Source of the DNA: Streptomyces formicae
Lineage (GTDB): Bacteria; Actinomycetota; Actinomycetes; Streptomycetales; Streptomycetaceae
Assembly (NCBI RefSeq): GCF_022647665.1
Contig: NZ_CP071872.1
Coordinates: 6,076,001 to 6,140,000 of the forward strand
DNA: 64,000 nucleotides
Direction of reading: 5' to 3'
In this document: in pieces, positions 1 through 64,000 of the stretch
How positions within the stretch are numbered: the stretch's first letter is position 1
Layout: each line of letters opens with the position of its first letter
Notes under the pieces: generated by a model
What the model was told of the DNA's origin: nothing
What the model saw: the letters and a program-made list of their open reading frames with translations, nothing else
The model's database searches: none
Program-made: the position numbers and the translations under genes

Positions 1-1
1 G

Positions 2-534
2 GAGGAGCTGTCGGGGGCGCTGGAGCGGTGGGCGGCGGTGCTGAGCCGGGATGTGGCGGGCGCCCACGGCGCGCGCGACCTGCGACTCGGGCCGGGACCG
101 GGGCGTCCGGAGGGCTCGGGGCCGGACTCGCCGCCGTGGGAGCCCGCCTGCTCCCCCGCTTCGAGGTGCTCCTGGGCCACCTCGACCTGGACGCCCGGCT
201 CGCCGCCGCAGACCTCGTCGTCACCGCCGAAGGCGCGCTCGACGGACAGACCCCGCACGGCAAGATCCCGGCCGAAGTGGCCCACCGGGCCAAGCGTTCC
301 GGCCGCCCGGTGCTCGTACTCGCCGGCACGCTCGGCCACGGCGCGCACGAGGTGCGGGCCGTCGGCGTGGATGCGTACAGCTCGATCCTCCCCGCGCCCG
401 TACCGCTGCGCGAAGCGCTCGGCCGCGCCGGCGAATTCCTCGCCGACGCGGCCGAGCACGCCATACGGATGATCCTGCTGGGAACCCGGCTGCCTCAGAC
501 CGCCGGCACGCACCTGCCGTCCTCCGTGCGGTAG
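2..534 (+). pseudogene. glycerate kinase (GlxK family), 3' part, with apparent frameshift
   Basis: C-terminal part of a glycerate kinase, the enzyme that phosphorylates glycerate with ATP; the 5' end lies outside the window. Bases 2 to about 103 read as a normal stretch (EELSGALERWAAVLSRDV) in one frame, while the conserved remainder (GGLGAGLAAVGARLLPRFEV, ADLVVTAEGALDGQTPHGK) is in another. The switch lies at the G-run 100-103, and one extra G there would join the halves as GPGPGASGGLGAG. It is either a single-base deletion or an assembly error. The stop codon lies about 40 bp inside the 3' end of the convergent aminotransferase gene. The family call rests on the TxEGxxDxQTxxGK-type motif. 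Confidence 0.7.
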
Positions 535-1925
535 GTCCACTTCGCGCCGTCCCGCACGAGCTCCTTCACGGCCCGCACGAAGCGCTCGACGTGCTCGTCC
601 GGCGTACCGGCCCCGAAGCTGACCCGGATCGCGTTCAGCGACCTCTCGCCCGACTCGGCCTCCGGGGCGCCGCACTCGCCCTGGTCGGCCGGGTCGCTGC
701 CGAGGAGCGTGCGGACCAGCGGGTGGGCGCAGAAGAGTCCGTCGCGCACCCCGATGCCGTACTCGGCCGAGAGCGCGGCAGCGAAGTGCGAGCTGTTCCA
801 GCCGTCCACGACGAACGAGATGACACCGACGCGCGGCGCGTCGTCCCCGAAGAGCGACAGCACGCGCACCTCCGGCACCTCGGCGAGGCCCTCGCGGACC
901 TTCGCGACGAGGTGCTGCTCGCGCGCGGCCAGCGCCTCGAACCCGGCCTCCTTCAGCGCCTTGCAGGCGGAGGCGATGGAGTAGACGCCGATGACGTTCG
1001 GCGAGCCGGCTTCGTGGCGGGCGGCGGTGGTGTGCCACTCCACCTCCACGCCGCCGTCCGCGCGCCGCGCGACCTTGCGCGAGGCGCCGCCGCCGGCGAG
1101 GTACGGCTCGGCCTCCCGCAGCCAGTCGGCCCGCCCGGCGAGCACACCGGAGCCGAACGGCGCGTACAGCTTGTGCCCGGAGAACGCGACCCAGTCGACG
1201 TCCAACTCCCGTACGGAGACCGGGTGGTGCGGGGCGAGTTGTGCGGCGTCGAGGACGATACGGGCACCGTGGGCGTGCGCGGCGGCGGCGAGCTCGCGTA
1301 CCGGCCAGAGCTCACCGGTGACGTTGGACGCGCCGGTCACGCAGACGAGCGCGGGGCCGTACGGGTCCCGCCCGGCGAGCGCCGCCTCCAGGGTGCGCAC
1401 CGCCTCGCCGGGCGTGCGCGGGGCGTTCAGGTAGGTCACCCGCGCATCCCTCCAGGGCAGCAGCGAGGCGTGGTGCTCGGTCTCGAAGACGAAGACCTCG
1501 CAGTCGGCGGGGACGACCTGGGCGAGGAGGTTGAGCGAGTCCGTCGTCGAACGGGTGAAGACGAGCTGGTCGTCGTCGCGGCAGTCGAGGAACTCGCGGA
1601 CGGTCGCCCGGCTGCTCTCGAACAGGTCCGTGGACAGCTGCGAGAGGTAGCCGGCGCCGCGGTGGACGCTTCCGTAGTACGGCGCGTACGCGGCGACGTC
1701 GTCCCACACGCGCTGGAGGGCGGGGGCGCTGGCCGCGTAGTCGAGGGCGGCGTACGTGACTTCGCCCCCGGTGACGAGAGGGACGGTGACGTCCCGGCCG
1801 AGCACCGGGAGCGGGGCGGCGCAGCAGGGGTCGGCGGTCTCGGTGGCCCCGGCGGTCTCGGTGGCCCCGGCGGTCTCGACAGCGGCGACGGTGGCGGTGG
1901 CGACGGTGTGCGGGCGCACGGACAT
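495..1925 (-). CDS. class V aminotransferase / cysteine desulfurase-like PLP enzyme
   Basis: A 476-residue PLP-dependent fold-type I enzyme. Visible landmarks are the substrate-loop region YYGSVHRGAGYLSQ, the TRSTTDSLN cofactor-binding region, the ETEHHASLLPWR segment, the LDAAQLAPH aspartate and the Schiff-base lysine K252 in SGHKLYAPFG. This is the SufS/CsdA-like group, but the C-terminal active-site Cys loop of true desulfurases is not obvious, so the substrate is open. The start is chosen by an AGGAG ribosome site 7-8 bases upstream. The first 35 residues are low complexity (ETAGAT repeats) and precede the enzyme domain. It stands alone, convergent with the glycerate kinase gene. Confidence 0.8.
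   Translation of the reverse strand: MSVRPHTVATATVAAVETAGATETAGATETADPCCAAPLPVLGRDVTVPLVTGGEVTYAALDYAASAPALQRVWDDVAAYAPYYGSVHRGAGYLSQLSTDLFESSRATVREFLDCRDDDQLVFTRSTTDSLNLLAQVVPADCEVFVFETEHHASLLPWRDARVTYLNAPRTPGEAVRTLEAALAGRDPYGPALVCVTGASNVTGELWPVRELAAAAHAHGARIVLDAAQLAPHHPVSVRELDVDWVAFSGHKLYAPFGSGVLAGRADWLREAEPYLAGGGASRKVARRADGGVEVEWHTTAARHEAGSPNVIGVYSIASACKALKEAGFEALAAREQHLVAKVREGLAEVPEVRVLSLFGDDAPRVGVISFVVDGWNSSHFAAALSAEYGIGVRDGLFCAHPLVRTLLGSDPADQGECGAPEAESGERSLNAIRVSFGAGTPDEHVERFVRAVKELVRDGAKWTYRTEDGRCVPAV
1834..1878. repeat. 18-bp tandem repeat, 2.5 copies, in the aminotransferase N-terminus
   Basis: The unit gcggtctcggtggccccg occurs at 1834-1851 and 1852-1869, followed by half a unit to 1878. 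On the minus strand it encodes the repeating peptide ETAGAT. The unit is a multiple of three, so copy changes keep the frame. Confidence 0.9.
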
Positions 1926-2352
1926 GGCGGCATCTCCTGGCAGGAAAGGGCGAAAAGGCTGTGAAGAACCCGCACGGGGGCGCGCATCGGCCGCATCGCG
2001 TACGGGGTGGGGAAGGGGGGCGGACAGCCCCTAGCGCATTCGCTTGCTCACGAGACAGCTCCCTTGAGGACCAGGACCCCAGGGACTCGAGGGGTCCGCG
2101 CTTGCCGCAGACCTCGCTGCCTGCGGCCTGGTCTTCACCCGGGGCACCCCGCCACGGACGGAGGGTTGCCGGACAGCGGGCCGGGGCCGTAATCGCTGTC
2201 ACTCATGACCTTGGAAAGCATCCTGCCACAGGTCCCGGATCGCGCAAACCGCGTCCCGCAATCTGGACCGGGGCCCTGCCCCCGCACCCCCGCGCCGCAA
2301 CGGCGGGCGAGGCTGCGTACGGGCAGGTGCCCCACTACGGGCAGCCCCGCCG
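1926..2352. other. 427-bp gap between the aminotransferase gene and trpD
   Basis: I find no gene that I can support here. Open frames in this stretch have no family signature and run antisense to each other. The stretch next to 1926 carries the aminotransferase ribosome site. The part next to trpD must hold any terminator for trpD, but I see no long perfect hairpin. Confidence 0.5.
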
Positions 2353-3417
2353 TCAGCGGTTGCTGGCCGCCACCCACCGCTCCAGCGCACGCCGCGCCGC
2401 GCCCGAGTCGATCGCCTCGGCCGCCTTCGCCGTACCCGCCCGCAGCTGCTCCACCAGAGTGCCGCCGCCGGGCTCAAGGGCGGCCAGCGCGGCCGCCGAG
2501 TTGAGCAGGACCGCGTCCCGCACCGGACCGGGCTCGCCCGCCAGCAGCCGCCGGGCGACGTCCGCGTTGTACGAGGCGTCCGCGCCCCGCAGCGCCTCCA
2601 CGGGCACGAGCTCGATGCCGAGGTCGCGGGGGTCGAAGTGCTCCTCGCGCACGGCGCCGTCCCGGACCACCCACACCCGCGACGTCGCCGTCGTCGTGAG
2701 CTCGTCGAGGCCGTCGTCCCCGCGGAAGACCAGCGCGCTGGAGCCGCGCTCGGCCAGCACCCCGGCCATGATCGGTGCCATGCGGGCGTCGGCGACGCCC
2801 GTGGCCTGGGCCTTCACCCGGGCCGGGTTGGTCAGCGGGCCAAGGAAGTTGAACGTAGTACGGATGCCGAGCTCCTTGCGGGCCGCGGCCACATGCCGCA
2901 GCGCCGGGTGGAACTTCACGGCGAAGCAGAAGGTGATCCCTGCTTCCTCCGCGACCTCGGCGACCCGCTTCGGGGTCAGCTCCAGATTGACGCCGAGCTT
3001 CTCCAGGACGTCCGAGGCCCCGCTCGCGCTCGACGCCGCCCGGTTGCCGTGCTTGACGACCTTCGCACCGGTGCCGGCGACCACGATCGCCGACATGGTC
3101 GAGATGTTGACGGTCTTGGCGCCGTCACCGCCCGTACCCACGATGTCGACGCTGGGCCCGGGCACCTCGATCAGGTTCGCGTGCCCGTACATGGCCCGCA
3201 CGAGACCGGAGATCTCCTCGACGGTCTCGCCCTTGGCCCGCAGCGCGACGGCGAATCCGGCGATCTGCGCGTCGGTCGCCTCGCCCCGCATGATGCGGTC
3301 CATGGCCCACGCCGTGGCGTCGGCGCTCTGGTCGCGTCCTTCCAGCAGAGCGTTCAGGACAGCGGGCCAGGAGCAGCCCGCCGCGGTGTCGCCTCCAGCG
3401 GGGTTCACAGCGCTCAT
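2353..3417 (-). CDS. trpD: anthranilate phosphoribosyltransferase
   Basis: A 354-residue enzyme that joins anthranilate to PRPP in tryptophan synthesis. The glycosyltransferase family 3 signatures are clear: the helical N-terminal domain ([17 protein letters not shown]), the PRPP loop [28 protein letters not shown], the anthranilate-site FHPALRHV region and [12 protein letters not shown]. Length fits the family. It is monocistronic as seen here and lies 126 bp downstream of qcrB on the same strand, with a strong hairpin between them, so it is probably transcribed separately from the oxidase genes. Confidence 0.95.
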
Positions 3418-3480
3418 GGTCGCTCCTGGGTTCGTCCGTACAGGGATGTCCCCACCCTATCGACCCCAGGGGACGGCAAA

Positions 3481-3509
3481 GAGCCCCGTCCAGCGAATGG
3501 ACGGGGCTC
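3481..3509 (-). terminator. terminator of the qcr operon
   Basis: A perfect 12-bp stem (gagccccgtcca / tggacggggctc) with the 5-base loop gcgaa lies between the qcrB stop and the trpD start. There is no long T-tract, as is usual for Streptomyces terminators. Confidence 0.8.
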
Positions 3510-3543
3510 CCTCCGTGGCGATTCACACCGGGGCGACCGGAGG

Positions 3544-5169
3544 TCAGTGGTGGCCGTGGCCGCTCGTGATCTCCTCGTACTCCTCCGCCGTCGGCTTCGG
3601 GATCTGGTTCCCCTCGCCGAAGTAGCCCTTGCTGAGCTTGGAGCGGAGCTTCTCGCCGAGCTTGACCTTGCGCTCGACACCGTGCTCGTCGACCGCCGGG
3701 CCGATCTCGACCGGCTGGTACTGCTCGTGCGCCGTGAGCTTGAACCGCTCGCCCTGGCTGAGCGGCTCGTGGATCTCGACGAACTCACCGTGCGGCAGCC
3801 GCTTGATGATGCCGGACTCGCGCCCGTGCAGCACCTTGTCATGGTCGCGCCGCTGCAGACCCAGGCAGATCCGCTTGGTGACGATGAACGCGATGACGGG
3901 GCCCGCGATGGCGAAGATCCGGACGAACCAGGTGATCGAGTTGATCGACAGGTGGAAGTGGGTCGCCCAGAGGTCGTTTCCACCACCGACCAGCATGATC
4001 ATGTAGAAGGTCACCCACGCGACACCGAACGCCGTACGGGTCGGCGCGTTGCGCGGCCGGTCCGCGATGTGGTGCTCGCGCTTGTCGCCCGTGATCCAGG
4101 CTTCGATGAACGGGTACGCCGCGAACAGCGCGAGCACGACACCGAAGAGCACCAGCGGGATGAACACGCCCAGGACCAGCGTGTGGCCCCAGAGGTTGAT
4201 CTCCCAGCCCGGCATGAAGCGGATCAGACCCTCGGCGAAGCCCATGTACCAGTCGGGCTGGGCGCCGGTGGACACATGGTCCGGCCGGTAGGGGCCCATC
4301 GCCCAGATCGGGTTGATCTGCGCGATGGCGGCGATGACCGCGATGACACCGAAGACCAGGAAGAAGAAGCCTCCGGCCTTGGCCATGTAGATCGGCAGCA
4401 GCGGCATGCCGACGACGTTCTTGTTGGTCCGGCCGGGGCCCGCGAACTGCGTGTGCTTGTGGTAGAAGACCAGGATCAGGTGCGCCACCAGCAGGCCGAG
4501 CATGATGCCCGGCAGCAGCAGGATGTGGATCGAGTAGAACCGGGCGACGAAGTCGCCGCCGGGGAACTCGCCGCCGAACAGGAACATCGAGATGTACGTG
4601 CCGACGATAGGCGTGGACAGGATCGCGCCCTGCGTGAAGCGGACACCGGTGCCGGAGAGCAGGTCGTCCGGGAGCGAGTAGCCGGTGAAACCGGTGAACA
4701 TGCCGAGGACGAACAGCAGGAAGCCGAACAGCCAGTTGACCTCGCGCGGCTTGCGGAAGGCGCCGGTGAAGAAGACGCGCATCATGTGCACGAACATCGC
4801 CGCGAGGAAGATCAGCGCCGCCCAGTGGTGGATCTGCCGGATCAGCAGACCACCGCGGACGTCGAAGCTGATGTCCAGCGTCGAGGCGTACGCCTCCGAC
4901 ATCAGGACACCCTGCATCGGGACGTACGTGCCGTGGTACTCCACCTCGTTCATCGACGGGTGGAAGAACAGCGTCAGGTACACACCCGTGAGGATGATGA
5001 TGATGAAGCTGTAGAGCGCGACCTCACCCAGCATGAAGGACCAGTGGTCCGGGAAGATCTTGCGCATGTTGGCCTTGGCCAGGGAGTAGATCCCGAGCCG
5101 GCCGTCCGCCCAGTCGGCGATCCGCTCGCCCTTGGGCGCGTTCCGCCTGTTTTCGTCGTTGGTGCTCAT
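3544..5169 (-). CDS. qcrB: cytochrome bc1 complex, cytochrome b subunit
   Basis: A 541-residue multi-spanning membrane protein that carries two b haems and the quinol sites of the actinobacterial bc1-aa3 supercomplex. It has the cytochrome b N-terminal module (SFMLGEVALYSFIIIILTGV, haem-ligand helix IHHWAALIFLAAMFVHMMRV, the SGTGVRFTQGA quinol-site region) and the C-terminal module (PDWYMGFAEGLIRFMP). It has the long cytosolic tail typical of actinobacterial QcrB, ending in SGHGHH. Its ATG overlaps the qcrA stop by four bases (ATGA), so the two are translationally coupled. It is the last gene of qcrC-qcrA-qcrB. Confidence 0.96.
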   Translation of the reverse strand: MSTNDENRRNAPKGERIADWADGRLGIYSLAKANMRKIFPDHWSFMLGEVALYSFIIIILTGVYLTLFFHPSMNEVEYHGTYVPMQGVLMSEAYASTLDISFDVRGGLLIRQIHHWAALIFLAAMFVHMMRVFFTGAFRKPREVNWLFGFLLFVLGMFTGFTGYSLPDDLLSGTGVRFTQGAILSTPIVGTYISMFLFGGEFPGGDFVARFYSIHILLLPGIMLGLLVAHLILVFYHKHTQFAGPGRTNKNVVGMPLLPIYMAKAGGFFFLVFGVIAVIAAIAQINPIWAMGPYRPDHVSTGAQPDWYMGFAEGLIRFMPGWEINLWGHTLVLGVFIPLVLFGVVLALFAAYPFIEAWITGDKREHHIADRPRNAPTRTAFGVAWVTFYMIMLVGGGNDLWATHFHLSINSITWFVRIFAIAGPVIAFIVTKRICLGLQRRDHDKVLHGRESGIIKRLPHGEFVEIHEPLSQGERFKLTAHEQYQPVEIGPAVDEHGVERKVKLGEKLRSKLSKGYFGEGNQIPKPTAEEYEEITSGHGHH

Positions 5170-6218
5170 CCGCGCTCCCAGAAGGCAGGGCCGACGGGCT
5201 CTTCGAAGTCGCCGAGCGCCTCGAGGAAGCCCTCGTCATTCACGCCGATCCGCAGCTGCGGCAGGGCGTGTCCGGCCGGGCCGAAGATGACGCGGGCGCC
5301 GTCGGAGAGGTCGAAGGTGGACTGGTGGCACGGGCAGAGGACGTGGTGCGTCTGCTGCTCGTACAGGGAGATCGGGCATCCGACGTGGGTGCAGATCTTC
5401 GAGTACGCCACGATGCCGTCGTGCGACCAGGCGAGCTCGCGCTTGTCCTTGATCTCGTCCGGCTGGATCCGGACGATCATCAGGGCGGCCTTCGCGATCT
5501 CCGTCTGGAAGCTGTGGTCGTGCTCGTTCAGCCCCTCGGGCATGGCGAAGGTCAGCGAACCGACGGCGATGTCCTCGGGGCGCAGCGGCTCGTTCGTGTT
5601 CATGTTGATGAGCTGCTTGCCCTTGGCCCACAGCGTGTGGCGCAGCTTCTCCTCGGGCAGCGGCCCGAGGTCGCGCAGCAGCATCACGCCGGAGAGCGGC
5701 ACCATGGCCAGCGCGCCGAACATGGTGTTGCGGAGCAGCTTGCGCCGGCCGAAGCCGGACTCCTCGGCGCCGGCCGCGAAGTCGGCCATGACCTTGGCGC
5801 GGACCTCGGGCTCGGCCTCGATCGGGTGGCGCTCGTCGGCGATCTCCACGTCGGACATCAGGGTGCGGGCCCAGTGGACCGCTCCCGCGCCGATGCAGAA
5901 CAGCGCGATGCCGAGCGTCATACCGAGCGCGAAGTTCAGGGCGCTCACATGGCCGAACGGCCAGATGTAGACGATCTTGTCGACCGGGAAGATCACGTAC
6001 GAGGCGATGAAGCCGATCGTGGCCAGCATCGACAGCGTGAACATGAAGGCGACGGCACGCTCGGAGCGCTTGGCGGCCCGCTCGTCGATGTCCTGGATAC
6101 GCGGCTTGTGCGGCGGCAGCCCGGGGTCCGCGAAGGGATCCTCCTTGACGGCCACCGCTCCGCGCTCGTGCTCCTGCTCTGCCGGCAGGGACTCTTCTGG
6201 AATGTCTTGGCTACTCAT
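5166..6218 (-). CDS. qcrA: cytochrome bc1 complex, Rieske iron-sulfur subunit
   Basis: A 350-residue Rieske protein that passes electrons from quinol to the dihaem cytochrome QcrC. The [2Fe-2S] ligand boxes are CTHVGC and CPCHQS. Three membrane helices precede the Rieske domain, as is typical of actinobacteria. A twin-arginine-like stretch (GFGRRKLLRNT) sits just before the third helix. In S. coelicolor the Rieske protein is known to use both Sec and Tat for membrane insertion, and this arrangement fits. The gene overlaps qcrC upstream and qcrB downstream by four bases each. Confidence 0.96.
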   Translation of the reverse strand: MSSQDIPEESLPAEQEHERGAVAVKEDPFADPGLPPHKPRIQDIDERAAKRSERAVAFMFTLSMLATIGFIASYVIFPVDKIVYIWPFGHVSALNFALGMTLGIALFCIGAGAVHWARTLMSDVEIADERHPIEAEPEVRAKVMADFAAGAEESGFGRRKLLRNTMFGALAMVPLSGVMLLRDLGPLPEEKLRHTLWAKGKQLINMNTNEPLRPEDIAVGSLTFAMPEGLNEHDHSFQTEIAKAALMIVRIQPDEIKDKRELAWSHDGIVAYSKICTHVGCPISLYEQQTHHVLCPCHQSTFDLSDGARVIFGPAGHALPQLRIGVNDEGFLEALGDFEEPVGPAFWERG

Positions 6219-7024
6219 GACTTCTTGGCCTTAGCGGTGTGGGCCGCGACCCAGATGGCAACTGCGATCAGGGCGCCCAGACCGAAGATCCAGGCGAAGA
6301 GACCTTCGGTGACGGGACCGAGGCTGCCCAGGCTCAGGCCGCCGGGGTTCTCCGTGTTCTCGCCGTTGACGGTCTTGATGTACGCGATGATGTCCTTCTT
6401 CTCCTGCTCCGGCATGGTGCCGTCGCCGAAGGAGGGCATGTTCTGCGGGCCGGTCTGCATGGCCTCGTAGATGTGCTTCTCGCTCACGCCTTCGAGGTTC
6501 GGCGCGTACTTGCCGTGCGTGAGGGCGCCGCCCTCACCGGTGAAGTTGTGGCACTGGGCGCAGTTGTTGCGGAAGAGCTCGCCACCGTTGGCGATGTCGG
6601 CGCCTTCCAGGCTGTACTGCTTCTCGGTCGGCGTGACCGGGCCCGGCCCGAGCGAGGCGATGTACGCCGCGAGCTGGTCGATCTCGGCCTGCGAGTAGAT
6701 GTTCTTCTTCTTCGGCACCTGGGCGCCCGGCTGCTGTGCGGGCATGCGGCCGGTGCCGACCTGGAAGTCCACGGCGGCGGAGCCGACGCCGATCAGGGAC
6801 GGGCCGTCGGAGGTGCCCTGACCGCCGGTTCCGTGGCAGCTGGCGCAGCCGACGGTGTAGAGCTTCTTGCCCTCCTCGATGGCGAGGGACTGGGCGGTTT
6901 CATCGGCCTGTGCCTTGTCCGCGGGTGCGAACGCGGCATACAGCCCCCCAGTGGCCGCCAGCGCGAGGAGTAGGACGACGACCGCCGCCAGCGGATGGCG
7001 TCGTCGTGCGGAGAGCTTTTTCAC
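6215..7024 (-). CDS. qcrC: cytochrome bc1 complex, dihaem cytochrome c subunit
   Basis: A 269-residue membrane-anchored dihaem cytochrome c that replaces soluble cytochrome c in actinobacteria. Both haem attachment motifs are visible: C60-A-S-C-H64 and C155-A-Q-C-H159. Residues 11-33 form the N-terminal membrane segment, and a second hydrophobic helix lies near the C-terminus (GLFAWIFGLGALIAVAIW). It starts 65 bp after the ctaE stop, so ctaE-qcrC-qcrA-qcrB probably form one transcript. Confidence 0.96.
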   Translation of the reverse strand: MKKLSARRRHPLAAVVVLLLALAATGGLYAAFAPADKAQADETAQSLAIEEGKKLYTVGCASCHGTGGQGTSDGPSLIGVGSAAVDFQVGTGRMPAQQPGAQVPKKKNIYSQAEIDQLAAYIASLGPGPVTPTEKQYSLEGADIANGGELFRNNCAQCHNFTGEGGALTHGKYAPNLEGVSEKHIYEAMQTGPQNMPSFGDGTMPEQEKKDIIAYIKTVNGENTENPGGLSLGSLGPVTEGLFAWIFGLGALIAVAIWVAAHTAKAKKS

Positions 7025-7089
7025 GGATTACCCCGGTGTCAGGATCTTCTGCGTCGATGCTTCTGGAATGGGTGCGGGTACGGGCCCGG

Positions 7090-7710
7090 CTACTTGATCA
7101 TGTAGATCGTGGCGAAGAGGCCGATCCAGACGACATCGACGAAGTGCCAGTAGTAGGACACGACGATGGCGGCGGTTGCCTGCTCGTGGGTGAACCTCCG
7201 GGCCGCGTACGTCCTGCCGAGAACGAGCAGGAAGGCGATGAGACCGCCCGTCACATGCAGACCGTGGAAGCCGGTGGTCAGGTAGAAGACCGAGCCGTAC
7301 GGGTCGGACGAGAGCGAGAGGCCCTCGTGCTTGACCAGCTCGGTGTACTCGAACACCTGGCCGCCGATGAAGATCGCACCCATCACGAACGTGATCACGA
7401 ACCAGGTACGCAGCTTCTTCACATCACCGCGCTCGGCGGCGAAGACGCCGAGCTGGCAGGTGAGGGAGGAGAGCACCAGGATCGTGGTGTTGGTGGCCGA
7501 GAACGGGAAGTTCAGGGCCGAAGCCTGCTCTGCCCAGTACTCGGCACCCATCACCGATCGCAGGGTGAAGTACATCGCGAAGAGGGCCGCGAAGAACATC
7601 AGCTCGGAACTCAGCCAGATGATGGTTCCGACGCTGGTGAGGTTCGGCCGATTGACCGACGGGTGCGCGTGCCCGGTTTCTACTGTCGTTGCTGTCGCCA
7701 CGACCGACAT
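7090..7710 (-). CDS. ctaE: cytochrome c oxidase subunit III
   Basis: A 206-residue polytopic protein of the aa3 oxidase, with subunit III features ([46 protein letters not shown]). It heads the run ctaE-qcrC-qcrA-qcrB. No close Shine-Dalgarno precedes the ATG: the nearest purine-rich motif is about 20 bases away. The start codon lies inside a perfect palindrome (see that entry), which hints at unusual initiation or an operator. The receiver-like gene diverges from it 191 bp away. Confidence 0.95.
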
Positions 7711-7721
7711 TATGTCGGTCG
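7701..7721. promoter_or_regulatory. perfect 10-bp palindrome over the ctaE start codon
   Basis: The arms cgaccgacat (7701-7710) and atgtcggtcg (7712-7721) are separated by one base. The ctaE initiator is the CAT at 7708-7710 read on the minus strand, so the palindrome straddles the first codons and the leader. It could be a protein-binding site or an RNA hairpin that masks the start. The function is inferred. Confidence 0.5.
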
Positions 7722-7901
7722 CTTATCCAGCCCTCACTCCCGGGGGTGCCGTTCGGTGTGTCCGTACCCCGTGTCCAGCCCGAACGGCCCATCGAAAGCG
7801 TTCCCTTTGCCGTGCCGAACCGGTGCTGACATCGCGTCGGGAGGGGTAGCATCCGGCGCATCGGTGCACCCCGCAGTTCTCCTTGACGAACCGGAGGAAC
7901 A

Positions 7902-8303
7902 ATGCAGTCGACCGCCACGGTGCTGGTGTACAGCGACAACGCCAACACCCGCGAACAGGTGCGGCTCGCCACGGGCCGCCGCCCGGCCGCCGACGTTCCC
8001 CCGGTCGAGCTCATCGAGTGCGCGACGCTGCCCGCGGTCCTCTCGGAGCTGGACAAGGGCGGCATCGACGTCTGCGTACTGGACGGCGAGGCGGTCCCCG
8101 CCGGGGGCATGGGCGTCTGCCGGCAGATCAAGGACGAGATCTTCCGCTGCCCGCCGGTCCTGGTGCTCATGGGGCGCCCGCAGGACGCCTGGCTGGCCAC
8201 CTGGAGCCGGGCGGACGCGGCCGTGACGCTCCCGGTCGAGCCGGTGGAGTTCGCGGAGGCTCTGGCCGCCCTGCTGCGTACCCGTCTGGGCGCCAACCAC
8301 TGA
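7902..8303 (+). CDS. stand-alone receiver-like protein (pseudo-receiver)
   Basis: A 133-residue protein with a CheY-like fold pattern and no output domain: the beta strand TVLVYSDNA, then IDVCVLDGE with D61 at the phosphoacceptor position, then VLVLMGRP. The conserved lysine of active receivers is replaced (AAVTLPVEP where a K-P is usual), and the acidic pair after strand 1 is reduced to one Asp. It may therefore be regulated without normal phosphorylation. A GGAGG site 4-5 bases before the ATG fixes the start. It is divergent from ctaE and convergent with the L,D-transpeptidase gene, within the oxidase region. Its role is unknown. Confidence 0.7.
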   Translation: MQSTATVLVYSDNANTREQVRLATGRRPAADVPPVELIECATLPAVLSELDKGGIDVCVLDGEAVPAGGMGVCRQIKDEIFRCPPVLVLMGRPQDAWLATWSRADAAVTLPVEPVEFAEALAALLRTRLGANH

Positions 8304-8327
8304 CGGTGGCGCGGGCCTCCGCGCCGC

Positions 8328-9575
8328 TCACACCTGGGGCAGGAGCCGTACCGTCTCGGGGGCGCCGTCGCCGCCGGTCGCCGGCACCGCGCTGCCGGTC
8401 AGCCACTTGTCCCACGACAGGTTCCAGTCGCCGAATCCGTTGCCGAACGGATCCATCGTGCTGCCGAGGCTGTTGACGACCTTGACTATGTCTCCCTCGC
8501 GCACGGTGTTGTAGAACCATTCGGCGTTGCCGGTCGACATCCCGGTGCAGCCGTGGCTGACGTTGGCCCAGCCCTGGGAGCCCGCGGACCAGGGCGCCGC
8601 GTGGACGTACTCACCGCTCCAGGTGACGCGTGTCGCGTAGTAGACGGGCAGGTCGTACGACTCGGAGCTGCCCTCGGGTATGCCGATGCTGGTACCGCGC
8701 ATCCGGACGAAGTACTCCTTGCCGAGCACGACCTTGACGCCGTTGCGGGTGGAGAAGCCCGGCTTGCCGGTGGTCACCGGAATGGTGTTGATCACTTCTC
8801 CGTTGCGCAGCACCGTCATCTGATGCGTGGCGGCATCCGTTATGGCTTCTATTCGGTCGCCTATGGACAGCTTGAGCGGCTTCACCGTGCCCCCGTACAG
8901 CCCGTCGGCGATCCTGACGCCCTCCAGGTTGCTGACCACCTGCACGGTGGCGCCCGCGGGCCAGTACTCCATCGGGCGGTAGTGCAGCTTCTTGTCGTCC
9001 ACCCAGTGCCAGGCGCCGTCCACCCGAGGGCTGGAGCGCACGGTCAGCGAGCGTTCGATCGCGGCCCTGGCCACGGCGTCCGTCACCGGGGCGCTGAGCT
9101 CGGCGGTGAGCGGCTGGCCCACGCCGTAGGTGCCGGTCTTCGGGCCCAGTTCGACGCCCAGCAGGCGCCCGGCCGCTGCCGTCTCGAAAGTCTGGGTACG
9201 GACCCCGGGGGCGCCCTTGCCGTCCTCCGTGGCGACCTTGACGGTGTAGCGCGTACCGGCGGCGAGAGGGCCCGTGGAGCGCCATCTGCTGCCGTCGGCG
9301 GTGAGTTCGCCCGCCAGATAGCGGCCGGCGGTGTCCACGGCCGTGACATCCGTGATGCGGCCATCCTTGCCCTTGGCGATGACTTCCAGGGGTTTGTCGA
9401 GGGCGGCCTTGGCGCTCCCGGAGGGCGCGTTGAGGGAGACCTGCTTCGCCGCGTCGTACGGCCTCGCCGACAGCGGGTGGCGCTCCGGGCCGTCACAAGC
9501 GGCCGTCGCCGCCGCGAGGGACATGACCAGTACGGTGCAGCTGGCTATGGCGCGCTTGCGCGGTATGTCGTTCAT
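8328..9575 (-). CDS. L,D-transpeptidase lipoprotein with Ig-like domains
   Basis: A 415-residue lipoprotein that cross-links peptidoglycan stem peptides (3-3 links) on the outer face of the membrane. A signal peptide ends in a lipobox (AAATAAC). Two Ig-like domains follow, then a YkuD catalytic domain with YVHAAPW and the active-site Cys in NVSHGCTGM. I chose the ATG at 9575 because a TAGCGT -10-like hexamer ends 6 bases upstream, suggesting a leaderless message; a GTG two codons earlier is possible. It sits between the ctaE-qcr and ctaCDF groups. Confidence 0.9.
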   Translation of the reverse strand: MNDIPRKRAIASCTVLVMSLAAATAACDGPERHPLSARPYDAAKQVSLNAPSGSAKAALDKPLEVIAKGKDGRITDVTAVDTAGRYLAGELTADGSRWRSTGPLAAGTRYTVKVATEDGKGAPGVRTQTFETAAAGRLLGVELGPKTGTYGVGQPLTAELSAPVTDAVARAAIERSLTVRSSPRVDGAWHWVDDKKLHYRPMEYWPAGATVQVVSNLEGVRIADGLYGGTVKPLKLSIGDRIEAITDAATHQMTVLRNGEVINTIPVTTGKPGFSTRNGVKVVLGKEYFVRMRGTSIGIPEGSSESYDLPVYYATRVTWSGEYVHAAPWSAGSQGWANVSHGCTGMSTGNAEWFYNTVREGDIVKVVNSLGSTMDPFGNGFGDWNLSWDKWLTGSAVPATGGDGAPETVRLLPQV

Positions 9576-9629
9576 GAGCACACGCTATGGACAACGGCCC
9601 GCAGCGGCGCGCCGGATGACTGCAAACGA

Positions 9630-9670
9630 GGGGCCCGGACCTCACCCTTTCGGGTCAGTGTCCGGGCCCC
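9630..9670 (-). terminator. terminator after ctaF
   Basis: An 11-bp perfect stem (ggggcccggac / gtccgggcccc) encloses a shorter imperfect inner hairpin. It lies between the ctaF stop and the transpeptidase start. Confidence 0.75.
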
Positions 9671-9695
9671 TGCGCCGTGCTGAGCGGTGTGCTCG

Positions 9696-10094
9696 TTACT
9701 GGTTCTGGTTCTCGCCGCGGTAGTACTCGAAGACCCAGCCCCAGACGCCGACCAGGATCAGCGGTGCCGAGAAGTACAGCAGCCACCAGCCGATCGCGAT
9801 CGCGAGGAAGGCCAGGGCGCCGCCGATGGCCAGCGACAGCGGCTGCCAGCTGTGCGGGGAGAAGAAGCCGACCTCACCGGCCTCGTCCGCGACGTCGGCC
9901 TCCTTGTTGTCCTGCGCCATGGCGTCGACACGCCGGGCCGTGAAGGCCAGGTAGTAGCCGATCATGATCGCGAGACCGAAGGCCAGGAAGAGCGCCGTCG
10001 TACCGGCCGGCTCCTTCGACCACACGCCGTAGAGCACGGCCATGGCCAGGATGAAGACGCTCAGCCACAGGAACATCTTGCCCTGGATCTTCAC
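9696..10094 (-). CDS. ctaF: cytochrome c oxidase subunit IV
   Basis: A 132-residue protein with four hydrophobic helices ([74 protein letters not shown]), matching the actinobacterial-type subunit IV of the aa3 oxidase. Its ATG overlaps the ctaD stop by four bases, so it is the last gene of ctaC-ctaD-ctaF. A hairpin terminator follows. Confidence 0.93.
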
Positions 10095-11833
10095 TTGCCG
10101 GCCTCCTTGTCACCGGTGATGGCACCGTGACCGGCGTGCTCGAGCTGGTCGAGGGCCGCGATCTCCGGGTGGTGCAGATCGAACGCCGGGGATTCGGAGC
10201 GGATCCTCGGCAGGGTGAGGAAGTTGTGGCGCGGCGGCGGGCAGGACGTAGCCCATTCGAGTGAACGGCCGTAGCCCCACGGATCGTCGACCTCGACCTT
10301 CTTGCCGTACTTGGCGGTCTTCCACACGTTGTAGAGGAACGGCAGGATCGACAGGCCCAGCAGGAACGAGCTGATCGTGGAGATGGTGTTCAGGGCGGTG
10401 AAACCGTCGGCCGCGAGGTAGTCCGCGTACCGGCGCGGCATGCCCTCGGCGCCCAGCCAGTGCTGGACGAGGAAGGTGCCGTGGAAGCCGATGAACAGCG
10501 TCCAGAAGGTGATCTTGCCGAGCCGCTCGTCCAGCATCTTGCCGGTGAACTTCGGCCACCAGAAGTGGAATCCGGCGAACATCGCGAAGACCACGGTGCC
10601 GAAGACGACGTAGTGGAAGTGCGCGACGACGAAGTACGAGTCGGAGACGTGGAAGTCCATCGGGGGCGAGGCCAGGATGACACCGGTCAGACCACCGAAG
10701 GTGAAGGTGATCAGGAAGCCGATCGTCCAGAGCATCGGGTTCTCGAAGGACAACGACCCCTTCCACATGGTGCCGATCCAGTTGAAGAACTTCACACCGG
10801 TCGGTACCGCGATCAGGAAGGTCATGAAGGAGAAGAACGGCAGCAGCACCCCGCCGGTGACGTACATGTGGTGGGCCCACACGGTCACGGACAGACCGGC
10901 GATCGCGATCGTCGCGGCCACCAGGCCGATGTAACCGAACATCGGCTTGCGGCTGAAGACCGGAATGATCTCCGAGACGATGCCGAAGAACGGCAGGGCG
11001 ATGATGTACACCTCTGGATGGCCGAAGAACCAGAAGAGGTGCTGCCACAGCAACGCGCCGCCGTTGGCGGAGTCGAAGACGTGGGCGCCGAACTTACGGT
11101 CGGCCTCCAGGGCGAACAGCGCCGCGGCCAGCACCGGGAAGGCCAGCAGGACCAGCACACCGGTCAGCAGCACGTTCCAGGTGAAGATCGGCATACGGAA
11201 CATCGTCATGCCGGGCGCGCGCATGCAGATGATCGTGGTGATGAAGTTGACCGAACCGAGGATCGTGCCGAAGCCGGAGAAGGCCAGACCCATGATCCAC
11301 ATGTCGGCGCCGACACCCGGCGAGCGGACCGCGTCCGACAGCGGGGAGTAGGCGAACCAGCCGAAGTCGGCCGCACCCTGCGGGGTGAGGAAGCCGGCCA
11401 CCGCGATGATCGAGCCGAAGAGGTACAGCCAGTACGCGAACATGTTCAGCCGCGGGAACGCCACGTCGGGCGCGCCGATCTGCAGCGGCATGATCCAGTT
11501 CGCGAATCCGGCGAACAGCGGCGTCGCGAACATCAGCAGCATGATCGTGCCGTGCATCGTGAACGCCTGGTTGAACTGCTCGTTCGACATGATCTGCGTG
11601 CCCGGACGGGCCAGCTCGGCGCGCATGAAGAGCGCCAGGAGGCCGCCGATGCAGAAGAAGACGAACGACGTGACCAGGTAGAGCGTACCGATGGTCTTGT
11701 GGTCGGTGGTGGTCAGCCACTTCACCACCACACTGCCGGGCTGCCTGCGCCGGACCGGGATCTCGTTCTCGTACGCATCAGTACGCGAGGCACCTGCCGT
11801 CGCGGCACCCTGAGGTTCGTTGAGGATGCTCAC
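10091..11833 (-). CDS. ctaD: cytochrome c oxidase subunit I
   Basis: A 580-residue catalytic subunit of the aa3 oxidase that binds haem a, haem a3 and CuB and reduces oxygen to water. Haem-copper oxidase landmarks are present: the haem a ligand region [12 protein letters not shown], the CuB/cross-linked His-Tyr motif [20 protein letters not shown], and [15 protein letters not shown]. It overlaps ctaC and ctaF by four bases on either side, giving a tightly coupled ctaCDF unit. Confidence 0.97.
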
Positions 11834-12825
11834 AGTTGGTTCTTCTCCGCATTCCGGGCCGGGTCCGACTGCTCAATGCCCGACGGGACGAAGCCGGTCT
11901 GCCCCTTCTCGGCGAGCTCCTTCAGGTGCTGCTGGTAGCGCTCCGGGGAGACGACCTTCACATTGAAGAGCATCCGGGAGTGGTCGACACCGCAGAGCTC
12001 CGCGCACTTGCCGAGGAAGGTGCCCTCCTGGGACGGCGTCACCTCGAAGACATTGGTGTGACCGGGGATGACGTCCTGCTTGAAGAGGAAGGGGACGACC
12101 CAGAAGGAGTGGATGACGTCACGGGAGGTCAGGATGAACCGGACCTTCTCGCCCTTCGGCAGCCACAGGGTCGGACCGGGGTTCCCCGTCTGCGGGTTCC
12201 TGTCACCCGGGATGCCCGCGTCGTAGACGCCCTCGGCACCCGCCGGGAAGTCGTTGTTGTACTGGTCCGGAATCGCGTTCAGTTCCTTCTGGGCCTGAGC
12301 GTCGCCGGTGGCGGGGTTGCCGTCCACGTCCTCCAGGTAGTTGAAGCCCCAGCTCCACTGGTAGCCGACCACGTTGATGGTGTGGGCCGGCTTGTCGGAG
12401 AGGGCGAGGAGCTTCGACTCGTCCCGCGCGGTGAAGTAGAAGAGCACCGAGACGATGATGAGCGGAACCACGGTGTACAGCGCCTCGATGGGCATGTTGT
12501 ACCGGGTCTGCGGGGGAACCTCGATCTTGGTGCGGCTGCGCCTGTGGAAGATGACGCTCCACAGGATCAGACCCCATACCAGCACGCCCACGGCGAGGGC
12601 GGCCGCCCAGGAACCCTGCCAGAGGGAGAGGATCCGCGGAGCCTCTTCCGTGACGGGGGTGGGCATACCAAGGCGGGGGAAGTCCTTGTATGTGCAACCG
12701 GTGGCGGTTGCCAGGATCAGGCCCGCAGTCAGCACCTGCGGCAGCGTCCGCCGCATCGGGCGCCGCGACGTGGGGGTACCACCCGCGCCTTGGCTGCGGG
12801 GGAGGTCGGAGCCGTTGGGACTCAC
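11830..12825 (-). CDS. ctaC: cytochrome c oxidase subunit II
   Basis: A 331-residue lipoprotein-type subunit II that accepts electrons at its CuA centre. The lipobox is ATATGC, two membrane helices follow ([20 protein letters not shown] and the [14 protein letters not shown] stretch), and the CuA loop is [14 protein letters not shown] with the upstream His in DVIHSFWV. I chose the GTG at 12825 because GGGAAGG lies 6-8 bases upstream; an open frame continues to 12930 but without a ribosome site. Residues 7-18 (LPRSQGAGG region) are encoded by a palindromic repeat copy and look like a late insertion ahead of the signal peptide. Confidence 0.95.
12771..12806. repeat. REP-like palindromic unit inside ctaC
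   Basis: A copy of the tgggggcacctccc...gggggag repeat family also seen at 17785-17822. Here the ends are tgggggtaccaccc and gcgggggaggt. It is in frame within the first codons of ctaC. Confidence 0.5.
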
Positions 12826-13175
12826 GTAGCGCCTTCCCGAGAGTCTCGCCCGCGCGGCCGGCCGCGGCCGTCTCGCTGGTCGGTCGCCGGCCCTGACGCG
12901 GGCAGGGGTTTGGATGTTTATGCGGACCAAACCCTACTGGACGCTATTTGGGGTCGCGCGGGGAGGGTGCCCAACGCGCCGCCGGACGACCCGAAGGGGT
13001 GGAAGGCACCTATTTGCGGGCTCGGTTCACCTCCGGGGCGCCATCAGCCTCCCCCTGCCTTCGGTGGGGGAGCCCGGTCGACGCCCTTCGGCTCACTCGC
13101 CGCGCCTGCCTACCCGGTTCGGGCCTGCCCACCCGGGGTGACGCTTCGTCGGACGGAGAGCGTTAGCGTGGCAGC
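12826..13175. other. 350-bp divergent promoter region between ctaC and the desulfurase gene
   Basis: No gene is supported. It holds the ctaC ribosome site next to 12826, a small hairpin at 13049-13072 (ctccccc / gggggag with a 10-base loop), and a TAGCGT -10-like hexamer at 13164-13169 serving the rightward gene. An AT-richer patch at 12905-12955 may contain the ctaC promoter. Confidence 0.5.
13164..13169 (+). promoter_or_regulatory. -10-like element for a leaderless cysteine desulfurase message
   Basis: TAGCGT ends 6 bases before the GTG start of the fused desulfurase. At that distance transcription would begin at or very near the start codon. The closest purine-rich motif (ggagag) is too far upstream for a normal ribosome site. 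Confidence 0.4.
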
Positions 13176-14540
13176 GTGCCCTACTTCGACGCCGCATCGT
13201 CCGCTCCGCTCCATCCGGTCGCCCGGCAGGCCCTGCAGGCCGCCCTCGACGAGGGCTGGGCCGATCCCGCCCGGCTCTACCGGGAGGGCCGGCGCGCGCG
13301 GATGCTCCTGGACGCGGCGCGGGAGACGGCGGCGGCGGCCGTGGGGTGCCGCCCGGACGAGCTCGTTTTCACCTCTTCGGGTACGCGTGCCGTCCACGCG
13401 GGCATCGCCGGCGCGATGGCGGGCCGCCGGCGTGTCGGCGGCCATCTCGTCGTCTCGGCGGTGGAGCACTCGGCGGTGCTGCACGCGGCGGAGGGCTTCG
13501 CGGCCACCGAGGTCCCGGTGGCCCGCACCGGCGCGGTCGACCCGGCCGCCTTCGGCGCGGCGCTGCGGGACGACACGGCGCTGGCCTGCCTCCAGTCCGC
13601 GAACCACGAGGTGGGTACGGAGCAGCCGGTCGCCGAGGTCGCCTCGGTGTGCCGCACGGCAGGGGTGCCGCTGCTCGTCGACGCGGCCCAGTCGCTGGCG
13701 TGGGGCCCGGTCGCCGGTGACTGGTCGCTGCTGGCGGCGAGCGCCCACAAATGGGGCGGACCGGCGGGGGTGGGGCTGCTCGCCGTCCGCAAAGGTGTCC
13801 GCTTCTCGTCCCAAGGCCCGGTGGACGAACGGGAGTCCGGGCGCGCGCCCGGCTTCGAGAACATCCCGGCGATCGTGGCGGCGGCGGCATCGCTGCGGGC
13901 CGTACGGGACGAGGCGGCGGCCGAGTCCGCCCGGCTGCGGGCGCTGGTGGACCGGATCCGTACGCGGGTCCCGGAGCTGGTGCCGGATGTCGAGGTGGTC
14001 GGCGACCCGGTGCGGCGGCTGCCGCATCTGGTCACCTTCTCCTGTCTCTATGTCGACGGGGAGACAGTGCTGCACGAGCTGGACCGCGCCGGGTTCTCCG
14101 TCTCGTCGGGTTCGTCGTGCACGAGCTCGACGCTGACCCCGAGCCATGTGCTGCGGGCGATGGGGGTGCTGAGCGAGGGCAATGTGCGCGTGTCGCTGCC
14201 GCTGGGCACGGCGGAGGAGGAGGTGGACCGCTTCCTGGAGGTCCTGCCCGGGGTCGTCGCCGACGTCCGCCGCCGTCTCGACGCGCCGGCGTCCGCCGTG
14301 CCCTCCCCCGCGCCCGGGTCCCTCGTCGTGGACTCCCTGGGCAAGCGCTGCCCCGTCCCCGTGATCGAGCTGGCGAAGGTCATCGGCGATGTGCCGGTGG
14401 GCGGCACGGTGACGGTGCTGTCCGACGACGAGGCGGCGCGGCTGGACATCCCGGCGTGGTGCGAGATGCGGGACCAGGAGTACGTGGGGGAGCAGCCGGC
14501 GGAGCGGGGCACGGCGTACGTGGTGCGGCGGCGCGGCTGA
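13176..14540 (+). CDS. cysteine desulfurase fused to a TusA sulfur-carrier domain
   Basis: A 454-residue fusion. Residues 1 to about 365 are a class V PLP cysteine desulfurase (IscS/NifS type) with Schiff-base lysine K192 in SAHKWGG and the persulfide-forming C315 in SGSSCTSS. A short proline-rich linker leads to a TusA-like domain (about 384-454) with its acceptor C392 in the CPxP motif (KRCPVPVIELAK). In bacteria with separate proteins, the desulfurase hands its persulfide to TusA for tRNA thiolation or cofactor synthesis; here donor and first acceptor are one chain. The GTG start has no ribosome site and is probably leaderless. Nearby erpA and nadA make Fe-S and sulfur handling a local theme. 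Confidence 0.9.
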   Translation: MPYFDAASSAPLHPVARQALQAALDEGWADPARLYREGRRARMLLDAARETAAAAVGCRPDELVFTSSGTRAVHAGIAGAMAGRRRVGGHLVVSAVEHSAVLHAAEGFAATEVPVARTGAVDPAAFGAALRDDTALACLQSANHEVGTEQPVAEVASVCRTAGVPLLVDAAQSLAWGPVAGDWSLLAASAHKWGGPAGVGLLAVRKGVRFSSQGPVDERESGRAPGFENIPAIVAAAASLRAVRDEAAAESARLRALVDRIRTRVPELVPDVEVVGDPVRRLPHLVTFSCLYVDGETVLHELDRAGFSVSSGSSCTSSTLTPSHVLRAMGVLSEGNVRVSLPLGTAEEEVDRFLEVLPGVVADVRRRLDAPASAVPSPAPGSLVVDSLGKRCPVPVIELAKVIGDVPVGGTVTVLSDDEAARLDIPAWCEMRDQEYVGEQPAERGTAYVVRRRG

Positions 14541-14550
14541 CGGGGCTGAC

Positions 14551-14576
14551 GGGGTTCCGCCCCGGGGCGGAACCCC
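14551..14576. terminator. bidirectional terminator between two convergent genes
   Basis: A perfect palindrome (ggggttccgcccc / ggggcggaacccc, 13 bp per arm) lies 10 bases past the desulfurase stop and 6 bases before the end of the convergent kinase gene. Confidence 0.85.
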
Positions 14577-14582
14577 GGGGCA

Positions 14583-15557
14583 CTACGACAGGTGGGCCCG
14601 GACCTCGGAGGCCGCGTCGTCGCCGTACGCCTTCGTGAAGCGCTCCATGAAGTGGGCGCGGCGCAGCGTGTACTCCTGCGTGCCCAGGGTCTCGATGACC
14701 AGGGTCGCCAGCATGCAGCCGACCTGCGCCGCACGCTCCAGGCCCACGCCCCAGGACAGGCCAGAGAGGAAGCCCGCGCGGAAGGCGTCGCCGACGCCGG
14801 TCGGGTCGACCTTGGAGTCCTCCTCGGGGCAGCCGACCTCGATGCCCGGCTCGCCGGCGCGCTCGATGCGCACGCCACGGGAGCCGAGCGTGGTGACGCG
14901 GTGGCCGACGCGGGAGAGGATCTCCTCGTCGCTCCAGCCGGTCTTGGACTCGATGAGCCCCTTCTCGTACTCGTTGGAGAAGAGGTAGGTCGCCCCGTCC
15001 AGCAGTATCCGGATCTCGTCCCCGCTCATGCGCGCGATCTGCTGCGAGAAGTCCGCCGCGAACGGGATCCCCCGCGAACGGCACTCCTCGGTGTGGCGCA
15101 GCATCGCCTCCGGGTCGTCGGCGCCGATCAGCACCAGGTCGAGACCGCTGACCCGGTCCGCGACCGACTTCAGCTCGATCTGGCGGGCCTCGCTCATCGC
15201 GCCCGTGTAGAAGGAGCCGATCTGGTTGTGGTCGGCGTCGGTGGTGCAGACGAAGCGCGCGGTGTGGAGCACCTCGGAGATCCGGACGGACGCGGTGTCC
15301 ACCCCGTGCCGGTCCAGCCAGGCCCGGTACTCGTCGAAGTCCGACCCGGCCGCGCCGACCAGGATCGGGCGGGTGCCGAGCTGACCCATGCCGAAGCAGA
15401 TGTTCGCGCCGACGCCTCCCCTGCGCACGTCGAGGTTGTCGACCAGGAAGGAGAGGGAGACCGTGTGCAGCTGCTCCGCGACCAGCTGGTCGGAGAAGCG
15501 GCCGGGGAAGGTCATGAGGTGGTCGGTGGCGATGGAGCCGGTGACTGCGATGCGCAC
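14583..15557 (-). CDS. PfkB-family carbohydrate kinase, probably adenosine kinase
   Basis: A 324-residue ribokinase-fold enzyme. It shows the N-terminal substrate region (TGSIATDHLMTFPGRF), the di-glycine hinge RRGGVGANICFGMGQLG, and the anion-hole/catalytic-base motif DPTGVGDAFRAGFL. This sequence type matches the mycobacterial/streptomycete adenosine kinase group more than fructokinases, so phosphorylation of adenosine to AMP is my preferred role; the substrate is inferred. It is convergent with the desulfurase gene and divergent from a short unknown gene. Confidence 0.85.
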   Translation of the reverse strand: MRIAVTGSIATDHLMTFPGRFSDQLVAEQLHTVSLSFLVDNLDVRRGGVGANICFGMGQLGTRPILVGAAGSDFDEYRAWLDRHGVDTASVRISEVLHTARFVCTTDADHNQIGSFYTGAMSEARQIELKSVADRVSGLDLVLIGADDPEAMLRHTEECRSRGIPFAADFSQQIARMSGDEIRILLDGATYLFSNEYEKGLIESKTGWSDEEILSRVGHRVTTLGSRGVRIERAGEPGIEVGCPEEDSKVDPTGVGDAFRAGFLSGLSWGVGLERAAQVGCMLATLVIETLGTQEYTLRRAHFMERFTKAYGDDAASEVRAHLS

Positions 15558-15697
15558 GGCGAGCTGCTCCTGGTCCTGGGGGGAGGCGGCGGGCGTTGAC
15601 AGTTAACGCTACCGGTTTCCGTGCTCCGTCTCGTAGGGCGAGAAACTACCCGATAGTAGGTCTTTTTCCGCCACTCAGCCGTGCGTACGGTGCCCCT

Positions 15698-15910
15698 ATG
15701 CCGAACCACAGAGTCCCGCGTGACCTGCGGGAGACCGAGACCGAGACCAGCCTCGCCGAGCTGTGCGGGGACAGCGCACGGATGGCCCCGCACTGGGCCG
15801 CACCGCCGGCCGCCGCGGCCGCACCGGTGCCGCCGTCCTCGATCCACGGCGTGGTGGTGCCGCGCGCCTCGGCGCGTCTGGTCGGCTCGATGACCGAGTA
15901 CGGCGACTGA
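15698..15910 (+). CDS. small protein of unknown function, 70 aa
   Basis: A short frame starting MPNHRVPRDLRETETETSLAEL and ending SMTEYGD, with an Ala/Pro-rich middle. I recognise no domain and no membrane segment. No ribosome site precedes the ATG, but TACGGT ends 6 bases upstream, as expected of a leaderless message. The codon third-position GC pattern supports coding. It lies 98 bp before the next gene in the same direction and may share its promoter. Confidence 0.55.
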   Translation: MPNHRVPRDLRETETETSLAELCGDSARMAPHWAAPPAAAAAPVPPSSIHGVVVPRASARLVGSMTEYGD

Positions 15911-16008
15911 CCCGCACGGGAACTGACCCGCACGGGAAACGGGAACCGCGCACTCCCCCGGCCCGTCACAGGGGTGTCCCCCGTCACGGGTCCCCAAGGA
16001 GCGATGCG

Positions 16009-17457
16009 GTGAACAGCACGGAGCGGCCCCCCACGACCACGGCCGACGACGGCCCGCGCAGGCGGCGTTCCCGGCTGGCCGTCGCCTCGGTGGCCGCGGC
16101 GGTCCTGCTCGCCGGGGGCGGTGGTGCGTACTGGGCCACGTCTGCCTCCGACGGCGGCAGCGGTACGGCGCCGGGCGCGCGCACCAGCCCTCCCCCGCTG
16201 GCCCTGGACGGCGCCGCCGAGACCGGCCCGCCCTCCGGGATCGCGCCGGGCGAGCCCGACCCGGCCGGTGTGCGGTACCGGGCCGCGGTCGAGCTGCCGG
16301 ACGGCCCGGAGTCGGCACCCGTGTACCGGGCCTCCGGCACGGTCGGCGCGGCCGACGCCACACGGCTGGCCGCGGCCCTGGGGGTGCCGGGCACCCCGCG
16401 CGCCGTCGGTGACCTCTGGAAGATCGGCGCCGAGAAGGACTCCGGCGGCCCGATGCTCCAGGTGAACCGGAAGGCCCCGGGGACCTGGACGTTCGCCCGG
16501 TTCGGCCCGACGCCGAAGGGCGACGACTGCACCAGGGTGAAGCCCTGTCCGGGCGGCGGGGCCCCGCCCGCCGGCACGAGCGGCGAGTCCGTCCACCCCC
16601 CGGTGAGCGAGGAGGCCGCGAAGAAGGCCGCCGCTCCCGTGCTCGCGGCGGTGGGCCAGGGCGACGCCCGGCTGGACGCGACGCAGACACTGGACGCGCT
16701 CCGGGTCGTGAACGCCGATCCGCTGGTCGGCGGGCTGCCGACGTACGGCTGGACCACCGGGATCACCGTCGGCGCGGACGGCCAGGTGGTCGGCGGCAGC
16801 GGGCAGCTGGCGAAGCCGGTGAAGGGCGCGGACTATCCGGTGACCGGCGCGCAGGAGACGCTGAAGCGGCTCAACGGCGCGCAGCTCGCCAAGCCCTCGA
16901 TCGGCGGCTGCGCGACGCCCGTCCCCGCGGACAAGCCGGCCGCGCCGTGCGAGCCGGAGCGCCGCGCGGCGCCGGCGGTGACGATCAGCGGGGCGGTCTT
17001 CGGGCTCGCCGTGCACTCGGTGGCGGGCCGGCCCGCGCTCGTACCGTCCTGGCTCTTCGAGGTCGACACGGAGGGTGACGCCCGGCCGTACACGATCACG
17101 CACCCGGCCGTGGCGCCCGAGTTCCTGAAGCCCGCGTCCACGTCACCGCCGAAGCCGGAGCCGGAGCCGTCGGGGCTGCCGGAGACGTCCGACCGCCAGG
17201 TCGAGTCGTACGCCGTGTCGGCCGACGGCCGGACGCTGACCCTGCGCTTCTGGGGCGGGGTGTGCAGCGACTACTCGGGTGCCGCGGAAGAGAGCGCCAC
17301 CGAGGTGCGGGTACGGATCGTCGAGAAACGGCAGGACCCGGACCGGGTCTGCATCATGATCGCGAAGGAGCTCACCGAGAAGGTCGTCCTGGACCGCCCG
17401 CTGGGCGACCGGAAGGTCCTCGACGTGGTGAGCGACCAGGCGGTCCCGCGCCGCTAG
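16009..17457 (+). CDS. membrane-anchored secreted protein of unknown function
   Basis: A 482-residue protein: a basic cytosolic N-terminus (PRRRRSRLAVA), one membrane segment (about residues 23-42, ending GGGGAYWATS), then a long extracellular part. The exported part is Pro/Gly-rich at first and later has Cys pairs (TRVKPCPGGG; GGCATPVPADKPAAPCEPE), suggesting disulfides. I recognise no catalytic motif. The GTG at 16009 is chosen for the AAGGA site 8 bases upstream; the frame is open further upstream but without a ribosome site. Its TAG stop is the edge of an inverted-repeat element. Confidence 0.7.
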   Translation: MNSTERPPTTTADDGPRRRRSRLAVASVAAAVLLAGGGGAYWATSASDGGSGTAPGARTSPPPLALDGAAETGPPSGIAPGEPDPAGVRYRAAVELPDGPESAPVYRASGTVGAADATRLAAALGVPGTPRAVGDLWKIGAEKDSGGPMLQVNRKAPGTWTFARFGPTPKGDDCTRVKPCPGGGAPPAGTSGESVHPPVSEEAAKKAAAPVLAAVGQGDARLDATQTLDALRVVNADPLVGGLPTYGWTTGITVGADGQVVGGSGQLAKPVKGADYPVTGAQETLKRLNGAQLAKPSIGGCATPVPADKPAAPCEPERRAAPAVTISGAVFGLAVHSVAGRPALVPSWLFEVDTEGDARPYTITHPAVAPEFLKPASTSPPKPEPEPSGLPETSDRQVESYAVSADGRTLTLRFWGGVCSDYSGAAEESATEVRVRIVEKRQDPDRVCIMIAKELTEKVVLDRPLGDRKVLDVVSDQAVPRR

Positions 17458-17643
17458 GGCCTGTCGTTCGGAGCTTGCCGGGCTCGCGCGCCCTGGCACG
17501 CACTCCCCCGTAGCCCTTCGGGCACGGGAGGTGCCCCACCGCAGTGGCTCCTTCCTCCGCCTTGCAGCTGCACGCACCGCTGTGACATCAGCCGCTCCGC
17601 GGCGGGCCGCTCACTGATCCGGCCTGATCCGAACGACAGGCCC
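17457..17643. repeat. 187-bp inverted-repeat element A (MITE-like)
   Basis: It is bounded by exact 16-bp inverted ends: gggcctgtcgttcgga at 17457-17472 and its complement at 17628-17643. The first G is the last base of the TAG stop of the preceding gene. The interior carries a hairpin (cactcccccg ... cgggaggtgcc, 17501-17536) and no coding frame. Relatives lie at 62960-63001 and, decayed, at 46237-46263. Confidence 0.8.
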
Positions 17644-17645
17644 TG

Positions 17646-17860
17646 GGCCGTGTCTGACACATGGCGCCGTCCGCCCGCAGGGCGGGGCGCGCGGCGTCCG
17701 GTGCGTGCCATCGCAAGACGGAGGATCATCCGCGTACTGGACGTACTCGGACGACTCCGACAACACCCCGAAGGGCTACGGGGGTGGGGGCACCTCCCAG
17801 GCGCAAGCTCTGGGGGAGTGCCGGGCGTCGCGCGCCAGGCGGGATGTGTCGGACACAGCC
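17646..17860. repeat. 215-bp inverted-repeat element B
   Basis: It directly follows element A. Its ends are ggccgtgtctgacacat (17646-17662) and the complement of ggctgtgtccgacacat (17844-17860), 15 of 17 matching. Inside is a clean copy of the palindromic unit tgggggcacctccc...tgggggagtgcc at 17785-17822. No gene is visible. Confidence 0.7.
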
Positions 17861-17975
17861 TAGGCGTCCGACGAATCCCGCCCGCGCGACGCCCGTACCG
17901 GCGTCCCCGGACGCACGGAAGGACGGCGGCCCCGGTGGTCCGGTGGCCGCCGCCCTTCCGGCGTACGGAAACAGC
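17861..17975. other. remainder of the 518-bp gap before erpA
   Basis: This is short non-coding sequence downstream of erpA. A GC-rich imperfect hairpin (ggcggccccggtggtccggtggccgcc region, about 17927-17952) could terminate erpA transcription. Nothing else is recognisable. Confidence 0.4.
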
Positions 17976-18332
17976 TCAGCTGAAGGAGTCGCCGCAGGCG
18001 CAGGAGCCCGTCGCGTTCGGGTTGTCGATCGTGAAGCCCTGCTTCTCGATCGTGTCCACGAAGTCGATCGAGGCGCCGCCCAGGTACGGAGCGCTCATGC
18101 GGTCGGTGACGACCTTGACGCCGTCGAACTCCTTGACGACATCACCGTCGAGCGAGCGCTCGTCGAAGAACAGCTGGTAGCGCAGGCCGGAGCAGCCGCC
18201 GGGCTGAACGGCGACACGCAGCGCCAGGTCGTCCCGGCCTTCCTGGTCCAGCAGGGCCTTGACCTTGGCCGCGGCGGCGTCGGACAGGAGGATGCCGTCG
18301 TTCACGGTGGTGGTCTCGTCCGATACGGACAT
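17976..18332 (-). CDS. erpA: iron-sulfur cluster insertion protein ErpA (A-type carrier)
   Basis: A 118-residue HesB/IscA/ErpA family protein that delivers Fe-S clusters to apo-proteins. The three conserved cysteines are present: PGGCSGLRY and the C-terminal GSCACGDSF. A 12-residue acidic N-terminus precedes the domain. It is divergent from nadA, whose product is a [4Fe-4S] enzyme, and close to the desulfurase-TusA fusion, consistent with a small Fe-S supply neighbourhood. Confidence 0.94.
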   Translation of the reverse strand: MSVSDETTTVNDGILLSDAAAAKVKALLDQEGRDDLALRVAVQPGGCSGLRYQLFFDERSLDGDVVKEFDGVKVVTDRMSAPYLGGASIDFVDTIEKQGFTIDNPNATGSCACGDSFS

Positions 18333-18495
18333 CTGCTTCTCTCCCGGGTTGTACGGAGACTGCTTGCCGACGGTTCAACCGGCGGGGTCCCGGATTCATT
18401 CCGGCGAGCCCCAGTCTTTCCCCTTCATGCTCGCACACGCGATCCCGTCAAGGCACCAGCCCGTGAACAGCCGCTGTCGGGAATTGCGTCACATC

Positions 18496-18556
18496 GACGC
18501 TATCGCCATCGTCAAAGTGACGTGAAGCGGTTATGATAGATAGCGTCAAAGAGACG
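18496..18556 (+). promoter_or_regulatory. candidate nadA promoter/operator region
   Basis: Several signals overlap: an inverted repeat gacgctatc (18496-18504) with gatagcgtc (18539-18547); a direct repeat cgtcaaagtgacg (18510-18522) and cgtcaaagagacg (18544-18556), 34 bp apart; and a good -10 hexamer tatgat at about 18532-18537 between them. The layout suggests repression of NAD synthesis by a DNA-binding regulator; which one is unknown. Confidence 0.45.
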
Positions 18557-18594
18557 AAAAGTGCTCTGTGAGATGAAGAGAAAGGGTGTGTGAC

Positions 18595-19773
18595 GTGACC
18601 ACCGCCCAACCCCTGGATGTCCAGCCGACGCCGCTCGCCCTGCTGCTGCTCGGCCGCGAGGCAGACCCGAAGAGCGAGCGCGGTGTCGAGTGCCCCGGAG
18701 ACCTCCCCTCCCCGTCCGACCCGGACCTGGTGGCGCGCGCCCGCGCGGCGAAGGAGAAGCTCGGCAGCAAGGTCTTCGTGCTGGGCCACCACTACCAGCG
18801 CGACGAGGTCATCCAGTTCGCGGACGTCACCGGTGACTCCTTCAAGCTCGCCAAGGACGCGGCGGCGCGTCCCGAGGCCGAGTACATCGTCTTCTGCGGC
18901 GTGCACTTCATGGCCGAGTCGGCGGACATCCTGACCTCCGACGACCAGAAGGTCGTGCTGCCGGACCTCGCGGCCGGCTGCTCCATGGCCGACATGGCCA
19001 CCGCCGAGCAGGTCGCCGAGTGCTGGGACGTCCTCGCGGACGCGGGCATCACGGACGTCACCGTCCCCGTCTCGTACATGAACTCCTCCGCCGACATCAA
19101 GGCCTTCACCGGCAAGCACGGCGGCACGATCTGTACGTCGTCGAACGCCAAGCGCGCGCTGGACTGGGCCTTCGAGCAGGGCGAGAAGGTCCTTTTCCTG
19201 CCGGACCAGCACCTGGGGCGGAACACCGCGGTCCGCGAGATGGGCATGTCCCTGGACGACTGCGTCGTCTACAACCCGCACAAGCCGAACGGCGGGCTCA
19301 CCGCCGAGCAGCTGCGTGGGGCGAAGATGATCCTGTGGCGGGGCCACTGCTCCGTGCACGGCCGCTTCTCGCTCGACTCCGTGAACGACGTGCGCGAGCG
19401 CATCCCCGGTGTGAACGTGCTGGTGCACCCGGAGTGCAAGCACGAGGTCGTCGCAGCGGCCGATCACGTGGGCTCGACGGAGTACATCATCAAGGCCCTG
19501 GAAGCGGCTCCGGCCGGCTCGAAGTGGGCGATCGGCACCGAGCTGAACCTGGTGAAGCGGCTGGCGGACCGCTTCGCCCCCGAGGGCAAGGAAGTCGTCT
19601 TCCTCGACCGGACGGTCTGCTTCTGCTCGACGATGAACCGCATCGACCTGCCGCATCTGGTGTGGGCGCTGGAGTCCCTCGCGGAGGGGAACCTGGTGAA
19701 CCAGATCCAGGTCGACCGCGAGACGGAGAGCTTCGCCAAGCTCGCCCTCGAACGCATGCTGGCCCTCCCCTAA
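18595..19773 (+). CDS. nadA: quinolinate synthase A
   Basis: A 392-residue [4Fe-4S] enzyme that condenses iminoaspartate with dihydroxyacetone phosphate to quinolinate in NAD synthesis. Recognisable blocks are VFVLGHHYQRDEVIQFAD, FCGVHFMAESADIL, the CSVHGRFS stretch, VLVHPECKHEVV and the C-terminal VCFCSTMNRI, which together supply the three cluster cysteines. I prefer the GTG at 18595, 8 bases after an AAAGGG ribosome site, over the GTG three codons upstream. It is divergent from erpA. A 13-bp-stem terminator follows. Confidence 0.95.
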   Translation: MTTAQPLDVQPTPLALLLLGREADPKSERGVECPGDLPSPSDPDLVARARAAKEKLGSKVFVLGHHYQRDEVIQFADVTGDSFKLAKDAAARPEAEYIVFCGVHFMAESADILTSDDQKVVLPDLAAGCSMADMATAEQVAECWDVLADAGITDVTVPVSYMNSSADIKAFTGKHGGTICTSSNAKRALDWAFEQGEKVLFLPDQHLGRNTAVREMGMSLDDCVVYNPHKPNGGLTAEQLRGAKMILWRGHCSVHGRFSLDSVNDVRERIPGVNVLVHPECKHEVVAAADHVGSTEYIIKALEAAPAGSKWAIGTELNLVKRLADRFAPEGKEVVFLDRTVCFCSTMNRIDLPHLVWALESLAEGNLVNQIQVDRETESFAKLALERMLALP

Positions 19774-19823
19774 AGGGGCCGCCAAAGGGGCCGCGCCTGA
19801 ACGGGGCCGCGCCCCGTCGCCCT

Positions 19824-19855
19824 GACGCCCCCGGCCACCCATGGCCGGGGGCGTC
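19824..19855 (+). terminator. nadA terminator
   Basis: A perfect 13-bp stem (gacgcccccggcc / ggccgggggcgtc) with loop acccat lies 50 bases after the nadA stop. Confidence 0.8.
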
Positions 19856-19899
19856 GGTCGTTCCCGGGAGCCGCCCGCCGGCGGCAGCCGGAACGGCAA

Positions 19900-19932
19900 C
19901 CGCCCGGCACCGGGTGGACCGGTACCGGGCGG
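19900..19932 (-). terminator. terminator of the RND exporter transcript
   Basis: A 14-bp nearly perfect stem (ccgcccggcaccgg / ccggtaccgggcgg) just after the exporter stop codon on the minus strand. Confidence 0.65.
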
Positions 19933-19953
19933 CGCGCCGGAGGCGTTACGCGC

Positions 19954-22900
19954 CTACGCGTTGACCGGCTGCGGGTCGGTGTCCTCCGAGGACGCCTGGG
20001 CCGACGGGGCAGACGGGGCAGACGGCCCCGACTTCCCTGCCCGCTTGGCCTCGCGCTTCGCGCGGCGACGCTCCTTGCGGAGCTCCACCATCGCGTAGAG
20101 CGTCGGCACCAGCAGCAGCGTCAGCAGCGTCGACGTCACCAGACCGCCGATCACGACCACCGCCAGCGGCTGGGCGATGAAGCCGCCCTCGCCTGTGACG
20201 CCGAGCGCCATCGGCAGCAGCGCGAAGATCGTCGCGAGCGCCGTCATCAGGATGGGACGGAGCCGGTGCCGGCCGCCCTCGACGACCGCCTCGACCACGC
20301 CCAGGCCCTGTGCCCGGTACTGGTTGATGAGGTCGATCAGCACGATCGCGTTGGTGACCACGATGCCGATGAGCATCAGCATGCCGATCATCGCCGGGAC
20401 GCCCATCGGCGTACCGGTCAGGATCAGCAGACCGATCGCGCCCGTCGCCGCGAACGGGATGGAGACCAGCAGGATCAGCGGCTGCACCAGCGAGCGGAAC
20501 GTGGCGACCAGCAGCATGAAGACGATCGCGATCGCCGCCAGCATGGCCAGGGCCAGCGATCCGAAGGCCTCCTCCTGGTCCTGTCCGACGCCGCCGATGG
20601 CGGCGGTCGCGCCCTCCGGAAGGTCCAGCGCGTTGATCTTCGACTGGAGCTCCGTGCTCACCGCGCCGGTGTTGTCGCTGGTCGGCTTCGCCGAGATCGT
20701 CGCGGCGCGCGCGCCGTCGATCCGGGTCATCGAGACCGGGCCGGGGACCAGCTTCACCTCGGCGATGTCACCGAGCTTGACCGGACCGAGCGGCAGCTTC
20801 TTCAGCTCGGCCATCGTCGTCGCCGGCTTGGCCGACGTGATGACGACATCGCGCTCGGAGTCGTCGAGGATCGCCTTGGCCGCCGGCGTGCCGCGCACGG
20901 CCTGGGCCACCGCGGCGCCCAGGGACGCGTCGTTGAAGCCGGCGTCGGCCGCCTTCGCGTTGGCCTTGACGGAGATCCGCGGCACGGACTGCGACAGGTC
21001 GCTCTGGACGTCGGTGACGTCGTCGAGCTTGGCGACCTCGTCACGGACCTGCTCGGACGCCTTGGCCAGGGTGTCCGCGTCGGCGGCCTTCACCACGACG
21101 CTGAGGTCCTGGCTGCCGAAGCCGTCGCCCGCCGCGATCGTCGTGTCGCCGATGCCGTCGAGCTTGCCCAGCTCCTCGTCGATGAGGTCGCGGGTCTTCT
21201 CGTACGACGCCGAGTCCTTCAGCGTCAGCTGGTACGACGCCTGGTTGGCGCCGGTGCCGCCGCCGAAGGCCGCCATGAAGCCGGAGGAGCCGACGGTGAC
21301 CTGGTAGTCCTTGATCTCGTCGATCCCCGCGAGGACCTGCTCGATCTTCTTCGCGGAGGCGTCGGCCGCCTCCAGGCTGGTGCCCGGCTTCAGCTCCTGC
21401 TTGATCGACATGACCTCCTGCTCGCCCTGGTCGAAGAAGTTCGTCTTCAGGAGCGGGGCCATGCCGAAGGTGCCGAAGAGGACGACGATCGCGAGGACGA
21501 CGCTGGTGAGGCGGCGGCGGGTCGCGAAGCGCAGCACCGGGACATACATCCGCTGGAGCGGGCTGCGCGCCTCTTTCTCCTCCGCCTTGCGGCGCGCCTC
21601 GTCCGGGTCGATGCCCCGGACGGCCTTCGGCGCGCGCAGGAACCAGTACGACAGGACCGGGACTACCGTCAGCGAGACGAGCAGCGAGGCCAGCAGCGCC
21701 GCGGTGACCGTCAGCGAGAACGAGCCGAACAGCTCGCCGACCATGCCGCCGACCAGACCGATCGGCAGGAAGACGGCGACCGTGGTCAGCGTGGACGAGG
21801 TGACGGCGCCCGCCACCTCGCGCACGGCGGTGAGGATCGCGGCCTCGCGCTCCTCGCCGTAGCCGAGGTGGCGCTTGATGTTCTCCAGGACCACGATCGA
21901 GTCGTCGACGACACGGCCGATGGCGATGGTGAGCGCGCCCAGCGTCAGCATGTTGAGCGACAGGTCGCGGGTCCACAGCACGATCAGCGCGAGGACGACG
22001 GACAGCGGGATGGAGACCGCCGTGACGAGCGTCGAGCGGATCGAGGCCAGGAAGACCAGGATGATCACGACGGCGAAGAGCAGACCGAGCGCACCCTCCG
22101 TCGTCAGACCGGAGATCGACTTGGAGACGGCCGGGCCCTGGTCGGAGACGACGGACAGCTCGGCGCCGGAGCCCAGGTCCTTGCGGAGGTCGGGCAGCTT
22201 CTCCTTGACCGCGTCGGAGATGGCGACGGCGCTGCCGTCCTTGTCCATCGTGGCCATGACGGCGAGGCTGGGCTTGCCGTTGGTACGGGTGATGGAGGCG
22301 CGCTGCGACTCCTCCTGCTTCACCGTGGCGACGTCACCGAGCCGGACCGCCTTGGCGGGCTTGCCGCCGCTCGCGGACGCGGGCGTGATGCGCAGGTCCT
22401 CGATCTGCTTCAGCGAGGTGAAACCGCCGCCGACCTGGACGGTGCGGCTGCTGCCCGACTCGGAGAAGGAACCGGCGGGGACGGTCGCGCCGCCCGCCTT
22501 GAGCGCCTCGGCGACGGCCATGGTGTTCAGCCCGGCCTTGGCGAGCTTCTTGTCGTCCGGGGTGACGGAGACCTGGAGGTCCTGGACGCCGTCCACGGTG
22601 ACCTGGCCGACGCCCTCGATGCCCTCCAGGGCCGGGACGACGGTCCGCTCCAGCTGGCCGGCGAGCGCCTGCTGGTCCTTGTCGGAGCTGACGGCGAGGA
22701 CGACGGTCGGCATGTCGTCGGTGGAACCGGCGATGACCTGCGGGTCCACGTCGTCGGGGAGCTGGACGCGGGCGCGGTTCACGGCCTGCTGGACATCGGC
22801 GACGAGCTGCTTGGTGCCCTCGTCCCCGTAGTCGAACGAGGCCATGATCACGGCATTGCCCTCGCTCGCCGTGGAGGTGATGCCCGTGATGCCGTCGACG

Positions 22901-23121
22901 GCCTTGATGGTGCTCTCGAGCGGTTCGACGACCTGCTTCTCGACCACATCGGGGGACGCACCCTGGTAGGGGGCCAGCACCGACACCATCGGCAGTTCGA
23001 TGGAGGGCAGCAGTTGCTGCTTGAGCTGCGGGATGGCGATCGCTCCGAAGAGGATCGCGACAATCGACATCAGCCCGATCAGGGCCCGTTGCGCGAGGCT
23101 GAATCTGGACAGCCAGGACAT
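19954..23121 (-). CDS. RND-superfamily efflux permease
   Basis: A 1055-residue inner-membrane transporter of the AcrB/hydrophobe-amphiphile type. It has the expected 12-helix layout with two large extracytoplasmic loops; visible parts are the first helix (FSLAQRALIGLMSIVAILFG), the porter-region start QGASPDVVEKQVVEPLE, the TM4 motif GRVVDDSIVVLENIKRHLGYG with the proton-relay aspartates, and the second-half motif VTNAIVLIDLINQYR. No adaptor or outer-membrane gene is nearby, as expected in a Gram-positive. I chose the ATG at 23121 (MSWLSRFS); the frame is open to 23274 but that extension is not hydrophobic. The C-terminus is basic with a short PSAPSAPSA repeat. The adjacent two-component genes probably control it. 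Confidence 0.92.
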   Translation of the reverse strand: MSWLSRFSLAQRALIGLMSIVAILFGAIAIPQLKQQLLPSIELPMVSVLAPYQGASPDVVEKQVVEPLESTIKAVDGITGITSTASEGNAVIMASFDYGDEGTKQLVADVQQAVNRARVQLPDDVDPQVIAGSTDDMPTVVLAVSSDKDQQALAGQLERTVVPALEGIEGVGQVTVDGVQDLQVSVTPDDKKLAKAGLNTMAVAEALKAGGATVPAGSFSESGSSRTVQVGGGFTSLKQIEDLRITPASASGGKPAKAVRLGDVATVKQEESQRASITRTNGKPSLAVMATMDKDGSAVAISDAVKEKLPDLRKDLGSGAELSVVSDQGPAVSKSISGLTTEGALGLLFAVVIILVFLASIRSTLVTAVSIPLSVVLALIVLWTRDLSLNMLTLGALTIAIGRVVDDSIVVLENIKRHLGYGEEREAAILTAVREVAGAVTSSTLTTVAVFLPIGLVGGMVGELFGSFSLTVTAALLASLLVSLTVVPVLSYWFLRAPKAVRGIDPDEARRKAEEKEARSPLQRMYVPVLRFATRRRLTSVVLAIVVLFGTFGMAPLLKTNFFDQGEQEVMSIKQELKPGTSLEAADASAKKIEQVLAGIDEIKDYQVTVGSSGFMAAFGGGTGANQASYQLTLKDSASYEKTRDLIDEELGKLDGIGDTTIAAGDGFGSQDLSVVVKAADADTLAKASEQVRDEVAKLDDVTDVQSDLSQSVPRISVKANAKAADAGFNDASLGAAVAQAVRGTPAAKAILDDSERDVVITSAKPATTMAELKKLPLGPVKLGDIAEVKLVPGPVSMTRIDGARAATISAKPTSDNTGAVSTELQSKINALDLPEGATAAIGGVGQDQEEAFGSLALAMLAAIAIVFMLLVATFRSLVQPLILLVSIPFAATGAIGLLILTGTPMGVPAMIGMLMLIGIVVTNAIVLIDLINQYRAQGLGVVEAVVEGGRHRLRPILMTALATIFALLPMALGVTGEGGFIAQPLAVVVIGGLVTSTLLTLLLVPTLYAMVELRKERRRAKREAKRAGKSGPSAPSAPSAQASSEDTDPQPVNA

Positions 23122-23270
23122 GGGGTCTCTCTTCTGTGGCTTACGCAGGAGGCGGGCAGGGTCAGGTGCCCGCTTTATACGATCAGCCATCCGCAAGGGT
23201 GAATCCGTAGGCCCGAGGTCCGAATCCTTATCCGGGACATACTCCGCCTGGAGTACGGCCGGGTGGAGTC

Positions 23271-23969
23271 TCACTCCACCCTCGGGCGTACCAGGCCCGA
23301 TTCGTACGCAATGACCACCAATTGCGCACGGTCCCGGGCGCCGAGTTTGGCCATCGCCCGGTTGACATGGGTCTTGACGGTGAGCGGGCTGACCTCCAGC
23401 CGCTCGGCGATCTCGTCGTTGGAGTGGCCGCCGGCGACGAGGACGAGGACCTCGCGCTCGCGGCCGGTCAGGGCGGAGAGGCGGTCCGAGTACGCCCCCT
23501 CGTCCCCGTCGCCGGCGCCGATCCCGTCCGAACTGCCGCCCTGCGCAAGGAACTTCGCGATCAGCCCCTTGGTCGCGACGGGCGACAGCAGCGCCTCACC
23601 GGCCGCGGCGATACGGATGGCATTGAGCAGTTCATCCGGTTCCGCGCCCTTGCCGAGGAAGCCGGAGGCCCCGGCGCGCAGCGACTGGACGACGTACTCG
23701 TCCACCTCGAAGGTCGTCAGCATCACCACCCGCACGGCGGAGAGTGCCGGGTCCGCGCTGATCATGCGGGTGGCGGCGAGACCGTCCGTGCCGGGCATCC
23801 GGATGTCCATCAGGACGACGTCGGCCCGCTCCGAGCGGGCGAGGGCGACGGCCTCCGCGCCGTCGGCCGCCTCCCCGACGACCTCCATGTCGGGCTCGGA
23901 GTCCACGAGCACCTTGAAGGCGCTGCGGAGCAGCGCCTGGTCGTCGGCGAGCAGCACCCTGATCGTCAT
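23271..23969 (-). CDS. NarL/LuxR-family response regulator
   Basis: A 232-residue protein: an N-terminal receiver (about 1-120) with phosphoacceptor D55 in VVLMDIRMPG and K in FLGKGAEPDEL, a glycine-rich linker, and a LuxR-type HTH (LTGREREVLVLVAGGHSNDEIAERL, VKTHVNRAMAKLG). It overlaps the sensor kinase gene by four bases and lies 149 bp upstream of the RND exporter gene on the same strand, so regulation of that exporter is the simplest reading. Confidence 0.93.
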   Translation of the reverse strand: MTIRVLLADDQALLRSAFKVLVDSEPDMEVVGEAADGAEAVALARSERADVVLMDIRMPGTDGLAATRMISADPALSAVRVVMLTTFEVDEYVVQSLRAGASGFLGKGAEPDELLNAIRIAAAGEALLSPVATKGLIAKFLAQGGSSDGIGAGDGDEGAYSDRLSALTGREREVLVLVAGGHSNDEIAERLEVSPLTVKTHVNRAMAKLGARDRAQLVVIAYESGLVRPRVE

Positions 23970-25207
23970 GCGTCCTCGTCCTCGTCGGGGCGGGTCTTGA
24001 GCGGCAGTATCGCCTGCACCCGGAAGCCGCCGCCGTACCGGGGCCCGGCGCTGAGGGTGCCGCCGAGCGCCGAGACGCGTTCGCGCATGCCGAGGAGGCC
24101 GTGGCCGCCGCTGTCCTCGCCGGGCGCGGCCGCGGGCACGCCGTTGTCGAGGACCGTGATCTCCACGGTGCGGCCCACCCGTACGACGCTCACCTCGGCC
24201 TTGGCCTCCTGCCCCGCGTGCTTCTGCACATTGGTCAGCGACTCCTGGATGATCCGGTACGCGGCGAGGTCGACGGCGGCGGGCAGCTCGGAGTCCCGGT
24301 CGGTACGCGCCAGCTCGACCGGCAGGCCGGCGTGGCGGAAGGTGTCCAGCAGCTGGTCGAGCACGGCGAGGCCGGGGGCGGGCTCGGTCGGGGCCTCCGG
24401 GTCGCCGGACTGGCGGAGCAGGCCGACGGTCGCACGCAGCTCGTTCAGCGCCGACCGGCTCGCCTCGCGGACGTGCGAGAGCGCCTCCTTGGCCTGGTCG
24501 GGGCGCTTGTCCATGACGTGCGCCGCGACCCCCGCCTGCACGTTGACCAGGGCGATGTGATGCGCGACCACGTCATGGAGGTCGCGGGCGATCCGCAGCC
24601 GCTCCTCGGCGACGCGGCGGCGCGCCTCCTCGTCCCGGGTGCGTTCGGCGCGTTCGGCGCGCTCCCGTATGGCGTCGATGAAGGCGCGCCGGCTGCGTAC
24701 GGCGTCACCCGCCGCGGCCGCCATGCCGGTCCACGCGAAGATGCCCAGGTTCTCCTGGCTGTACCAGGGCGCCGAGCCGAAGAGCATCGCCGTGCCGGTC
24801 AGCACGGTCATGGTGAGCAGGCCGACCCGCCAGGTGGTCGGCCGGTCGGTGCGCGAGGCGACCGTGTACAGGGCGATCACCGCGGACACCGCCACGGGCG
24901 CGGGCGGGTCCCCCGCCACGAACTCCACCACGGACAGCGCCCCGGTGACGGCGAGCACGGGCACCGGGCGGCGCCGCCGGAAGACCAGGGCGCCCGCTGC
25001 CAGCAGCATCAGTACGACGCTGCGCACTTCGGGGGTCCGGGTGCCGAAGTTGGGCCGCCCGTGCGGGCCGTTCGGGTCGGCGAACGACACGACGACCATG
25101 CACACGAGCACGGCGGACGCGAGCGCGGCGTCGAACGCGAGCGGGTGCTCGCGCAGCCAGCGCCGCGTGTGCGTGAGCCGGTCGAGCCCGGCCAGAGGAG
25201 CGCTCAC
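23966..25207 (-). CDS. HisKA_3-type sensor histidine kinase
   Basis: A 413-residue membrane kinase with several N-terminal helices (from about residue 25 to 170) and no large extracytoplasmic sensor domain, so it probably senses the membrane itself. The dimerisation/phosphoacceptor box is RIARDLHDVVAHHIALV. The ATPase domain shows IIQESLTNVQKHA (N-box), LDNG and GGHGLLGMRERV. I chose the GTG at 25207: TACCGT lies 8 bases upstream and no ribosome site is seen, so it may be leaderless. A TTG three codons earlier is in frame. Confidence 0.92.
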   Translation of the reverse strand: MSAPLAGLDRLTHTRRWLREHPLAFDAALASAVLVCMVVVSFADPNGPHGRPNFGTRTPEVRSVVLMLLAAGALVFRRRRPVPVLAVTGALSVVEFVAGDPPAPVAVSAVIALYTVASRTDRPTTWRVGLLTMTVLTGTAMLFGSAPWYSQENLGIFAWTGMAAAAGDAVRSRRAFIDAIRERAERAERTRDEEARRRVAEERLRIARDLHDVVAHHIALVNVQAGVAAHVMDKRPDQAKEALSHVREASRSALNELRATVGLLRQSGDPEAPTEPAPGLAVLDQLLDTFRHAGLPVELARTDRDSELPAAVDLAAYRIIQESLTNVQKHAGQEAKAEVSVVRVGRTVEITVLDNGVPAAAPGEDSGGHGLLGMRERVSALGGTLSAGPRYGGGFRVQAILPLKTRPDEDEDA

Positions 25208-25300
25208 GACAAGCAACGGTACGGGGTCCCGGCCGCCCGGGGGTCCGCCTGCCGAGGGCTGCGCCCCCGACCTCGTGGGCCTCCGGCCGGTGTCGTAGTA

Positions 25301-25336
25301 CGCCGGAGGACGCCGGAGGACGCCGGAGGACGCCGG
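25301..25336. repeat. 10-bp tandem repeat
   Basis: The unit cgccggagga occurs three times (25301-25330) plus a partial copy, between the kinase and pspAA genes. It is non-coding. Confidence 0.85.
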
Positions 25337-25343
25337 CCGGAGG

Positions 25344-25374
25344 CCGGAGGGGCGGGATCTCCCCGCCCCTCCGG
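25344..25374 (-). terminator. terminator after pspAA
   Basis: A perfect 13-bp stem (ccggaggggcggg / cccgcccctccgg) with loop atctc lies 26 bases past the pspAA stop. Confidence 0.75.
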
Positions 25375-25400
25375 TGATCGACGAGGTCAGCCCGGGACCG

Positions 25401-25679
25401 TCAGCCCGGGATGAGGCCGTCGTCGCTGAGCATGTCGCGGACCTCGTCCAGCGTCGCCTCCGGCGACGGCAGAATCAGCTCCGACGGCTCCAGCGAATCG
25501 TCCGGCATCGGCGATCCGCAGTGCCGCACCGCGTCGAGCAGGGCGCACAGCGTGCGGCGGAAGCCGTCCTTGTCACCCGACTCCATCTCGGCGAGCAGCT
25601 CGTCGTCCAGCTTGTTCAGCTCGACGAAGTGGCTGTCGTCCACCCTCCACTGGCCCTCCCCCATGATCCGTACGATCAT
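25401..25679 (-). CDS. pspAA: PspA-associated protein PspAA
   Basis: A 92-residue acidic protein beginning MIVRIMGEGQWRV and ending MLSDDGLIPG. The sequence and its position 27 bp after pspA match the small PspAA partner that accompanies PspA in actinobacteria and other phyla. It is probably cytosolic and likely tunes the membrane-stress function of PspA. The family call is by resemblance and context. Confidence 0.75.
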   Translation of the reverse strand: MIVRIMGEGQWRVDDSHFVELNKLDDELLAEMESGDKDGFRRTLCALLDAVRHCGSPMPDDSLEPSELILPSPEATLDEVRDMLSDDGLIPG

Positions 25680-25706
25680 GACGCGCCGTCCTTTGCGCTC
25701 GCCGGG

Positions 25707-26510
25707 CTACTGCTTGTCGAACCTGTGCTGGCCCTGGCCCTGACCCTGCGCCTGGTCCTGCGCCGCGCCGCTGCCGCCCTCGATCGCCTGCTGCTGCGCC
25801 CCGCCGCCTCCCGCCAGCTCGGCCTTCATGCGCTGGAGCTCCAGCTCGACGTCCGTGCCGCCGGAGATCCGGTCCAGCTCGGCGGCGATGTCGTCCTTCG
25901 CCATGCCGGTCGGGTCGTCCAGGGCACCGGAGGCGAGCAGCTCGTCGATCGCGCCCGCACGCGCCTGGAGCTGCGCGGTCTTGTCCTCGGCGCGCTGGAT
26001 CGCCAGGCCGACGTCGCCCATCTCCTCGGAGATGCCGGAGAACGCCTCGCCGATCCGCGTCTGCGCCTGGGCGGCCGTGTACGTGGCCTTGATGGTCTCC
26101 TTCTTCGTGCGGAAGGCGTCGACCTTGGCCTGGAGCCGCTGGGCGGCGAGCGTGAGCTTCTCCTCCTCGCCCTGCAGCGTCTGGTGCTGCGTCTCCAGGT
26201 CGGTGACCTGCTGCTGGAGCGCGGCGCGGCGGGACAGCGCCTCGCGCGCCAGGTCCTCGCGGCCGAGCGCCAGCGCCTTGCGGCCCTGGTCCTCCAGCTT
26301 CGTGGACTGGCCCTGGAGCTGATTCAGCTGCAGTTCCAGGCGCTTGCGCGACGTGGCCACGTCGGCGACGCCGCGGCGTACCTTCTGGAGCAGCTCCAGC
26401 TGCTTCTGGTACGAGTAATCGAGGGTCTCGCGCGGATCCTCGGCCCGGTCAAGGGCCTTGTTTGCCTTCGCGCGGAAGATCATCCCCATACGCTTCATGA
26501 CACCGCTCAT
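25707..26510 (-). CDS. pspA: phage shock protein A (PspA/IM30/Vipp1 family)
   Basis: A 267-residue coiled-coil ESCRT-III-like protein that binds and protects stressed membranes. It starts MSGVMKRMGMIFRAKANKAL, giving the amphipathic N-terminal helix, followed by DRAEDPRETLDYSYQKQLE and long heptad-rich helices to about residue 215. The tail is Gly/Gln-rich (QDQAQGQGQGQHRF) and looks disordered. No second hydrophobic domain is seen. It is cotranscribed with pspAA and lies near a membrane-sensing two-component system. The ATG at 26510 is preferred; one at 26498 is possible. Confidence 0.92.
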   Translation of the reverse strand: MSGVMKRMGMIFRAKANKALDRAEDPRETLDYSYQKQLELLQKVRRGVADVATSRKRLELQLNQLQGQSTKLEDQGRKALALGREDLAREALSRRAALQQQVTDLETQHQTLQGEEEKLTLAAQRLQAKVDAFRTKKETIKATYTAAQAQTRIGEAFSGISEEMGDVGLAIQRAEDKTAQLQARAGAIDELLASGALDDPTGMAKDDIAAELDRISGGTDVELELQRMKAELAGGGGAQQQAIEGGSGAAQDQAQGQGQGQHRFDKQ

Positions 26511-26700
26511 GGGCTTCGCGCGCCCCCTTCTGACGGACTCAGCTCCAGCTACTCCAGGACCCACAGTAGAGGCCCTGCATCCATTACCGCACTGTTCGAG
26601 CGCGGATGCGCTCCTCCCCAAGAACGAGCTGCTGACCGCTCCGCTCCGGCCCAGGGAGTAGGCGACCGTCAGGGAAACCGGACGCCGCGCTCCGTCGACA

Positions 26701-26779
26701 TCCGTTCCGCGCCCGTTCTGCGTCAGTTCTACGTCGGCTCTACGTCGGTTCCGCTGTCCGTTCCGCCGTCTGTTCTGCG
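26701..26779. repeat. seven imperfect 11-12-bp repeats
   Basis: Successive units tccgttccgcg, cccgttctgcg, tcagttctacg, tcggctctacg, tcggttccgct, gtccgttccgcc and gtctgttctgcg share the core gttcYRc. The spacing is about one helical turn, so all cores face one side of the DNA. Confidence 0.7.
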
Positions 26780-26853
26780 GACTTCTGTCCGGTACGACGC
26801 TCGCCGTTGCCGGATCGTTCCCCCGGGGGCTGGGGTCCATGCGTGCCACCCCG

Positions 26854-26859
26854 TACCCT
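26854..26859 (+). promoter_or_regulatory. -10 element for a leaderless DUF3043 message
   Basis: TACCCT ends 8 bases before the GTG at 26868. No purine-rich ribosome site exists in between. Confidence 0.45.
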
Positions 26860-26867
26860 TGGGTTTT

Positions 26868-27467
26868 GTGTTCCGTAGCCGTTCCAAGGAAGAGAAGGCC
26901 CCCACCGACAAGGTGACGGCGGACCTCTCCAAGCAGCCCCGCGACCCCGAGGCCCCCAAGGGCCGCCCGACCCCGAAGCGGAGTGAGGCCCAGACCCAGC
27001 GCCGCCGTGCGCAGTCGTCGGCGCCCGCCGACCGCAAGGACGCCATGCGCCGCCAGCGCGAGGCGCGCCGTGCCGACCTGGCCAAGCAGCGCGAGGCCCT
27101 GGCCGGCGGCGACGAGCGCTACCTGCCGGCCCGTGACAAGGGTCCGGTGCGCCGCTTCGTGCGCGACTTCGTGGACTCGCGCTTCTGCATCGCGGAGTTC
27201 TTCCTGCCGCTCGCCGTGGTGATCCTGGTGCTCTCCATGATCCGCGTGCCCCAGCTGCAGAACATCGCGCTGCTGCTGTGGCTCGGCGTCATCGTGATGA
27301 TCGTGATCGACTCGATCGGCATCTGGATCCGCCTGAAGAAGCAGCTGGCCGAGCGCTTCCCGAACGAACCGAAGCGCGGCGCCGTGGCCTACGGCCTGAT
27401 GCGTACGCTCCAGATGCGCCGACTGCGGCTGCCGAAGCCCCAGGTCAAGCGCGGAGAGCGGCCCTGA
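26868..27467 (+). CDS. DUF3043 membrane protein
   Basis: A 199-residue actinobacterial membrane protein. The first 85 residues are highly charged and basic (SRSKEEKAPTDK, RKDAMRRQREARR), then ARDKGPVRRFVRDFVDSR leads into two membrane helices (IAEFFLPLAVVILVLSMI and NIALLLWLGVIVMIVIDSI), followed by a basic tail (RLRLPKPQVKRG). The motif arrangement matches DUF3043; its molecular role is not known to me. The GTG start is inferred from the leaderless promoter. It ends in overlap with the methyltransferase gene. Confidence 0.8.
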   Translation: MFRSRSKEEKAPTDKVTADLSKQPRDPEAPKGRPTPKRSEAQTQRRRAQSSAPADRKDAMRRQREARRADLAKQREALAGGDERYLPARDKGPVRRFVRDFVDSRFCIAEFFLPLAVVILVLSMIRVPQLQNIALLLWLGVIVMIVIDSIGIWIRLKKQLAERFPNEPKRGAVAYGLMRTLQMRRLRLPKPQVKRGERP

Positions 27468-28264
27468 GCGCGGACGTCGTCGCCGGTTTCGGCGGTGGCG
27501 CGCCGGCCTGGCTGAAGGGCCTGGGCGGGCTGCGCAACACGGTCCGGCAGGAGCTTGTGGCACGCCAGCTCGACGAGCAGATAGCCGGCCGCTTCCCCGT
27601 GGGGCAGCGGCTGCGCGTCCTCGACGTCGGCATGGGCCAGGGCACCCAGGCGCTGCGTCTGGCGCGGGCCGGGCACACGGTGACGGGCCTGGAGTCCGAC
27701 CCGGAGATGCTCAAGGCGGCCCGTGAGGTGCTGGCGGCCGAGCCCGCCGGCATCCGTGAGCGGTTCCGCGCGATCGAGGGCGACGGCCGGGACACCGGGG
27801 TGCACTTCCTGCCCGGCTCGTTCGACGTGGTGCTGTGCCACGGGGTGCTGATGTACGTCGAGGACCGGGACGCGATGCTGGCCGGCCTGGCCCGGATGCT
27901 GGCACCCGGCGGCCTGCTCTCGCTGCTCGTACGGAACGCGGACGCGCTGGCCATGCGGCCCGGCCTCGCCGGCGACTGGTCCGAGGCGCTGACGGCCTTC
28001 GACACGGACGCGTACACGAACCGGCTCGGACTGCCCGTGCGCGCCGACCGGCTGACGGACCTGACGGCGACCCTCGCGGGGATCGCGGCGCCGCTGCGCG
28101 CCTGGTACGGGGTGCGGGTCTTCACGGACAACGTGCCGAACGAGGCGGAGCTGCCGGCGGCGGACGCGCTGGAGCGGCTGCTCGCGGCGGAGGACCGCGC
28201 GGGCCGCACGGATCCGTACCGCTCGGTGGCGGCGCTGCTGCACCTGTGCGGGGTGCGGGGCTAG
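27464..28264 (+). CDS. class I SAM-dependent methyltransferase
   Basis: A protein of about 266 residues with the Rossmann SAM site VLDVGMGQGTQALRLARAG, the acidic end of strand 2 in VTGLESDPEML, and the motif around FDVVLCHGVLMYVED. The methyl acceptor is unknown. No ATG, GTG or TTG lies in frame at a sensible place. A CTG at 27464 overlaps the upstream TGA (CTGA) and follows GGAGAG by 6-7 bases, so CTG initiation is my best guess. It is cotranscribed with the DUF3043 gene. Confidence 0.8.
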   Translation: MSADVVAGFGGGAPAWLKGLGGLRNTVRQELVARQLDEQIAGRFPVGQRLRVLDVGMGQGTQALRLARAGHTVTGLESDPEMLKAAREVLAAEPAGIRERFRAIEGDGRDTGVHFLPGSFDVVLCHGVLMYVEDRDAMLAGLARMLAPGGLLSLLVRNADALAMRPGLAGDWSEALTAFDTDAYTNRLGLPVRADRLTDLTATLAGIAAPLRAWYGVRVFTDNVPNEAELPAADALERLLAAEDRAGRTDPYRSVAALLHLCGVRG

Positions 28265-28290
28265 GGGGTGTCCGGCTTCGAGGGCCTGGT

Positions 28291-28322
28291 GGGGCGGGCC
28301 GGTGGAGTGCCGGGCCCGCCCC
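28291..28322. terminator. bidirectional terminator between convergent genes
   Basis: A stem ggggcgggcc / ggcccgcccc with a 12-base loop, in the gap between the methyltransferase gene and the small minus-strand gene. Confidence 0.7.
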
Positions 28323-28347
28323 CTAGGGGTACCCCTCAGGCCTCTTC

Positions 28348-28557
28348 TCAGGCCTCTTCGGCGTGCAGGCTCATCGGCCCGTAGATCTTGCCGCCGTCCT
28401 CGAAAAGGTGCACCTGGTCCGCGCCGCCCTCCAGCAGGTCCTTCCAGACCTCGCCGATCCAGGACTCGGCGTCGCCCTGGGTGCTGAACTCCTCCGGCTC
28501 CACGGCCGGCTGGACCTCCGTCCCGTCGGACTTCTCGAACCGCCACGTCCACGCCAT
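28348..28557 (-). CDS. small conserved protein, 69 aa, unknown function
   Basis: A short acidic protein starting MAWTWRFEKSDGTEV and containing STQGDAESWIGEVWKDLLEGG and FEDGGKIYGPMSLH. The start is fixed by a GGGGAGG site 5-6 bases upstream. It is soluble, without Cys or membrane segments. I believe it is a small protein conserved in Streptomyces, but I know no function. It is convergent with the methyltransferase gene and divergent from cobU. Confidence 0.75.
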   Translation of the reverse strand: MAWTWRFEKSDGTEVQPAVEPEEFSTQGDAESWIGEVWKDLLEGGADQVHLFEDGGKIYGPMSLHAEEA

Positions 28558-28659
28558 GTGTGCCTCCCCGATGTCGGGTCCCACCAGCTGATCGGTTTGC
28601 TGCTGCCCGCAGCGTAGCCGGGCGCGCACCGGCAGCGGCGACGCGGGAGGATCGTTCCT

Positions 28660-29859
28660 GTGGAAGTGACTCTGCTCGGCACCGGGGCCCCCAGCGGGCT
28701 CCCCCGCCCCGACTGTCCCTGTGCCGTCTGCGCCGCCGCCCGCGGACCGCGGGCGCGCGCCGCGACCGCGCTGCTGGTGGACGGGGCGCTGCTGCTCGAT
28801 CTGACGCCCGGGGCCGCGCTGGCCGCCGCACGCGCGGGGCACTCGCTCGTCGGCGTACGGCAGGTGCTGCTGACGCATCCGCACAACGGTCCCGCGATGG
28901 AGCTGCCCCCGGGGCTGCCGACGGCGGGGCGGGTGCCGGACGGACAGGAGTTGACGCTGATCAGCGGGCACCGGGTGCGAGCGGTGTCGATGGACTCGCC
29001 GGGTACGGGGTACGAGGTGGCGTCGCCGGACGGCGAACGGCTGCTGTACCTGCCGCCCGGCGGGGCGCCGGCGGGGGTGGCGGAGGGCGGGACGCCGCCG
29101 TACGACATGGTCGTCGCCGATGTCCTCGGGCGGCCCGACGGGCTCGCGCGGCTGCGGGCTGCGGGGGCGGTCGGCCCGACGACGGATGTCGTCGCGGTCC
29201 ACATCGACCACGAGGCGCCGCCGGGCGCGGAGCTGGAGCGGCGGCTTGCGGCGGCGGGGGCGCGGACGGTGCCGGACGGTACGACGCTGTACGTGGGCGA
29301 GTACCACGCGGTCCCCGACGTGCCGCGCCGCACGCTGATCACGGGCGGGGCGCGGTCGGGCAAGTCGCTGGAGGCCGAGCGGCGGCTGGAGTCGTTCCCC
29401 GATGTGCTGTACGTGGCGACGAGCGGCACCCGGGCCGACGACCCGGAGTGGGTGGCCCGGGTCCAGGCCCACCGCGAGCGCAGGCCGGGCTCGTGGCGGA
29501 CGGTCGAGACATGCGATCTCGTACCGCTGCTGGGGCAGGACGGGCCGCCGATGCTGATCGACTGCCTGGCGCTGTGGCTGACGGACGCGATGGACCAGGT
29601 GGGCGCGTGGGAGGACGACCGGTGGGAGTCCGCGGGCCGCGAGGCGCTGCACCGCCGCACCGCCGACCTCGTCGCCGCGGTGCGCGCCACGCGCCGGACC
29701 ACGGTCGCGGTCACGAACGAGGTCGGGTCCGGTGTGGTGCCCGCGACGGCTTCGGGGCGGCGCTTCCGTGACGAACTGGGACGGCTGAACGCGGCGTTCG
29801 CGGCCGAGTGCGAGCACGTCCTGCTGGTCGTGGCGGGGCAGGCGCTGCCGCTGCGGTGA
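28660..29859 (+). CDS. cobU: CobU (adenosylcobinamide kinase/guanylyltransferase) with an N-terminal MBL-like domain
   Basis: A 399-residue fusion. The C-terminal part (about 223-399) is CobU: P-loop LITGGARSGKSLEAE, the guanylylated-His region VQAHRERRPGSWRTVE, and LIDCLALWLTD. It phosphorylates adenosylcobinamide and transfers GMP to form adenosylcobinamide-GDP. The N-terminal 215 residues begin VTLLGTGAPSGLPRPDC and look like a metallo-beta-lactamase/PhnP-type fold, but the metal box is degraded (LLTHPHNGPAM instead of HxHxDH), so it is probably not a metal hydrolase. GTG start with GGGAGG upstream. cobT follows after 131 bp, with cobS further on. Confidence 0.9.
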   Translation: MEVTLLGTGAPSGLPRPDCPCAVCAAARGPRARAATALLVDGALLLDLTPGAALAAARAGHSLVGVRQVLLTHPHNGPAMELPPGLPTAGRVPDGQELTLISGHRVRAVSMDSPGTGYEVASPDGERLLYLPPGGAPAGVAEGGTPPYDMVVADVLGRPDGLARLRAAGAVGPTTDVVAVHIDHEAPPGAELERRLAAAGARTVPDGTTLYVGEYHAVPDVPRRTLITGGARSGKSLEAERRLESFPDVLYVATSGTRADDPEWVARVQAHRERRPGSWRTVETCDLVPLLGQDGPPMLIDCLALWLTDAMDQVGAWEDDRWESAGREALHRRTADLVAAVRATRRTTVAVTNEVGSGVVPATASGRRFRDELGRLNAAFAAECEHVLLVVAGQALPLR

Positions 29860-29977
29860 GGTACTCGGGGCGAGCCCGCCGCTCGGCCGGCGCCGTCGGC
29901 GGCTGGTGGCCGGGGCCTCTTCGAGCGTGGGTCTGACGTGCGGTGGGACCGCCGGGTGAGGCAGGGGGAAGGGCCGG

Positions 29978-29983
29978 TACTGT
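29978..29983 (+). promoter_or_regulatory. -10 element for a leaderless cobT message
   Basis: TACTGT ends 7 bases before the cobT ATG at 29991; the only purine tract (gggggaaggg) is about 20 bases from the start. Confidence 0.4.
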
Positions 29984-29990
29984 TCGGCGA

Positions 29991-31178
29991 ATGAGCTCGC
30001 TGAATCTCGACGACTTCTCCGATCTGATCGAGCGCCCCGACAGCGGCGTGCGGCGCGATGCCGAGGACCGCCGCGAGCGGTTGGCCGTGCCGCCCGGCGC
30101 GCTCGGGCGGCTGGACGAGCTCGGGGAGTGGCTCTCGGCCGCTCAGGGCGCGGTGCCGGTGCGGCCGGTGAAGCGGCCGCGGGTGGTGCTGTTCGCCGGT
30201 GACCACGGCGTCGCCGAACTGGGCGTGTCGGGCAGGCCCGCGGGGTCCGCGCACGAGCTGGTGCGGGCCGTGCTGGAGGGCGCGAGCCCCGTCGCCGTGC
30301 TGGCCCGGCGGATGGACGTGCCCGTACGGATCGTCGACGCCGGGCTGGACTGCGACCCGGAGCTGCTGCCGGCGGAGGTCGTACGCCACCGGGTGCGCCG
30401 CGGCAGCGGACGTATCGACGTCGAGGACGCCCTCACCGCCGAGGAGGCGGAGCAGGCCGTACGCCTCGGCATGGCGATCGCCGACGAGGAGGCGGACTCC
30501 GGCACCGATCTCGTCGTCCTCGGTGATCTGAGCGTCGGCGGCACCACGGCCGCCGCCGCGCTGATCGCCGCGCTGTGCGGGACGGACGCCTCGGTCGTGA
30601 CCGGCCGCGGCGGCCTCGGCATCGACGATCTGGCGTGGATGCGCAAGTGCGCGGCGATCCGCGACGCGCTGCGCCGCGCCCGTCCCGTCCTGGGCGACCA
30701 GCTCCAGCTGCTCACGGTGGTCGGCGGCGCGGATCTCGCGGCGACGACGGGCTTCCTGCTTCAGGCCGCGGTGCGCAGGCTGCCCGTGATCCTGGACGGG
30801 GTCGTGTCGGCGGCCTGTGCGCTCGTCGCGCAGCGTGCCGCGTTCCGCGCGCCGGACTGGTGGCTGGCGGGCCAGGTGAGCGGTGAGCCGGCGCAGGCCA
30901 AGGCGCTGGACCGGATGGCGCTCAACCCGCTGCTGGACCACGGTGTCACGGTCGGCGAGGGCACCGGGGCGCTGCTCTCCCTGCCCCTCGTGCAGGCGTC
31001 CGCGGCGCTCGCGGCCGAGCTGCCCGAGCGCCGGGCCGGCACCGAGTCCGGCACCGAGACTGAGACCGACGCCGAGACCGCAGCCGCAACCGCAACCGCA
31101 ACCGCAACCGAGAACGAAACCGGCTCCGGAGCCGAGGCCGAGACCGCAAGCGACCAGCGACCAGCGGCCAGCGACTGA
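29991..31178 (+). CDS. cobT: nicotinate-nucleotide--dimethylbenzimidazole phosphoribosyltransferase
   Basis: A 395-residue enzyme that makes alpha-ribazole phosphate, the lower-ligand nucleotide of cobalamin. Family blocks are PPGALGRLDELGEWL, VVLFAGDHGVAELGVS, GDLSVGGTTAAAALIAAL, VVTGRGGLGIDD and the catalytic-Glu region LLDHGVTVGEGTGALLSLPL. After about residue 345 comes an acidic low-complexity tail (TESGTETETD, then Ala/Thr repeats) encoded by hexamer repeats, not needed for catalysis in the family. Probably leaderless. It sits between cobU and cobS. Confidence 0.94.
   Translation: MSSLNLDDFSDLIERPDSGVRRDAEDRRERLAVPPGALGRLDELGEWLSAAQGAVPVRPVKRPRVVLFAGDHGVAELGVSGRPAGSAHELVRAVLEGASPVAVLARRMDVPVRIVDAGLDCDPELLPAEVVRHRVRRGSGRIDVEDALTAEEAEQAVRLGMAIADEEADSGTDLVVLGDLSVGGTTAAAALIAALCGTDASVVTGRGGLGIDDLAWMRKCAAIRDALRRARPVLGDQLQLLTVVGGADLAATTGFLLQAAVRRLPVILDGVVSAACALVAQRAAFRAPDWWLAGQVSGEPAQAKALDRMALNPLLDHGVTVGEGTGALLSLPLVQASAALAAELPERRAGTESGTETETDAETAAATATATATENETGSGAEAETASDQRPAASD
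31084..31107. repeat. hexanucleotide repeat in the cobT tail
   Basis: Four exact copies of ccgcaa inside a longer run of related ccgaga/ccgcaa hexamers (about 31040-31160). The frame is kept whatever the copy number. Confidence 0.85.
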
Positions 31179-31293
31179 CGCGACCGGGATCACCCCGCTC
31201 CCACTCAACTTCACGCTCCCCGGGCCGGTCTTCGAACGCGGCGTGCGCGTGCCGACGCGCCGCCGCACACCGACGACCTGGGGGGCCGCGTTC

Positions 31294-32106
31294 ATGCAGC
31301 CGGTGGGACGACGCGCGCGGACCTTCTCGCGCCGTGAGTGGGGGCCGCTGTTCACGGCCGTACGGGCGGCGCTCACGGCACGGACGTGGCGGGCGGTACC
31401 CGTGACGCTCGCCGCCGTCTGCCTGACCGCGCTGTTCCAGCTCGTCCAGAACCGGTCGTGGGGCTACGGGCCGGTGCAGGCCATCGGCTCGGTCCGCGCC
31501 GAGGACCCGCTCTGGCTCGCCCTCCTGCGCACGCCGCTCTCCCTCTTCGTACCGGCGCTCGACCTGCCGGTGTGGGGCGCCCTCGCCCAGATCCTGATCG
31601 TGTTCGGGATCGCCGAGATCTGTCTGGGGCGGGCGCGGATGCTGCTGGTCGCGTACGTGGCGACGCTGGCCGGGACGACGTACGCGCGGATCGGGATCGC
31701 GCTCGGCCCGGAGGGCCCGCTGGGGCTCCCGGCGGCGGACGCACACGTCGTGGACACCGGCCCGTCGGCGGCGGTCGTCGGCCTCGCGGTCGTCGTCTGC
31801 TGCCGCTACCGGGCGTGGCTGACGATGGGCCTGGTGATCGTCGCGATGGTCGTCGAAGTGATGGTCAAGTCCAATCTCGCGGGCAAGGAGCATCTGGCGG
31901 CCATCGCCGCGGTGCTCCTCGCCTGCGCGGCCGCGGCGGCGTACCGGACGGCGGCGTCTCAGTGGTGGTCGGACTCGCCCGCGGGCAGCCTGCTCGGGGC
32001 GCCGCCGATCAGGTCCTCGAACCTGCGGCGCGGCCCGCTCCAGCGCTTGTCGTGGCGGAAGGCCCGCAGCAACGCCCGGGCGCGGGAGCGGGGGCGGGTG
32101 CGGTAG
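31294..32106 (+). CDS. rhomboid-like integral membrane protein
   Basis: A 270-residue polytopic protein with about six helices (VPVTLAAVCLTALFQL, LPVWGALAQILIVFGIAEI, MLLVAYVATLAGTTY, AAVVGLAVVVCC, WLTMGLVIVAMVVEVMV, HLAAIAAVLLACAAAAAY). DTGPSAAVVGL resembles the rhomboid Ser loop and KEHLAAIAAVLL the His helix, so a rhomboid-type fold is plausible; protease activity is unproven. The start is uncertain: the ATG at 31294 follows a gggggg tract, but a GTG about 50 bases upstream is possible. Its last 49 codons run antisense to the end of the next gene. Confidence 0.65.
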   Translation: MQPVGRRARTFSRREWGPLFTAVRAALTARTWRAVPVTLAAVCLTALFQLVQNRSWGYGPVQAIGSVRAEDPLWLALLRTPLSLFVPALDLPVWGALAQILIVFGIAEICLGRARMLLVAYVATLAGTTYARIGIALGPEGPLGLPAADAHVVDTGPSAAVVGLAVVVCCRYRAWLTMGLVIVAMVVEVMVKSNLAGKEHLAAIAAVLLACAAAAAYRTAASQWWSDSPAGSLLGAPPIRSSNLRRGPLQRLSWRKARSNARARERGRVR

Positions 32107-32726
32107 ACGCGCTTCGCCCAGGGCGAGGCGGGCCGGGCCAGCCGCAGGGCGCCGATGAGCGCCACGAACGGGACGAGCATGCCGATGAGCGCCATGCGCA
32201 GCTTGCCCTTGAAGAGCGTGATCAGGACGAAGCCGAAGTTGACGGCGAGGAAGAGCAGGAAGACCCGGCGGTCGTCCCGCTCGTCCTCGGTCAGGTCGTT
32301 GACGCCGAGCGGCGCGAAGCCGCCGAGGGTCAGCAGCAGCAGGGCCGTGGTGAGCACGACGACCTCGACGCTCTGGCGGCCGGCCTCGGTCCAGTAGACG
32401 TCGTCGAGATGGAGGATGAGCGCGAACTCGTCGAGGACGAGTCCCGCGCCCGCGCCGAAGATCACGGCGAAGGTGATGGTGCCGGGTCCGGCGCGCTCGG
32501 CCGAGGCGATCGACCCGAAGCCGCCGATGATGATGAGGACGACTCCGGGCACCACGTGGTGGATGTGCGTGCCGCCGGTACTGACGTTCCGGAAGGGTCC
32601 CCTGCCGGCCCGGATCAGCCGGGTGATCGTCCGGGTGACGAGGAAGGTCAGGACGAACGAGGCCAGCGCGACGAGCAGCGGGAGCTTCCCGGGCTCCTCG
32701 ATGTTGCGGTAGAACCAGCCACCCAT
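31959..32726 (-). CDS. integral membrane protein, unknown function
   Basis: A 255-residue polytopic protein. Helices include KLPLLVALASFVLTFLVT, GVVLIIIGGFGSIAS, TFAVIFGAGAGLVLDEFALI, VVVLTTALLLLTLGGFA and RVFLLFLAVNFGFVLITLF. Conserved-looking polar pieces are STGGTHIHHVVPG and LDEFALILHLDDVYW, which put His and Asp near the membrane and could bind metal. The C-terminus is basic and overlaps the end of the convergent gene by 148 bp. I cannot name its family with confidence. Confidence 0.7.
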   Translation of the reverse strand: MGGWFYRNIEEPGKLPLLVALASFVLTFLVTRTITRLIRAGRGPFRNVSTGGTHIHHVVPGVVLIIIGGFGSIASAERAGPGTITFAVIFGAGAGLVLDEFALILHLDDVYWTEAGRQSVEVVVLTTALLLLTLGGFAPLGVNDLTEDERDDRRVFLLFLAVNFGFVLITLFKGKLRMALIGMLVPFVALIGALRLARPASPWAKRVYRTRPRSRARALLRAFRHDKRWSGPRRRFEDLIGGAPSRLPAGESDHH

Positions 32727-32782
32727 GCCACACGCTCCCCGGTTTGTCCGCTATGCGCAATTTACCGTCGGGGCGCACCGAC

Positions 32783-32788
32783 TACCCT
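32783..32788 (+). promoter_or_regulatory. -10 element for a leaderless cobS message
   Basis: TACCCT ends 7 bases before the GTG at 32796, the same arrangement and hexamer as at the DUF3043 gene. Confidence 0.45.
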
Positions 32789-32795
32789 GCGCGCA

Positions 32796-33590
32796 GTGAG
32801 CTCCCTCAAGACGCCCGGTCCGATGACCGGCATACGGTTCGCCTTCGGCACCCTCACCGTGCTGCCGGTACGGGTCACCCGCTGGGACCGCGACGCGGCG
32901 CGCGCCGGCATGCTGTGCGCGCCCCTCGCCGGTCTCGTCGTCGGCTTCTGCGCGGCGGCCGCCGGCGGACCGCTGCTCCTCCTGGGCGCGGGGCCGCTGC
33001 TCGCCGCGCTGGCCTCCGCCGCCGTACCGGCCGTGCTCACCCGGGGGCTCCATCTCGACGGACTCGCCGACACGGCGGACGGGCTGGGCAGCGGCAGGCC
33101 CGCCGAGGACGCACTGCGGATCATGAAGCAGTCGGACATCGGTCCGTTCGGCGTGATCACCCTGGTCTTCGTCCTGCTCACCCAGGTCGCCGCGGGATAC
33201 GAGCTGTACGGGAGCGGCGGCTGGGCCCGGGGCGCCGTCGCCGTGGCGCTCGCGGCCATCGTCGCCCGCCTCGCCCTCACCCTCGCCTCCCGCACCGGCG
33301 TCCCCGCGGCCCGCCCCGACGGCCTGGGCGCGGCGGTGGCCTCCACCGTGTCCCCGGCCGCCGCGGCGACCGCCACGCTCCTGACCCTGGCGGCGTGCGC
33401 CGGCGCGGGGGCACTCTTCGGGCCGTACGCGGCGGCACGGCACGCGCTCGCCGCCGCGGTCGCGCTCGTGGCCGCCCACCTGCTCCTGCGCCACTGCGTG
33501 CGGCGCTTCGGCGGGGTGACGGGCGACGTGTTCGGCGCGGTGGCGGAGACCGCGGCGACGACGGCGCTCGTCGCGCTCACGCTGGGCTGA
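32796..33590 (+). CDS. cobS: adenosylcobinamide-GDP ribazoletransferase (cobalamin synthase)
   Basis: A 264-residue membrane enzyme that joins adenosylcobinamide-GDP and alpha-ribazole (phosphate), the last major step of cobalamin assembly. Family signatures are FAFGTLTVLPV, the metal-binding HLDGLADTADGLGSGRP, RIMKQSDIGPFGV and the C-terminal FGGVTGDVFGAVAE. It completes the cobU-cobT-cobS set that supplies and consumes its two substrates. The GTG start without a ribosome site suggests a leaderless transcript. It is divergent from the membrane-protein gene. Confidence 0.95.
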   Translation: MSSLKTPGPMTGIRFAFGTLTVLPVRVTRWDRDAARAGMLCAPLAGLVVGFCAAAAGGPLLLLGAGPLLAALASAAVPAVLTRGLHLDGLADTADGLGSGRPAEDALRIMKQSDIGPFGVITLVFVLLTQVAAGYELYGSGGWARGAVAVALAAIVARLALTLASRTGVPAARPDGLGAAVASTVSPAAAATATLLTLAACAGAGALFGPYAAARHALAAAVALVAAHLLLRHCVRRFGGVTGDVFGAVAETAATTALVALTLG

Positions 33591-33613
33591 CACCCGCGGG
33601 GGGGGCGACGCGA

Positions 33614-33643
33614 CCGGCCCCGCCCGCGTACGGGCGGGGCCGG
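33614..33643. terminator. bidirectional terminator between cobS and the GH114 gene
   Basis: A perfect 13-bp stem (ccggccccgcccg / cgggcggggccgg) with loop cgta between two convergent genes. Confidence 0.85.
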
Positions 33644-33651
33644 CCCCGGCA

Positions 33652-34518
33652 CTACCGCACCGGCGTCCCGCCGGACACCGGAGCCGGAGCCGGCGCGGGC
33701 GCGTAGCCCTGCCCGCCCTGCCCGCCCTGCCCGCCCTGACAGCTCTCGCGCCAGACCCCCAGCTCGTACTTCTTCAGCATCGAACTCAGCCCCAGCCGCC
33801 GCGACTCGGGGCAGAAGCGGTCCACCGGGAGTTCGTACTCGACATGGAAGACGGCCTTCCCCGCCGCGACGAACGGTGTCAGCCGCTCGCATTCGCCGTA
33901 CTGGGCGCACTGTTCGTTGACCGCGAAGTCGAACTCCCCCACCAGCTCCGGGATCTGGTCCAGGTCGTTCTTCAGGCCCACCGCCATGCCCCGGTCATGG
34001 ACCAGCCGGGCGATCAGCCGGTTGTAGCGGAGCTGGTCGGCGGCGGTGAGGGGGAAGCCGGTGTCGTTGGCGTAGCCGTCCATGTTGTCCGGCTCGACCG
34101 CGTCGAAGCCCTTGTCCCCGCACATGTCGATCCGCTCGGCCATCAGCGGCTCCAGGACGTCCGTACGGCGGATGTCGAGCCAGCGTTCGCCCTCCCAGCC
34201 GTTGCCCTTGCCGAGCACGGCCTCGGGAAAGGCGTCCGCGTCGGGGCGGAAGTCCTCCCAGGCGCCGGTGGAGAGGTAGCAGATGACCTTGCGACCGCGC
34301 CGGTGCAGGTCGGTGACCGTGCCCTCCGGGTGCTCGAAGCCGTCGATGTCGTACACCGGTACGTCGACGCCGGGGTCGAGGCGGCCGCTCAACTGCCACT
34401 GCCAGTCCAGCCCCGGCGCCGGCCGCCAGCGGGGGCGCGGCGGGGCCGGATCGTCCGGGGCGGCGGTGCAGCCCGCGAGCAGCAGCAGTGGCAGGACCAG
34501 CAACAGCAACAGCCTCAT
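33652..34518 (-). CDS. GH114-family lipoprotein (endo-alpha-1,4-polygalactosaminidase-like)
   Basis: A 288-residue secreted lipoprotein (lipobox LLLLAGC). The GH114 TIM-barrel blocks are all visible: DWQWQLSG, VPVYDIDGFEHPEGTV, RKVICYLSTGAWEDFRPDA, GWEGERWLDIRR, KGFDAVEPDNMDGYAND with the catalytic acidic residues, MAVGLKNDLDQIPEL and FDFAVNEQCAQY. Known members cut alpha-1,4-linked galactosaminoglycans such as fungal galactosaminogalactan and Pel. The ATG at 34518 is chosen for a GAGGAG site. The C-terminus has a GGQ repeat from a 9-bp tandem. It is the last gene of the Pel-like operon, 13 bp after the membrane gene. Confidence 0.88.
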   Translation of the reverse strand: MRLLLLLVLPLLLLAGCTAAPDDPAPPRPRWRPAPGLDWQWQLSGRLDPGVDVPVYDIDGFEHPEGTVTDLHRRGRKVICYLSTGAWEDFRPDADAFPEAVLGKGNGWEGERWLDIRRTDVLEPLMAERIDMCGDKGFDAVEPDNMDGYANDTGFPLTAADQLRYNRLIARLVHDRGMAVGLKNDLDQIPELVGEFDFAVNEQCAQYGECERLTPFVAAGKAVFHVEYELPVDRFCPESRRLGLSSMLKKYELGVWRESCQGGQGGQGGQGYAPAPAPAPVSGGTPVR

Positions 34519-34531
34519 CTGCGGGGACTCC

Positions 34532-36169
34532 TCAGCGGTGGGAGGTGATGCGGCCCAGCAGAACACAGACCAGCGCGGCGAGTACGGCGGCCGCCGCGCC
34601 GGGCACGACGAGCGGCGCGGCGCCCGGGAGGAGTACGGCGGCGAGGCCGGCCGCGCAGCAGACGGCGGCCGCGGCGTGGACGGCGCCGAACGCCTGGAGC
34701 AGCAGCCCGCTCCACAGCACGACCCCGAGCAGCAGCGCCTCGGCGAGCGCGGCGCCGCCGGGCCGGAGACCGCCGTCGCCGTCGCCGTCCGGCCATACGA
34801 GCAGGACGGCCCCGACGAACGTCAGCAGGGTGCCCAACTGCCAGGCGAGACAGCGCGCCAGGGCCGCCGCGACCGCCGCGCGGAAGCCGCGGGTCGTGGT
34901 GCTGGCCCGCATCCCGGCGAGGCTGTCCGCGCGGAAGCGGTGCAGGAGGTACTCGGCGGGTCCCATGGCGAAGGTCAGCGCGACGGCGAACGGCGGGGTG
35001 TCCAGGGCGACATGCAGCACGAGCACGCCCGTCCCGAGCCCGCACAGCCCGTACGGCACGGAGGCGCCGACCGACGGCGCGGCGGCCCGTGCACGGGGGT
35101 GCGTCCGGCCTTCGGCCGTGCGGGTGGGGAGTACGCGCGCGGGTCTCCCCGTGGGGGGCTGATCACTGCCGGCGACCGCGGACCGGTGGCCGGAACTCCC
35201 CGTCCACAGGCCGGCAGAAAGCCCGGCCGTGCGCCTCCGCACAGGGGCCGGAAGCCGTGCACCGAGCGCTCGGGCGACCACGGCGGGAAGACACCACGAG
35301 GGCGCCGGAGACGGGCCGTGCAGGGTCGCCCCCGCAGGGGATCGGCGGAAGTACCGGGTGACTGAACGGTGGCGGTGCCCCGCCGGTCCCCGAGGAGGTG
35401 AGCCCGGAGGGGCCCCGGGGCCCGCACCGGGAGTTCCGGCCCGCCCCCACAGACCCCGCAACCCGGCGCGCCACCCGCCCCAGGGCACCGCACCAGTAGT
35501 CCCGGCCCGCCCCCGCAGACCCCGCAGACCCCGCAACCCCGCTCGTCCCACCCGCAGCCACGTGGGCCACCCGCGGCCGTGCGTCAGGACCAGCAGCGCG
35601 GTCGCCGCCGCGAGGTAGAGCGACTGGCCCGCGGCGAAGAGGAGGACCGGGGCGTCACCGGCGGCGACGAACAGCGCCGGGGTCGTGCACAGCAGGACGC
35701 CCGCCGGTGCGCCCGCCCTCAGCGTGCGCGCCGCCGCGGCGCGGTCGCCGAGGCCGAGCCAGGTGTAGGCGCGGTGGGCCAGGGCCTGGTTCCAGGCCCA
35801 GCCGGCCAGGGCCGAGGCGAGCAGGGGCGCGTACGCCGTCGGCGCGCCGAGGACGTAACCGAGCCCGGGCAGCGCGAAGACCAGGCCGCGCAGCAGACAG
35901 GAGAGGAGCGTGGGCCCGGCCCGTCCGGAGGCCGGCCCCGCCCCCACCGGGCCGCCGCGCCCGCCGCGCCCGCCGCGCCCGACGGGCTCCGCACGACGCG
36001 CGTACAGCTCCTCCGCCAGCGCGAACGAGTCCTCCCGCCCGTAGCGGACACGTATCTGCTCGTCCGTCAGCCCGTCGGCCTCCAGCAGCGCGGCTATCTC
36101 GTCCGGGTGCACCGCATCCGCGATGGCGTCGTCCAGCCGCTCCGCCAGCTCGTCCACCGCGCTCACCAC
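34532..36169 (-). CDS. multi-pass membrane protein of the Pel-like operon
   Basis: A 545-residue protein. The N-terminus (1-62) is a soluble helical segment (ADAVHPDEIAALLEADGLTD). Hydrophobic helices occupy about 85-190 (LRGLVFALPGLGYVLGAP, APLLASALAGWAW) and about 375-545 (FAVALTFAMGPAEYLLHRF, WQLGTLLTFVGAVLLVW). The middle, about 200-370, is Arg/Pro/Gly-rich, has no hydrophobic pattern and resembles translated intergenic repeats. It overlaps the glycosyltransferase gene (a GTGGTGA junction). Context suggests export or a synthase partner, but I see no real similarity to PelG, PelE or PelD. Confidence 0.65.
   Translation of the reverse strand: MVSAVDELAERLDDAIADAVHPDEIAALLEADGLTDEQIRVRYGREDSFALAEELYARRAEPVGRGGRGGRGGPVGAGPASGRAGPTLLSCLLRGLVFALPGLGYVLGAPTAYAPLLASALAGWAWNQALAHRAYTWLGLGDRAAAARTLRAGAPAGVLLCTTPALFVAAGDAPVLLFAAGQSLYLAAATALLVLTHGRGWPTWLRVGRAGLRGLRGLRGRAGTTGAVPWGGWRAGLRGLWGRAGTPGAGPGAPPGSPPRGPAGHRHRSVTRYFRRSPAGATLHGPSPAPSWCLPAVVARALGARLPAPVRRRTAGLSAGLWTGSSGHRSAVAGSDQPPTGRPARVLPTRTAEGRTHPRARAAAPSVGASVPYGLCGLGTGVLVLHVALDTPPFAVALTFAMGPAEYLLHRFRADSLAGMRASTTTRGFRAAVAAALARCLAWQLGTLLTFVGAVLLVWPDGDGDGGLRPGGAALAEALLLGVVLWSGLLLQAFGAVHAAAAVCCAAGLAAVLLPGAAPLVVPGAAAAVLAALVCVLLGRITSHR
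35438..35541. repeat. direct repeats within the atypical middle of the membrane-protein gene
   Basis: Blocks of the form ccggcccgccccc(g/a)cagaccccgc occur near 35437-35459 and 35502-35535, with extra cagaccccg copies in the second. They encode the GLRGLRGLRGRAG and GLRGLWGRAG peptides. Confidence 0.65.
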
Positions 36170-37743
36170 ACGCTCCCGTCCGCCGCGAGCTCCCGGTACC
36201 AGGGATCCCGCAGCTCCACCGTCCAGTCGTCGACCGTCCAGCCGGCCTCGGCGGCCCCGGCGGTCTCAACCGACGCCGACTCGTACCCCGCGGGCCCGCC
36301 GGCCGGGGGCCCGCCGACCGCGGCCCCGGCCAGCTCCCGGTAGATCGCGCGGAAGGCGTCCACCGAACGCCTCAGCGTGAAGCGGTCGATGACCCGCTGC
36401 CTGGCGCGCCGGCCGAGATCGGCGCGGCGCTCGTCGTCCCGGAGCAGCGCGACGGCCGCGGCCGCCAGCGCCTCCGGCTCGCGCGGCGGCACGACGAGCC
36501 CCGTGTCGCCCACGGCCTCCCGGACCCCGCCCACGTCCGTCGAGACGGTGGTCCGGCCGCAGGACATCGCCTCGATGACCGAGAAGGGGAACCCTTCGCT
36601 GATGCTGGAGAGCATCACCACGTGCCCGGCGGCGTAGGCACGCGCGACATCGCTGATCCGCCCCTCCCAGTGGATCCCGTCCGCGACCCCGAGTTCGGCG
36701 GCGAGCTTCTCCAGCCGGGTCCGGTACCACTCCCCGCCCTCCGGCGCCGCCCCGAACAACCGCAGCCGCAGCTCGGGCAGTTCGGCCCGGGCCAGGGCGT
36801 ACGCCCGGATCAGCGTCTCCAGGTCCTTGATCGGGTCGATCCGTCCCGCCCAGCTCAGCGTGGGGACGGAGGGTTCTGCTCCGGCGTGCGGGAAGGCCCG
36901 GGGGTCGACGCCGTTGTAGACCGTGCGGATACGGTCCGCGTCGGCGCCTCCCCGCTCCTCCCAGCGCCGGTTGTACTGGTTGCACGGGGTGATCAGATCG
37001 GCCCGCCGGTACCCCAGGGTGTTGAGCTCCCGGTAGAAGCCGAGCATCAGCGTCTTGACCGCCCGGGACCCGCCCGCGCCGCGGTAGCCGAGATAGCGCT
37101 CGCGCAGGTAGATGCCGTGCTCGGTGAGGAGAAAGGGCACACCGTCCAGGCGTTTCGCGGCGATCGCGGGGAGCGTGGCGAGGCCGCTGCTGACGGCGTG
37201 GGCGACGCTGTCCGCGGGCACGGGGACGGCGAGTGCGCGCAGCGCGTGTTCGAGGAGGTCGGTGGCGGTCAGGGCGTCGTGGGCGGTGGGGCGCGCCGCG
37301 GCGACCGGCAGATGCGGCATGGTCCATGTCCACATCAGGGTGCGGACGGCGTCCTCGGTGCGCAGGGCGGCCGAGAGCCGGCCCGCCCGGGCCTCCACCG
37401 CGAGCGCGTCGATGCCGGCGCCGAAGTCGCAGTGCGCGTCCGGGTCGAGGACGGAGAGCAGGAACCGCTCGTACGTGTCGAGGAAGCGGCGGCGGGCCGT
37501 CCTGCCGAGCGCCGCGCGCTGGCGGCCGGGGCGCGGCCCCCACAGCGGCACGGCGGCGTGGCCCCGCACGTTGGGCGGCAGCTCCCAGACGACGGGCTCG
37601 CGGCCGCTGCCGGTGAGGGCGGTCAGGGTGAAACCGACCTCGGGCATGCCGCGGACGAGCTGGTCGCACCAGGTGCTGACGCCGCCGTGGGCGTGTGGAT
37701 AGGTGCCTTCGGTGAGCATGGTGACGTGACGTCCCTGGCTCAT
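36163..37743 (-). CDS. pelF: PelF-type glycosyltransferase (GT4, DUF3492 N-terminus)
   Basis: A 526-residue cytosolic glycosyltransferase. The N-terminal block VTMLTEGTYPHAHGGVSTWCDQLV is diagnostic for the PelF/DUF3492 group, and the middle LLTEHGIYLRER and FYRELNTLGYRRADLITPCNQYN follow its pattern. The GT4 C-terminal domain shows LSWAGRIDPIKDLETLI and the nucleotide-sugar motif SSISEGFPFSVIEAMSCGR. PelF of Pseudomonas uses a UDP-sugar to build the GalN/GalNAc polymer Pel. About 45 extra residues follow the GT domain. It lies 68 bp after the deacetylase gene and overlaps the next. Confidence 0.88.
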   Translation of the reverse strand: MSQGRHVTMLTEGTYPHAHGGVSTWCDQLVRGMPEVGFTLTALTGSGREPVVWELPPNVRGHAAVPLWGPRPGRQRAALGRTARRRFLDTYERFLLSVLDPDAHCDFGAGIDALAVEARAGRLSAALRTEDAVRTLMWTWTMPHLPVAAARPTAHDALTATDLLEHALRALAVPVPADSVAHAVSSGLATLPAIAAKRLDGVPFLLTEHGIYLRERYLGYRGAGGSRAVKTLMLGFYRELNTLGYRRADLITPCNQYNRRWEERGGADADRIRTVYNGVDPRAFPHAGAEPSVPTLSWAGRIDPIKDLETLIRAYALARAELPELRLRLFGAAPEGGEWYRTRLEKLAAELGVADGIHWEGRISDVARAYAAGHVVMLSSISEGFPFSVIEAMSCGRTTVSTDVGGVREAVGDTGLVVPPREPEALAAAAVALLRDDERRADLGRRARQRVIDRFTLRRSVDAFRAIYRELAGAAVGGPPAGGPAGYESASVETAGAAEAGWTVDDWTVELRDPWYRELAADGSVW

Positions 37744-37811
37744 CGTGCTGGGTCCCCCTGGAATGGCGGAAGGCGCGGACGGGGCGCGGTGGAGGTGACC
37801 GGGGGACGCGG

Positions 37812-40016
37812 TCAGACGGCCGGCAGCCGCAGCGTCACCGCGGACTGGAGGAGCTCAGGACCGGTCCACGCCGAGCGCTGCCCCGCGTACGCGCTGCCGA
37901 AGACGGCCGTACCGAGCAGGAGTTGCTTACGGGTGCCCTCGGGGGCGGTGACGGGCACGGAGAGCCCGGACGGCCCCTGGACGGTGACCGTGGTGCCGAT
38001 GCAGTACGCCGTGACCTTGCCGGCGTCGAGCGCCTTCTGCCAGGCGGCGCGGCGGCTCAGCTCCGCACCGACGTCGCGCTGGCGCGGGTTGACGAGCGGG
38101 GCGCTGTCCGCGAAGAGGGACCGGTAGTCGCCGAGGATCCGGTCGAGCACCGGGTAGAGGATGCGCTCCTCCGCCAGGTTCGACTGGTGGACGTAGTGCG
38201 GGCGCGGATCGTTGGCGATCACATGGCCGAGGGCGGTCCGGGCCTCCTGCGGCACGATGTGCTGCGCGTAGCCGGTCGCCGGGTCCAGCGGCTCGTCCAG
38301 GCAGGTGGAGGCCGGGTTGGCGGCGCAGATGCCGCTGCCGCCGTCGGCGAGGTCCGTGTAGATCCAGTTGTACTCGTCGGCCATCTCGGCGGCCGTGCCC
38401 ACGTTGTAGTACACGTTCATCGGGTGGCGGGGCACGGTGAGCGCGCCGCCCACCGTGCGCTGCTGCGGCTCGCGGGAGTTGTCGGACGCGACCCACTTGA
38501 CGCCGTTGTCGGCGAGCGCAGGGGCCAGGTTCGGGTTGTCCGCCGGCTGCTGCGGCAGGGTCTTCAGCCCTGAGTGCTCTCCGGTGACCAGCTCGCTCCG
38601 GTCCACCGGAAGACCCTTGTTCGCGGCCCAGTTGTGGTTGTCGCGGATCTGCGCGGAGATCTCGGCCCGGCTCATCCACCGGGTGTTGCCGGCCGCGTCC
38701 TTCGCGCACTGCCAGGGCACGACGGAGACGTCCTGGACGCAGCCGAGGAACGGGTGCGTGTAGGTGTGGTTGATCCACCGATAGCGGGCCCGGTCGGCGA
38801 GCAGTTGCGCGGTGAGCGCGTCGGTGCCGCCGTGCGCGGCCTTCCACTCCTCGCCGGCGCCCGCGTTGTGGACCATGTCGAGGGTGAAGCCGCGGGCCTG
38901 CTGCCACTGGGCGGCGTACTGCGCGTCCGCGGCGGTCATCCGGATGTCCGGGGTGGTCTGCCCGCCCCCGGGGCCCGCGCAGTCGATGTCGCCGGGGGTG
39001 CAGTTGCGCTCGGTGTCCCAGCGCGCGTCGGGCGCGAAGACGTCGTCGACGTGGACCGAGAAGTAGTTGCGGCTCTGGCCGAGGTGGACGCCCTGGGTGA
39101 GCCATTCGACGATGCCGCGCGCCAGCAGCCGGAACTGCCGCTGGTGCTGGTTGTACGCGAAGGTCACCACGAGCTCGCGCCGCCCGTCGTGCGCGTACTC
39201 GCCGAGCAGGCTGGCCCGGCCCGCGCCGCCGGGCACGGGGGCGTCGACGTAGCTGGTGAAGCCCTCGCGGGGGCGGGCCAGGTAGCCGTAGCTCTCGCCG
39301 ACGTCCGGCGCGTTGTCCTCGAAGGTGAGCGGCCCGTCGAGATAGCCGAAGGGCCCGGAGCGGCCCGCGGCGGTCACGGCGGCCGCGGCGCCGTCGAGGG
39401 TGCCCGACCAGCCGCCTTCGCTGGTGTGGTCGAGCCCGACGCCCGGATGCGCCCACGTGTAGGCGTCGACCTGGCGGATGCCGAAGGTCTTCTCGTAGGC
39501 GACGAGGGCCGCCTGCTCGGCGGCGCCCGCGGGGTCCGTCCCGAACGGCGCCTCGTTCGGCAGCACGACGCCCTGGAACTTGGCGCGCGGCCGGCCCCCG
39601 GCAGTGTCGCTCAGGTACGCCGCGCCGATCCGCGGCCGGTCCGGGTCGGACAGGTCGAGGACGCTGTACGGGACTCCGGTGCTGCGCAGCTCGGCGGTGA
39701 CCGCGGCCACCGACGCGCCGCCGTCGTCGACGACGAGGACCTCCAGGTCGATCCGCGGCGCCGGGCCGGCGGCCGCTGCGGCCGGCGCGGGCAGGGCGGC
39801 GGCGGCGAGGAGCGCGGACACGGCGAGCGCGACCGCGGCTCTGCCGCCGGGCCGGCCGGCCCTGTGCCCGCGCGCTCCCCCGGCGCCCGGCCCGTTCGCG
39901 CCCCGCTCCCGCGCGCCTTCACGCCTCACGCCGCGCCCCTGCCCGAGACTGCCCCCACCGGTGCCCGAACCCGCAGCCGTACCCGTACCCGTACCTGTGC
40001 CGAATCCGTACGCCAT
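37812..40016 (-). CDS. secreted polysaccharide deacetylase-like protein (PelA deacetylase-type)
   Basis: A 734-residue exported protein: a Gly/Thr- then Arg-rich N-terminus, a signal-type helix (VALAVSALLAAAALPAPAAAAA), then a large extracellular region. A Rossmann-like section starts DLEVLVVDDGG. The catalytic section has NodB-like metal motifs: FSVHVDDVF with D324/D325 and NHTYTHPFLGC with H417 and H421. Together with PelF and a GH114 gene this matches the deacetylase half of PelA, which de-N-acetylates the polymer outside the membrane. I chose the ATG at 40016 (GGGGAG 7 bases upstream); the open frame to 40136 lacks a ribosome site. First gene of the operon. Confidence 0.8.
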   Translation of the reverse strand: MAYGFGTGTGTGTAAGSGTGGGSLGQGRGVRREGARERGANGPGAGGARGHRAGRPGGRAAVALAVSALLAAAALPAPAAAAAGPAPRIDLEVLVVDDGGASVAAVTAELRSTGVPYSVLDLSDPDRPRIGAAYLSDTAGGRPRAKFQGVVLPNEAPFGTDPAGAAEQAALVAYEKTFGIRQVDAYTWAHPGVGLDHTSEGGWSGTLDGAAAAVTAAGRSGPFGYLDGPLTFEDNAPDVGESYGYLARPREGFTSYVDAPVPGGAGRASLLGEYAHDGRRELVVTFAYNQHQRQFRLLARGIVEWLTQGVHLGQSRNYFSVHVDDVFAPDARWDTERNCTPGDIDCAGPGGGQTTPDIRMTAADAQYAAQWQQARGFTLDMVHNAGAGEEWKAAHGGTDALTAQLLADRARYRWINHTYTHPFLGCVQDVSVVPWQCAKDAAGNTRWMSRAEISAQIRDNHNWAANKGLPVDRSELVTGEHSGLKTLPQQPADNPNLAPALADNGVKWVASDNSREPQQRTVGGALTVPRHPMNVYYNVGTAAEMADEYNWIYTDLADGGSGICAANPASTCLDEPLDPATGYAQHIVPQEARTALGHVIANDPRPHYVHQSNLAEERILYPVLDRILGDYRSLFADSAPLVNPRQRDVGAELSRRAAWQKALDAGKVTAYCIGTTVTVQGPSGLSVPVTAPEGTRKQLLLGTAVFGSAYAGQRSAWTGPELLQSAVTLRLPAV

Positions 40017-40321
40017 CGCGCACTCCCCACCCCTCGACGGCCTCCCCCGCGGAGATGACGGGGAGGACCTGTGGAAATCATGCAAAGCAGCGGCTTGCTC
40101 CCTTGCGCATTCGGGCCGAGTGTGACGGTAGGACAACGGGTCCGTGCGGCAAACGTGTCGGAGACACCTCTGATGGGTGAACCGCCGCTGGCGTGAGCGA
40201 GTGTCACGGGCGCGCGTAGGCTCGTCCCGGCGCTCCGACTCGCCCGATTTACGATGCGCCGGGCACGGCCGACCCCACCTCCTCGGCCGATGGAACTCAA
40301 CGGAAGCGAGAAATCACCACC
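40017..40321. other. 305-bp divergent region between the Pel-like operon and pepA
   Basis: No gene is supported. It should contain both promoters. A short dyad gtgtc-gga-gacac... (40155-40167) lies near the middle; I have no further evidence for its role. Confidence 0.5.
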
Positions 40322-41911
40322 GTGACTGCTCTCACTCTCAGCACGGCCGGCGCCGCGACGCTGCGCGCCGACGCGATCGTCGTCGGCGTCGCGAAGGGCG
40401 CTGCGTCCAAGTCCGGGGGACTGGTCGTCGCCGCCGGCGCCGAGGCCGTGGACAAGGCGTTCGACGGAAAGCTCGCCACCGTCCTGGAGACCCTCGGCGC
40501 CTCCGGTGCCGAGGGCGAGGTGACCAAGCTGCCCGCGCCGTCAGGCCTGAAGGCCCCGGTCGTGGTGGCGGTCGGGCTCGGTGCCGCGCCGGAGAAGGAC
40601 GAGGCGTACCGGGCGGAGTCGCTGCGGCGCGCCGCCGGTGCCGCCGCGCGGGCGCTGGCCGGCACGAAGAAGGCCGCGTTCGCGCTGCCGATCGAGGCGT
40701 CCGAGGACGCCGAGGCGATCGCCGAGGGCGCGCTGCTCGGCGCCTACGCCTTCACCGCCTACCAGGACGGCAACGGCGGCCTCGGCGGGAACGCCAAGGA
40801 CGCCAAGGACGGCAAGGCCGCCAAGGGCGCGAACGGCGGCAACGGCAAGAAGCAGCCGCTGGCCGAGGTCGCCCTGGTCGGCGCCAAGCCGCGCGACAAG
40901 GCGTACAAGGCCGCGGCCGAGCGGGCGATCGCGCTCACCGAGGAGATCAACCGCGCCCGCGACCTGGTCAACACCCCGCCGAACGACCTCTACCCCGAGT
41001 CGTTCGCCGCCGTCGCCACCGCCGCCGGCAAGGAGCACGGCATCAAGGTGCAGGTGTTCGACGAGAAGGCCCTCGTCAAGGGCGGCTACGGCGGCATCCT
41101 CGGCGTCGGCCAGGGTGCGGCCAACGGCCCGCGCCTGGTCCGGCTCGGCTACACGCACCCCAAGGCGCAGAAGACCCTCGCCCTCGTCGGCAAGGGCATC
41201 ACCTACGACTCGGGCGGCATCTCGCTGAAGCCGGCCGGCCACAACGAGACGATGAAGTGCGACATGAGCGGCGCCGCCGCGGTGTTCGCCACCGTCGTCA
41301 CGGCCGCCCGGCTCGGCCTGGAGGTGAACGTCACCGGCTGGCTGGCGCTCGCCGAGAACATGCCGTCCGGCACCGCCACCCGCCCCGGTGACGTCCTGCG
41401 CATGTACAGCGGCACGACGGTCGAGGTGCTCAACACCGACGCCGAGGGCCGGCTCGTGCTCGCCGACGCGATCACCAAGGCGTCGGAGGAGAACCCGGAC
41501 GCGATCGTGGACGTGGCGACCCTGACCGGCGCGATGGTGCTGGCGCTGGGCCACCGCAGGTTCGGGATCATGGCCAACGACGACGCGTTCCGCACCTCGA
41601 TCCACGAGATCGCGGAGGAGGTCGGCGAGGACTCCTGGCCGATGCCGCTCCCGTCGGACCTGCGCAAGGGCATGGACTCGCCGACCGCCGACATCGCCAA
41701 CATGGGCGAGCGGATGGGCGGCGGTCTGGTCGCCGGGCTGTTCCTGAAGGAGTTCGTGGGCGAGGACATCACCTGGGCCCACCTGGACATCGCGGGACCG
41801 GCCTTCAACGAGGGCGGCCCGTTCGGCTACACGCCGAAGGGCGGCACCGGCTCCGCGGTCCGCACGCTGGTGAAGCTCGCCGAGCGCACGGCCGCCGGCG
41901 ACCTGGGCTGA
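40322..41911 (+). CDS. pepA: leucyl aminopeptidase (M17)
   Basis: A 529-residue cytosolic metallo-exopeptidase that removes N-terminal residues from peptides. The M17 catalytic domain is clear: VGKGITYDSGGISLKPAG (metal-binding Lys/Asp), MKCDMSGAAAV, the NTDAEGRLVLADA signature and the C-terminal WAHLDIAGPAF. The N-terminal domain is typical except for a Gly/Lys-rich insert (about residues 156-178) between the domains, rich in near-repeats of AKDAKDGKAAKG. GTG start. A strong terminator follows. Confidence 0.95.
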   Translation: MTALTLSTAGAATLRADAIVVGVAKGAASKSGGLVVAAGAEAVDKAFDGKLATVLETLGASGAEGEVTKLPAPSGLKAPVVVAVGLGAAPEKDEAYRAESLRRAAGAAARALAGTKKAAFALPIEASEDAEAIAEGALLGAYAFTAYQDGNGGLGGNAKDAKDGKAAKGANGGNGKKQPLAEVALVGAKPRDKAYKAAAERAIALTEEINRARDLVNTPPNDLYPESFAAVATAAGKEHGIKVQVFDEKALVKGGYGGILGVGQGAANGPRLVRLGYTHPKAQKTLALVGKGITYDSGGISLKPAGHNETMKCDMSGAAAVFATVVTAARLGLEVNVTGWLALAENMPSGTATRPGDVLRMYSGTTVEVLNTDAEGRLVLADAITKASEENPDAIVDVATLTGAMVLALGHRRFGIMANDDAFRTSIHEIAEEVGEDSWPMPLPSDLRKGMDSPTADIANMGERMGGGLVAGLFLKEFVGEDITWAHLDIAGPAFNEGGPFGYTPKGGTGSAVRTLVKLAERTAAGDLG

Positions 41912-42278
41912 TCCGCGCGCCGGGTCCGGGGCGCCGCCCCGGACCCGGCCGGCTCCTCCGGAGTGCTTCCGGGACGCCTCCGGGAGCACGTCCGGGAGCA
42001 CCTCCGGAATAGGGAGCCGCGTCTTCCCGTTCGCCCACGACGGAATCCGTAGCCCCGTCCGGGTCACCAACAGGTCCGTACGGGTCACTCACCGCAAGGT
42101 GCGGCATCACCGCCCACCCGTACCCCGGCCCCGCGTCCCGCCTTCCTTCGACAAGTGCGAAGATGGGTTCCCGGCAGGACAGGGCCCCCACCACAGGGCC
42201 GAAGAAAAGCGGCCGAACACCAGCCGCCGCCCGGTCACGGACGACCGGCGCCCGGCGCACATGCATGGAGGACGTGAC
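41912..42278. other. 367-bp gap between pepA and lpdA
   Basis: It holds the pepA terminator, then a run of imperfect 12-bp repeats (tccgggagcac type, 41957-42008), a direct repeat cgggtcac (about 42059 and 42078) and the lpdA promoter and leader. No gene is supported. Confidence 0.5.
41919..41949 (+). terminator. pepA terminator
   Basis: A perfect 14-bp stem (gccgggtccggggc / gccccggacccggc) with loop gcc begins 8 bases after the stop. Confidence 0.85.
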
Positions 42279-43667
42279 GTGGCGAACGACGCCAGCACCG
42301 TTTTCGACCTAGTGATCCTCGGCGGTGGCAGCGGCGGCTACGCCGCGGCACTGCGCGGAGCGCAGCTGGGCCTGGACGTCGCCCTGATCGAGAAGGACAA
42401 GGTCGGCGGCACCTGCCTGCACCGTGGATGCATCCCCACCAAGGCCCTGCTGCACGCGGGCGAGATCGCCGACCAGGCGCGCGAGAGCGAGCAGTTCGGC
42501 GTCAAGGCCACGTTCGAGGGCATCGACGTCCCGGCCGTCCACAAGTACAAGGACGAGGTGATCTCCGGGCTGTACAAGGGCCTGCAGGGTCTGATCGCCT
42601 CCCGCAAGGTCACGTACATCGAGGGCGAGGGCCGGCTGTCGTCGCCCACCTCCGTCGACGTCAACGGCCGCCGCGTCGAGGGCCGCCACGTCCTGCTCGC
42701 GACCGGCTCCGTGCCGAAGTCGCTGCCGGGTCTGACCATCGACGGCAACCGCATCATCTCCTCCGACCACGCGCTGGTCCTGGACCGCGTGCCGAAGTCC
42801 GCGATCGTGCTGGGCGGCGGCGTCATCGGCGTCGAGTTCGCCTCCGCGTGGAAGTCCTTCGGCACCGACATCACGATCATCGAGGCGATGAAGCACCTCG
42901 TCCCGGTCGAGGACGAGAACAGCTCGAAGCTTCTTGAGCGCGCCTTCCGCAAGCGCGGCATCAAGTTCAACCTCGGCACCTTCTTCGACAAGGCCGAGTA
43001 CACCGAGGACGGTGTGCGGGTCACCCTCGCCGACGGCAAGACCTTCGAGGCCGAGGTGCTGCTGGTCGCCGTCGGCCGCGGCCCGGTCTCGCAGGGCCTG
43101 GGCTACGAGGAGCAGGGCGTCGCGATGGACCGCGGCTACGTCCTCGTCGACGAGTACATGCGCACCAACGTGCCGACCGTCTCGGCCGTCGGCGACCTGG
43201 TCCCGACCCTCCAGCTCGCGCACGTCGGCTTCGCCGAGGGCATCCTGGTGGCGGAGCGGCTGGCCGGTCTGAAGACCGTCCCGATCGACTACGACGGCGT
43301 GCCGAAGGTGACGTACTGCCACCCCGAGGTCGCCTCCGTGGGCCTCTCCGAGGCCAAGGCCAAGGAGGTCTACGGCGCGGACAAGGTCGTCGCTCTGAAG
43401 TACAACCTCGCGGGCAACGGCAAGAGCAAGATCCTGAAGACCGCGGGCGAGATCAAGCTCGTCCAGGTCAAGGACGGTGCCGTGGTCGGCGTCCACATGG
43501 TCGGTGACCGTATGGGCGAGCAGGTCGGCGAGGCCCAGCTGATCTACAACTGGGAGGCTCTGCCGGCCGAGGTCGCGCAGCTCATCCACGCGCACCCGAC
43601 GCAGAACGAGGCGCTCGGCGAGGCCCACCTGGCCCTGGCCGGCAAGCCGCTCCACTCCCACGACTGA
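42279..43667 (+). CDS. lpdA: dihydrolipoyl dehydrogenase (E3)
   Basis: A 462-residue FAD enzyme that reoxidises the dihydrolipoyl arms of 2-oxo-acid dehydrogenase complexes with NAD. It shows the FAD Rossmann motif VILGGGSGGYAAAL, the redox disulfide GGTCLHRGCIPTK, the NAD site IVLGGGVIGVEFAS, SAVGDLV and the C-terminal catalytic base in HAHPTQNEALGEAHLAL. The GTG at 42279 is fixed by GGAGG 7 bases upstream. The E2 gene follows after 60 bp, so E3 and E2 are made together. Confidence 0.96.
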   Translation: MANDASTVFDLVILGGGSGGYAAALRGAQLGLDVALIEKDKVGGTCLHRGCIPTKALLHAGEIADQARESEQFGVKATFEGIDVPAVHKYKDEVISGLYKGLQGLIASRKVTYIEGEGRLSSPTSVDVNGRRVEGRHVLLATGSVPKSLPGLTIDGNRIISSDHALVLDRVPKSAIVLGGGVIGVEFASAWKSFGTDITIIEAMKHLVPVEDENSSKLLERAFRKRGIKFNLGTFFDKAEYTEDGVRVTLADGKTFEAEVLLVAVGRGPVSQGLGYEEQGVAMDRGYVLVDEYMRTNVPTVSAVGDLVPTLQLAHVGFAEGILVAERLAGLKTVPIDYDGVPKVTYCHPEVASVGLSEAKAKEVYGADKVVALKYNLAGNGKSKILKTAGEIKLVQVKDGAVVGVHMVGDRMGEQVGEAQLIYNWEALPAEVAQLIHAHPTQNEALGEAHLALAGKPLHSHD

Positions 43668-43727
43668 GCTCAGTCAACGGGCGCGACGACGACCACTACC
43701 GCACATTCGTAAGGAGCAACCGAAACC

Positions 43728-45506
43728 ATGCCGGTTTCCGTAACCCTTCCGGCGCTCGGCGAGAGCGTCACCGAGGGCACCGTCACCCGCTGGCTGAAGG
43801 CCGAGGGCGAGCGCGTCGAGGCCGACGAGCCGCTGCTCGAGGTGTCGACCGACAAGGTCGACACCGAGATCCCCGCGCCGGCCTCCGGTGTCCTGTACTC
43901 CATCAAGGTCGCCGAGGACGAGACCGTCGAGGTCGGCGCCGAGCTGGCCATCATCGACGACGGCACGGGCGCGCCTGCCGCCGCCCCGGCTCCGGCCGCC
44001 GCTGCCGCCGAGGCTCCGGCTCCCGCGCCGGCGGCCGAGGCCCCCGCGGCTCCGGCCGCCGAGGCCCCCGCCGCCGCGCCTGCCGCTCCGGCGGGCGGCG
44101 CCGAAGGCACCGACGTCGTGCTGCCCGCGCTCGGCGAGTCGGTCACCGAAGGCACCGTCACCCGCTGGCTGAAGCAGGTCGGCGAGTCCGTCGAGGCCGA
44201 CGAGCCGCTGCTCGAGGTCTCCACGGACAAGGTCGACACCGAGATCCCGGCGCCCACCTCCGGTGTGCTGCTGGAGATCACGGTCGGCGAGGACGAGACC
44301 GCCGAGGTCGGCGCGAAGCTCGCCGTCATCGGCGCCCCGGGTGCCGCTCCGGCCGCCCCGGCCGCCCCCGCGGCTCCGGCCCCCGCCGCTGCGGCCCCGG
44401 CTCCCGCTGCGCCCGCCGCTCCGGCTCCGGCCGCTCCGGCGCCCGCGCCGGTCCAGGCCGCGCCCGCCGCTGCCGCCCCGGCCGCGCCCGTGGCCCCGGC
44501 TCCGGTGGCTCCGGCTCCGGTGGCCCCCGCCGCCCCGGCGGTGTCCCCGGCCGCGCCGGTCGACGAGGGCGCGTACGTCACCCCGCTGGTCCGCAAGCTC
44601 GCCGCCGAGAACGGTGTCGACCTGTCCACGGTCAAGGGCACCGGCGTCGGTGGCCGCATCCGCAAGCAGGACGTCATCGCCGCCGCCGAGGCCTCGAAGG
44701 CCGCCGCCGCTGCCCCGGCTCCGGCCGCCGCCGCTCCGGCCAGCGCGAAGAAGGCCCCGGGCGGTGTCTCGATCGAGCCGTCCCCGCTGCGCGGCCAGAC
44801 CGTCAAGATGACCCGCATGCGCAAGGTCATCGGCGACAACATGATGAAGGCGCTGCACGGCCAGGCCCAGCTGTCCTCGGTCGTCGAGGTCGACGTCACC
44901 CGGCTGATGAAGCTGCGCAACCAGGCCAAGGGCTCCTTCGCCGCCCGCGAGGGCGTCAAGCTGTCCCCGATGCCGTTCTTCGTCAAGGCCGCGGCCCAGG
45001 CGCTGAAGGCCCACCCGGTCATCAACGCCCGGATCAACGAGGACGAGGGCACCATCACCTACTTCGACTCGGAGAACATCGGCATCGCCGTCGACTCCGA
45101 GAAGGGCCTGATGACCCCGGTCATCAAGGGTGCGGGCGACCTCAACCTGGCCGGTATCGCCAAGGCCACCGCCGAGCTGGCGGGCAAGGTCCGTGGCAAC
45201 AAGATCACGCCGGACGAGCTGGCGGGCGCGACCTTCACGATCAGCAACACCGGTTCGCGCGGTGCGCTGTTCGACACGATCATCGTGCCGCCGAACCAGG
45301 TCGCGATCCTGGGCATCGGCGCGACGGTCAAGCGTCCTGCGGTCATCGAGACCGAGGAGGGCACGGTCATCGGCGTCCGCGACATGACGTACCTGACGCT
45401 CTCCTACGACCACCGTCTGGTGGACGGCGCCGACGCGGCCCGCTACCTGACCGCGATCAAGGCGATCCTGGAGGCCGGCGAGTTCGAGGTCGAGCTCGGC
45501 CTCTGA
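43728..45506 (+). CDS. sucB: dihydrolipoamide acyltransferase (E2), two lipoyl domains
   Basis: A 592-residue E2 core enzyme. Two lipoyl domains carry the modified lysines K43 and K168, both in STDKVDTEIP. They are joined by long Ala/Pro linkers. A peripheral-subunit-binding domain (about 282-322, VRKLAAENGVDLSTVKGTG) and the CAT-like catalytic domain follow, with the active-site motif YDHRLVDGAD (H562, D566). In actinobacteria one E2 of this type commonly serves the pyruvate (and sometimes 2-oxoglutarate) dehydrogenase. With lpdA before and aceE after, pyruvate dehydrogenase is the likely main complex. lipB and lipA at the window end supply its lipoyl groups. Confidence 0.93.
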   Translation: MPVSVTLPALGESVTEGTVTRWLKAEGERVEADEPLLEVSTDKVDTEIPAPASGVLYSIKVAEDETVEVGAELAIIDDGTGAPAAAPAPAAAAAEAPAPAPAAEAPAAPAAEAPAAAPAAPAGGAEGTDVVLPALGESVTEGTVTRWLKQVGESVEADEPLLEVSTDKVDTEIPAPTSGVLLEITVGEDETAEVGAKLAVIGAPGAAPAAPAAPAAPAPAAAAPAPAAPAAPAPAAPAPAPVQAAPAAAAPAAPVAPAPVAPAPVAPAAPAVSPAAPVDEGAYVTPLVRKLAAENGVDLSTVKGTGVGGRIRKQDVIAAAEASKAAAAAPAPAAAAPASAKKAPGGVSIEPSPLRGQTVKMTRMRKVIGDNMMKALHGQAQLSSVVEVDVTRLMKLRNQAKGSFAAREGVKLSPMPFFVKAAAQALKAHPVINARINEDEGTITYFDSENIGIAVDSEKGLMTPVIKGAGDLNLAGIAKATAELAGKVRGNKITPDELAGATFTISNTGSRGALFDTIIVPPNQVAILGIGATVKRPAVIETEEGTVIGVRDMTYLTLSYDHRLVDGADAARYLTAIKAILEAGEFEVELGL

Positions 45507-45533
45507 GCTACTCGGCTGTAACCAGCCTCACGA

Positions 45534-45575
45534 GCGGCGCCCCTGCCCGGGAGTACTCCCAGGCAGGGGCGCCGC
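45534..45575 (+). terminator. terminator after the E2 gene
   Basis: A 14-bp perfect stem (gcggcgcccctgcc / ggcaggggcgccgc), extended inward by the palindrome gggagtactccc. It separates E2 from the GntR gene. Confidence 0.85.
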
Positions 45576-45615
45576 CGTATTGTCTAGAGGTCTTCTCTTC
45601 GTGAAGGAGCGCTCA

Positions 45616-46239
45616 ATGACCATGCCCGTCGTCCACTCGCTGCGCGATCAGATCCGCGAGCACATCGTGGAGGGCATCGTCAGCGGTCGCTGGAAGCCGG
45701 GCGAGCGGATCGTCGAGCGGCGCATCGCCACGGAGCTGGCCGTGAGCCAGACGCCGGTGCGGGAAGCGCTGCGCGAGCTGGAGTCGCTGCGGCTGATCGA
45801 GTCCGCGCCCAACAAGGGCGTACGGGTACGGAATCTGACGGCCGCCGACCTGGAGGAGAGCTACCCGGTCCGGGCCGGCCTGGAGCAGATCGCCGCCGAG
45901 CTGGCGGCGGAGCGGCTGGCCGCCGACTGCTCGGCGCTGGAGCCGCATGTGGCGGCGCTGTACGAGGCGGACGCAGCCGCCGACGGGACAGCGCAGGTCC
46001 GCCACACGGTGTCCTTCCACCGCGAGCTGGTGAAGGCGGCGGGGAACGGGGTGCTGCTGCACACGTGGGAGGGCCTGGGGATCGAGGTCTTCACGGCGCT
46101 GTCGATCCGGTGGCTGGGTACGAAGCAGAAGTCCTACGCGGAGGAGCACGAGGCGCTGGTGGCGGCCTTCCGCCGCCGGGACCCCCAGATCGGCGCCCTC
46201 GTCAAGGCCCACGTCCTGGGCTGCGCGCCGCGCGCGTAG
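45616..46239 (+). CDS. GntR-family (FadR-type) transcriptional regulator
   Basis: A 207-residue regulator. The winged HTH is at the N-terminus (LRDQIREHIVEGIVSGRWKPGERI, ELAVSQTPVREALRELES) and an all-helical FCD-type effector domain follows (SYPVRAGLEQIAAELAAERL, HRELVKAAGN). The FCD metal His pattern is partly visible (SFHRELV). The ATG at 45616 is fixed by AAGGAG 6 bases upstream. It lies between the E2 gene and aceE, so a pyruvate/acetyl-CoA-responsive regulator of PDH is the natural inference. Its TAG stop coincides with a decayed inverted-repeat end. Confidence 0.88.
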   Translation: MTMPVVHSLRDQIREHIVEGIVSGRWKPGERIVERRIATELAVSQTPVREALRELESLRLIESAPNKGVRVRNLTAADLEESYPVRAGLEQIAAELAAERLAADCSALEPHVAALYEADAAADGTAQVRHTVSFHRELVKAAGNGVLLHTWEGLGIEVFTALSIRWLGTKQKSYAEEHEALVAAFRRRDPQIGALVKAHVLGCAPRA

Positions 46240-46263
46240 CGCCCGTCGTTCGGATCTTGCCGG
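46237..46263. repeat. decayed left end of an element A-like repeat
   Basis: 24 of 27 bases match the left end of the 17457 element, again beginning at the TAG stop of the preceding gene. No matching right end is seen. Confidence 0.55.
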
Positions 46264-46395
46264 CGGGAGGTGCGGTGCCCGCGCGGGGCCCCGGGGCGGC
46301 AGCCCCCGTCGCGGGAAAAACGCGGCACCGCGTGCACGGATTCGCGGCACCCTGTGCCGACTTTGGCGATCTGAGGAAGTTTTTCGCTCAACACT

Positions 46396-46425
46396 TTGAT
46401 CGATCATCGATCGTCGGCTTACAGT
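46396..46425 (+). promoter_or_regulatory. aceE promoter with overlapping palindrome
   Basis: A -35-like ttgatc (46396-46401) and a -10-like tacagt (46420-46425) are spaced by 18 bp. A perfect inverted repeat gatcgat-c-atcgatc (46398-46412) covers the -35 and spacer, the position of a repressor site. The upstream GntR protein is the obvious candidate binder. Confidence 0.55.
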
Positions 46426-46510
46426 CGTCGACGGACTCACCAGTCCACGGCCCCGTCCTGCCAGACAAGGCCCCTTTCTCCACCCCCTCCCACTCCGGAA
46501 GGCGGCGATC

Positions 46511-49204
46511 ATGACCGACCCCGCAGCCAGCAAGCTTCCGCGTCCGAGCGAGCTCGACCAGCTCCCGGACCGCGACGCCGAGGAGACCGCCGAATGGGCG
46601 GCCTCGCTCGACGCCGTCACGAAGGCTGCGGGCCCGCACCGCGCCGCATACCTGATGCGGCGGACCCTCCAGCACGCCGAGGGTGTGTCCGGGCTCGATC
46701 TGCCCAAGCTCCTGGAGACGGACTACGTCAACACCATCCCCACCGCCTCCGAGCCCGCCCCGGCCGGTGACGAGGCGATGGAGCAGCGGATCACCGCCTG
46801 GAACCGGTGGAACGCCGCCGCGATGGTCACCCGCGGCTCCAAGTACGGCGTCGGCGGCCACATCGCCACCTTCGCCTCCGCCGCCTGGCTCTACGAGACC
46901 GGCTTCAACCACTTCTTCCGCGGCAAGGAGCAGGACGGCTCCGGCGACCAGCTCTACATCCAGGGCCACGCGTCGCCCGGCATCTACGCCCGCGCCTTCC
47001 TCGACGGCCGCCTCACCGAGGCGCACCTGGACAACTTCCGCCAGGAGTCCGGCGGCAACGGCCTGCCGTCGTACCCGCACCCGCGCCGGCTGCCCTGGCT
47101 CTGGGAGTTCCCGACCGTCTCGATGGGCCTCGGCCCGCTCTCGGCGATCTACCAGGCGCGCTTCAACCGCTATCTGACCAACCGCGGCATCAAGGACGTC
47201 TCCGCCTCCCACGTGTGGGCGTTCCTCGGCGACGGCGAGATGGACGAGCCCGAGTCGACCGCGGCGCTCGCGCTCGCGAGCCGCGAGGGCCTGGACAACC
47301 TGACCTTCGTCATCAACTGCAACCTGCAGCGCCTCGACGGCCCGGTCCGCGCCAACTTCAAGATCGTGCAGGAGCTGGAGGCCCAGTTCCGCGGCGCCGG
47401 CTGGAACGTCGTGAAGTCGCTGTGGGGCAACGCCTGGGACGAGCTGTTCCAGCTCGACACCACGGGCGCCCTGGTCCGCCGCCTCCGCGAGGTCCCGGAC
47501 GCGCAGGTCCAGACGTACCAGACCCGCGACGCCGCCTACATCCGCCAGGACTTCTTCGGCGCCGACCCGGCGCTCGCCGAGATGGCGAAGCTGCTCTCCG
47601 ACGACAAGATCCTGGAGTGCTTCCACCTGTCCCGCGGCGGCCACGAGCCGCGCAAGGTGTACGCCGCGTACAAGGCCGCGCTGGAGTTCAAGGGCGCCCC
47701 GACGGTGATCCTGGCCCAGACGGTCAAGGGCTTCACGCTCGGCGAGGGCTTCGCGTCCAAGAACGCCAACCACCAGATGAAGAAGCTGACGGTGGACGAG
47801 TTCAAGTCGATGCGCGACCTGCTCGGTCTGCCGATCGCCGACTCGGCCTTCGCCGACGGCCAGGTGCCCTACGGCCACCCGGGCGCGGACTCCCCCGAGG
47901 TCCGCTACCTCCAGGAGCGCCGCGCGGCCCTCGGCGGCCCGGCCCCCGCCCGCCGGATGCACGCTGTCGCCCCGCTGCCCGCGCCCGCCGAGAAGGCGTT
48001 CGCCGCCTTCGACAAGGGCTCCGGCAGCCAGTCGGTCGCGACGACGATGGCGTTCGTCCGGCTGATGAAGGACCTGATCCGCGACAAGGAGACCGGCAAG
48101 CGCTGGGTCCCGATCGTCCCGGACGAGGCCCGCACCTTCGGCATGGAGAGCCTCTTCCCCTCGCTCGGCATCTACTCGCCGAAGGGCCAGACGTACGAGC
48201 CGGTCGACCGCGACCAGCTCATGTACTACCGCGAGGCCAAGGACGGCCAGATCCTCAACGAGGGCATCACCGAGGCCGGCTCGATGGCCGACTTCATCGC
48301 CGCGGCGTCCGCGTACGCGACGCACGGCGAGACGATGATCCCCTTCTACATCTTCTACTCGATGTTCGGCTGGCAGCGGACCGCCGACCAGATGTGGCAG
48401 CTCGCCGACCAGCTCGGCAAGGGCTTCCTCGTCGGCGCCACGGCCGGCCGTACGACCCTGACCGGCGAGGGACTCCAGCACGCGGACGGCCACTCGCCGA
48501 TGATCGCGGCGACGAACCCGGCGGCCCTGACGTACGACCCGGCTTTCGCGTACGAGGTCGCGGCGATCGTCAAGGACGGTCTGCGGAGGATGTACGGCGA
48601 AGCCCGCCCGGGAGAGGACGCGGACGTCTTCTACTACCTGACGGTCTACAACGAGCCGATGCCGCAGCCCGCGAAGCCGGCGGGCGTCGACGAGGGCATC
48701 GTCCGCGGTCTGTACCGCTTCAAGGAGGGCGAGGGCGCGGCGGACAACGCGCGCATCCAGCTGCTCGCCGCGGGTACGGCCATCCACTGGGCGCTGGAGG
48801 CGCAGCAGCTGCTCGCCGCCGAGTGGGGCGTGACCGCCGACGTGTGGTCCGCGACCTCCTGGACCGAGCTGCGGCGCGACGCCCTTGAGGCGGACGCGGC
48901 GCTGCTGCGCGGCGAGTCCCGTGTGCCGTACGTACGTCAGGCGCTGGAGGGCGCCGAGGGCCCGGTGCTCGCGGTCAGCGACTACATGCGCCAGGTGCCG
49001 GACCAGATCGCCCAGTGGGTGGAGCAGGACTGGTCCTCGCTCGGTGCGGACGGCTTCGGTCTGTCGGACACCCGTGACGCGGCCCGCCGCCACTTCGGCA
49101 TCGACGCCCGGTCGATCGTGGTCGCCGCCCTGGCCCAGCTCGCCCGCCGCGGCGAGGTCCCGGCCTCCGCGGTGAAGGACGCCCGCGAGCGCTACGGCCT
49201 CTGA
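46511..49204 (+). CDS. aceE: pyruvate dehydrogenase E1 component, homodimeric type
   Basis: An 897-residue thiamine diphosphate enzyme that decarboxylates pyruvate and acetylates the E2 lipoyl arm. It matches the AceE length and order: HIATFASAAWLYETGFNHFF, DQLYIQGHASPGIYARAFL, the ThDP/Mg motif FLGDGEMDEPES...NLTFVINCNLQRLDGPVR, AQTVKGFTLGEGF, then the transketolase-like central domain (IVPDEARTFGMESLFP, LNEGITEAGSMADFIAAAS) and the C-terminal domain. GGAAGG lies 8 bases before the ATG. A long hairpin terminator follows. Confidence 0.96.
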   Translation: MTDPAASKLPRPSELDQLPDRDAEETAEWAASLDAVTKAAGPHRAAYLMRRTLQHAEGVSGLDLPKLLETDYVNTIPTASEPAPAGDEAMEQRITAWNRWNAAAMVTRGSKYGVGGHIATFASAAWLYETGFNHFFRGKEQDGSGDQLYIQGHASPGIYARAFLDGRLTEAHLDNFRQESGGNGLPSYPHPRRLPWLWEFPTVSMGLGPLSAIYQARFNRYLTNRGIKDVSASHVWAFLGDGEMDEPESTAALALASREGLDNLTFVINCNLQRLDGPVRANFKIVQELEAQFRGAGWNVVKSLWGNAWDELFQLDTTGALVRRLREVPDAQVQTYQTRDAAYIRQDFFGADPALAEMAKLLSDDKILECFHLSRGGHEPRKVYAAYKAALEFKGAPTVILAQTVKGFTLGEGFASKNANHQMKKLTVDEFKSMRDLLGLPIADSAFADGQVPYGHPGADSPEVRYLQERRAALGGPAPARRMHAVAPLPAPAEKAFAAFDKGSGSQSVATTMAFVRLMKDLIRDKETGKRWVPIVPDEARTFGMESLFPSLGIYSPKGQTYEPVDRDQLMYYREAKDGQILNEGITEAGSMADFIAAASAYATHGETMIPFYIFYSMFGWQRTADQMWQLADQLGKGFLVGATAGRTTLTGEGLQHADGHSPMIAATNPAALTYDPAFAYEVAAIVKDGLRRMYGEARPGEDADVFYYLTVYNEPMPQPAKPAGVDEGIVRGLYRFKEGEGAADNARIQLLAAGTAIHWALEAQQLLAAEWGVTADVWSATSWTELRRDALEADAALLRGESRVPYVRQALEGAEGPVLAVSDYMRQVPDQIAQWVEQDWSSLGADGFGLSDTRDAARRHFGIDARSIVVAALAQLARRGEVPASAVKDARERYGL

Positions 49205-49212
49205 GCAAGGCC

Positions 49213-49246
49213 GCCGGAGGGGGCTCCTACCGGAGCCCCCTCCGGC
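49213..49246 (+). terminator. aceE terminator
   Basis: A perfect 15-bp stem (gccggagggggctcc / ggagccccctccggc) with loop tacc, 8 bases after the stop. Confidence 0.9.
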
Positions 49247-49302
49247 GTGTCCGGGGGCACACGGGGGCATGGGGGGGCGCACGGGGGCCGGTCCCCGGGA
49301 CA

Positions 49303-50280
49303 ATGGCCCGCATGCGTGCTGCCCGGCTCATCAAGATGGTTCTGCTCCTCCAGTCGCGGCCTTCGATGACCGCCGCCGAGCTCGCCCAGGAGCTCGAGGT
49401 CTCCGAGCGGACCATCACCCGGGACGCGCTCGCGCTGTCGGAGGCGGGCGTTCCGGTCTACGCGGACCGGGGGCGGGCCGGTGGGTACCGCCTGGTCGGC
49501 GGGTACCGGACGCGGCTGACCGGACTGGCGAGGACCGAGGCGGAGGCGCTGTTCCTCTCCGGGCTGCCGCGCGCGCTGCGCGAGATGGGCCTGGAGGACG
49601 CCGCGTCGGCCGCGCGGCTCAAGGTGTCCGCCGCCCTGCTCCCGTCGCTGAAGGACGCCTCGCGCTCGGCGGCGCAGCGGTTCCATCTGGACGCGCCCGG
49701 CTGGTACCAGGAACCGGAGACGCCCGCGCTCCTTCCCGCGGTCGCGGAGGCGGTGTGGGACGACCGGGTGGTCGCCGCCCGCTACCGGGACGCCGAGCGG
49801 GAGCTGGAGCCGTACGGGCTCGTCCTGAAGGCCGGGGTCTGGTATCTGTGCGCCCGTGCCGACCGCAGGTCGTTCCGGGTCTACCGGATCGACCGGTTCA
49901 CCGCCGTCGCCCTCACCGACGAGCGCTTCGAGCGGGACGGGACCTTCGATCTGCCCGCCTTCTGGGAGGAGCGCGCCGAGCAGTTCGCCCGCTCGATCCT
50001 GCGCGCCGAGATCGTCGTACGGCTCTCCCCGGACGGCGCCGCCCGGCTCCCGTACGTCACCGACCGCGCCGCTGCCCAGGAGGCCCTGGCGGCCGCGGGA
50101 CCGCCTGACGGCCAGGGGTGGGTCAGGGTCACGCTGCCCGTCGAGTCCGAGGTGGTGGCGTTCACTCAGATGCTCTCCCTCGGCGCGGAATTGGAGGTGC
50201 TGGAGCCCGCCGGCCTCCGTGCCCGCTTCACGGAGGCCGCCGCCCGTATGCACGTCATGTACGGGGAGGCTCAGCGGTAG
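49303..50280 (+). CDS. WYL-domain transcriptional regulator (YafY/DeoR-like HTH)
   Basis: A 325-residue regulator with an N-terminal HTH (LLLQSRPSMTAAELAQELEVSERTITRDALALSEAG, then YADRGRAGGYRL wing), a WYL domain (about 150-240; RELEPYGLVLKAGVWYLCARAD, FRVYRIDRF) and a WCX-type C-terminal domain. Such proteins usually bind nucleic acids or nucleotides and control stress or metabolic genes. Two ATG codons (49303, 49312) could start it. It overlaps the end of the convergent SDR gene by 10 bp; that gene may be its target but this is only context. Confidence 0.88.
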   Translation: MARMRAARLIKMVLLLQSRPSMTAAELAQELEVSERTITRDALALSEAGVPVYADRGRAGGYRLVGGYRTRLTGLARTEAEALFLSGLPRALREMGLEDAASAARLKVSAALLPSLKDASRSAAQRFHLDAPGWYQEPETPALLPAVAEAVWDDRVVAARYRDAERELEPYGLVLKAGVWYLCARADRRSFRVYRIDRFTAVALTDERFERDGTFDLPAFWEERAEQFARSILRAEIVVRLSPDGAARLPYVTDRAAAQEALAAAGPPDGQGWVRVTLPVESEVVAFTQMLSLGAELEVLEPAGLRARFTEAAARMHVMYGEAQR

Positions 50281-51191
50281 GCGTCCGCCGGCGCGTCCTT
50301 GCCGCCGTACTCGACCTCCTCGAAGTACGCCCAGGCGTCCGGCCGGCTGCCGTCCGCGTCGGTGAAGCCGTACGCCTTGGCGAGCTGTCCGCTGGAGAGC
50401 GACTGCCCGTTCCACCGCGCCCGCTCCGGGTCGGCGGCGACGGCGGCGACGGCCCGGCCCACGTACAAGGGTGATTCGGCGATGGCGAAGTGCGGCCGCT
50501 CGGCGACCGCGTCCCGCCAGTTGTCCTCCCGTACGCCGAAGGCGTCCAGCATCTCCTCGGAGCGGAGGAAGCCGGGGGTGACGCAGACCGCGGTGCAACC
50601 GGCGTCCTTCAGGTCCTCGCCGAGGGTGAAGGCCATCCGGATCGGGGCGTTCTTGGCGAGGTCGTAGTAGAAGTTCTCACGGAAGCGCCGGTTGGACTCG
50701 GCCGTGCCGTCGGTGACCTCGACGACGAGGCCGCCGGGGTTGCGGACCAGCAGCGGCAGGGCGCAGCTGCTGGTGATGACGTGGCTGCGGACGCCGAGTT
50801 CCAGCATGCGCAGCCCGTTCCCCAGGTCGGTGTCCCACATCTTGGTGTTCCAGACGAGGAGGTGGTTGCCGCCCCAGATGTCGTTGACGAGGATGTCGAG
50901 CCGCCCGTGGTCCCGGTCGATCCGTGCGACCAGCGACCGGACCTGCTCCACGTCCAGATGGTCGGTCGGCACGGCGATGCCCGTGCCACCCGCTTCGGTG
51001 ACGAGCTCCGCCGTCTCCTCGACCGTCTCGGTCGCCCTCCCGACCTCGCTGGTGTGTTCCCTCGTCGTACGCCCGGTCACGTAGACCGTCGCGCCCGCCG
51101 CGCCCAGTTGTACGGCGATGGCGCGGCCCGCGCCCCGTGTCGCGCCCGCGACCAGCGCGATCTTCCCCTGCAGTGCTGTGTCGGTCGTCAT
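50271..51191 (-). CDS. short-chain dehydrogenase/reductase
   Basis: A 306-residue SDR with the cofactor motif ALVAGATRGAGRAIAVQLG (TGxxxGxG variant beginning AGATRGAG), LVNDIWGGN in place of the usual NNAG, and a catalytic-region Tyr in FRENFYYDLAKNA with Lys four residues on. TGRTTREH suggests NADP preference. The substrate is unknown. The ATG at 51191 (MTTDTALQGK) is chosen because the domain begins there. Confidence 0.85.
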   Translation of the reverse strand: MTTDTALQGKIALVAGATRGAGRAIAVQLGAAGATVYVTGRTTREHTSEVGRATETVEETAELVTEAGGTGIAVPTDHLDVEQVRSLVARIDRDHGRLDILVNDIWGGNHLLVWNTKMWDTDLGNGLRMLELGVRSHVITSSCALPLLVRNPGGLVVEVTDGTAESNRRFRENFYYDLAKNAPIRMAFTLGEDLKDAGCTAVCVTPGFLRSEEMLDAFGVREDNWRDAVAERPHFAIAESPLYVGRAVAAVAADPERARWNGQSLSSGQLAKAYGFTDADGSRPDAWAYFEEVEYGGKDAPADAYR

Positions 51192-51301
51192 GGTGCGAGA
51201 GTCGCACGCAAATGCGACACCCCCTGTCCACATTTCCGAAAGGCAGCATTTCGGCGGCTCCACGTGCGCCGCTCAGCGCAAACCCCGATGCTTGTGCCGT
51301 G

Positions 51302-51820
51302 ATGGACGAGACGGAGTTCTGGGAGATCATCGACAGCACCCGCGAGGCCGCCGAGGGCGACCCCGAGGACCATGCCGACCTGCTCGTCGAACGGCTGCTG
51401 CAACTCGATCCCGATTCCGTCCTGGACTTCGCCCGGCACTTCGAGGCGCGCTACAACCGCGCGTACCGCTGGGACCTGTGGGGCGCGGCGGCGGTCCTGC
51501 TCGGCGGCGCGAGCGACGACGCCTTCGACTACTTCCGCTGCTGGCTGATCGGCCAGGGGCGGGAGGTCTTCGAGGGCGCGGTGCACGACCCCGATTCGCT
51601 CGCCGACCTCCTCGACGACTTCGACGAGGAGATAGACGGGGACGGCGAGGAGCTGGGGTACGCGGCGGACGAGGCGTACGAGCAGCTCACCGGCGCGGTC
51701 GCACCCGATCTGGGGATTCCCCCGCAGACGGCGGAGCCGGAGGGCACACCGTTCGACTTCGACGACGACCGGGCGCTGGCGGAGCGCTTTCCGTCGCTGT
51801 GGGAGCGCTTCGGAATGTAG
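51302..51820 (+). CDS. DUF4240 domain protein
   Basis: A 172-residue acidic soluble protein. MDETEFWEIIDSTREAAEGD and FDYFRCWLIGQGREVFEGAVHDPDSLAD match the DUF4240 pattern. Its function is not known to me. It is divergent from the SDR gene and 12 bp from the convergent acetyltransferase gene. Confidence 0.8.
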   Translation: MDETEFWEIIDSTREAAEGDPEDHADLLVERLLQLDPDSVLDFARHFEARYNRAYRWDLWGAAAVLLGGASDDAFDYFRCWLIGQGREVFEGAVHDPDSLADLLDDFDEEIDGDGEELGYAADEAYEQLTGAVAPDLGIPPQTAEPEGTPFDFDDDRALAERFPSLWERFGM

Positions 51821-51832
51821 ACCGTGCCGCGG

Positions 51833-52369
51833 TCAGAGGGAACGGCCCATCAGGACGTCGTCGACGTACCGTCCGGCGAGGAAGAGCTCGCCCGGCAGGA
51901 CGCCCTCGACGACGTACCCCTCCGACTCGTACAGGCGTCTGGCGGGCGTGTTGTGGCCGAGCACGCGCAGGGTGATGCGGACCGCGCCCTGCCGCCGCGC
52001 CTCGTCGGCCGCGGCCCGCAGCAGCGCCCGTCCGACCCCGCGGCCGCGGGCCCAATCGGCCACGCTGATGCCCTGGATCTGGCGGACGTGCTGGTTGCAG
52101 GCGAGCGAGGAGGGGGGAACCACGCGGACGTACCCGGCGACCCTGAGCTCGCCGTCCCTCTTGTTCGCTTTGTCCATCGTGTTCACCTCCGCGACCAGAT
52201 AGCCCTCGGGCGGGTGCTTCTCGTCGAAGAACGGCCCGTACGGAGGCATCGGGCGGGGCTGCACGGAGTGCAGCGTCGACCAGGTCGCCCGGTCCAGCTC
52301 CCCGAGCACGGTGTCGTCGGAAGCGCGGGCCGGACGTATCGCAGGGGGCGGCGTGCCGGGGTCGGTCAT
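51833..52369 (-). CDS. GNAT-family N-acetyltransferase
   Basis: A 178-residue GCN5-related acetyltransferase. The acetyl-CoA motif is ISVADWARGRGVGRALLRAA, with the following LRVLGHNTPARRLYESEGYVVEG typical of motif B. The acceptor is unknown. The ATG at 52369 is preferred (MTDPGTPP). It is divergent from the epimerase gene, with starts only about 35 bp apart, so the two promoters overlap. Confidence 0.88.
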   Translation of the reverse strand: MTDPGTPPPAIRPARASDDTVLGELDRATWSTLHSVQPRPMPPYGPFFDEKHPPEGYLVAEVNTMDKANKRDGELRVAGYVRVVPPSSLACNQHVRQIQGISVADWARGRGVGRALLRAAADEARRQGAVRITLRVLGHNTPARRLYESEGYVVEGVLPGELFLAGRYVDDVLMGRSL

Positions 52370-52404
52370 GACGGCCACTGTGCCATGGGGGCAGGATGTT
52401 GAGC

Positions 52405-53325
52405 ATGCGCATTGCGGTCACGGGCTCCAGCGGGCTCATCGGTACGGCACTTGTCCGGTCGCTGACGACTGAGGGCACCTCCCAGGACGAAGGCTCCGGG
52501 AAACGGCACGAGGTGGTGCGGCTCGTGCGGCGGGCCGCGCGCGCGGCGGACGAGGTGGAGTGGGACCCGGCCCGGCAGTACGTCGACGCGGTCGGCCTCG
52601 ACGGCTGCGACGCCGTCGTCCACCTGGCGGGCGCGGGCGTCGGCGACCACCGGTGGACGGACGCCTACAAGAAAGAACTCCGCGACAGCCGGGTCCTCGG
52701 CACGGCCGCGATCGCGGAGGCCGTGGCCTCGTTGGAGGTCCCGCCGCGGGTGCTGGTCTGCGGGACCGCGGTCGGCTACTACGGCGACACGGGCGACCGG
52801 GCCGTCGACGAGAGCGCCCCGCCGGGCTCGGGCTTCCTCGCGTCGCTCTGCGAGGAGTGGGAGGCCGCGGCGGCCCCCGCCGAGGAGGCGGGCATCCGGG
52901 TCGTCTTCGCCCGCACCGGGCTGGTGGTGGCGCGCGAGGGGGGCGCGTGGGGGCGGCTCTTCCCCATCTTCCGAGCGGGGCTGGGCGGGCGGCTCGGCAA
53001 CGGCCGCCAGTACTGGAGCTACATTTCCCTGCACGACGAGGTCGCGGCGCTGCGCCACATCCTCGACACGGCGGAGCTGTCGGGCCCGGTCAATCTGACG
53101 GCGCCGACGCCGCTGACGAACCGTGAGGTCACGGAGGCGATGGGCCGCGTGCTGCGGCGCCCGACGCTGTTCACGGTGCCGCGGTTCGCGCTGCGGGCGG
53201 CGCTGGGTGAGTTCGCGGAGGACGTGCTGGGCAGCCAGCGGGTCCTGCCCAAGAAGCTCCTCGACTCGGGCTTCGCCTTCGCCCACCCCTCGATCGACGC
53301 GTCGATCCGCGCGGCGCTGGGCTGA
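52405..53325 (+). CDS. TIGR01777 family (SDR39U1) epimerase
   Basis: A 306-residue extended-SDR protein: NAD(P) site MRIAVTGSSGLIGTALVRSL, VVHLAGAGVGDHRWT, VCGTAVGYYGDTG, GSGFLASLCEEWE, FARTGLVVAREGGA and a C-terminal DUF1731-like end (FTVPRFALRAALGEFAEDVLGSQRVLPKKL). Family members have no settled physiological role. Between the first strand-helix and HEVVRLVRR there are about 14 odd residues (TTEGTSQDEGSGKR) encoded by a palindromic repeat relative. An ATG three codons upstream (52396) is possible. Confidence 0.88.
   Translation: MRIAVTGSSGLIGTALVRSLTTEGTSQDEGSGKRHEVVRLVRRAARAADEVEWDPARQYVDAVGLDGCDAVVHLAGAGVGDHRWTDAYKKELRDSRVLGTAAIAEAVASLEVPPRVLVCGTAVGYYGDTGDRAVDESAPPGSGFLASLCEEWEAAAAPAEEAGIRVVFARTGLVVAREGGAWGRLFPIFRAGLGGRLGNGRQYWSYISLHDEVAALRHILDTAELSGPVNLTAPTPLTNREVTEAMGRVLRRPTLFTVPRFALRAALGEFAEDVLGSQRVLPKKLLDSGFAFAHPSIDASIRAALG
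52470..52502. repeat. REP-like unit inserted in frame in the epimerase gene
   Basis: The stretch tgagggcacctcccagg...ctccggg parallels the unit at 17785-17822 (tgggggcacctcccagg...ctctgggg) and interrupts the Rossmann domain without breaking the frame. Confidence 0.5.
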
Positions 53326-53377
53326 CCGGTCTGACGGCGCGGTGTTGCGCAGTGGCGTTGTGCGGGGCCGGTGTTTT

Positions 53378-53594
53378 TTGTCCTCAGGCGCCGGACGGGC
53401 TGCGAGCTTGCCCGGTATCGGGTTGGCGCCCGGGGTTCTTTGTCCTCAAGCGCCGGACGGGCTGCGAGCTTGCCCCGTGCCGGGTGGGCACCCGGGGTTC
53501 TTGTCCTCAATCGCCGGACGGGCTTGGGGTGCGCGGTGTTGCCGTGTGCCGGGTTGGCGCCCGGGGTTCTTTGTCCTCAAGCGCCGGACGGGCT
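53378..53594. repeat. four direct copies of a ~62-bp unit
   Basis: The core tcctcaagcgccggacgggc recurs in units starting at 53378, 53440, 53501 and 53571 (periods 62, 61 and 70). The intervening bases are also alike (gcgagcttgccc ... cgcccggggttctt), so whole units are duplicated. Confidence 0.9.
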
Positions 53595-53811
53595 TGGGGT
53601 GCGCCGGTGGGTGGTCCGGTTCGGGGCCCCTCCGGGCTCGACTCCTCGGAGGCGGCGGCGTACAGGTTGTGCCGGGTTGGGAACCCGGCGCCGGCCGCCG
53701 CCTCCTGCGGGGCAGGCCCTGCACGGCCCCGCCCCGGGGTAGTCCCCCGGGTGCGGGTGGGTGGGTGGTTGTCGTGCCCGCGGGTCGTTGCTCGCCTGCG
53801 GGCCGGTGGGT

Positions 53812-53858
53812 GGTTTGTGCCCACCCGTCCCGCCCTGCGGGACGACTGCCCACAAACC
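53812..53858. repeat. compound hairpin of intergenic repeat type
   Basis: The outer stem ggtttgtg / cacaaacc encloses the inner stem cgtcccgc / gcgggacg. A similar tttgtgggc... hairpin is a common dispersed element in Streptomyces, from memory. Confidence 0.6.
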
Positions 53859-54099
53859 GGGGGCATCAGCCACCGCCGGTGACCTGACCCGGGGGGCGCG
53901 GAGGGGTCGCGTTCGGGACACTCAAGCGTGATTTGTGGCGCGCGCCAGAATTCTGGATGCCTACGGGTTCCGGGTGGGCGCGCGACGTACGGGGGTCCGG
54001 GGGTGTCCCCCGGAAAAACACAGCATGCCGTCCCGAATGCGAGCCCCGCAGCGACACCCGGACAGCAACCACCCGCCACCGGGTGACCCCGACACCCCC

Positions 54100-54247
54100 A
54101 GCCCGTCCGGCGCCTGAGGACAAGGAACCCCGGGCGCCCACCCGGCACCGGACGAGCTCGCAGCCCGTCCGGCGCTTGAGGACAAGGAACCCCGGGCGCC
54201 CACCCGGCTCCGGACGAGCTCGCAGCCCGTCCGGCGCCTGAGGACAA
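54100..54247. repeat. three inverted copies of the 62-bp unit
   Basis: The reverse-complement cores gcccgtccggcgcttgagga (with c/t variants) start at 54101, 54163 and 54225, period 62. They face the four copies at 53378-53594 across about 500 bp. Confidence 0.9.
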
Positions 54248-54437
54248 AGAACCCCAGCCCAGCAAAACGCCACCGGCAGGCGCACACGCGTACGAGCCCG
54301 TGCCCCCGCGCGACCGCCCACCCCCCTGGCGGGACGCCACCCGCAGGGTTTCTACTCTCCACCCGAACTTCCGCATTGCGCAGGCCCGTTGGGGGAATGA
54401 CGCCCACACCGGCCGCGCCAACCTCGGGGAGGGGCAC

Positions 54438-55786
54438 GTGCTCAGCAGCGCACGCCACGTGGACGTCGTCATCGTCGGGGCCGGTGTCGCCGGCCTGTCG
54501 GCGGCTCATCAGCTGACCAGCGCGGGGGTCACGGTCACCGTCCTGGAGGCGGCCCCCACCGTCGGGGGCGGATGGCCACGGACCGCGTCGACGGGTTCCT
54601 GCTCGACCGGATCGGGCAGGTGGTCAGCACCTCATATCCCGAGCTCCGCCGCACCCCGGGCCTCGCCGGGCTCGAACTCCGCTCGTTCGCGCCGGGCGTG
54701 CTCGTGCACAGCGAGGGCCGCCACCACCGCGCAGGCACACGGCGGAGCGCAGGCGCACGGCGGAGCACCCGCGGCACCCGCGGCACCCGCACCGCGCTCA
54801 CCGCCGCGCGCGCCCTCGCGAGCGCCCCCCGTACCCCCCTCGCGCTCGGCGAAGCCTTCGAACAGGCCCGTCTCGCCACCGCGCTGGGCCGCCTCGCCGC
54901 CACTGCGCCGCAGCGCCTGCTCGCCCGCCCCGAGCTGCCTGCCCTGGACGCTCTGGACTCCCGCGGCTTCCCGGCGCGCAGCGTCAACGGCTTCCTCCGC
55001 CCCCTGCTTTCCGCCCTGTTGTGCGATCCGGAGCTCACCACCTCCAGCCGCGTCGCGGACCTCACGCTGCGCGCGTTCGCCCGGGGCGGTCTGTGCGTAC
55101 CGGCGGGCGGCGCCGCCGCGCTGCCCGCGCTGCTCGCACAGGCCCTTCCGCCCGGCACGGTCCAGACCGGCGTACGGGTCACGGACGCGTCGATCAGCTC
55201 CGTCGAAACCGAGGAGCACGGCGCTGTCAGCTGTCGTTCGCTGCTCCTCGCGACGGGCGCGCGCGCCGCGGCGACCCTGCTGCCCGGCCTGCGCGTGCCC
55301 GCGTTCCACCCCGTGACGGTTCTGCACCACACCGCGCCCACCGCCCCGTTGAGCGAGCCGGCGCTGGTCCTGGACGCCGACCGCACCGGCCCTGTCTCGC
55401 ACACCGCGGTGATGAGCGAGGTCGACCCCTCCCGCGCCCCGCACGGCCGCGCGCTCATCACGTCGACGGTGCTCGGCCGCCCCTGCGCCGACCTGGACCG
55501 CCGCGTACGCGCCCAGCTCGCCGGGGTGTACGGCGTGCCCACCGACGGGTGGGAGCTGCTGGCGCTGCACCACGACCCGGAGGCCGTGCCCGCGATGCCC
55601 CCGCCGCACGATCTGCGGCGCTCGGTCCGGCTGCTCGCGGGGCTGTACGTGTGCGGCGACCACCGGGACACGGGCACGGTGCAGGGCGCGCTGTTCTCGG
55701 GCCGCAGGGCCGCGCACGCGATCCTGCGCGATTTCGGGATCCGGCCGGAGTTGGCCGCCGAGTCCTTCAACACGACCGCCGCATAG
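54438..55786 (+). pseudogene. FAD-dependent amine oxidoreductase, interrupted by a -1 frameshift
   Basis: The GTG at 54438 follows a ggggagggg ribosome site and opens a FAD-binding N-terminus (HVDVVIVGAGVAGLSAAHQL, VTVLEAAPTVGG). After the G-run 54564-54568 the frame must shift: the next frame gives RVDGFLLDRIGQVVSTSYPEL, the expected continuation, and runs to 55786 with LRAFARGGLCVPAGGAAALP and a C-terminal YVCGDHRDTGTVQGALFSG. One extra G would restore VGGRMATDRVDGF. It resembles carotenoid-desaturase/protoporphyrinogen-oxidase-like flavoproteins; the substrate is unknown. It is a decaying gene or an assembly error. Tandem 18-bp and 9-bp repeats at 54731-54790 lengthen an Arg/Gly loop. Confidence 0.75.
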
Positions 55787-55890
55787 GGCAGCACGGCCGC
55801 CACAGAAGACCCGATACATCGGACGTATCTCTTGTCAGCGGTACGACACCGCACTACGGTCCCCGTGTCCCCTGATGCCGGGAGGCAGTA

Positions 55891-58143
55891 GTGCGCCGAG
55901 TGTTGTCCCGAGCCCTGTCCGTACTCGCTCTCACCCTGAGCCTGGTCATCGGATCTCTCACTCCGTCGGTCGCCGCCGTCGACCGGGCCGGAGGTGCCGC
56001 ACCGCCCCCGCCCGTCGTTCCCCGCCCGACCGACTGGACGGATCTCGGCGGCCGTACCGCCCTGACCCCCCGCACCCGGATCCTGATCGACCCCCGCACC
56101 GCATCGGCCACCGCGCTCCCCTCGGGCCGTGCCGAACTCCCCGGACCGGCCCGCCAGTCGGTGCGCGCGCTCGCCGAGCAGCTCCGCTCCGAGCTCGCGG
56201 CCGTCAGCGGTCTGGCGCCCCGTATCGCCCACGACCAGCGCCCCGCCCCGGGCGACATCGTTGTCCGGCTGACGGACACCGGCCTCGGCCCGGAGGGCCA
56301 TCGCCTCGACACCACCGGTGCCGTCACCACCGGTGCCGTCACCATCGAGGCCGCCTCCACACACGGCCTCTTCTACGGCACCCGCACCCTCCTCCAGCTG
56401 CTGCGCGCCACCGCCCCCGACCACCGTGCGCTCCCACGCGCCCGCGCCGTGGACCGGCCCGCCCAGTCCGTCCGCATGGTGCATCTCGACGCGGGCCGCA
56501 AGTACTGGCAGATCCCGTATCTGGAGAACCTCATCCGCAGGATGGGCGACCAGAAGCTCAACACCCTCTTCCTGCATCTGTCCGAGTCGGAGGGCTTCCG
56601 GCTGTACAGCCCGAGGTTCCCCGGCCTCGCCGACCCCGATCACAGCTACAGCCGCGCCGACATCGAGCGCCTCAAGGCTTTCGCGGCCCGCCACCATGTG
56701 CAGCTGATGCCCGGCATCGAGGTCCCGGGCCATGCGACGGTCATCAGCGAGGCGTTCGGCATCGGCTTCGGCGCGGACAACGGCACCGGCTCGGCCCCGT
56801 GCACCGGCGCGCACACGCACTCGCACCTCACCGCCGACTGGATCGTCGACATGACCAGCGAGCGGGCGGTCGAGAAGACGAAGCAGATCGTGGACGAGTT
56901 CGCGGGCTGGTTCGACGCCCCTCTCTTCTCCATCGGTGCCGAGGAGGTCCCGGGCCAGCTCGCCGACTGCCCCCGCGTGAAGGACTTCCTGGCCGCCGAC
57001 CCGGACGTCAGCACGCTCGGCGATCTCCTCAACCGCTACATCAACACCCTCGACGACGTGGTGACGCGCCACGGCAAGCGCACCGCCGTCTACAACGGCT
57101 CCGAGCATCTCGCCGCGCCCCAGCAGACGGTCCACGGCCCGGTCGTCTTCATCACCTGGGAGGGCACCGGCGCGGAGCCGGCCATTCCGGGCCATGACGA
57201 GATCGCCATCGGCCCCTTCTACGTCACCCCGAACAACTACCACCACCTCTACCCCGACGAGCCCTGGATGTACGACGCCTGGGCGCCCAGCACCGCTCCC
57301 GACATGCTCGGCTCCGGCCTGGTCAACTGGGCGGACTACAACTTCTGGTCGGACGACGCCTATTACGAGCAGCACATGGCGGGCGCCCGCGCGATCCTCG
57401 CCGACCGGGCCTGGAACGCCTCGCCCACCCCGGACACCGTCACGGAGTTCCGCGCACTCGCCGCCCGGATCGGTGATCCGCCCGGTATCCGCCCCGCCCC
57501 CGCGCAGCCCCGCACCGACGACGGCCGCCCCAGCCACCGCTGGACCTTCGACCCGGCCCCGTACCCGAGCGGCTGGACGTACGCGGGCAGCCCCGGCAAC
57601 ACCCTGTACGTGCCGGACACCGCCGGCGCCCTGCCCGGCACCTCGTACATCATCAACAACCCCACGCCCGTGAGCGGCGACGGTGCCCACGGCGGCGCCT
57701 GGCGCTTCGACCACGACCGGGACGGCGTCGGCTTCGGCGGCCTCGACGTCGCCGAGCCGTGGACGGTGTCCGTCCGCGTACGCCCCACCGCCCGCACCGC
57801 CGACCAGGTGCTGCTCAGCTCCAAGGCGGGCGCGCTGAAGCTCATGCAGTACGGCACCGGGCAGGTCGGGTTCACCCGGTACGGGACCGCCGACCACTCC
57901 TTCCCCTGCACGCTCCCGCTCGACCGCTGGACCCGGCTGACCTGGGTGGCCGAGCCGGGCCGTACCACCCTGTACGCCGACGGCGAGCGCATCGGGACCG
58001 TCGACGCGTCGATTCCGCTGCCGCTGCGCTCCATCGGCACCGAGAAGGCGGGCCTGCGCGGCGATCTCGACGAACTCCGCACCTGGGACGAGGCGCTGAG
58101 CCCCGCCCAGGTCCGTGACCTCTTCCGAAGGGACGCACCGTGA
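55891..58143 (+). CDS. secreted GH20 beta-N-acetylhexosaminidase with LamG-like domain
   Basis: A 750-residue exported enzyme: signal peptide (about 1-29, SVLALTLSLVIGSLTPSVAA), a GH20b-type domain, the GH20 barrel (about 185-520; RMVHLDAGRKYWQIPYLENLIRRM, LMPGIEVPGHAT, VFITWEGTG) and a C-terminal concanavalin/LamG-like domain (about 550-745; WRFDHDRDGVGFGGLDV). The catalytic Asp-Glu pair is changed: FSIGAEEVPG has E351-E352 where D-E is expected. The downstream fucosidase gene overlaps it, so both probably trim N-acetylated, fucosylated glycans. Confidence 0.88.
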   Translation: MRRVLSRALSVLALTLSLVIGSLTPSVAAVDRAGGAAPPPPVVPRPTDWTDLGGRTALTPRTRILIDPRTASATALPSGRAELPGPARQSVRALAEQLRSELAAVSGLAPRIAHDQRPAPGDIVVRLTDTGLGPEGHRLDTTGAVTTGAVTIEAASTHGLFYGTRTLLQLLRATAPDHRALPRARAVDRPAQSVRMVHLDAGRKYWQIPYLENLIRRMGDQKLNTLFLHLSESEGFRLYSPRFPGLADPDHSYSRADIERLKAFAARHHVQLMPGIEVPGHATVISEAFGIGFGADNGTGSAPCTGAHTHSHLTADWIVDMTSERAVEKTKQIVDEFAGWFDAPLFSIGAEEVPGQLADCPRVKDFLAADPDVSTLGDLLNRYINTLDDVVTRHGKRTAVYNGSEHLAAPQQTVHGPVVFITWEGTGAEPAIPGHDEIAIGPFYVTPNNYHHLYPDEPWMYDAWAPSTAPDMLGSGLVNWADYNFWSDDAYYEQHMAGARAILADRAWNASPTPDTVTEFRALAARIGDPPGIRPAPAQPRTDDGRPSHRWTFDPAPYPSGWTYAGSPGNTLYVPDTAGALPGTSYIINNPTPVSGDGAHGGAWRFDHDRDGVGFGGLDVAEPWTVSVRVRPTARTADQVLLSSKAGALKLMQYGTGQVGFTRYGTADHSFPCTLPLDRWTRLTWVAEPGRTTLYADGERIGTVDASIPLPLRSIGTEKAGLRGDLDELRTWDEALSPAQVRDLFRRDAP

Positions 58144-60377
58144 GACGCACCGTGAGACGCACCGCGGCCGCGGCGGCACTCGCCGCCTGTGCGGCACTGC
58201 TCCTCGCACCGCCCGCCTCGGGCGCCGGGGACAGTGCCACGGACGGGGGCAGGGACTACGAACCCACCGTCGAGTCCCTCAACAGCCATCCCACACCCCG
58301 CTGGTTCGAGGACGACAAGTTCGGCATCTTCATCCACTGGGGTGCCTATTCGGTGCCCGCCTGGGGCCCGCGCGGCAGCTATGCCGAGTGGTACTGGAAC
58401 TACCTGAACTCCCCCGGCAGCCCGACCAACGCCCACCACCGGGACACGTACGGCACGGACGCCGACTACGACGACTTCATCGGGCAGTGGAAGGCCGAGA
58501 AGTACGACCCGGAGGACTGGGTCGAGCTGTTCAAGGACGCCGGGGCGAAGTACTTCGTCCTCACCTCCAAGCACCACGAGGGCCTCGCGCTGTACGACTC
58601 CGCGGTCTCCGGCCGCGACACCGTCGACCTCGGCCCGAAGCGGGACCTGGCGGGCGAACTCTTCGCCGCCGCCCGCAGGCCCGGCCAGGGCGAGCAGCTC
58701 AAGGCCGGGTTCTACTACTCCCTCTACGAGTGGTTCAACCCGTCCTACACCGGCCGCCCGGTGACCAACCCGTACACCGGCGCGACGGTCCCGTACACCG
58801 GAGCCCCGGCCGTGGGCGACTACGTCGGCGACTACATGGCCCCGCAGATGCGGGAGCTGATCGACCGTTACGACCCTGACGTGCTGTGGTGCGACGGCCA
58901 GTGGGAGAAGCCCGCCTCGTACTGGAAGACGGCGCCCGTCCTCGCCGACTACTACAACAAGGCGAAGAACCGCCCGCGGCCGAAGGAGGTCGCGGTCGCC
59001 AACCGCTGCAAGATCGAGACCGGTGCACTGGACTCCACGGAACTCGACTTCCAGACGCCCGAGTACACGGTCAAGCCGGACATCGACCCGAACAAGTGGG
59101 AGGCGAGCCGCGGTATCGCGCACTCCTACGGCTACAACCAGAACGAGCCGGAGGAGGACCATCTGACCTCCGACGAGCTCGTCGACTCGCTCATCGACAT
59201 CGTCAGCAAGAACGGCAACCTGCTGCTCGACGTCGGCCCGCGCGCGGACGGCACGATCCCGGAGATCCAGCGGCAGCGGCTGCTCGACATGGGCGCGTGG
59301 CTGCGGACGAACGGTGAGGCGGTCTACGGGACGACGTACTGGCACCACGCCGAGGAGCCGTCCGGCGACGACGACGTCCGCTACACGGTGAAGGACGGCG
59401 CCCTGTACGCGACCGCGCTGACATGGCCCGGCGCGGAACTGACCCTGGGCTCCGACACACCGGTGACGGCGGGCTCCCGCATCACGCTGCTCGGCTCGGA
59501 CGCCGGTCCGCTGCGGTGGCACCGGGACGCGCAGGGCCGGGTCGTCGTGAAGACCCCGGAGGAGACGGGCAAGCACGCGTACATCTTCAAGGTGACGACG
59601 CCGGGCGTGCACAGCCTGGTCCGTACGCGGACGGAGCTGCCGCAGGAGCTGAACCCGGGGCGCCCGGTGGACGGCAGCCTCACGGTCACCAACACGGCGC
59701 GGCACACGGCCCCTTCGACCGGGGTGCGGCTGTCGGCCCCCGCGGGGTGGACGGTCACTCCGTCGTCGACCGTGCTGAAGCCGCTCGGTCCGGGGGCCGA
59801 CGCGAAGGTGCCGTTCACGGTGGCCCCGCCGGCTTCGGCGCCTTCGGGCACGTACACGCTGGACATCACGTTGCGGCACGGGCGGCTGACCTCGACCACG
59901 AAGGTGACGGTGACGGTCGCCAAGGAGAACCTGGCGAAGGGCCGCCCGGCGACCCAGCAGTCGACGGGCTACGACGCCCCGGCCTCGCGCGCGGTGGACG
60001 GCAACACGGACGGTGCCTTCTTCAACGGCTCGGTGTCGCACACGGCTGAGCCGTCGCAGCAGGCGTGGTGGCAGGTGGACCTCGGCGCGAGCAAGTCGGT
60101 GGGCGAGGTGCAGGTCTGGAACCGGACCGACTGCTGCGCCGACCGCCTGAAGGACTTCTGGGTCCTGACGTCGGACGCCCCGATCACGGCCGACTCCCTG
60201 GAGGAGGCCCGGTCGGCCCCGGGGGTGACGGCGATCCACGTCCCGGCGCAGGCGGGCCGCCCGACAACGGTCCCCCTCCCGCCGGGCACCACGGGGCGCC
60301 ATGTCCGCATCCAGCTCTCCCACCCGACGAACCCCCTCACCCTGGCGGAGGTCCAGGTCCGCGGCACGCAACCCTAG
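58140..60377 (+). CDS. secreted GH29 alpha-L-fucosidase with NEW3 and F5/8-type domains
   Basis: A 745-residue exported fucosidase: signal peptide (about 1-29), GH29 barrel (about 45-400; FGIFIHWGAYSVPAWGP, FVLTSKHHEGLALYDS, nucleophile region YDPDVLWCDGQW, KNGNLLLDVGPRADG), a C-terminal beta domain, an NPCBM/NEW3-like domain (LPQELNPGRPVDGSLTVTN) and an F5/8 discoidin-type sugar-binding module (about 600-740; NLAKGRPATQQSTGY). The GTG start overlaps the TGA of the GH20 gene (GTGA), so the two are translationally coupled and likely act together on one glycan. Confidence 0.92.
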   Translation: MRRTVRRTAAAAALAACAALLLAPPASGAGDSATDGGRDYEPTVESLNSHPTPRWFEDDKFGIFIHWGAYSVPAWGPRGSYAEWYWNYLNSPGSPTNAHHRDTYGTDADYDDFIGQWKAEKYDPEDWVELFKDAGAKYFVLTSKHHEGLALYDSAVSGRDTVDLGPKRDLAGELFAAARRPGQGEQLKAGFYYSLYEWFNPSYTGRPVTNPYTGATVPYTGAPAVGDYVGDYMAPQMRELIDRYDPDVLWCDGQWEKPASYWKTAPVLADYYNKAKNRPRPKEVAVANRCKIETGALDSTELDFQTPEYTVKPDIDPNKWEASRGIAHSYGYNQNEPEEDHLTSDELVDSLIDIVSKNGNLLLDVGPRADGTIPEIQRQRLLDMGAWLRTNGEAVYGTTYWHHAEEPSGDDDVRYTVKDGALYATALTWPGAELTLGSDTPVTAGSRITLLGSDAGPLRWHRDAQGRVVVKTPEETGKHAYIFKVTTPGVHSLVRTRTELPQELNPGRPVDGSLTVTNTARHTAPSTGVRLSAPAGWTVTPSSTVLKPLGPGADAKVPFTVAPPASAPSGTYTLDITLRHGRLTSTTKVTVTVAKENLAKGRPATQQSTGYDAPASRAVDGNTDGAFFNGSVSHTAEPSQQAWWQVDLGASKSVGEVQVWNRTDCCADRLKDFWVLTSDAPITADSLEEARSAPGVTAIHVPAQAGRPTTVPLPPGTTGRHVRIQLSHPTNPLTLAEVQVRGTQP

Positions 60378-60402
60378 AGCGGTGCCCTGCCCCGGGCCAG
60401 CC

Positions 60403-60438
60403 GTGTCGGCTGCGTCGGCTGCGTCGGCTGCGTCAGCC
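60403..60438. repeat. 9-bp tandem repeat
   Basis: About four copies of cgtcggctg (last one changed) between the fucosidase gene and the convergent regulator gene, reaching into the latter's stop codon. Confidence 0.8.
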
Positions 60439-61899
60439 GATCGCCGAGACACGGTCGCGGTACGTCCGGACCGCGCCCGCGTCTCGGTACGGCTCAAGGC
60501 GGCGCTCGAACTCGCGCACGTACTCGGTCGCCCGCGCCGACCGCATCTCCGATGCCTGCTGCGCCGCCTCCGCACCGAGGGCGCAGGCCTGGTCCAGTTC
60601 GCCGAGACCGAGCCGGGCCGTGGCCAGGACCACGCGGCAGAAGAGCCGGCTGCGTGCGAAGCCGGGGGCGCGCAGGTGCAGCGAGCGCTCCGCGTGCTGG
60701 ACCGCCGCCCGGTACTGCTGGAGGTCGCGGTGGCAGTGCGCGAACTCGTCCGCCAGCTGCGCCTCGTCGAAGAAGCGCGCCCAGTGCGGGACTTCGTCGC
60801 CGGGCCGCGCTTCCCCCAGCGCCCGCTCGGCCCGTACGAGCGAGGCCGTGCACGCCCGGACCTCCCCGAGCACCCCGTGTCCGCGCGACTCCACCGCGTG
60901 GAGGAGGGCCTGGACGACCGGCGGGGCCGAGGTGCCGACGCCCTGCTGGGCGACGCGGGCGAGCTGGACGGCCTCCCGTCCGTGGCCCAGGTAGACCGCC
61001 TGCCGGGCCATCGTCACCAGCACGTACGCCCCGTACGCCCGGTCCCCCGCCGCCTGCGCGAGCCGCAGCGCCTGCACGAAGTAGCGCTGGGCGAGGCCGT
61101 GCGCCGCGATGTCGTACGACGTCCAGCCCGCGAGCCGGGTCAGATCGGCGGTGGCCGCGAACAGCCGCCGTCCCGTGGTCTCGCCGTACGTGCCCCGCAG
61201 CATCGGCTCGGCCTCGTGCTCCAGGTAGCGCACGAGCGCCTGCCGGGCGTGCCCGCCGCCGTACGCCTGGTCGAGCGTGCGGAAGAGTTCGCCGACCGAG
61301 CGCAGCGCGGAGATGTCCCCGGTTGTGACCCGCTGCCCGGGAGCGCGGTCGGTGCCGCGCTGCCGCGGCACGGTGGCGCGCCCCTGCGCGGGCACCCGCA
61401 CCGCGGCGCCCTGCCGGTCGGCAGCGGCGGCGACGGCCGGGTCCGCGCGGCCGACCCGCTCGTCGGCGCGGCCGATCAGCCAGTCCCGGCTCGGCACGAC
61501 CAGCCCCGCCGGCGTGAACGCGATCTTGCGCAGCTCGGCGTGGCTGCCGGAGTCCTTGCGCCACAGTCCGCTGACGATGTCCACGGCCTCCTCGGGCGTG
61601 GCCGCGAACTCCAGCCCCGCGTACACCGGCGCGCAGGCGTCGAGCCCGAGGTCCTGCGCGGACAGCCGACGGCCGAGCCGCCGGGTGAAGACCTCGGCGA
61701 TCAGCGCGGGCGTGGTGCCGCGCGGCTGCTGCCCGCGCAGCCAGCGGGTCACCGACGTCTTGTCGTACCGCAGGTCGAGGCCGTGCTCCAGGCCGAGCTG
61801 GTCGACCCGGCGGGCAAGCCCCGCATTGGAGAATCCGGCCTCCGCGATGAGCGCGGCGAGCTGGCGGTTGGGAGTGCGCTGCGGAGGTCGTTCCGTCAT
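60433..61899 (-). CDS. NsdA-like regulator: HTH plus TPR-like repeats
   Basis: A 488-residue cytosolic protein. An XRE-like HTH occupies about 8-75 (NAGLARRVDQLGLEH, YDKTSVTRWLRGQQPRGTTPALIAEVF). The rest is helical with TPR-like repeats (QALRLAQAAGDRAYGAYVLVTMARQAVYLGH, RDLQQYRAAVQHAERSLHL). This layout is that of the Streptomyces NsdA-type developmental/antibiotic regulators, of which several paralogues exist; I cannot say which one this is. A divergent lipB gene starts 245 bp away. Confidence 0.8.
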   Translation of the reverse strand: MTERPPQRTPNRQLAALIAEAGFSNAGLARRVDQLGLEHGLDLRYDKTSVTRWLRGQQPRGTTPALIAEVFTRRLGRRLSAQDLGLDACAPVYAGLEFAATPEEAVDIVSGLWRKDSGSHAELRKIAFTPAGLVVPSRDWLIGRADERVGRADPAVAAAADRQGAAVRVPAQGRATVPRQRGTDRAPGQRVTTGDISALRSVGELFRTLDQAYGGGHARQALVRYLEHEAEPMLRGTYGETTGRRLFAATADLTRLAGWTSYDIAAHGLAQRYFVQALRLAQAAGDRAYGAYVLVTMARQAVYLGHGREAVQLARVAQQGVGTSAPPVVQALLHAVESRGHGVLGEVRACTASLVRAERALGEARPGDEVPHWARFFDEAQLADEFAHCHRDLQQYRAAVQHAERSLHLRAPGFARSRLFCRVVLATARLGLGELDQACALGAEAAQQASEMRSARATEYVREFERRLEPYRDAGAVRTYRDRVSAIG

Positions 61900-62080
61900 C
61901 AGCTGTGCGGTCTCCTGCCTTCCGGGCCCGGGGCGCGGCCCTCGCAGCCCTCGTGGAACGGCGCGAATTTAGCCGGGCTGACCGAGCGGACTGTCACCTT
62001 CGCCCCGCATTCATCCGATCGTGTGAGGATTGAGGGCGGCGCTGACGGGTGCGACGCGAGTCGTAGAGTGGCCGGGCGTG

Positions 62081-62125
62081 ATGAGTGCACCGTGAAATTT
62101 GATCTCCTGATCAGTGCACCGTGAA
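62081..62125 (+). promoter_or_regulatory. direct repeat in the lipB leader
   Basis: The sequence at(g/c)agtgcaccgtgaa occurs at 62081-62096 and again at 62110-62125, 29 bp apart, each with a GTGCAC palindrome. The second copy ends 5 bases before the GAGGAG ribosome site of lipB, so a bound protein could block transcription or translation. Confidence 0.5.
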
Positions 62126-62144
62126 GTCTTGAGGAGGCACAACG

Positions 62145-62960
62145 GTGAGCGAGCTGCGATTTGTCCATCTGGGCTTCGGCGGCGACGCCGTCGAGTACCA
62201 GGCGGCCTGGGACGAGCAGCGCCGCGTGCACGCGGCCCGGTTCGCCGGTGAGGTCCCCGACACCTGTCTGCTCCTGGAGCACCCGCCCGTCTACACGGCG
62301 GGGCGGCGCACCGAGGACAGCGAGCGCCCGCTGGACGGCACCCCGGTCGTCGACGTGGACCGCGGCGGCAAGATCACCTGGCACGGCCCCGGCCAGCTCG
62401 TCGGCTATCCGATCATGCAGCTGCCCCGCCCGGTGGACGTGGTCGCCCATGTCCGGCGTCTGGAGGAGGCGCTGATCCGTACGTGCGCGGAGTTCGGCGT
62501 CGAGACCACACGGATCGAGGGCCGCAGCGGTGTGTGGGTGCTGGGCGACCCGACCGCAAGCACAGAGCGGCGCCCCGCGTTCGGCGGTCTCTCGCTCGAC
62601 TTCGACCCGCGGCTGCACGACGAGGAGTTCGACCCGCGCCTCAGCGGTCCGGAGTACGCCCCGTCCAACGCGGGCCAGCGCCGCGAGGACCGCAAGCTCG
62701 CCGCGATCGGCATCCGGGTCGCCAAGGGCGTGACGATGCACGGCTTCGCGCTGAACGTGAACCCGGACAACACCTGGTTCGACCGGATCGTGCCCTGCGG
62801 CATCCGCGACGCGGGCGTGGCCTCGCTCGCCGGCGAGCTCGGGCGCGACGTGACGATCGCTGAGGTCCTGCCGGTCGTGGAGAAGCACCTCCGGGACGTC
62901 CTGGAGAACGCGGACCTGAGGCCGCGCGCGATCGAGCCGGAGACGGCCGCGGCCGGCTAG
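62145..62960 (+). CDS. lipB: octanoyltransferase
   Basis: A 271-residue enzyme that moves octanoyl groups from acyl carrier protein to lipoyl domains, the first step of lipoate synthesis. Signatures are [13 protein letters not shown], the [20 protein letters not shown] block, [24 protein letters not shown] with the catalytic Lys, and [14 protein letters not shown] with the catalytic Cys. GTG start after GAGGAG. lipA follows. Its natural targets here include the two lipoyl domains of the E2 encoded at 43.7-45.5 kb. Its TAG stop is the edge of an inverted-repeat element. Confidence 0.95.
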
Positions 62961-63001
62961 GGCCTGTCGTTCGGATCCGGCCTGATCCGAGCGACAGGCC
63001 C
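62960..63001. repeat. short (42-bp) version of element A at the lipB stop
   Basis: gggcctgtcgttcgga (62960-62975) pairs with its complement at 62986-63001 with one mismatch; with flanks the palindrome reads ctag...ctag. It equals element A at 17457 without about 145 bp of interior and could also terminate lipB. Confidence 0.8.
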
Positions 63002-63107
63002 TAGGGAATGCCGATCCCTGGCCATAGGTTGCCCAGGCGTAAAGGCATCGCAATCAACGGGCGTACCCTGGGGTTCGCCGAAGAATCGAAGTGGTAGGGA
63101 GCCGGTC

Positions 63108-64000
63108 GTGTCCGCTGTCGCACCCGACGGACGCAAGATGCTGCGTCTGGAGGTCCGGAACAGCCAGACCCCCATCGAGCGCAAGCCCGAGTGGATCAAG
63201 ACCCGGGCGAAAATGGGCCCCGAGTACAACCAGCTGCAGAAACTCGTCAAGAGCGAGGGCCTGCACACGGTCTGCCAGGAGGCCGGCTGTCCGAACATCT
63301 TCGAGTGCTGGGAGGATCGCGAGGCGACCTTCCTCATCGGCGGCGACCAGTGCACCCGGCGCTGCGACTTCTGCCAGATCGACACGGGCAAGCCGCAGGC
63401 GCTCGACCGTGACGAGCCGCGCCGCGTGGGCGAGTCGGTCGTCACGATGGACCTGAACTACGCCACGATCACCGGCGTCGCCCGCGACGACCTGGAGGAC
63501 GGCGGCGCCTGGCTGTACGCGGAGACCGTGCGCCAGATCCACGCGCAGACGGCGGACCGCGAGGCCGGCCGCACCAAGGTCGAGCTGCTGATCCCCGACT
63601 TCAACGCGGAGCCGGACCAGCTGGCCGAGGTCTTCTCCTCGCGCCCCGAGGTGCTCGCGCACAACGTGGAGACGGTGCCTCGGATCTTCAAGCGCATCCG
63701 CCCGGGCTTCCGTTACGAGCGCTCCCTGAAGGTGATCACCGAGGCCCGCGCGGCCGGTCTGGTCACCAAGTCGAACCTGATCCTCGGCATGGGCGAGACC
63801 CGCGAGGAGGTCAGCGAGGCGCTTCAGCACCTGCACGACGCGGGCTGCGAGCTGATCACGATCACGCAGTACCTGCGGCCTTCGGTCCGGCACCACCCCG
63901 TGGAGCGCTGGGTGAAGCCGCAGGAGTTCGTCGAGCTGAAGGAGGAGGCCGACGAGATCGGCTTCTCCGGTGTGATGTCGGGCCCGCTGGTCCGCTCCTC
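63108..64000 (+). CDS. lipA: lipoyl synthase (3' end cut by the window)
   Basis: The first 297 residues of a radical-SAM enzyme that inserts two sulfurs into octanoyl groups on lipoyl domains. Both cluster boxes are present: the auxiliary-cluster cysteines in [14 protein letters not shown] and the radical-SAM [16 protein letters not shown] and ITQYLRPS are typical. About 20-30 residues remain outside the window, including the expected C-terminal RSSY-type motif (the window ends at RSS). GTG start with agggag 6-7 bases upstream. It follows lipB by 147 bp. Confidence 0.95.

What the first reader, a model, noticed from the sequence alone, without database searches (positions are those of the whole stretch)
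33652..40016. Compact Pel-like exopolysaccharide operon with PelA split into separate proteins
Four minus-strand genes in one run encode a secreted NodB-like deacetylase (HVDD and HTYTH motifs), a PelF/DUF3492 glycosyltransferase, a multi-pass membrane protein and a GH114 lipoprotein. In Pseudomonas, PelA joins hydrolase and deacetylase in one chain and PelF makes the GalN/GalNAc polymer; Gram-positive pel loci are known in Bacilli. Here the two PelA activities are separate genes, and no recognisable PelD, PelE, PelG or GGDEF gene is present. The inference is a minimal, differently wired cationic galactosaminoglycan system, possibly for aerial hyphae or adhesion.
Basis: partly seen in the sequence, partly recalled or inferred. 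Interest (0 to 1): 0.78.

Follow-up and report, generated by a model that had tools for sequence, protein, structure and literature searches.

The report
Streptomyces fungal-type galactosaminoglycan operon
Four neighbouring Streptomyces genes look like a compact factory for a sticky, positively charged sugar polymer of the kind moulds use for adhesion, a class of bacterial operon already outlined in print; in this strain the gene for the likely export channel has been altered by a repeat element.

Summary
The four minus-strand genes are real and their order is conserved: 56 of 80 fetched Streptomyces loci carry all four. The deacetylase is not NodB/PelA-like: its predicted fold matches all three domains of the Aspergillus enzyme Agd3, founder of CE18, and it has the catalytic motifs. 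The hydrolase is GH114, about 46% identical to Aspergillus Ega3; PelA's hydrolase is GH166. So this is an Agd3+Ega3 pair, as in the fungal galactosaminogalactan cluster, joined to a divergent PelF-like glycosyltransferase. Bamford et al. 2020 (PMC7229062) already described bacterial Agd3 operons of this composition, and Bacillus cereus already separates the two PelA activities. New here: the unannotated membrane protein, modelled on an ortholog, matches the MATE/Wzx/MurJ (MOP) fold without detectable PelG sequence similarity; PelG has no match in the genome. Two further DUF3492 loci in the genome have related membrane proteins. In the window's copy, an insert holding dispersed repeats replaces transmembrane helices 5-6, so export by this copy may be impaired. 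No function was tested.

The parts
37812..40016 (-). Probably secreted Agd3-like (CE18-type) polysaccharide deacetylase: N-terminal CBM87-like domain, CE domain, C-terminal beta domain; start codon uncertain (39929 or 40016)
   Evidence: GC3 0.79 in the first 125 codons of the longest ORF against 0.97 after
39042..39047 (-). CM1 codons Asp-Asp (HVDD)
   Evidence: D238, D239 of A1; invariant in 29 of 29; motif in 80 of 80
38754..38768 (-). CM2 metal-binding HTYTH
   Evidence: H331, H335 of A1, invariant in 29 of 29; motif in 80 of 80
38427..38429 (-). Candidate CM3 arginine (VPRHPMN)
   Evidence: R444 of A1; motif in 80 of 80; Cys in distant L105
38187..38189 (-). Candidate CM4 catalytic acid His (HYVHQSN)
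   Evidence: H524 of A1; motif in 80 of 80; invariant in the 6 of 6 sequences of A5, four of them distant
36163..37743 (-). Cytoplasmic GT4 glycosyltransferase, DUF3492/PelF-like, probable polymerase
34532..36169 (-). Multi-pass membrane protein; helical N-domain, then in orthologs a MOP-fold (MATE/Wzx/MurJ) core of 12 predicted membrane helices; probable polymer exporter
35072..35572 (-). Segment of the membrane-protein gene, mostly without nucleotide match to the two nearest orthologs, GC3 0.77 against 0.94, covering the place of TM5-TM6
35305..35417 (-). Dispersed genomic repeat inside that segment
35071..35189 (-). Second stretch of that segment, similar to a different repeat-bearing place of the same genome (L130)
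33652..34518 (-). GH114 lipoprotein (lipobox LLAGC by eye), Ega3-like endo-alpha-1,4-galactosaminidase
34087..34089 (-). GH114 nucleophile Asp (EPDNMDGY), equivalent to Ega3 Asp189
   Evidence: alignment, residue numbers from PMC12054363, matched by the equal spacing of 58 residues
33913..33915 (-). GH114 acid/base Glu (VNEQC), equivalent to Ega3 Glu247
   Evidence: alignment, residue numbers from PMC12054363, matched by the equal spacing of 58 residues

Best explanation
A compact galactosaminoglycan operon. The PelF-like GT4 enzyme polymerises UDP-GalNAc (possibly with another UDP-hexose) in the cytoplasm. The membrane protein, a MOP-fold relative of Wzx, MurJ and MATE proteins, passes the chain through the membrane and perhaps docks the GT through its N-domain. 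The secreted Agd3-like enzyme removes acetyl groups, making the polymer cationic and adhesive. The GH114 lipoprotein trims or releases deacetylated stretches. Shown by computation: gene content and order, predicted folds, catalytic residues, conservation. Inferred: substrate, direction of transport, cooperation, and a role in hyphal adhesion. In this strain the exporter gene has lost TM5-TM6 to a repeat-bearing insert, so this copy may export poorly or not at all; a second, fuller cluster in the same genome could cover for it.
For: CE model: 6nwz (Agd3) is first in Foldseek (E 3.4e-20) and VIA (Z 22.6, rmsd 4.3, 532 aligned, model 3-648 on chain 145-805); CM1-CM4 candidates in 80 of 80 orthologs. 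GH114: phmmer E 6.9e-58 to Ega3, 95 of 208 aligned residues identical, both catalytic residues kept, also in 56 of 56 orthologs (which shows Asp in the one row its pattern missed). GT: PelF equivalog 161 bits, cut-off 100. Membrane protein of ortholog L038: the 50 listed VIA rows are, by title, MATE, MOP, WzxE or MurJ proteins, one titled only 'protein A'; best Z 19.5, rmsd 4.5, 322 aligned. Four genes in order in 56 of 80 loci. Linkage in 61 genomes of the genus: 25 of 35 GH114 match rows at 270 bits or more lie within 12 kb of a CE match, against 2 of 44 lower-scoring rows (three CE fragments left out, see full report).
Against: No biochemistry. Window CE scores below the Pfam gathering cut-off (20.5 against 27.6 bits) and its family profile finds no PDB sequence at E 1 or better. 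The GT is far from canonical PelF (161 against 491 bits), so linkage and donor may differ. The window operon has no epimerase gene. Eight of 80 loci lack GH114 and 5 of 80 have CE alone, and 12 of 39 CE matches in the 61 genomes have no GH114 within 12 kb on the same contig, so the module is separable. The MOP fold was modelled on an ortholog cut at my chosen start, not on the window copy; Foldseek alone gave no match at E 0.001 or better; and two of the 12 model helices (TM2, TM8) are only weakly hydrophobic across the family (medians 0.39 and 0.35).
Confidence: 0.68

Rival explanations
1. A true but minimal Pel operon: PelF, a cryptic PelG and a split PelA.
For: GT passes the NCBIfam PelF cut-off. 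The ortholog of the membrane protein has the MOP fold; that PelG also belongs to the MOP superfamily is recalled, not tested. L107 is a canonical actinobacterial PelF-PelG locus with an Agd3-type CE.
Against: Profile comparison of the membrane protein with PelG: probability 0.1 (only two PelG sequences). No PelG match in the genome. GH114 instead of GH166. GT far from canonical PelF.
Confidence: 0.15
2. A wall-glycan decoration pathway: the GT adds sugars to a lipid carrier, the MOP protein flips it, and deacetylase and hydrolase remodel a wall-bound galactosamine glycan rather than a free exopolysaccharide.
For: WzxE and MurJ, among the listed fold matches, are lipid-linked-sugar flippases by title. 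Galactosamine-containing wall polysaccharides are cited for Streptomyces in PMC7229062 (passage).
Against: No priming glycosyltransferase, polymerase or ligase match in the four proteins; Agd3 and Ega3 act on a secreted polymer (PMC7229062 passages).
Confidence: 0.1
3. The window copy is decaying: after insertion of the repeat the exporter no longer works, and CE and GH114 act on polymer from the paralogous cluster or from other organisms, including fungi. This can be true together with the best explanation.
For: TM5-TM6 replaced in the window copy only, of 66 sequences; GC3 0.77 in the insert; CE alone persists in 5 of 80 loci with all motifs; a second full cluster exists.
Against: The reading frame stays open through about 500 bases of insert, and the other three genes keep coding signatures.
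Confidence: 0.3

Closest known systems
Bacterial agd3-type operons (Bamford et al. 2020, PMC7229062; section 13 read in full, other passages)
   Same: Agd3-like deacetylase with cytoplasmic GT, multi-spanning membrane protein and GH114; Actinobacteria included
   Different: I could not see whether Streptomyces is one of their five drawn examples (figure and supplements not held). The text I read does not assign a fold to the membrane protein.
Fungal galactosaminogalactan cluster (Agd3, Ega3, Sph3, epimerase, GAG synthase)
   Same: Agd3 fold and motifs; GH114 about 46% identical to Ega3
   Different: Separate PelF-like GT and MOP-fold protein; no epimerase or GH135 match in the four window proteins. 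The fungal synthase was not compared.
Gram-positive Pel operon pelDEADAFG (B. cereus; PMC7112168 and PMC13254593, passages)
   Same: PelF-type GT; separate deacetylase and hydrolase; three-domain deacetylase plan
   Different: PelADA is founder of CE26/CBM114, not CE18; PelG has no match here; no GGDEF match in the four proteins
MOP superfamily exporters (MATE, WzxE, MurJ)
   Same: Fold of the orthologous membrane protein (VIA Z 19.5)
   Different: No Pfam match; extra helical N-domain; the N-domain region is shared with two other DUF3492 loci of the genome

Membership tests
CE18 / Agd3 deacetylases | Three-domain architecture (CBM87-like, CE, C-terminal beta domain) | tested here: met
   VIA 6nwz Z 22.6, model 3-648 on chain 145-805
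CE18 / Agd3 deacetylases | Catalytic motifs CM1 (DD), CM2 (HxxxH), CM3 (Arg), CM4 (His) | tested here: met
   80 of 80 orthologs by motif; CM3 and CM4 assigned by spacing and alignment, not by residue-level superposition; Agd3's Met666 is not kept (Tyr522)
CE18 / Agd3 deacetylases | Sequence above the Pfam PF25115 gathering score | tested here: not met
   20.5 bits against 27.6; so Agd3-like, formal CE18 membership left open
CE18 / Agd3 deacetylases | Metal-dependent deacetylation of alpha-1,4-GalNAc polymer | not testable with these tools
   needs enzyme assay
GH114 | PF03537 above cut-off | tested here: met
   289.6 bits against 27
GH114 | Asp nucleophile and Glu acid/base | tested here: met
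   alignment to 6oj1; Glu motif in 56 of 56 orthologs, Asp motif in 55 of 56 by pattern, and the one miss (L077) reads PDNMDGF, so it has the Asp too
Pel system | PelF glycosyltransferase | tested here: met
   NF038011 161 bits, cut-off 100; canonical L107 491 bits
Pel system | PelG (PF16933) | tested here: not met
   no match in the whole genome; hhalign with membrane protein probability 0.1
Pel system | PelD with c-di-GMP-binding GGDEF | tested here: inconclusive
   no GGDEF match in the four proteins; the genome was not searched
Pel system | PelA-type hydrolase GH166 | tested here: not met
   the hydrolase is GH114; GH166 for PelA from PMC12054363
MOP superfamily | MOP fold with 12 TM helices, in orthologs | tested here: met
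   ortholog L038 model, pLDDT 85.7, 12 long helices by my count; VIA Z 19.5; Foldseek best E 1.1e-3; TM2 and TM8 weakly hydrophobic
MOP superfamily | 12 TM helices in the window copy itself | tested here: not met
   TM5 and TM6 replaced by weakly or non-hydrophobic sequence; the window copy was not modelled
Fungal GAG cluster | Agd3 + Ega3 + GAG synthase + Sph3 (GH135) + UDP-hexose epimerase | tested here: inconclusive
   first two have counterparts; synthase not compared; no GH135 or epimerase match among the four window proteins; an SDR gene, best NCBIfam score LegB just below its cut-off, is in the paralogous cluster L004

The most novel reading that the evidence does not exclude
A two-component, c-di-GMP-independent galactosaminoglycan synthase: a PelF-like GT paired with a previously unassigned MOP-fold family carrying a cytosolic docking domain does the work of PelD, E, F and G, evolved as a module in three versions in one Streptomyces genome, and links bacterial Pel to the fungal GAG cluster.
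Probability: 0.3. Interest if true: 0.62.

Novelty: new member of a known kind. Interest (0 to 1): 0.42.

Why it matters
If right, many streptomycetes make a fungal-type cationic adhesive besides the known MatAB polymer, which bears on pelleting, surface attachment and on where fungi got their GAG cluster. It would also show that Pel-type polymers can be exported without PelG, and perhaps without PelD and PelE, using a different MOP-fold protein, which is directly testable by gene deletion.

Tried and rejected
NodB/CE4 deacetylase: rejected; no Polysacc_deac_1 match at E 1 or better, and in the VIA list Agd3 (Z 22.6) ranks above the CE4 structures shown (up to 11.1; 50 of 1000 aligned chains are shown). 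Membrane protein as PelG by sequence: no support. A frameshift as the cause of the odd middle of the membrane protein: I read all three frames by eye and saw no missing helices; an insert was found instead. Promoter and terminator scan: nothing (sigma-70 pattern only). Rfam: one match, far below its gathering score, taken as chance. PDB sequence searches with the CE: nothing relevant. S. coelicolor locus tags SCO2174-SCO2178, recalled as possible orthologs, gave one paper that mentions SCO2176 only as a predicted membrane protein; orthology was not checked. Literature: nine searches listed no paper that is evidently a study of this operon in Streptomyces; subscription papers are mostly not held, so this is weak evidence. 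PMC12054363 (passage) cloned a putative GH114 gene from Streptomyces platensis; I did not see its outcome. Horizontal transfer to or from fungi was not tested, because no fungal genomes are on hand. The loci L006-L085 are the best 80 of 250 relatives found with a CE query, so gene-loss counts hold for that sample only. The membrane-protein scores of L004 and L005 are inflated, since both were rows of the profile; one search repeats the search without them.
Full report
What is there. Four genes run on the minus strand between cobS (31338-33590, plus) and the M17 aminopeptidase gene pepA (40322-41911, plus): deacetylase (CE), glycosyltransferase (GT), membrane protein, GH114 lipoprotein. The GT and membrane-protein genes overlap by 7 bases; the likely GH114 start (34518) lies 13 bases after the membrane-protein stop. 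Third-position GC is high, as expected of Streptomyces genes, in the GT, the GH114 gene and the CE after codon 125 (0.94-0.97). The CE start is uncertain, since its first 375 bases lack this signature. The signal peptide and the lipobox were judged by eye. That the window is from Streptomyces is inferred from its nearest loci.

Conservation. A scan of the GTDB genome contigs with the CE found 250 relatives, of which the best 80 were fetched; the 80 titles are all Streptomyces. In those 80 loci the four genes are present in order in 56; 8 have CE-GT-membrane protein without a GH114 match; 5 have CE followed by cobS without the other three; 11 are cut by contig ends; pepA is upstream in 80 of 80. 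Median identity of the best segment to the window is 73% for CE (80 loci), 75% for GT (74), 75% for GH114 (56) but 46.5% for the membrane protein (68). In an even sample of 61 genomes of the window's genus, the own one included, the CE profile matches 33 and GH114 matches 55. GH114 match rows fall in two score classes. Of 35 rows at 270 bits or more, 25 lie within 12 kb of a CE match; of 44 lower-scoring rows, 2 do, both short partial matches. Seen from the CE side, 27 of 39 CE matches have a GH114 row within 12 kb and 12 do not, some of them on short contigs. Before this count I left out three of the 42 CE rows: a second piece of the G047 gene and fragments in G016 and G001; the G001 fragment does lie within 12 kb of a lower-class GH114 row. 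At genome level the association gives a Fisher p of 9e-5 (24/6/9/22); this ignores relatedness, and the 270-bit line was drawn after seeing the scores. In 296 genomes drawn from the phylum the CE profile matches 9, four of them of the window's genus.

The deacetylase is Agd3-like. Pfam gives only sub-threshold Agd3_CE and CBM87 matches for the window protein, though 28 of 29 aligned members show Agd3_CE at E 0.1 or better, and the distant relatives L105, L106 and L107 pass the cut-off. A model from 29 sequences (mean pLDDT 74.7) finds Agd3 (6nwz) first, with human heparan sulfate N-deacetylase next; VIA gives Z 22.6 over 532 residues, spanning all three Agd3 domains. The motif residues named in PMC7229062 (passages) have counterparts: DD, HxxxH, an RxP[MV]N arginine and an HQSN histidine, in 80 of 80. 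The arginine and the last histidine are assigned by spacing and alignment only, and the conserved Met666 of Agd3 is Tyr here.

The hydrolase is Ega3-like. It matches Aspergillus Ega3 (6oj1) at E 6.9e-58, 95 of 208 aligned residues identical, and keeps both catalytic residues (numbers from PMC12054363), as do 56 of 56 orthologs. The PelA hydrolase belongs to another family, GH166 (PMC12054363 passage).

The glycosyltransferase passes the PelF cut-off but is distant. It scores 161 bits, its two genome paralogs 164 and 104, and the PelF of a canonical actinobacterial locus 491. That canonical locus, L107, has a GAF/GGDEF protein, PelF, PelG and an Agd3-type CE within one stretch, which ties Agd3-type enzymes to Pel loci as well. 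L110, from the same genus as L107, carries a similar GT and CE and a PelG 87% identical to that of L107.

The membrane protein. Neither Pfam nor NCBIfam names it; PHROGs and PADLOC were not tried. Its orthologs carry a conserved N-domain and, in the model of ortholog L038 (mean pLDDT 85.7), 12 long helices. The model matches MATE structures at VIA Z up to 19.5, with WzxE (15.1) and MurJ (13.5) also listed; by their titles the 50 listed rows are MATE, MOP, WzxE or MurJ proteins, one being titled only 'protein A'. Foldseek itself gave its best match at E 1.1e-3, also MATE. The tool warns that helical models can reach about Z 14 without clear relatives; 19.5 over 322 residues stands above that. 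Two helices, TM2 and TM8, are weakly hydrophobic across the family, so the count of 12 rests on the model. Profile comparison with PelG shows nothing, and PelG has no match in the genome. I therefore read it as a PelG analogue of the same superfamily; PelG's own place in that superfamily is recalled, not tested.

Paralogs. DUF3492 has three matches in this genome. Locus L004 has CE, GT, membrane protein, an SDR enzyme, a nucleotidyltransferase, another gene and GH114; L005 has GT, a related membrane protein and an SDR enzyme. With a membrane-protein profile from which both were left out, L004 scores 343.6 and L005 55.3 bits, L105 94.8 and L108 45.1, and none of 374 shuffled ORFs matches. GH114 matches in this genome are two, in the window and in L004. 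Outside the genus, L105 has CE-GT-membrane protein followed by sugar-nucleotide genes, and L108 has two GTs, membrane protein, a broken CE and GH114.

The window copy is altered. Between about bases 600 and 1060 of the membrane-protein gene there is no nucleotide match to the two loci nearest by CE identity, L006 and L007; third-position GC is 0.77 in bases 598-1098 against 0.94 on either side; and the place of TM5 and TM6 is no longer strongly hydrophobic (-0.08 and 0.48 against medians of 1.12 and 1.46), which among 66 aligned sequences is seen in the window alone. Inside lies a stretch of about 113 bases (35305-35417) repeated elsewhere in this genome and in genome G006: 17 of the 18 places fetched match it, while the eighteenth, L130, matches another part of the insert (35071-35189), so more than one repeat may be involved. 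A 25-base core pattern taken from these copies, with up to two mismatches, has 11 matches in the genome, the window copy included, against 0 for the reversed control. The frame remains open. Whether this protein still exports is unknown.

What is known. PMC7229062 (section 13 read in full) reports Agd3 homologs in 45 bacterial species; of 35 in its tree, 30 have agd3 in or near operons with carbohydrate-active enzymes, and the operons identified all have a cytoplasmic GT and a multi-spanning membrane protein, with GH114 'highly consistent'. It also cites galactosamine polymers and an endogalactosaminidase from Streptomyces. B. cereus PelADA has a similar three-domain plan but founded CE26 (PMC13254593 passages). 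The role in hyphal adhesion is inference, by analogy with fungal GAG and with the Streptomyces MatAB polymer (PMC5972031, search listing only).

Noticed in passing
window 35305-35417 and 53705-53729: A dispersed repeat of about 113-165 bases, 11 matches to its 25-base core in the own genome (the one at 53705 with two mismatches) and many related copies in genome G006, some in inverted pairs; one copy lies inside a coding frame.
   Followed up: partly
L005 8370-12523: A third DUF3492 glycosyltransferase with a related membrane protein and an SDR enzyme, a few kb from an oligopeptide-type ABC permease gene.
   Followed up: partly
L108 8443-10179 (minus): In a distant actinobacterium the CE gene of a similar cluster is broken into several frames, next to a GH114 gene with a full-length match and two DUF3492-type GTs.
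   Followed up: no
L021, L040, L062, L068, L078: The CE gene, with all catalytic motifs, sits between pepA and cobS while GT, membrane protein and GH114 are not found there.
   Followed up: partly
L107 1993-9270: A canonical actinobacterial pel locus (GAF/GGDEF, PelF, PelG) that carries an Agd3-type deacetylase.
   Followed up: partly
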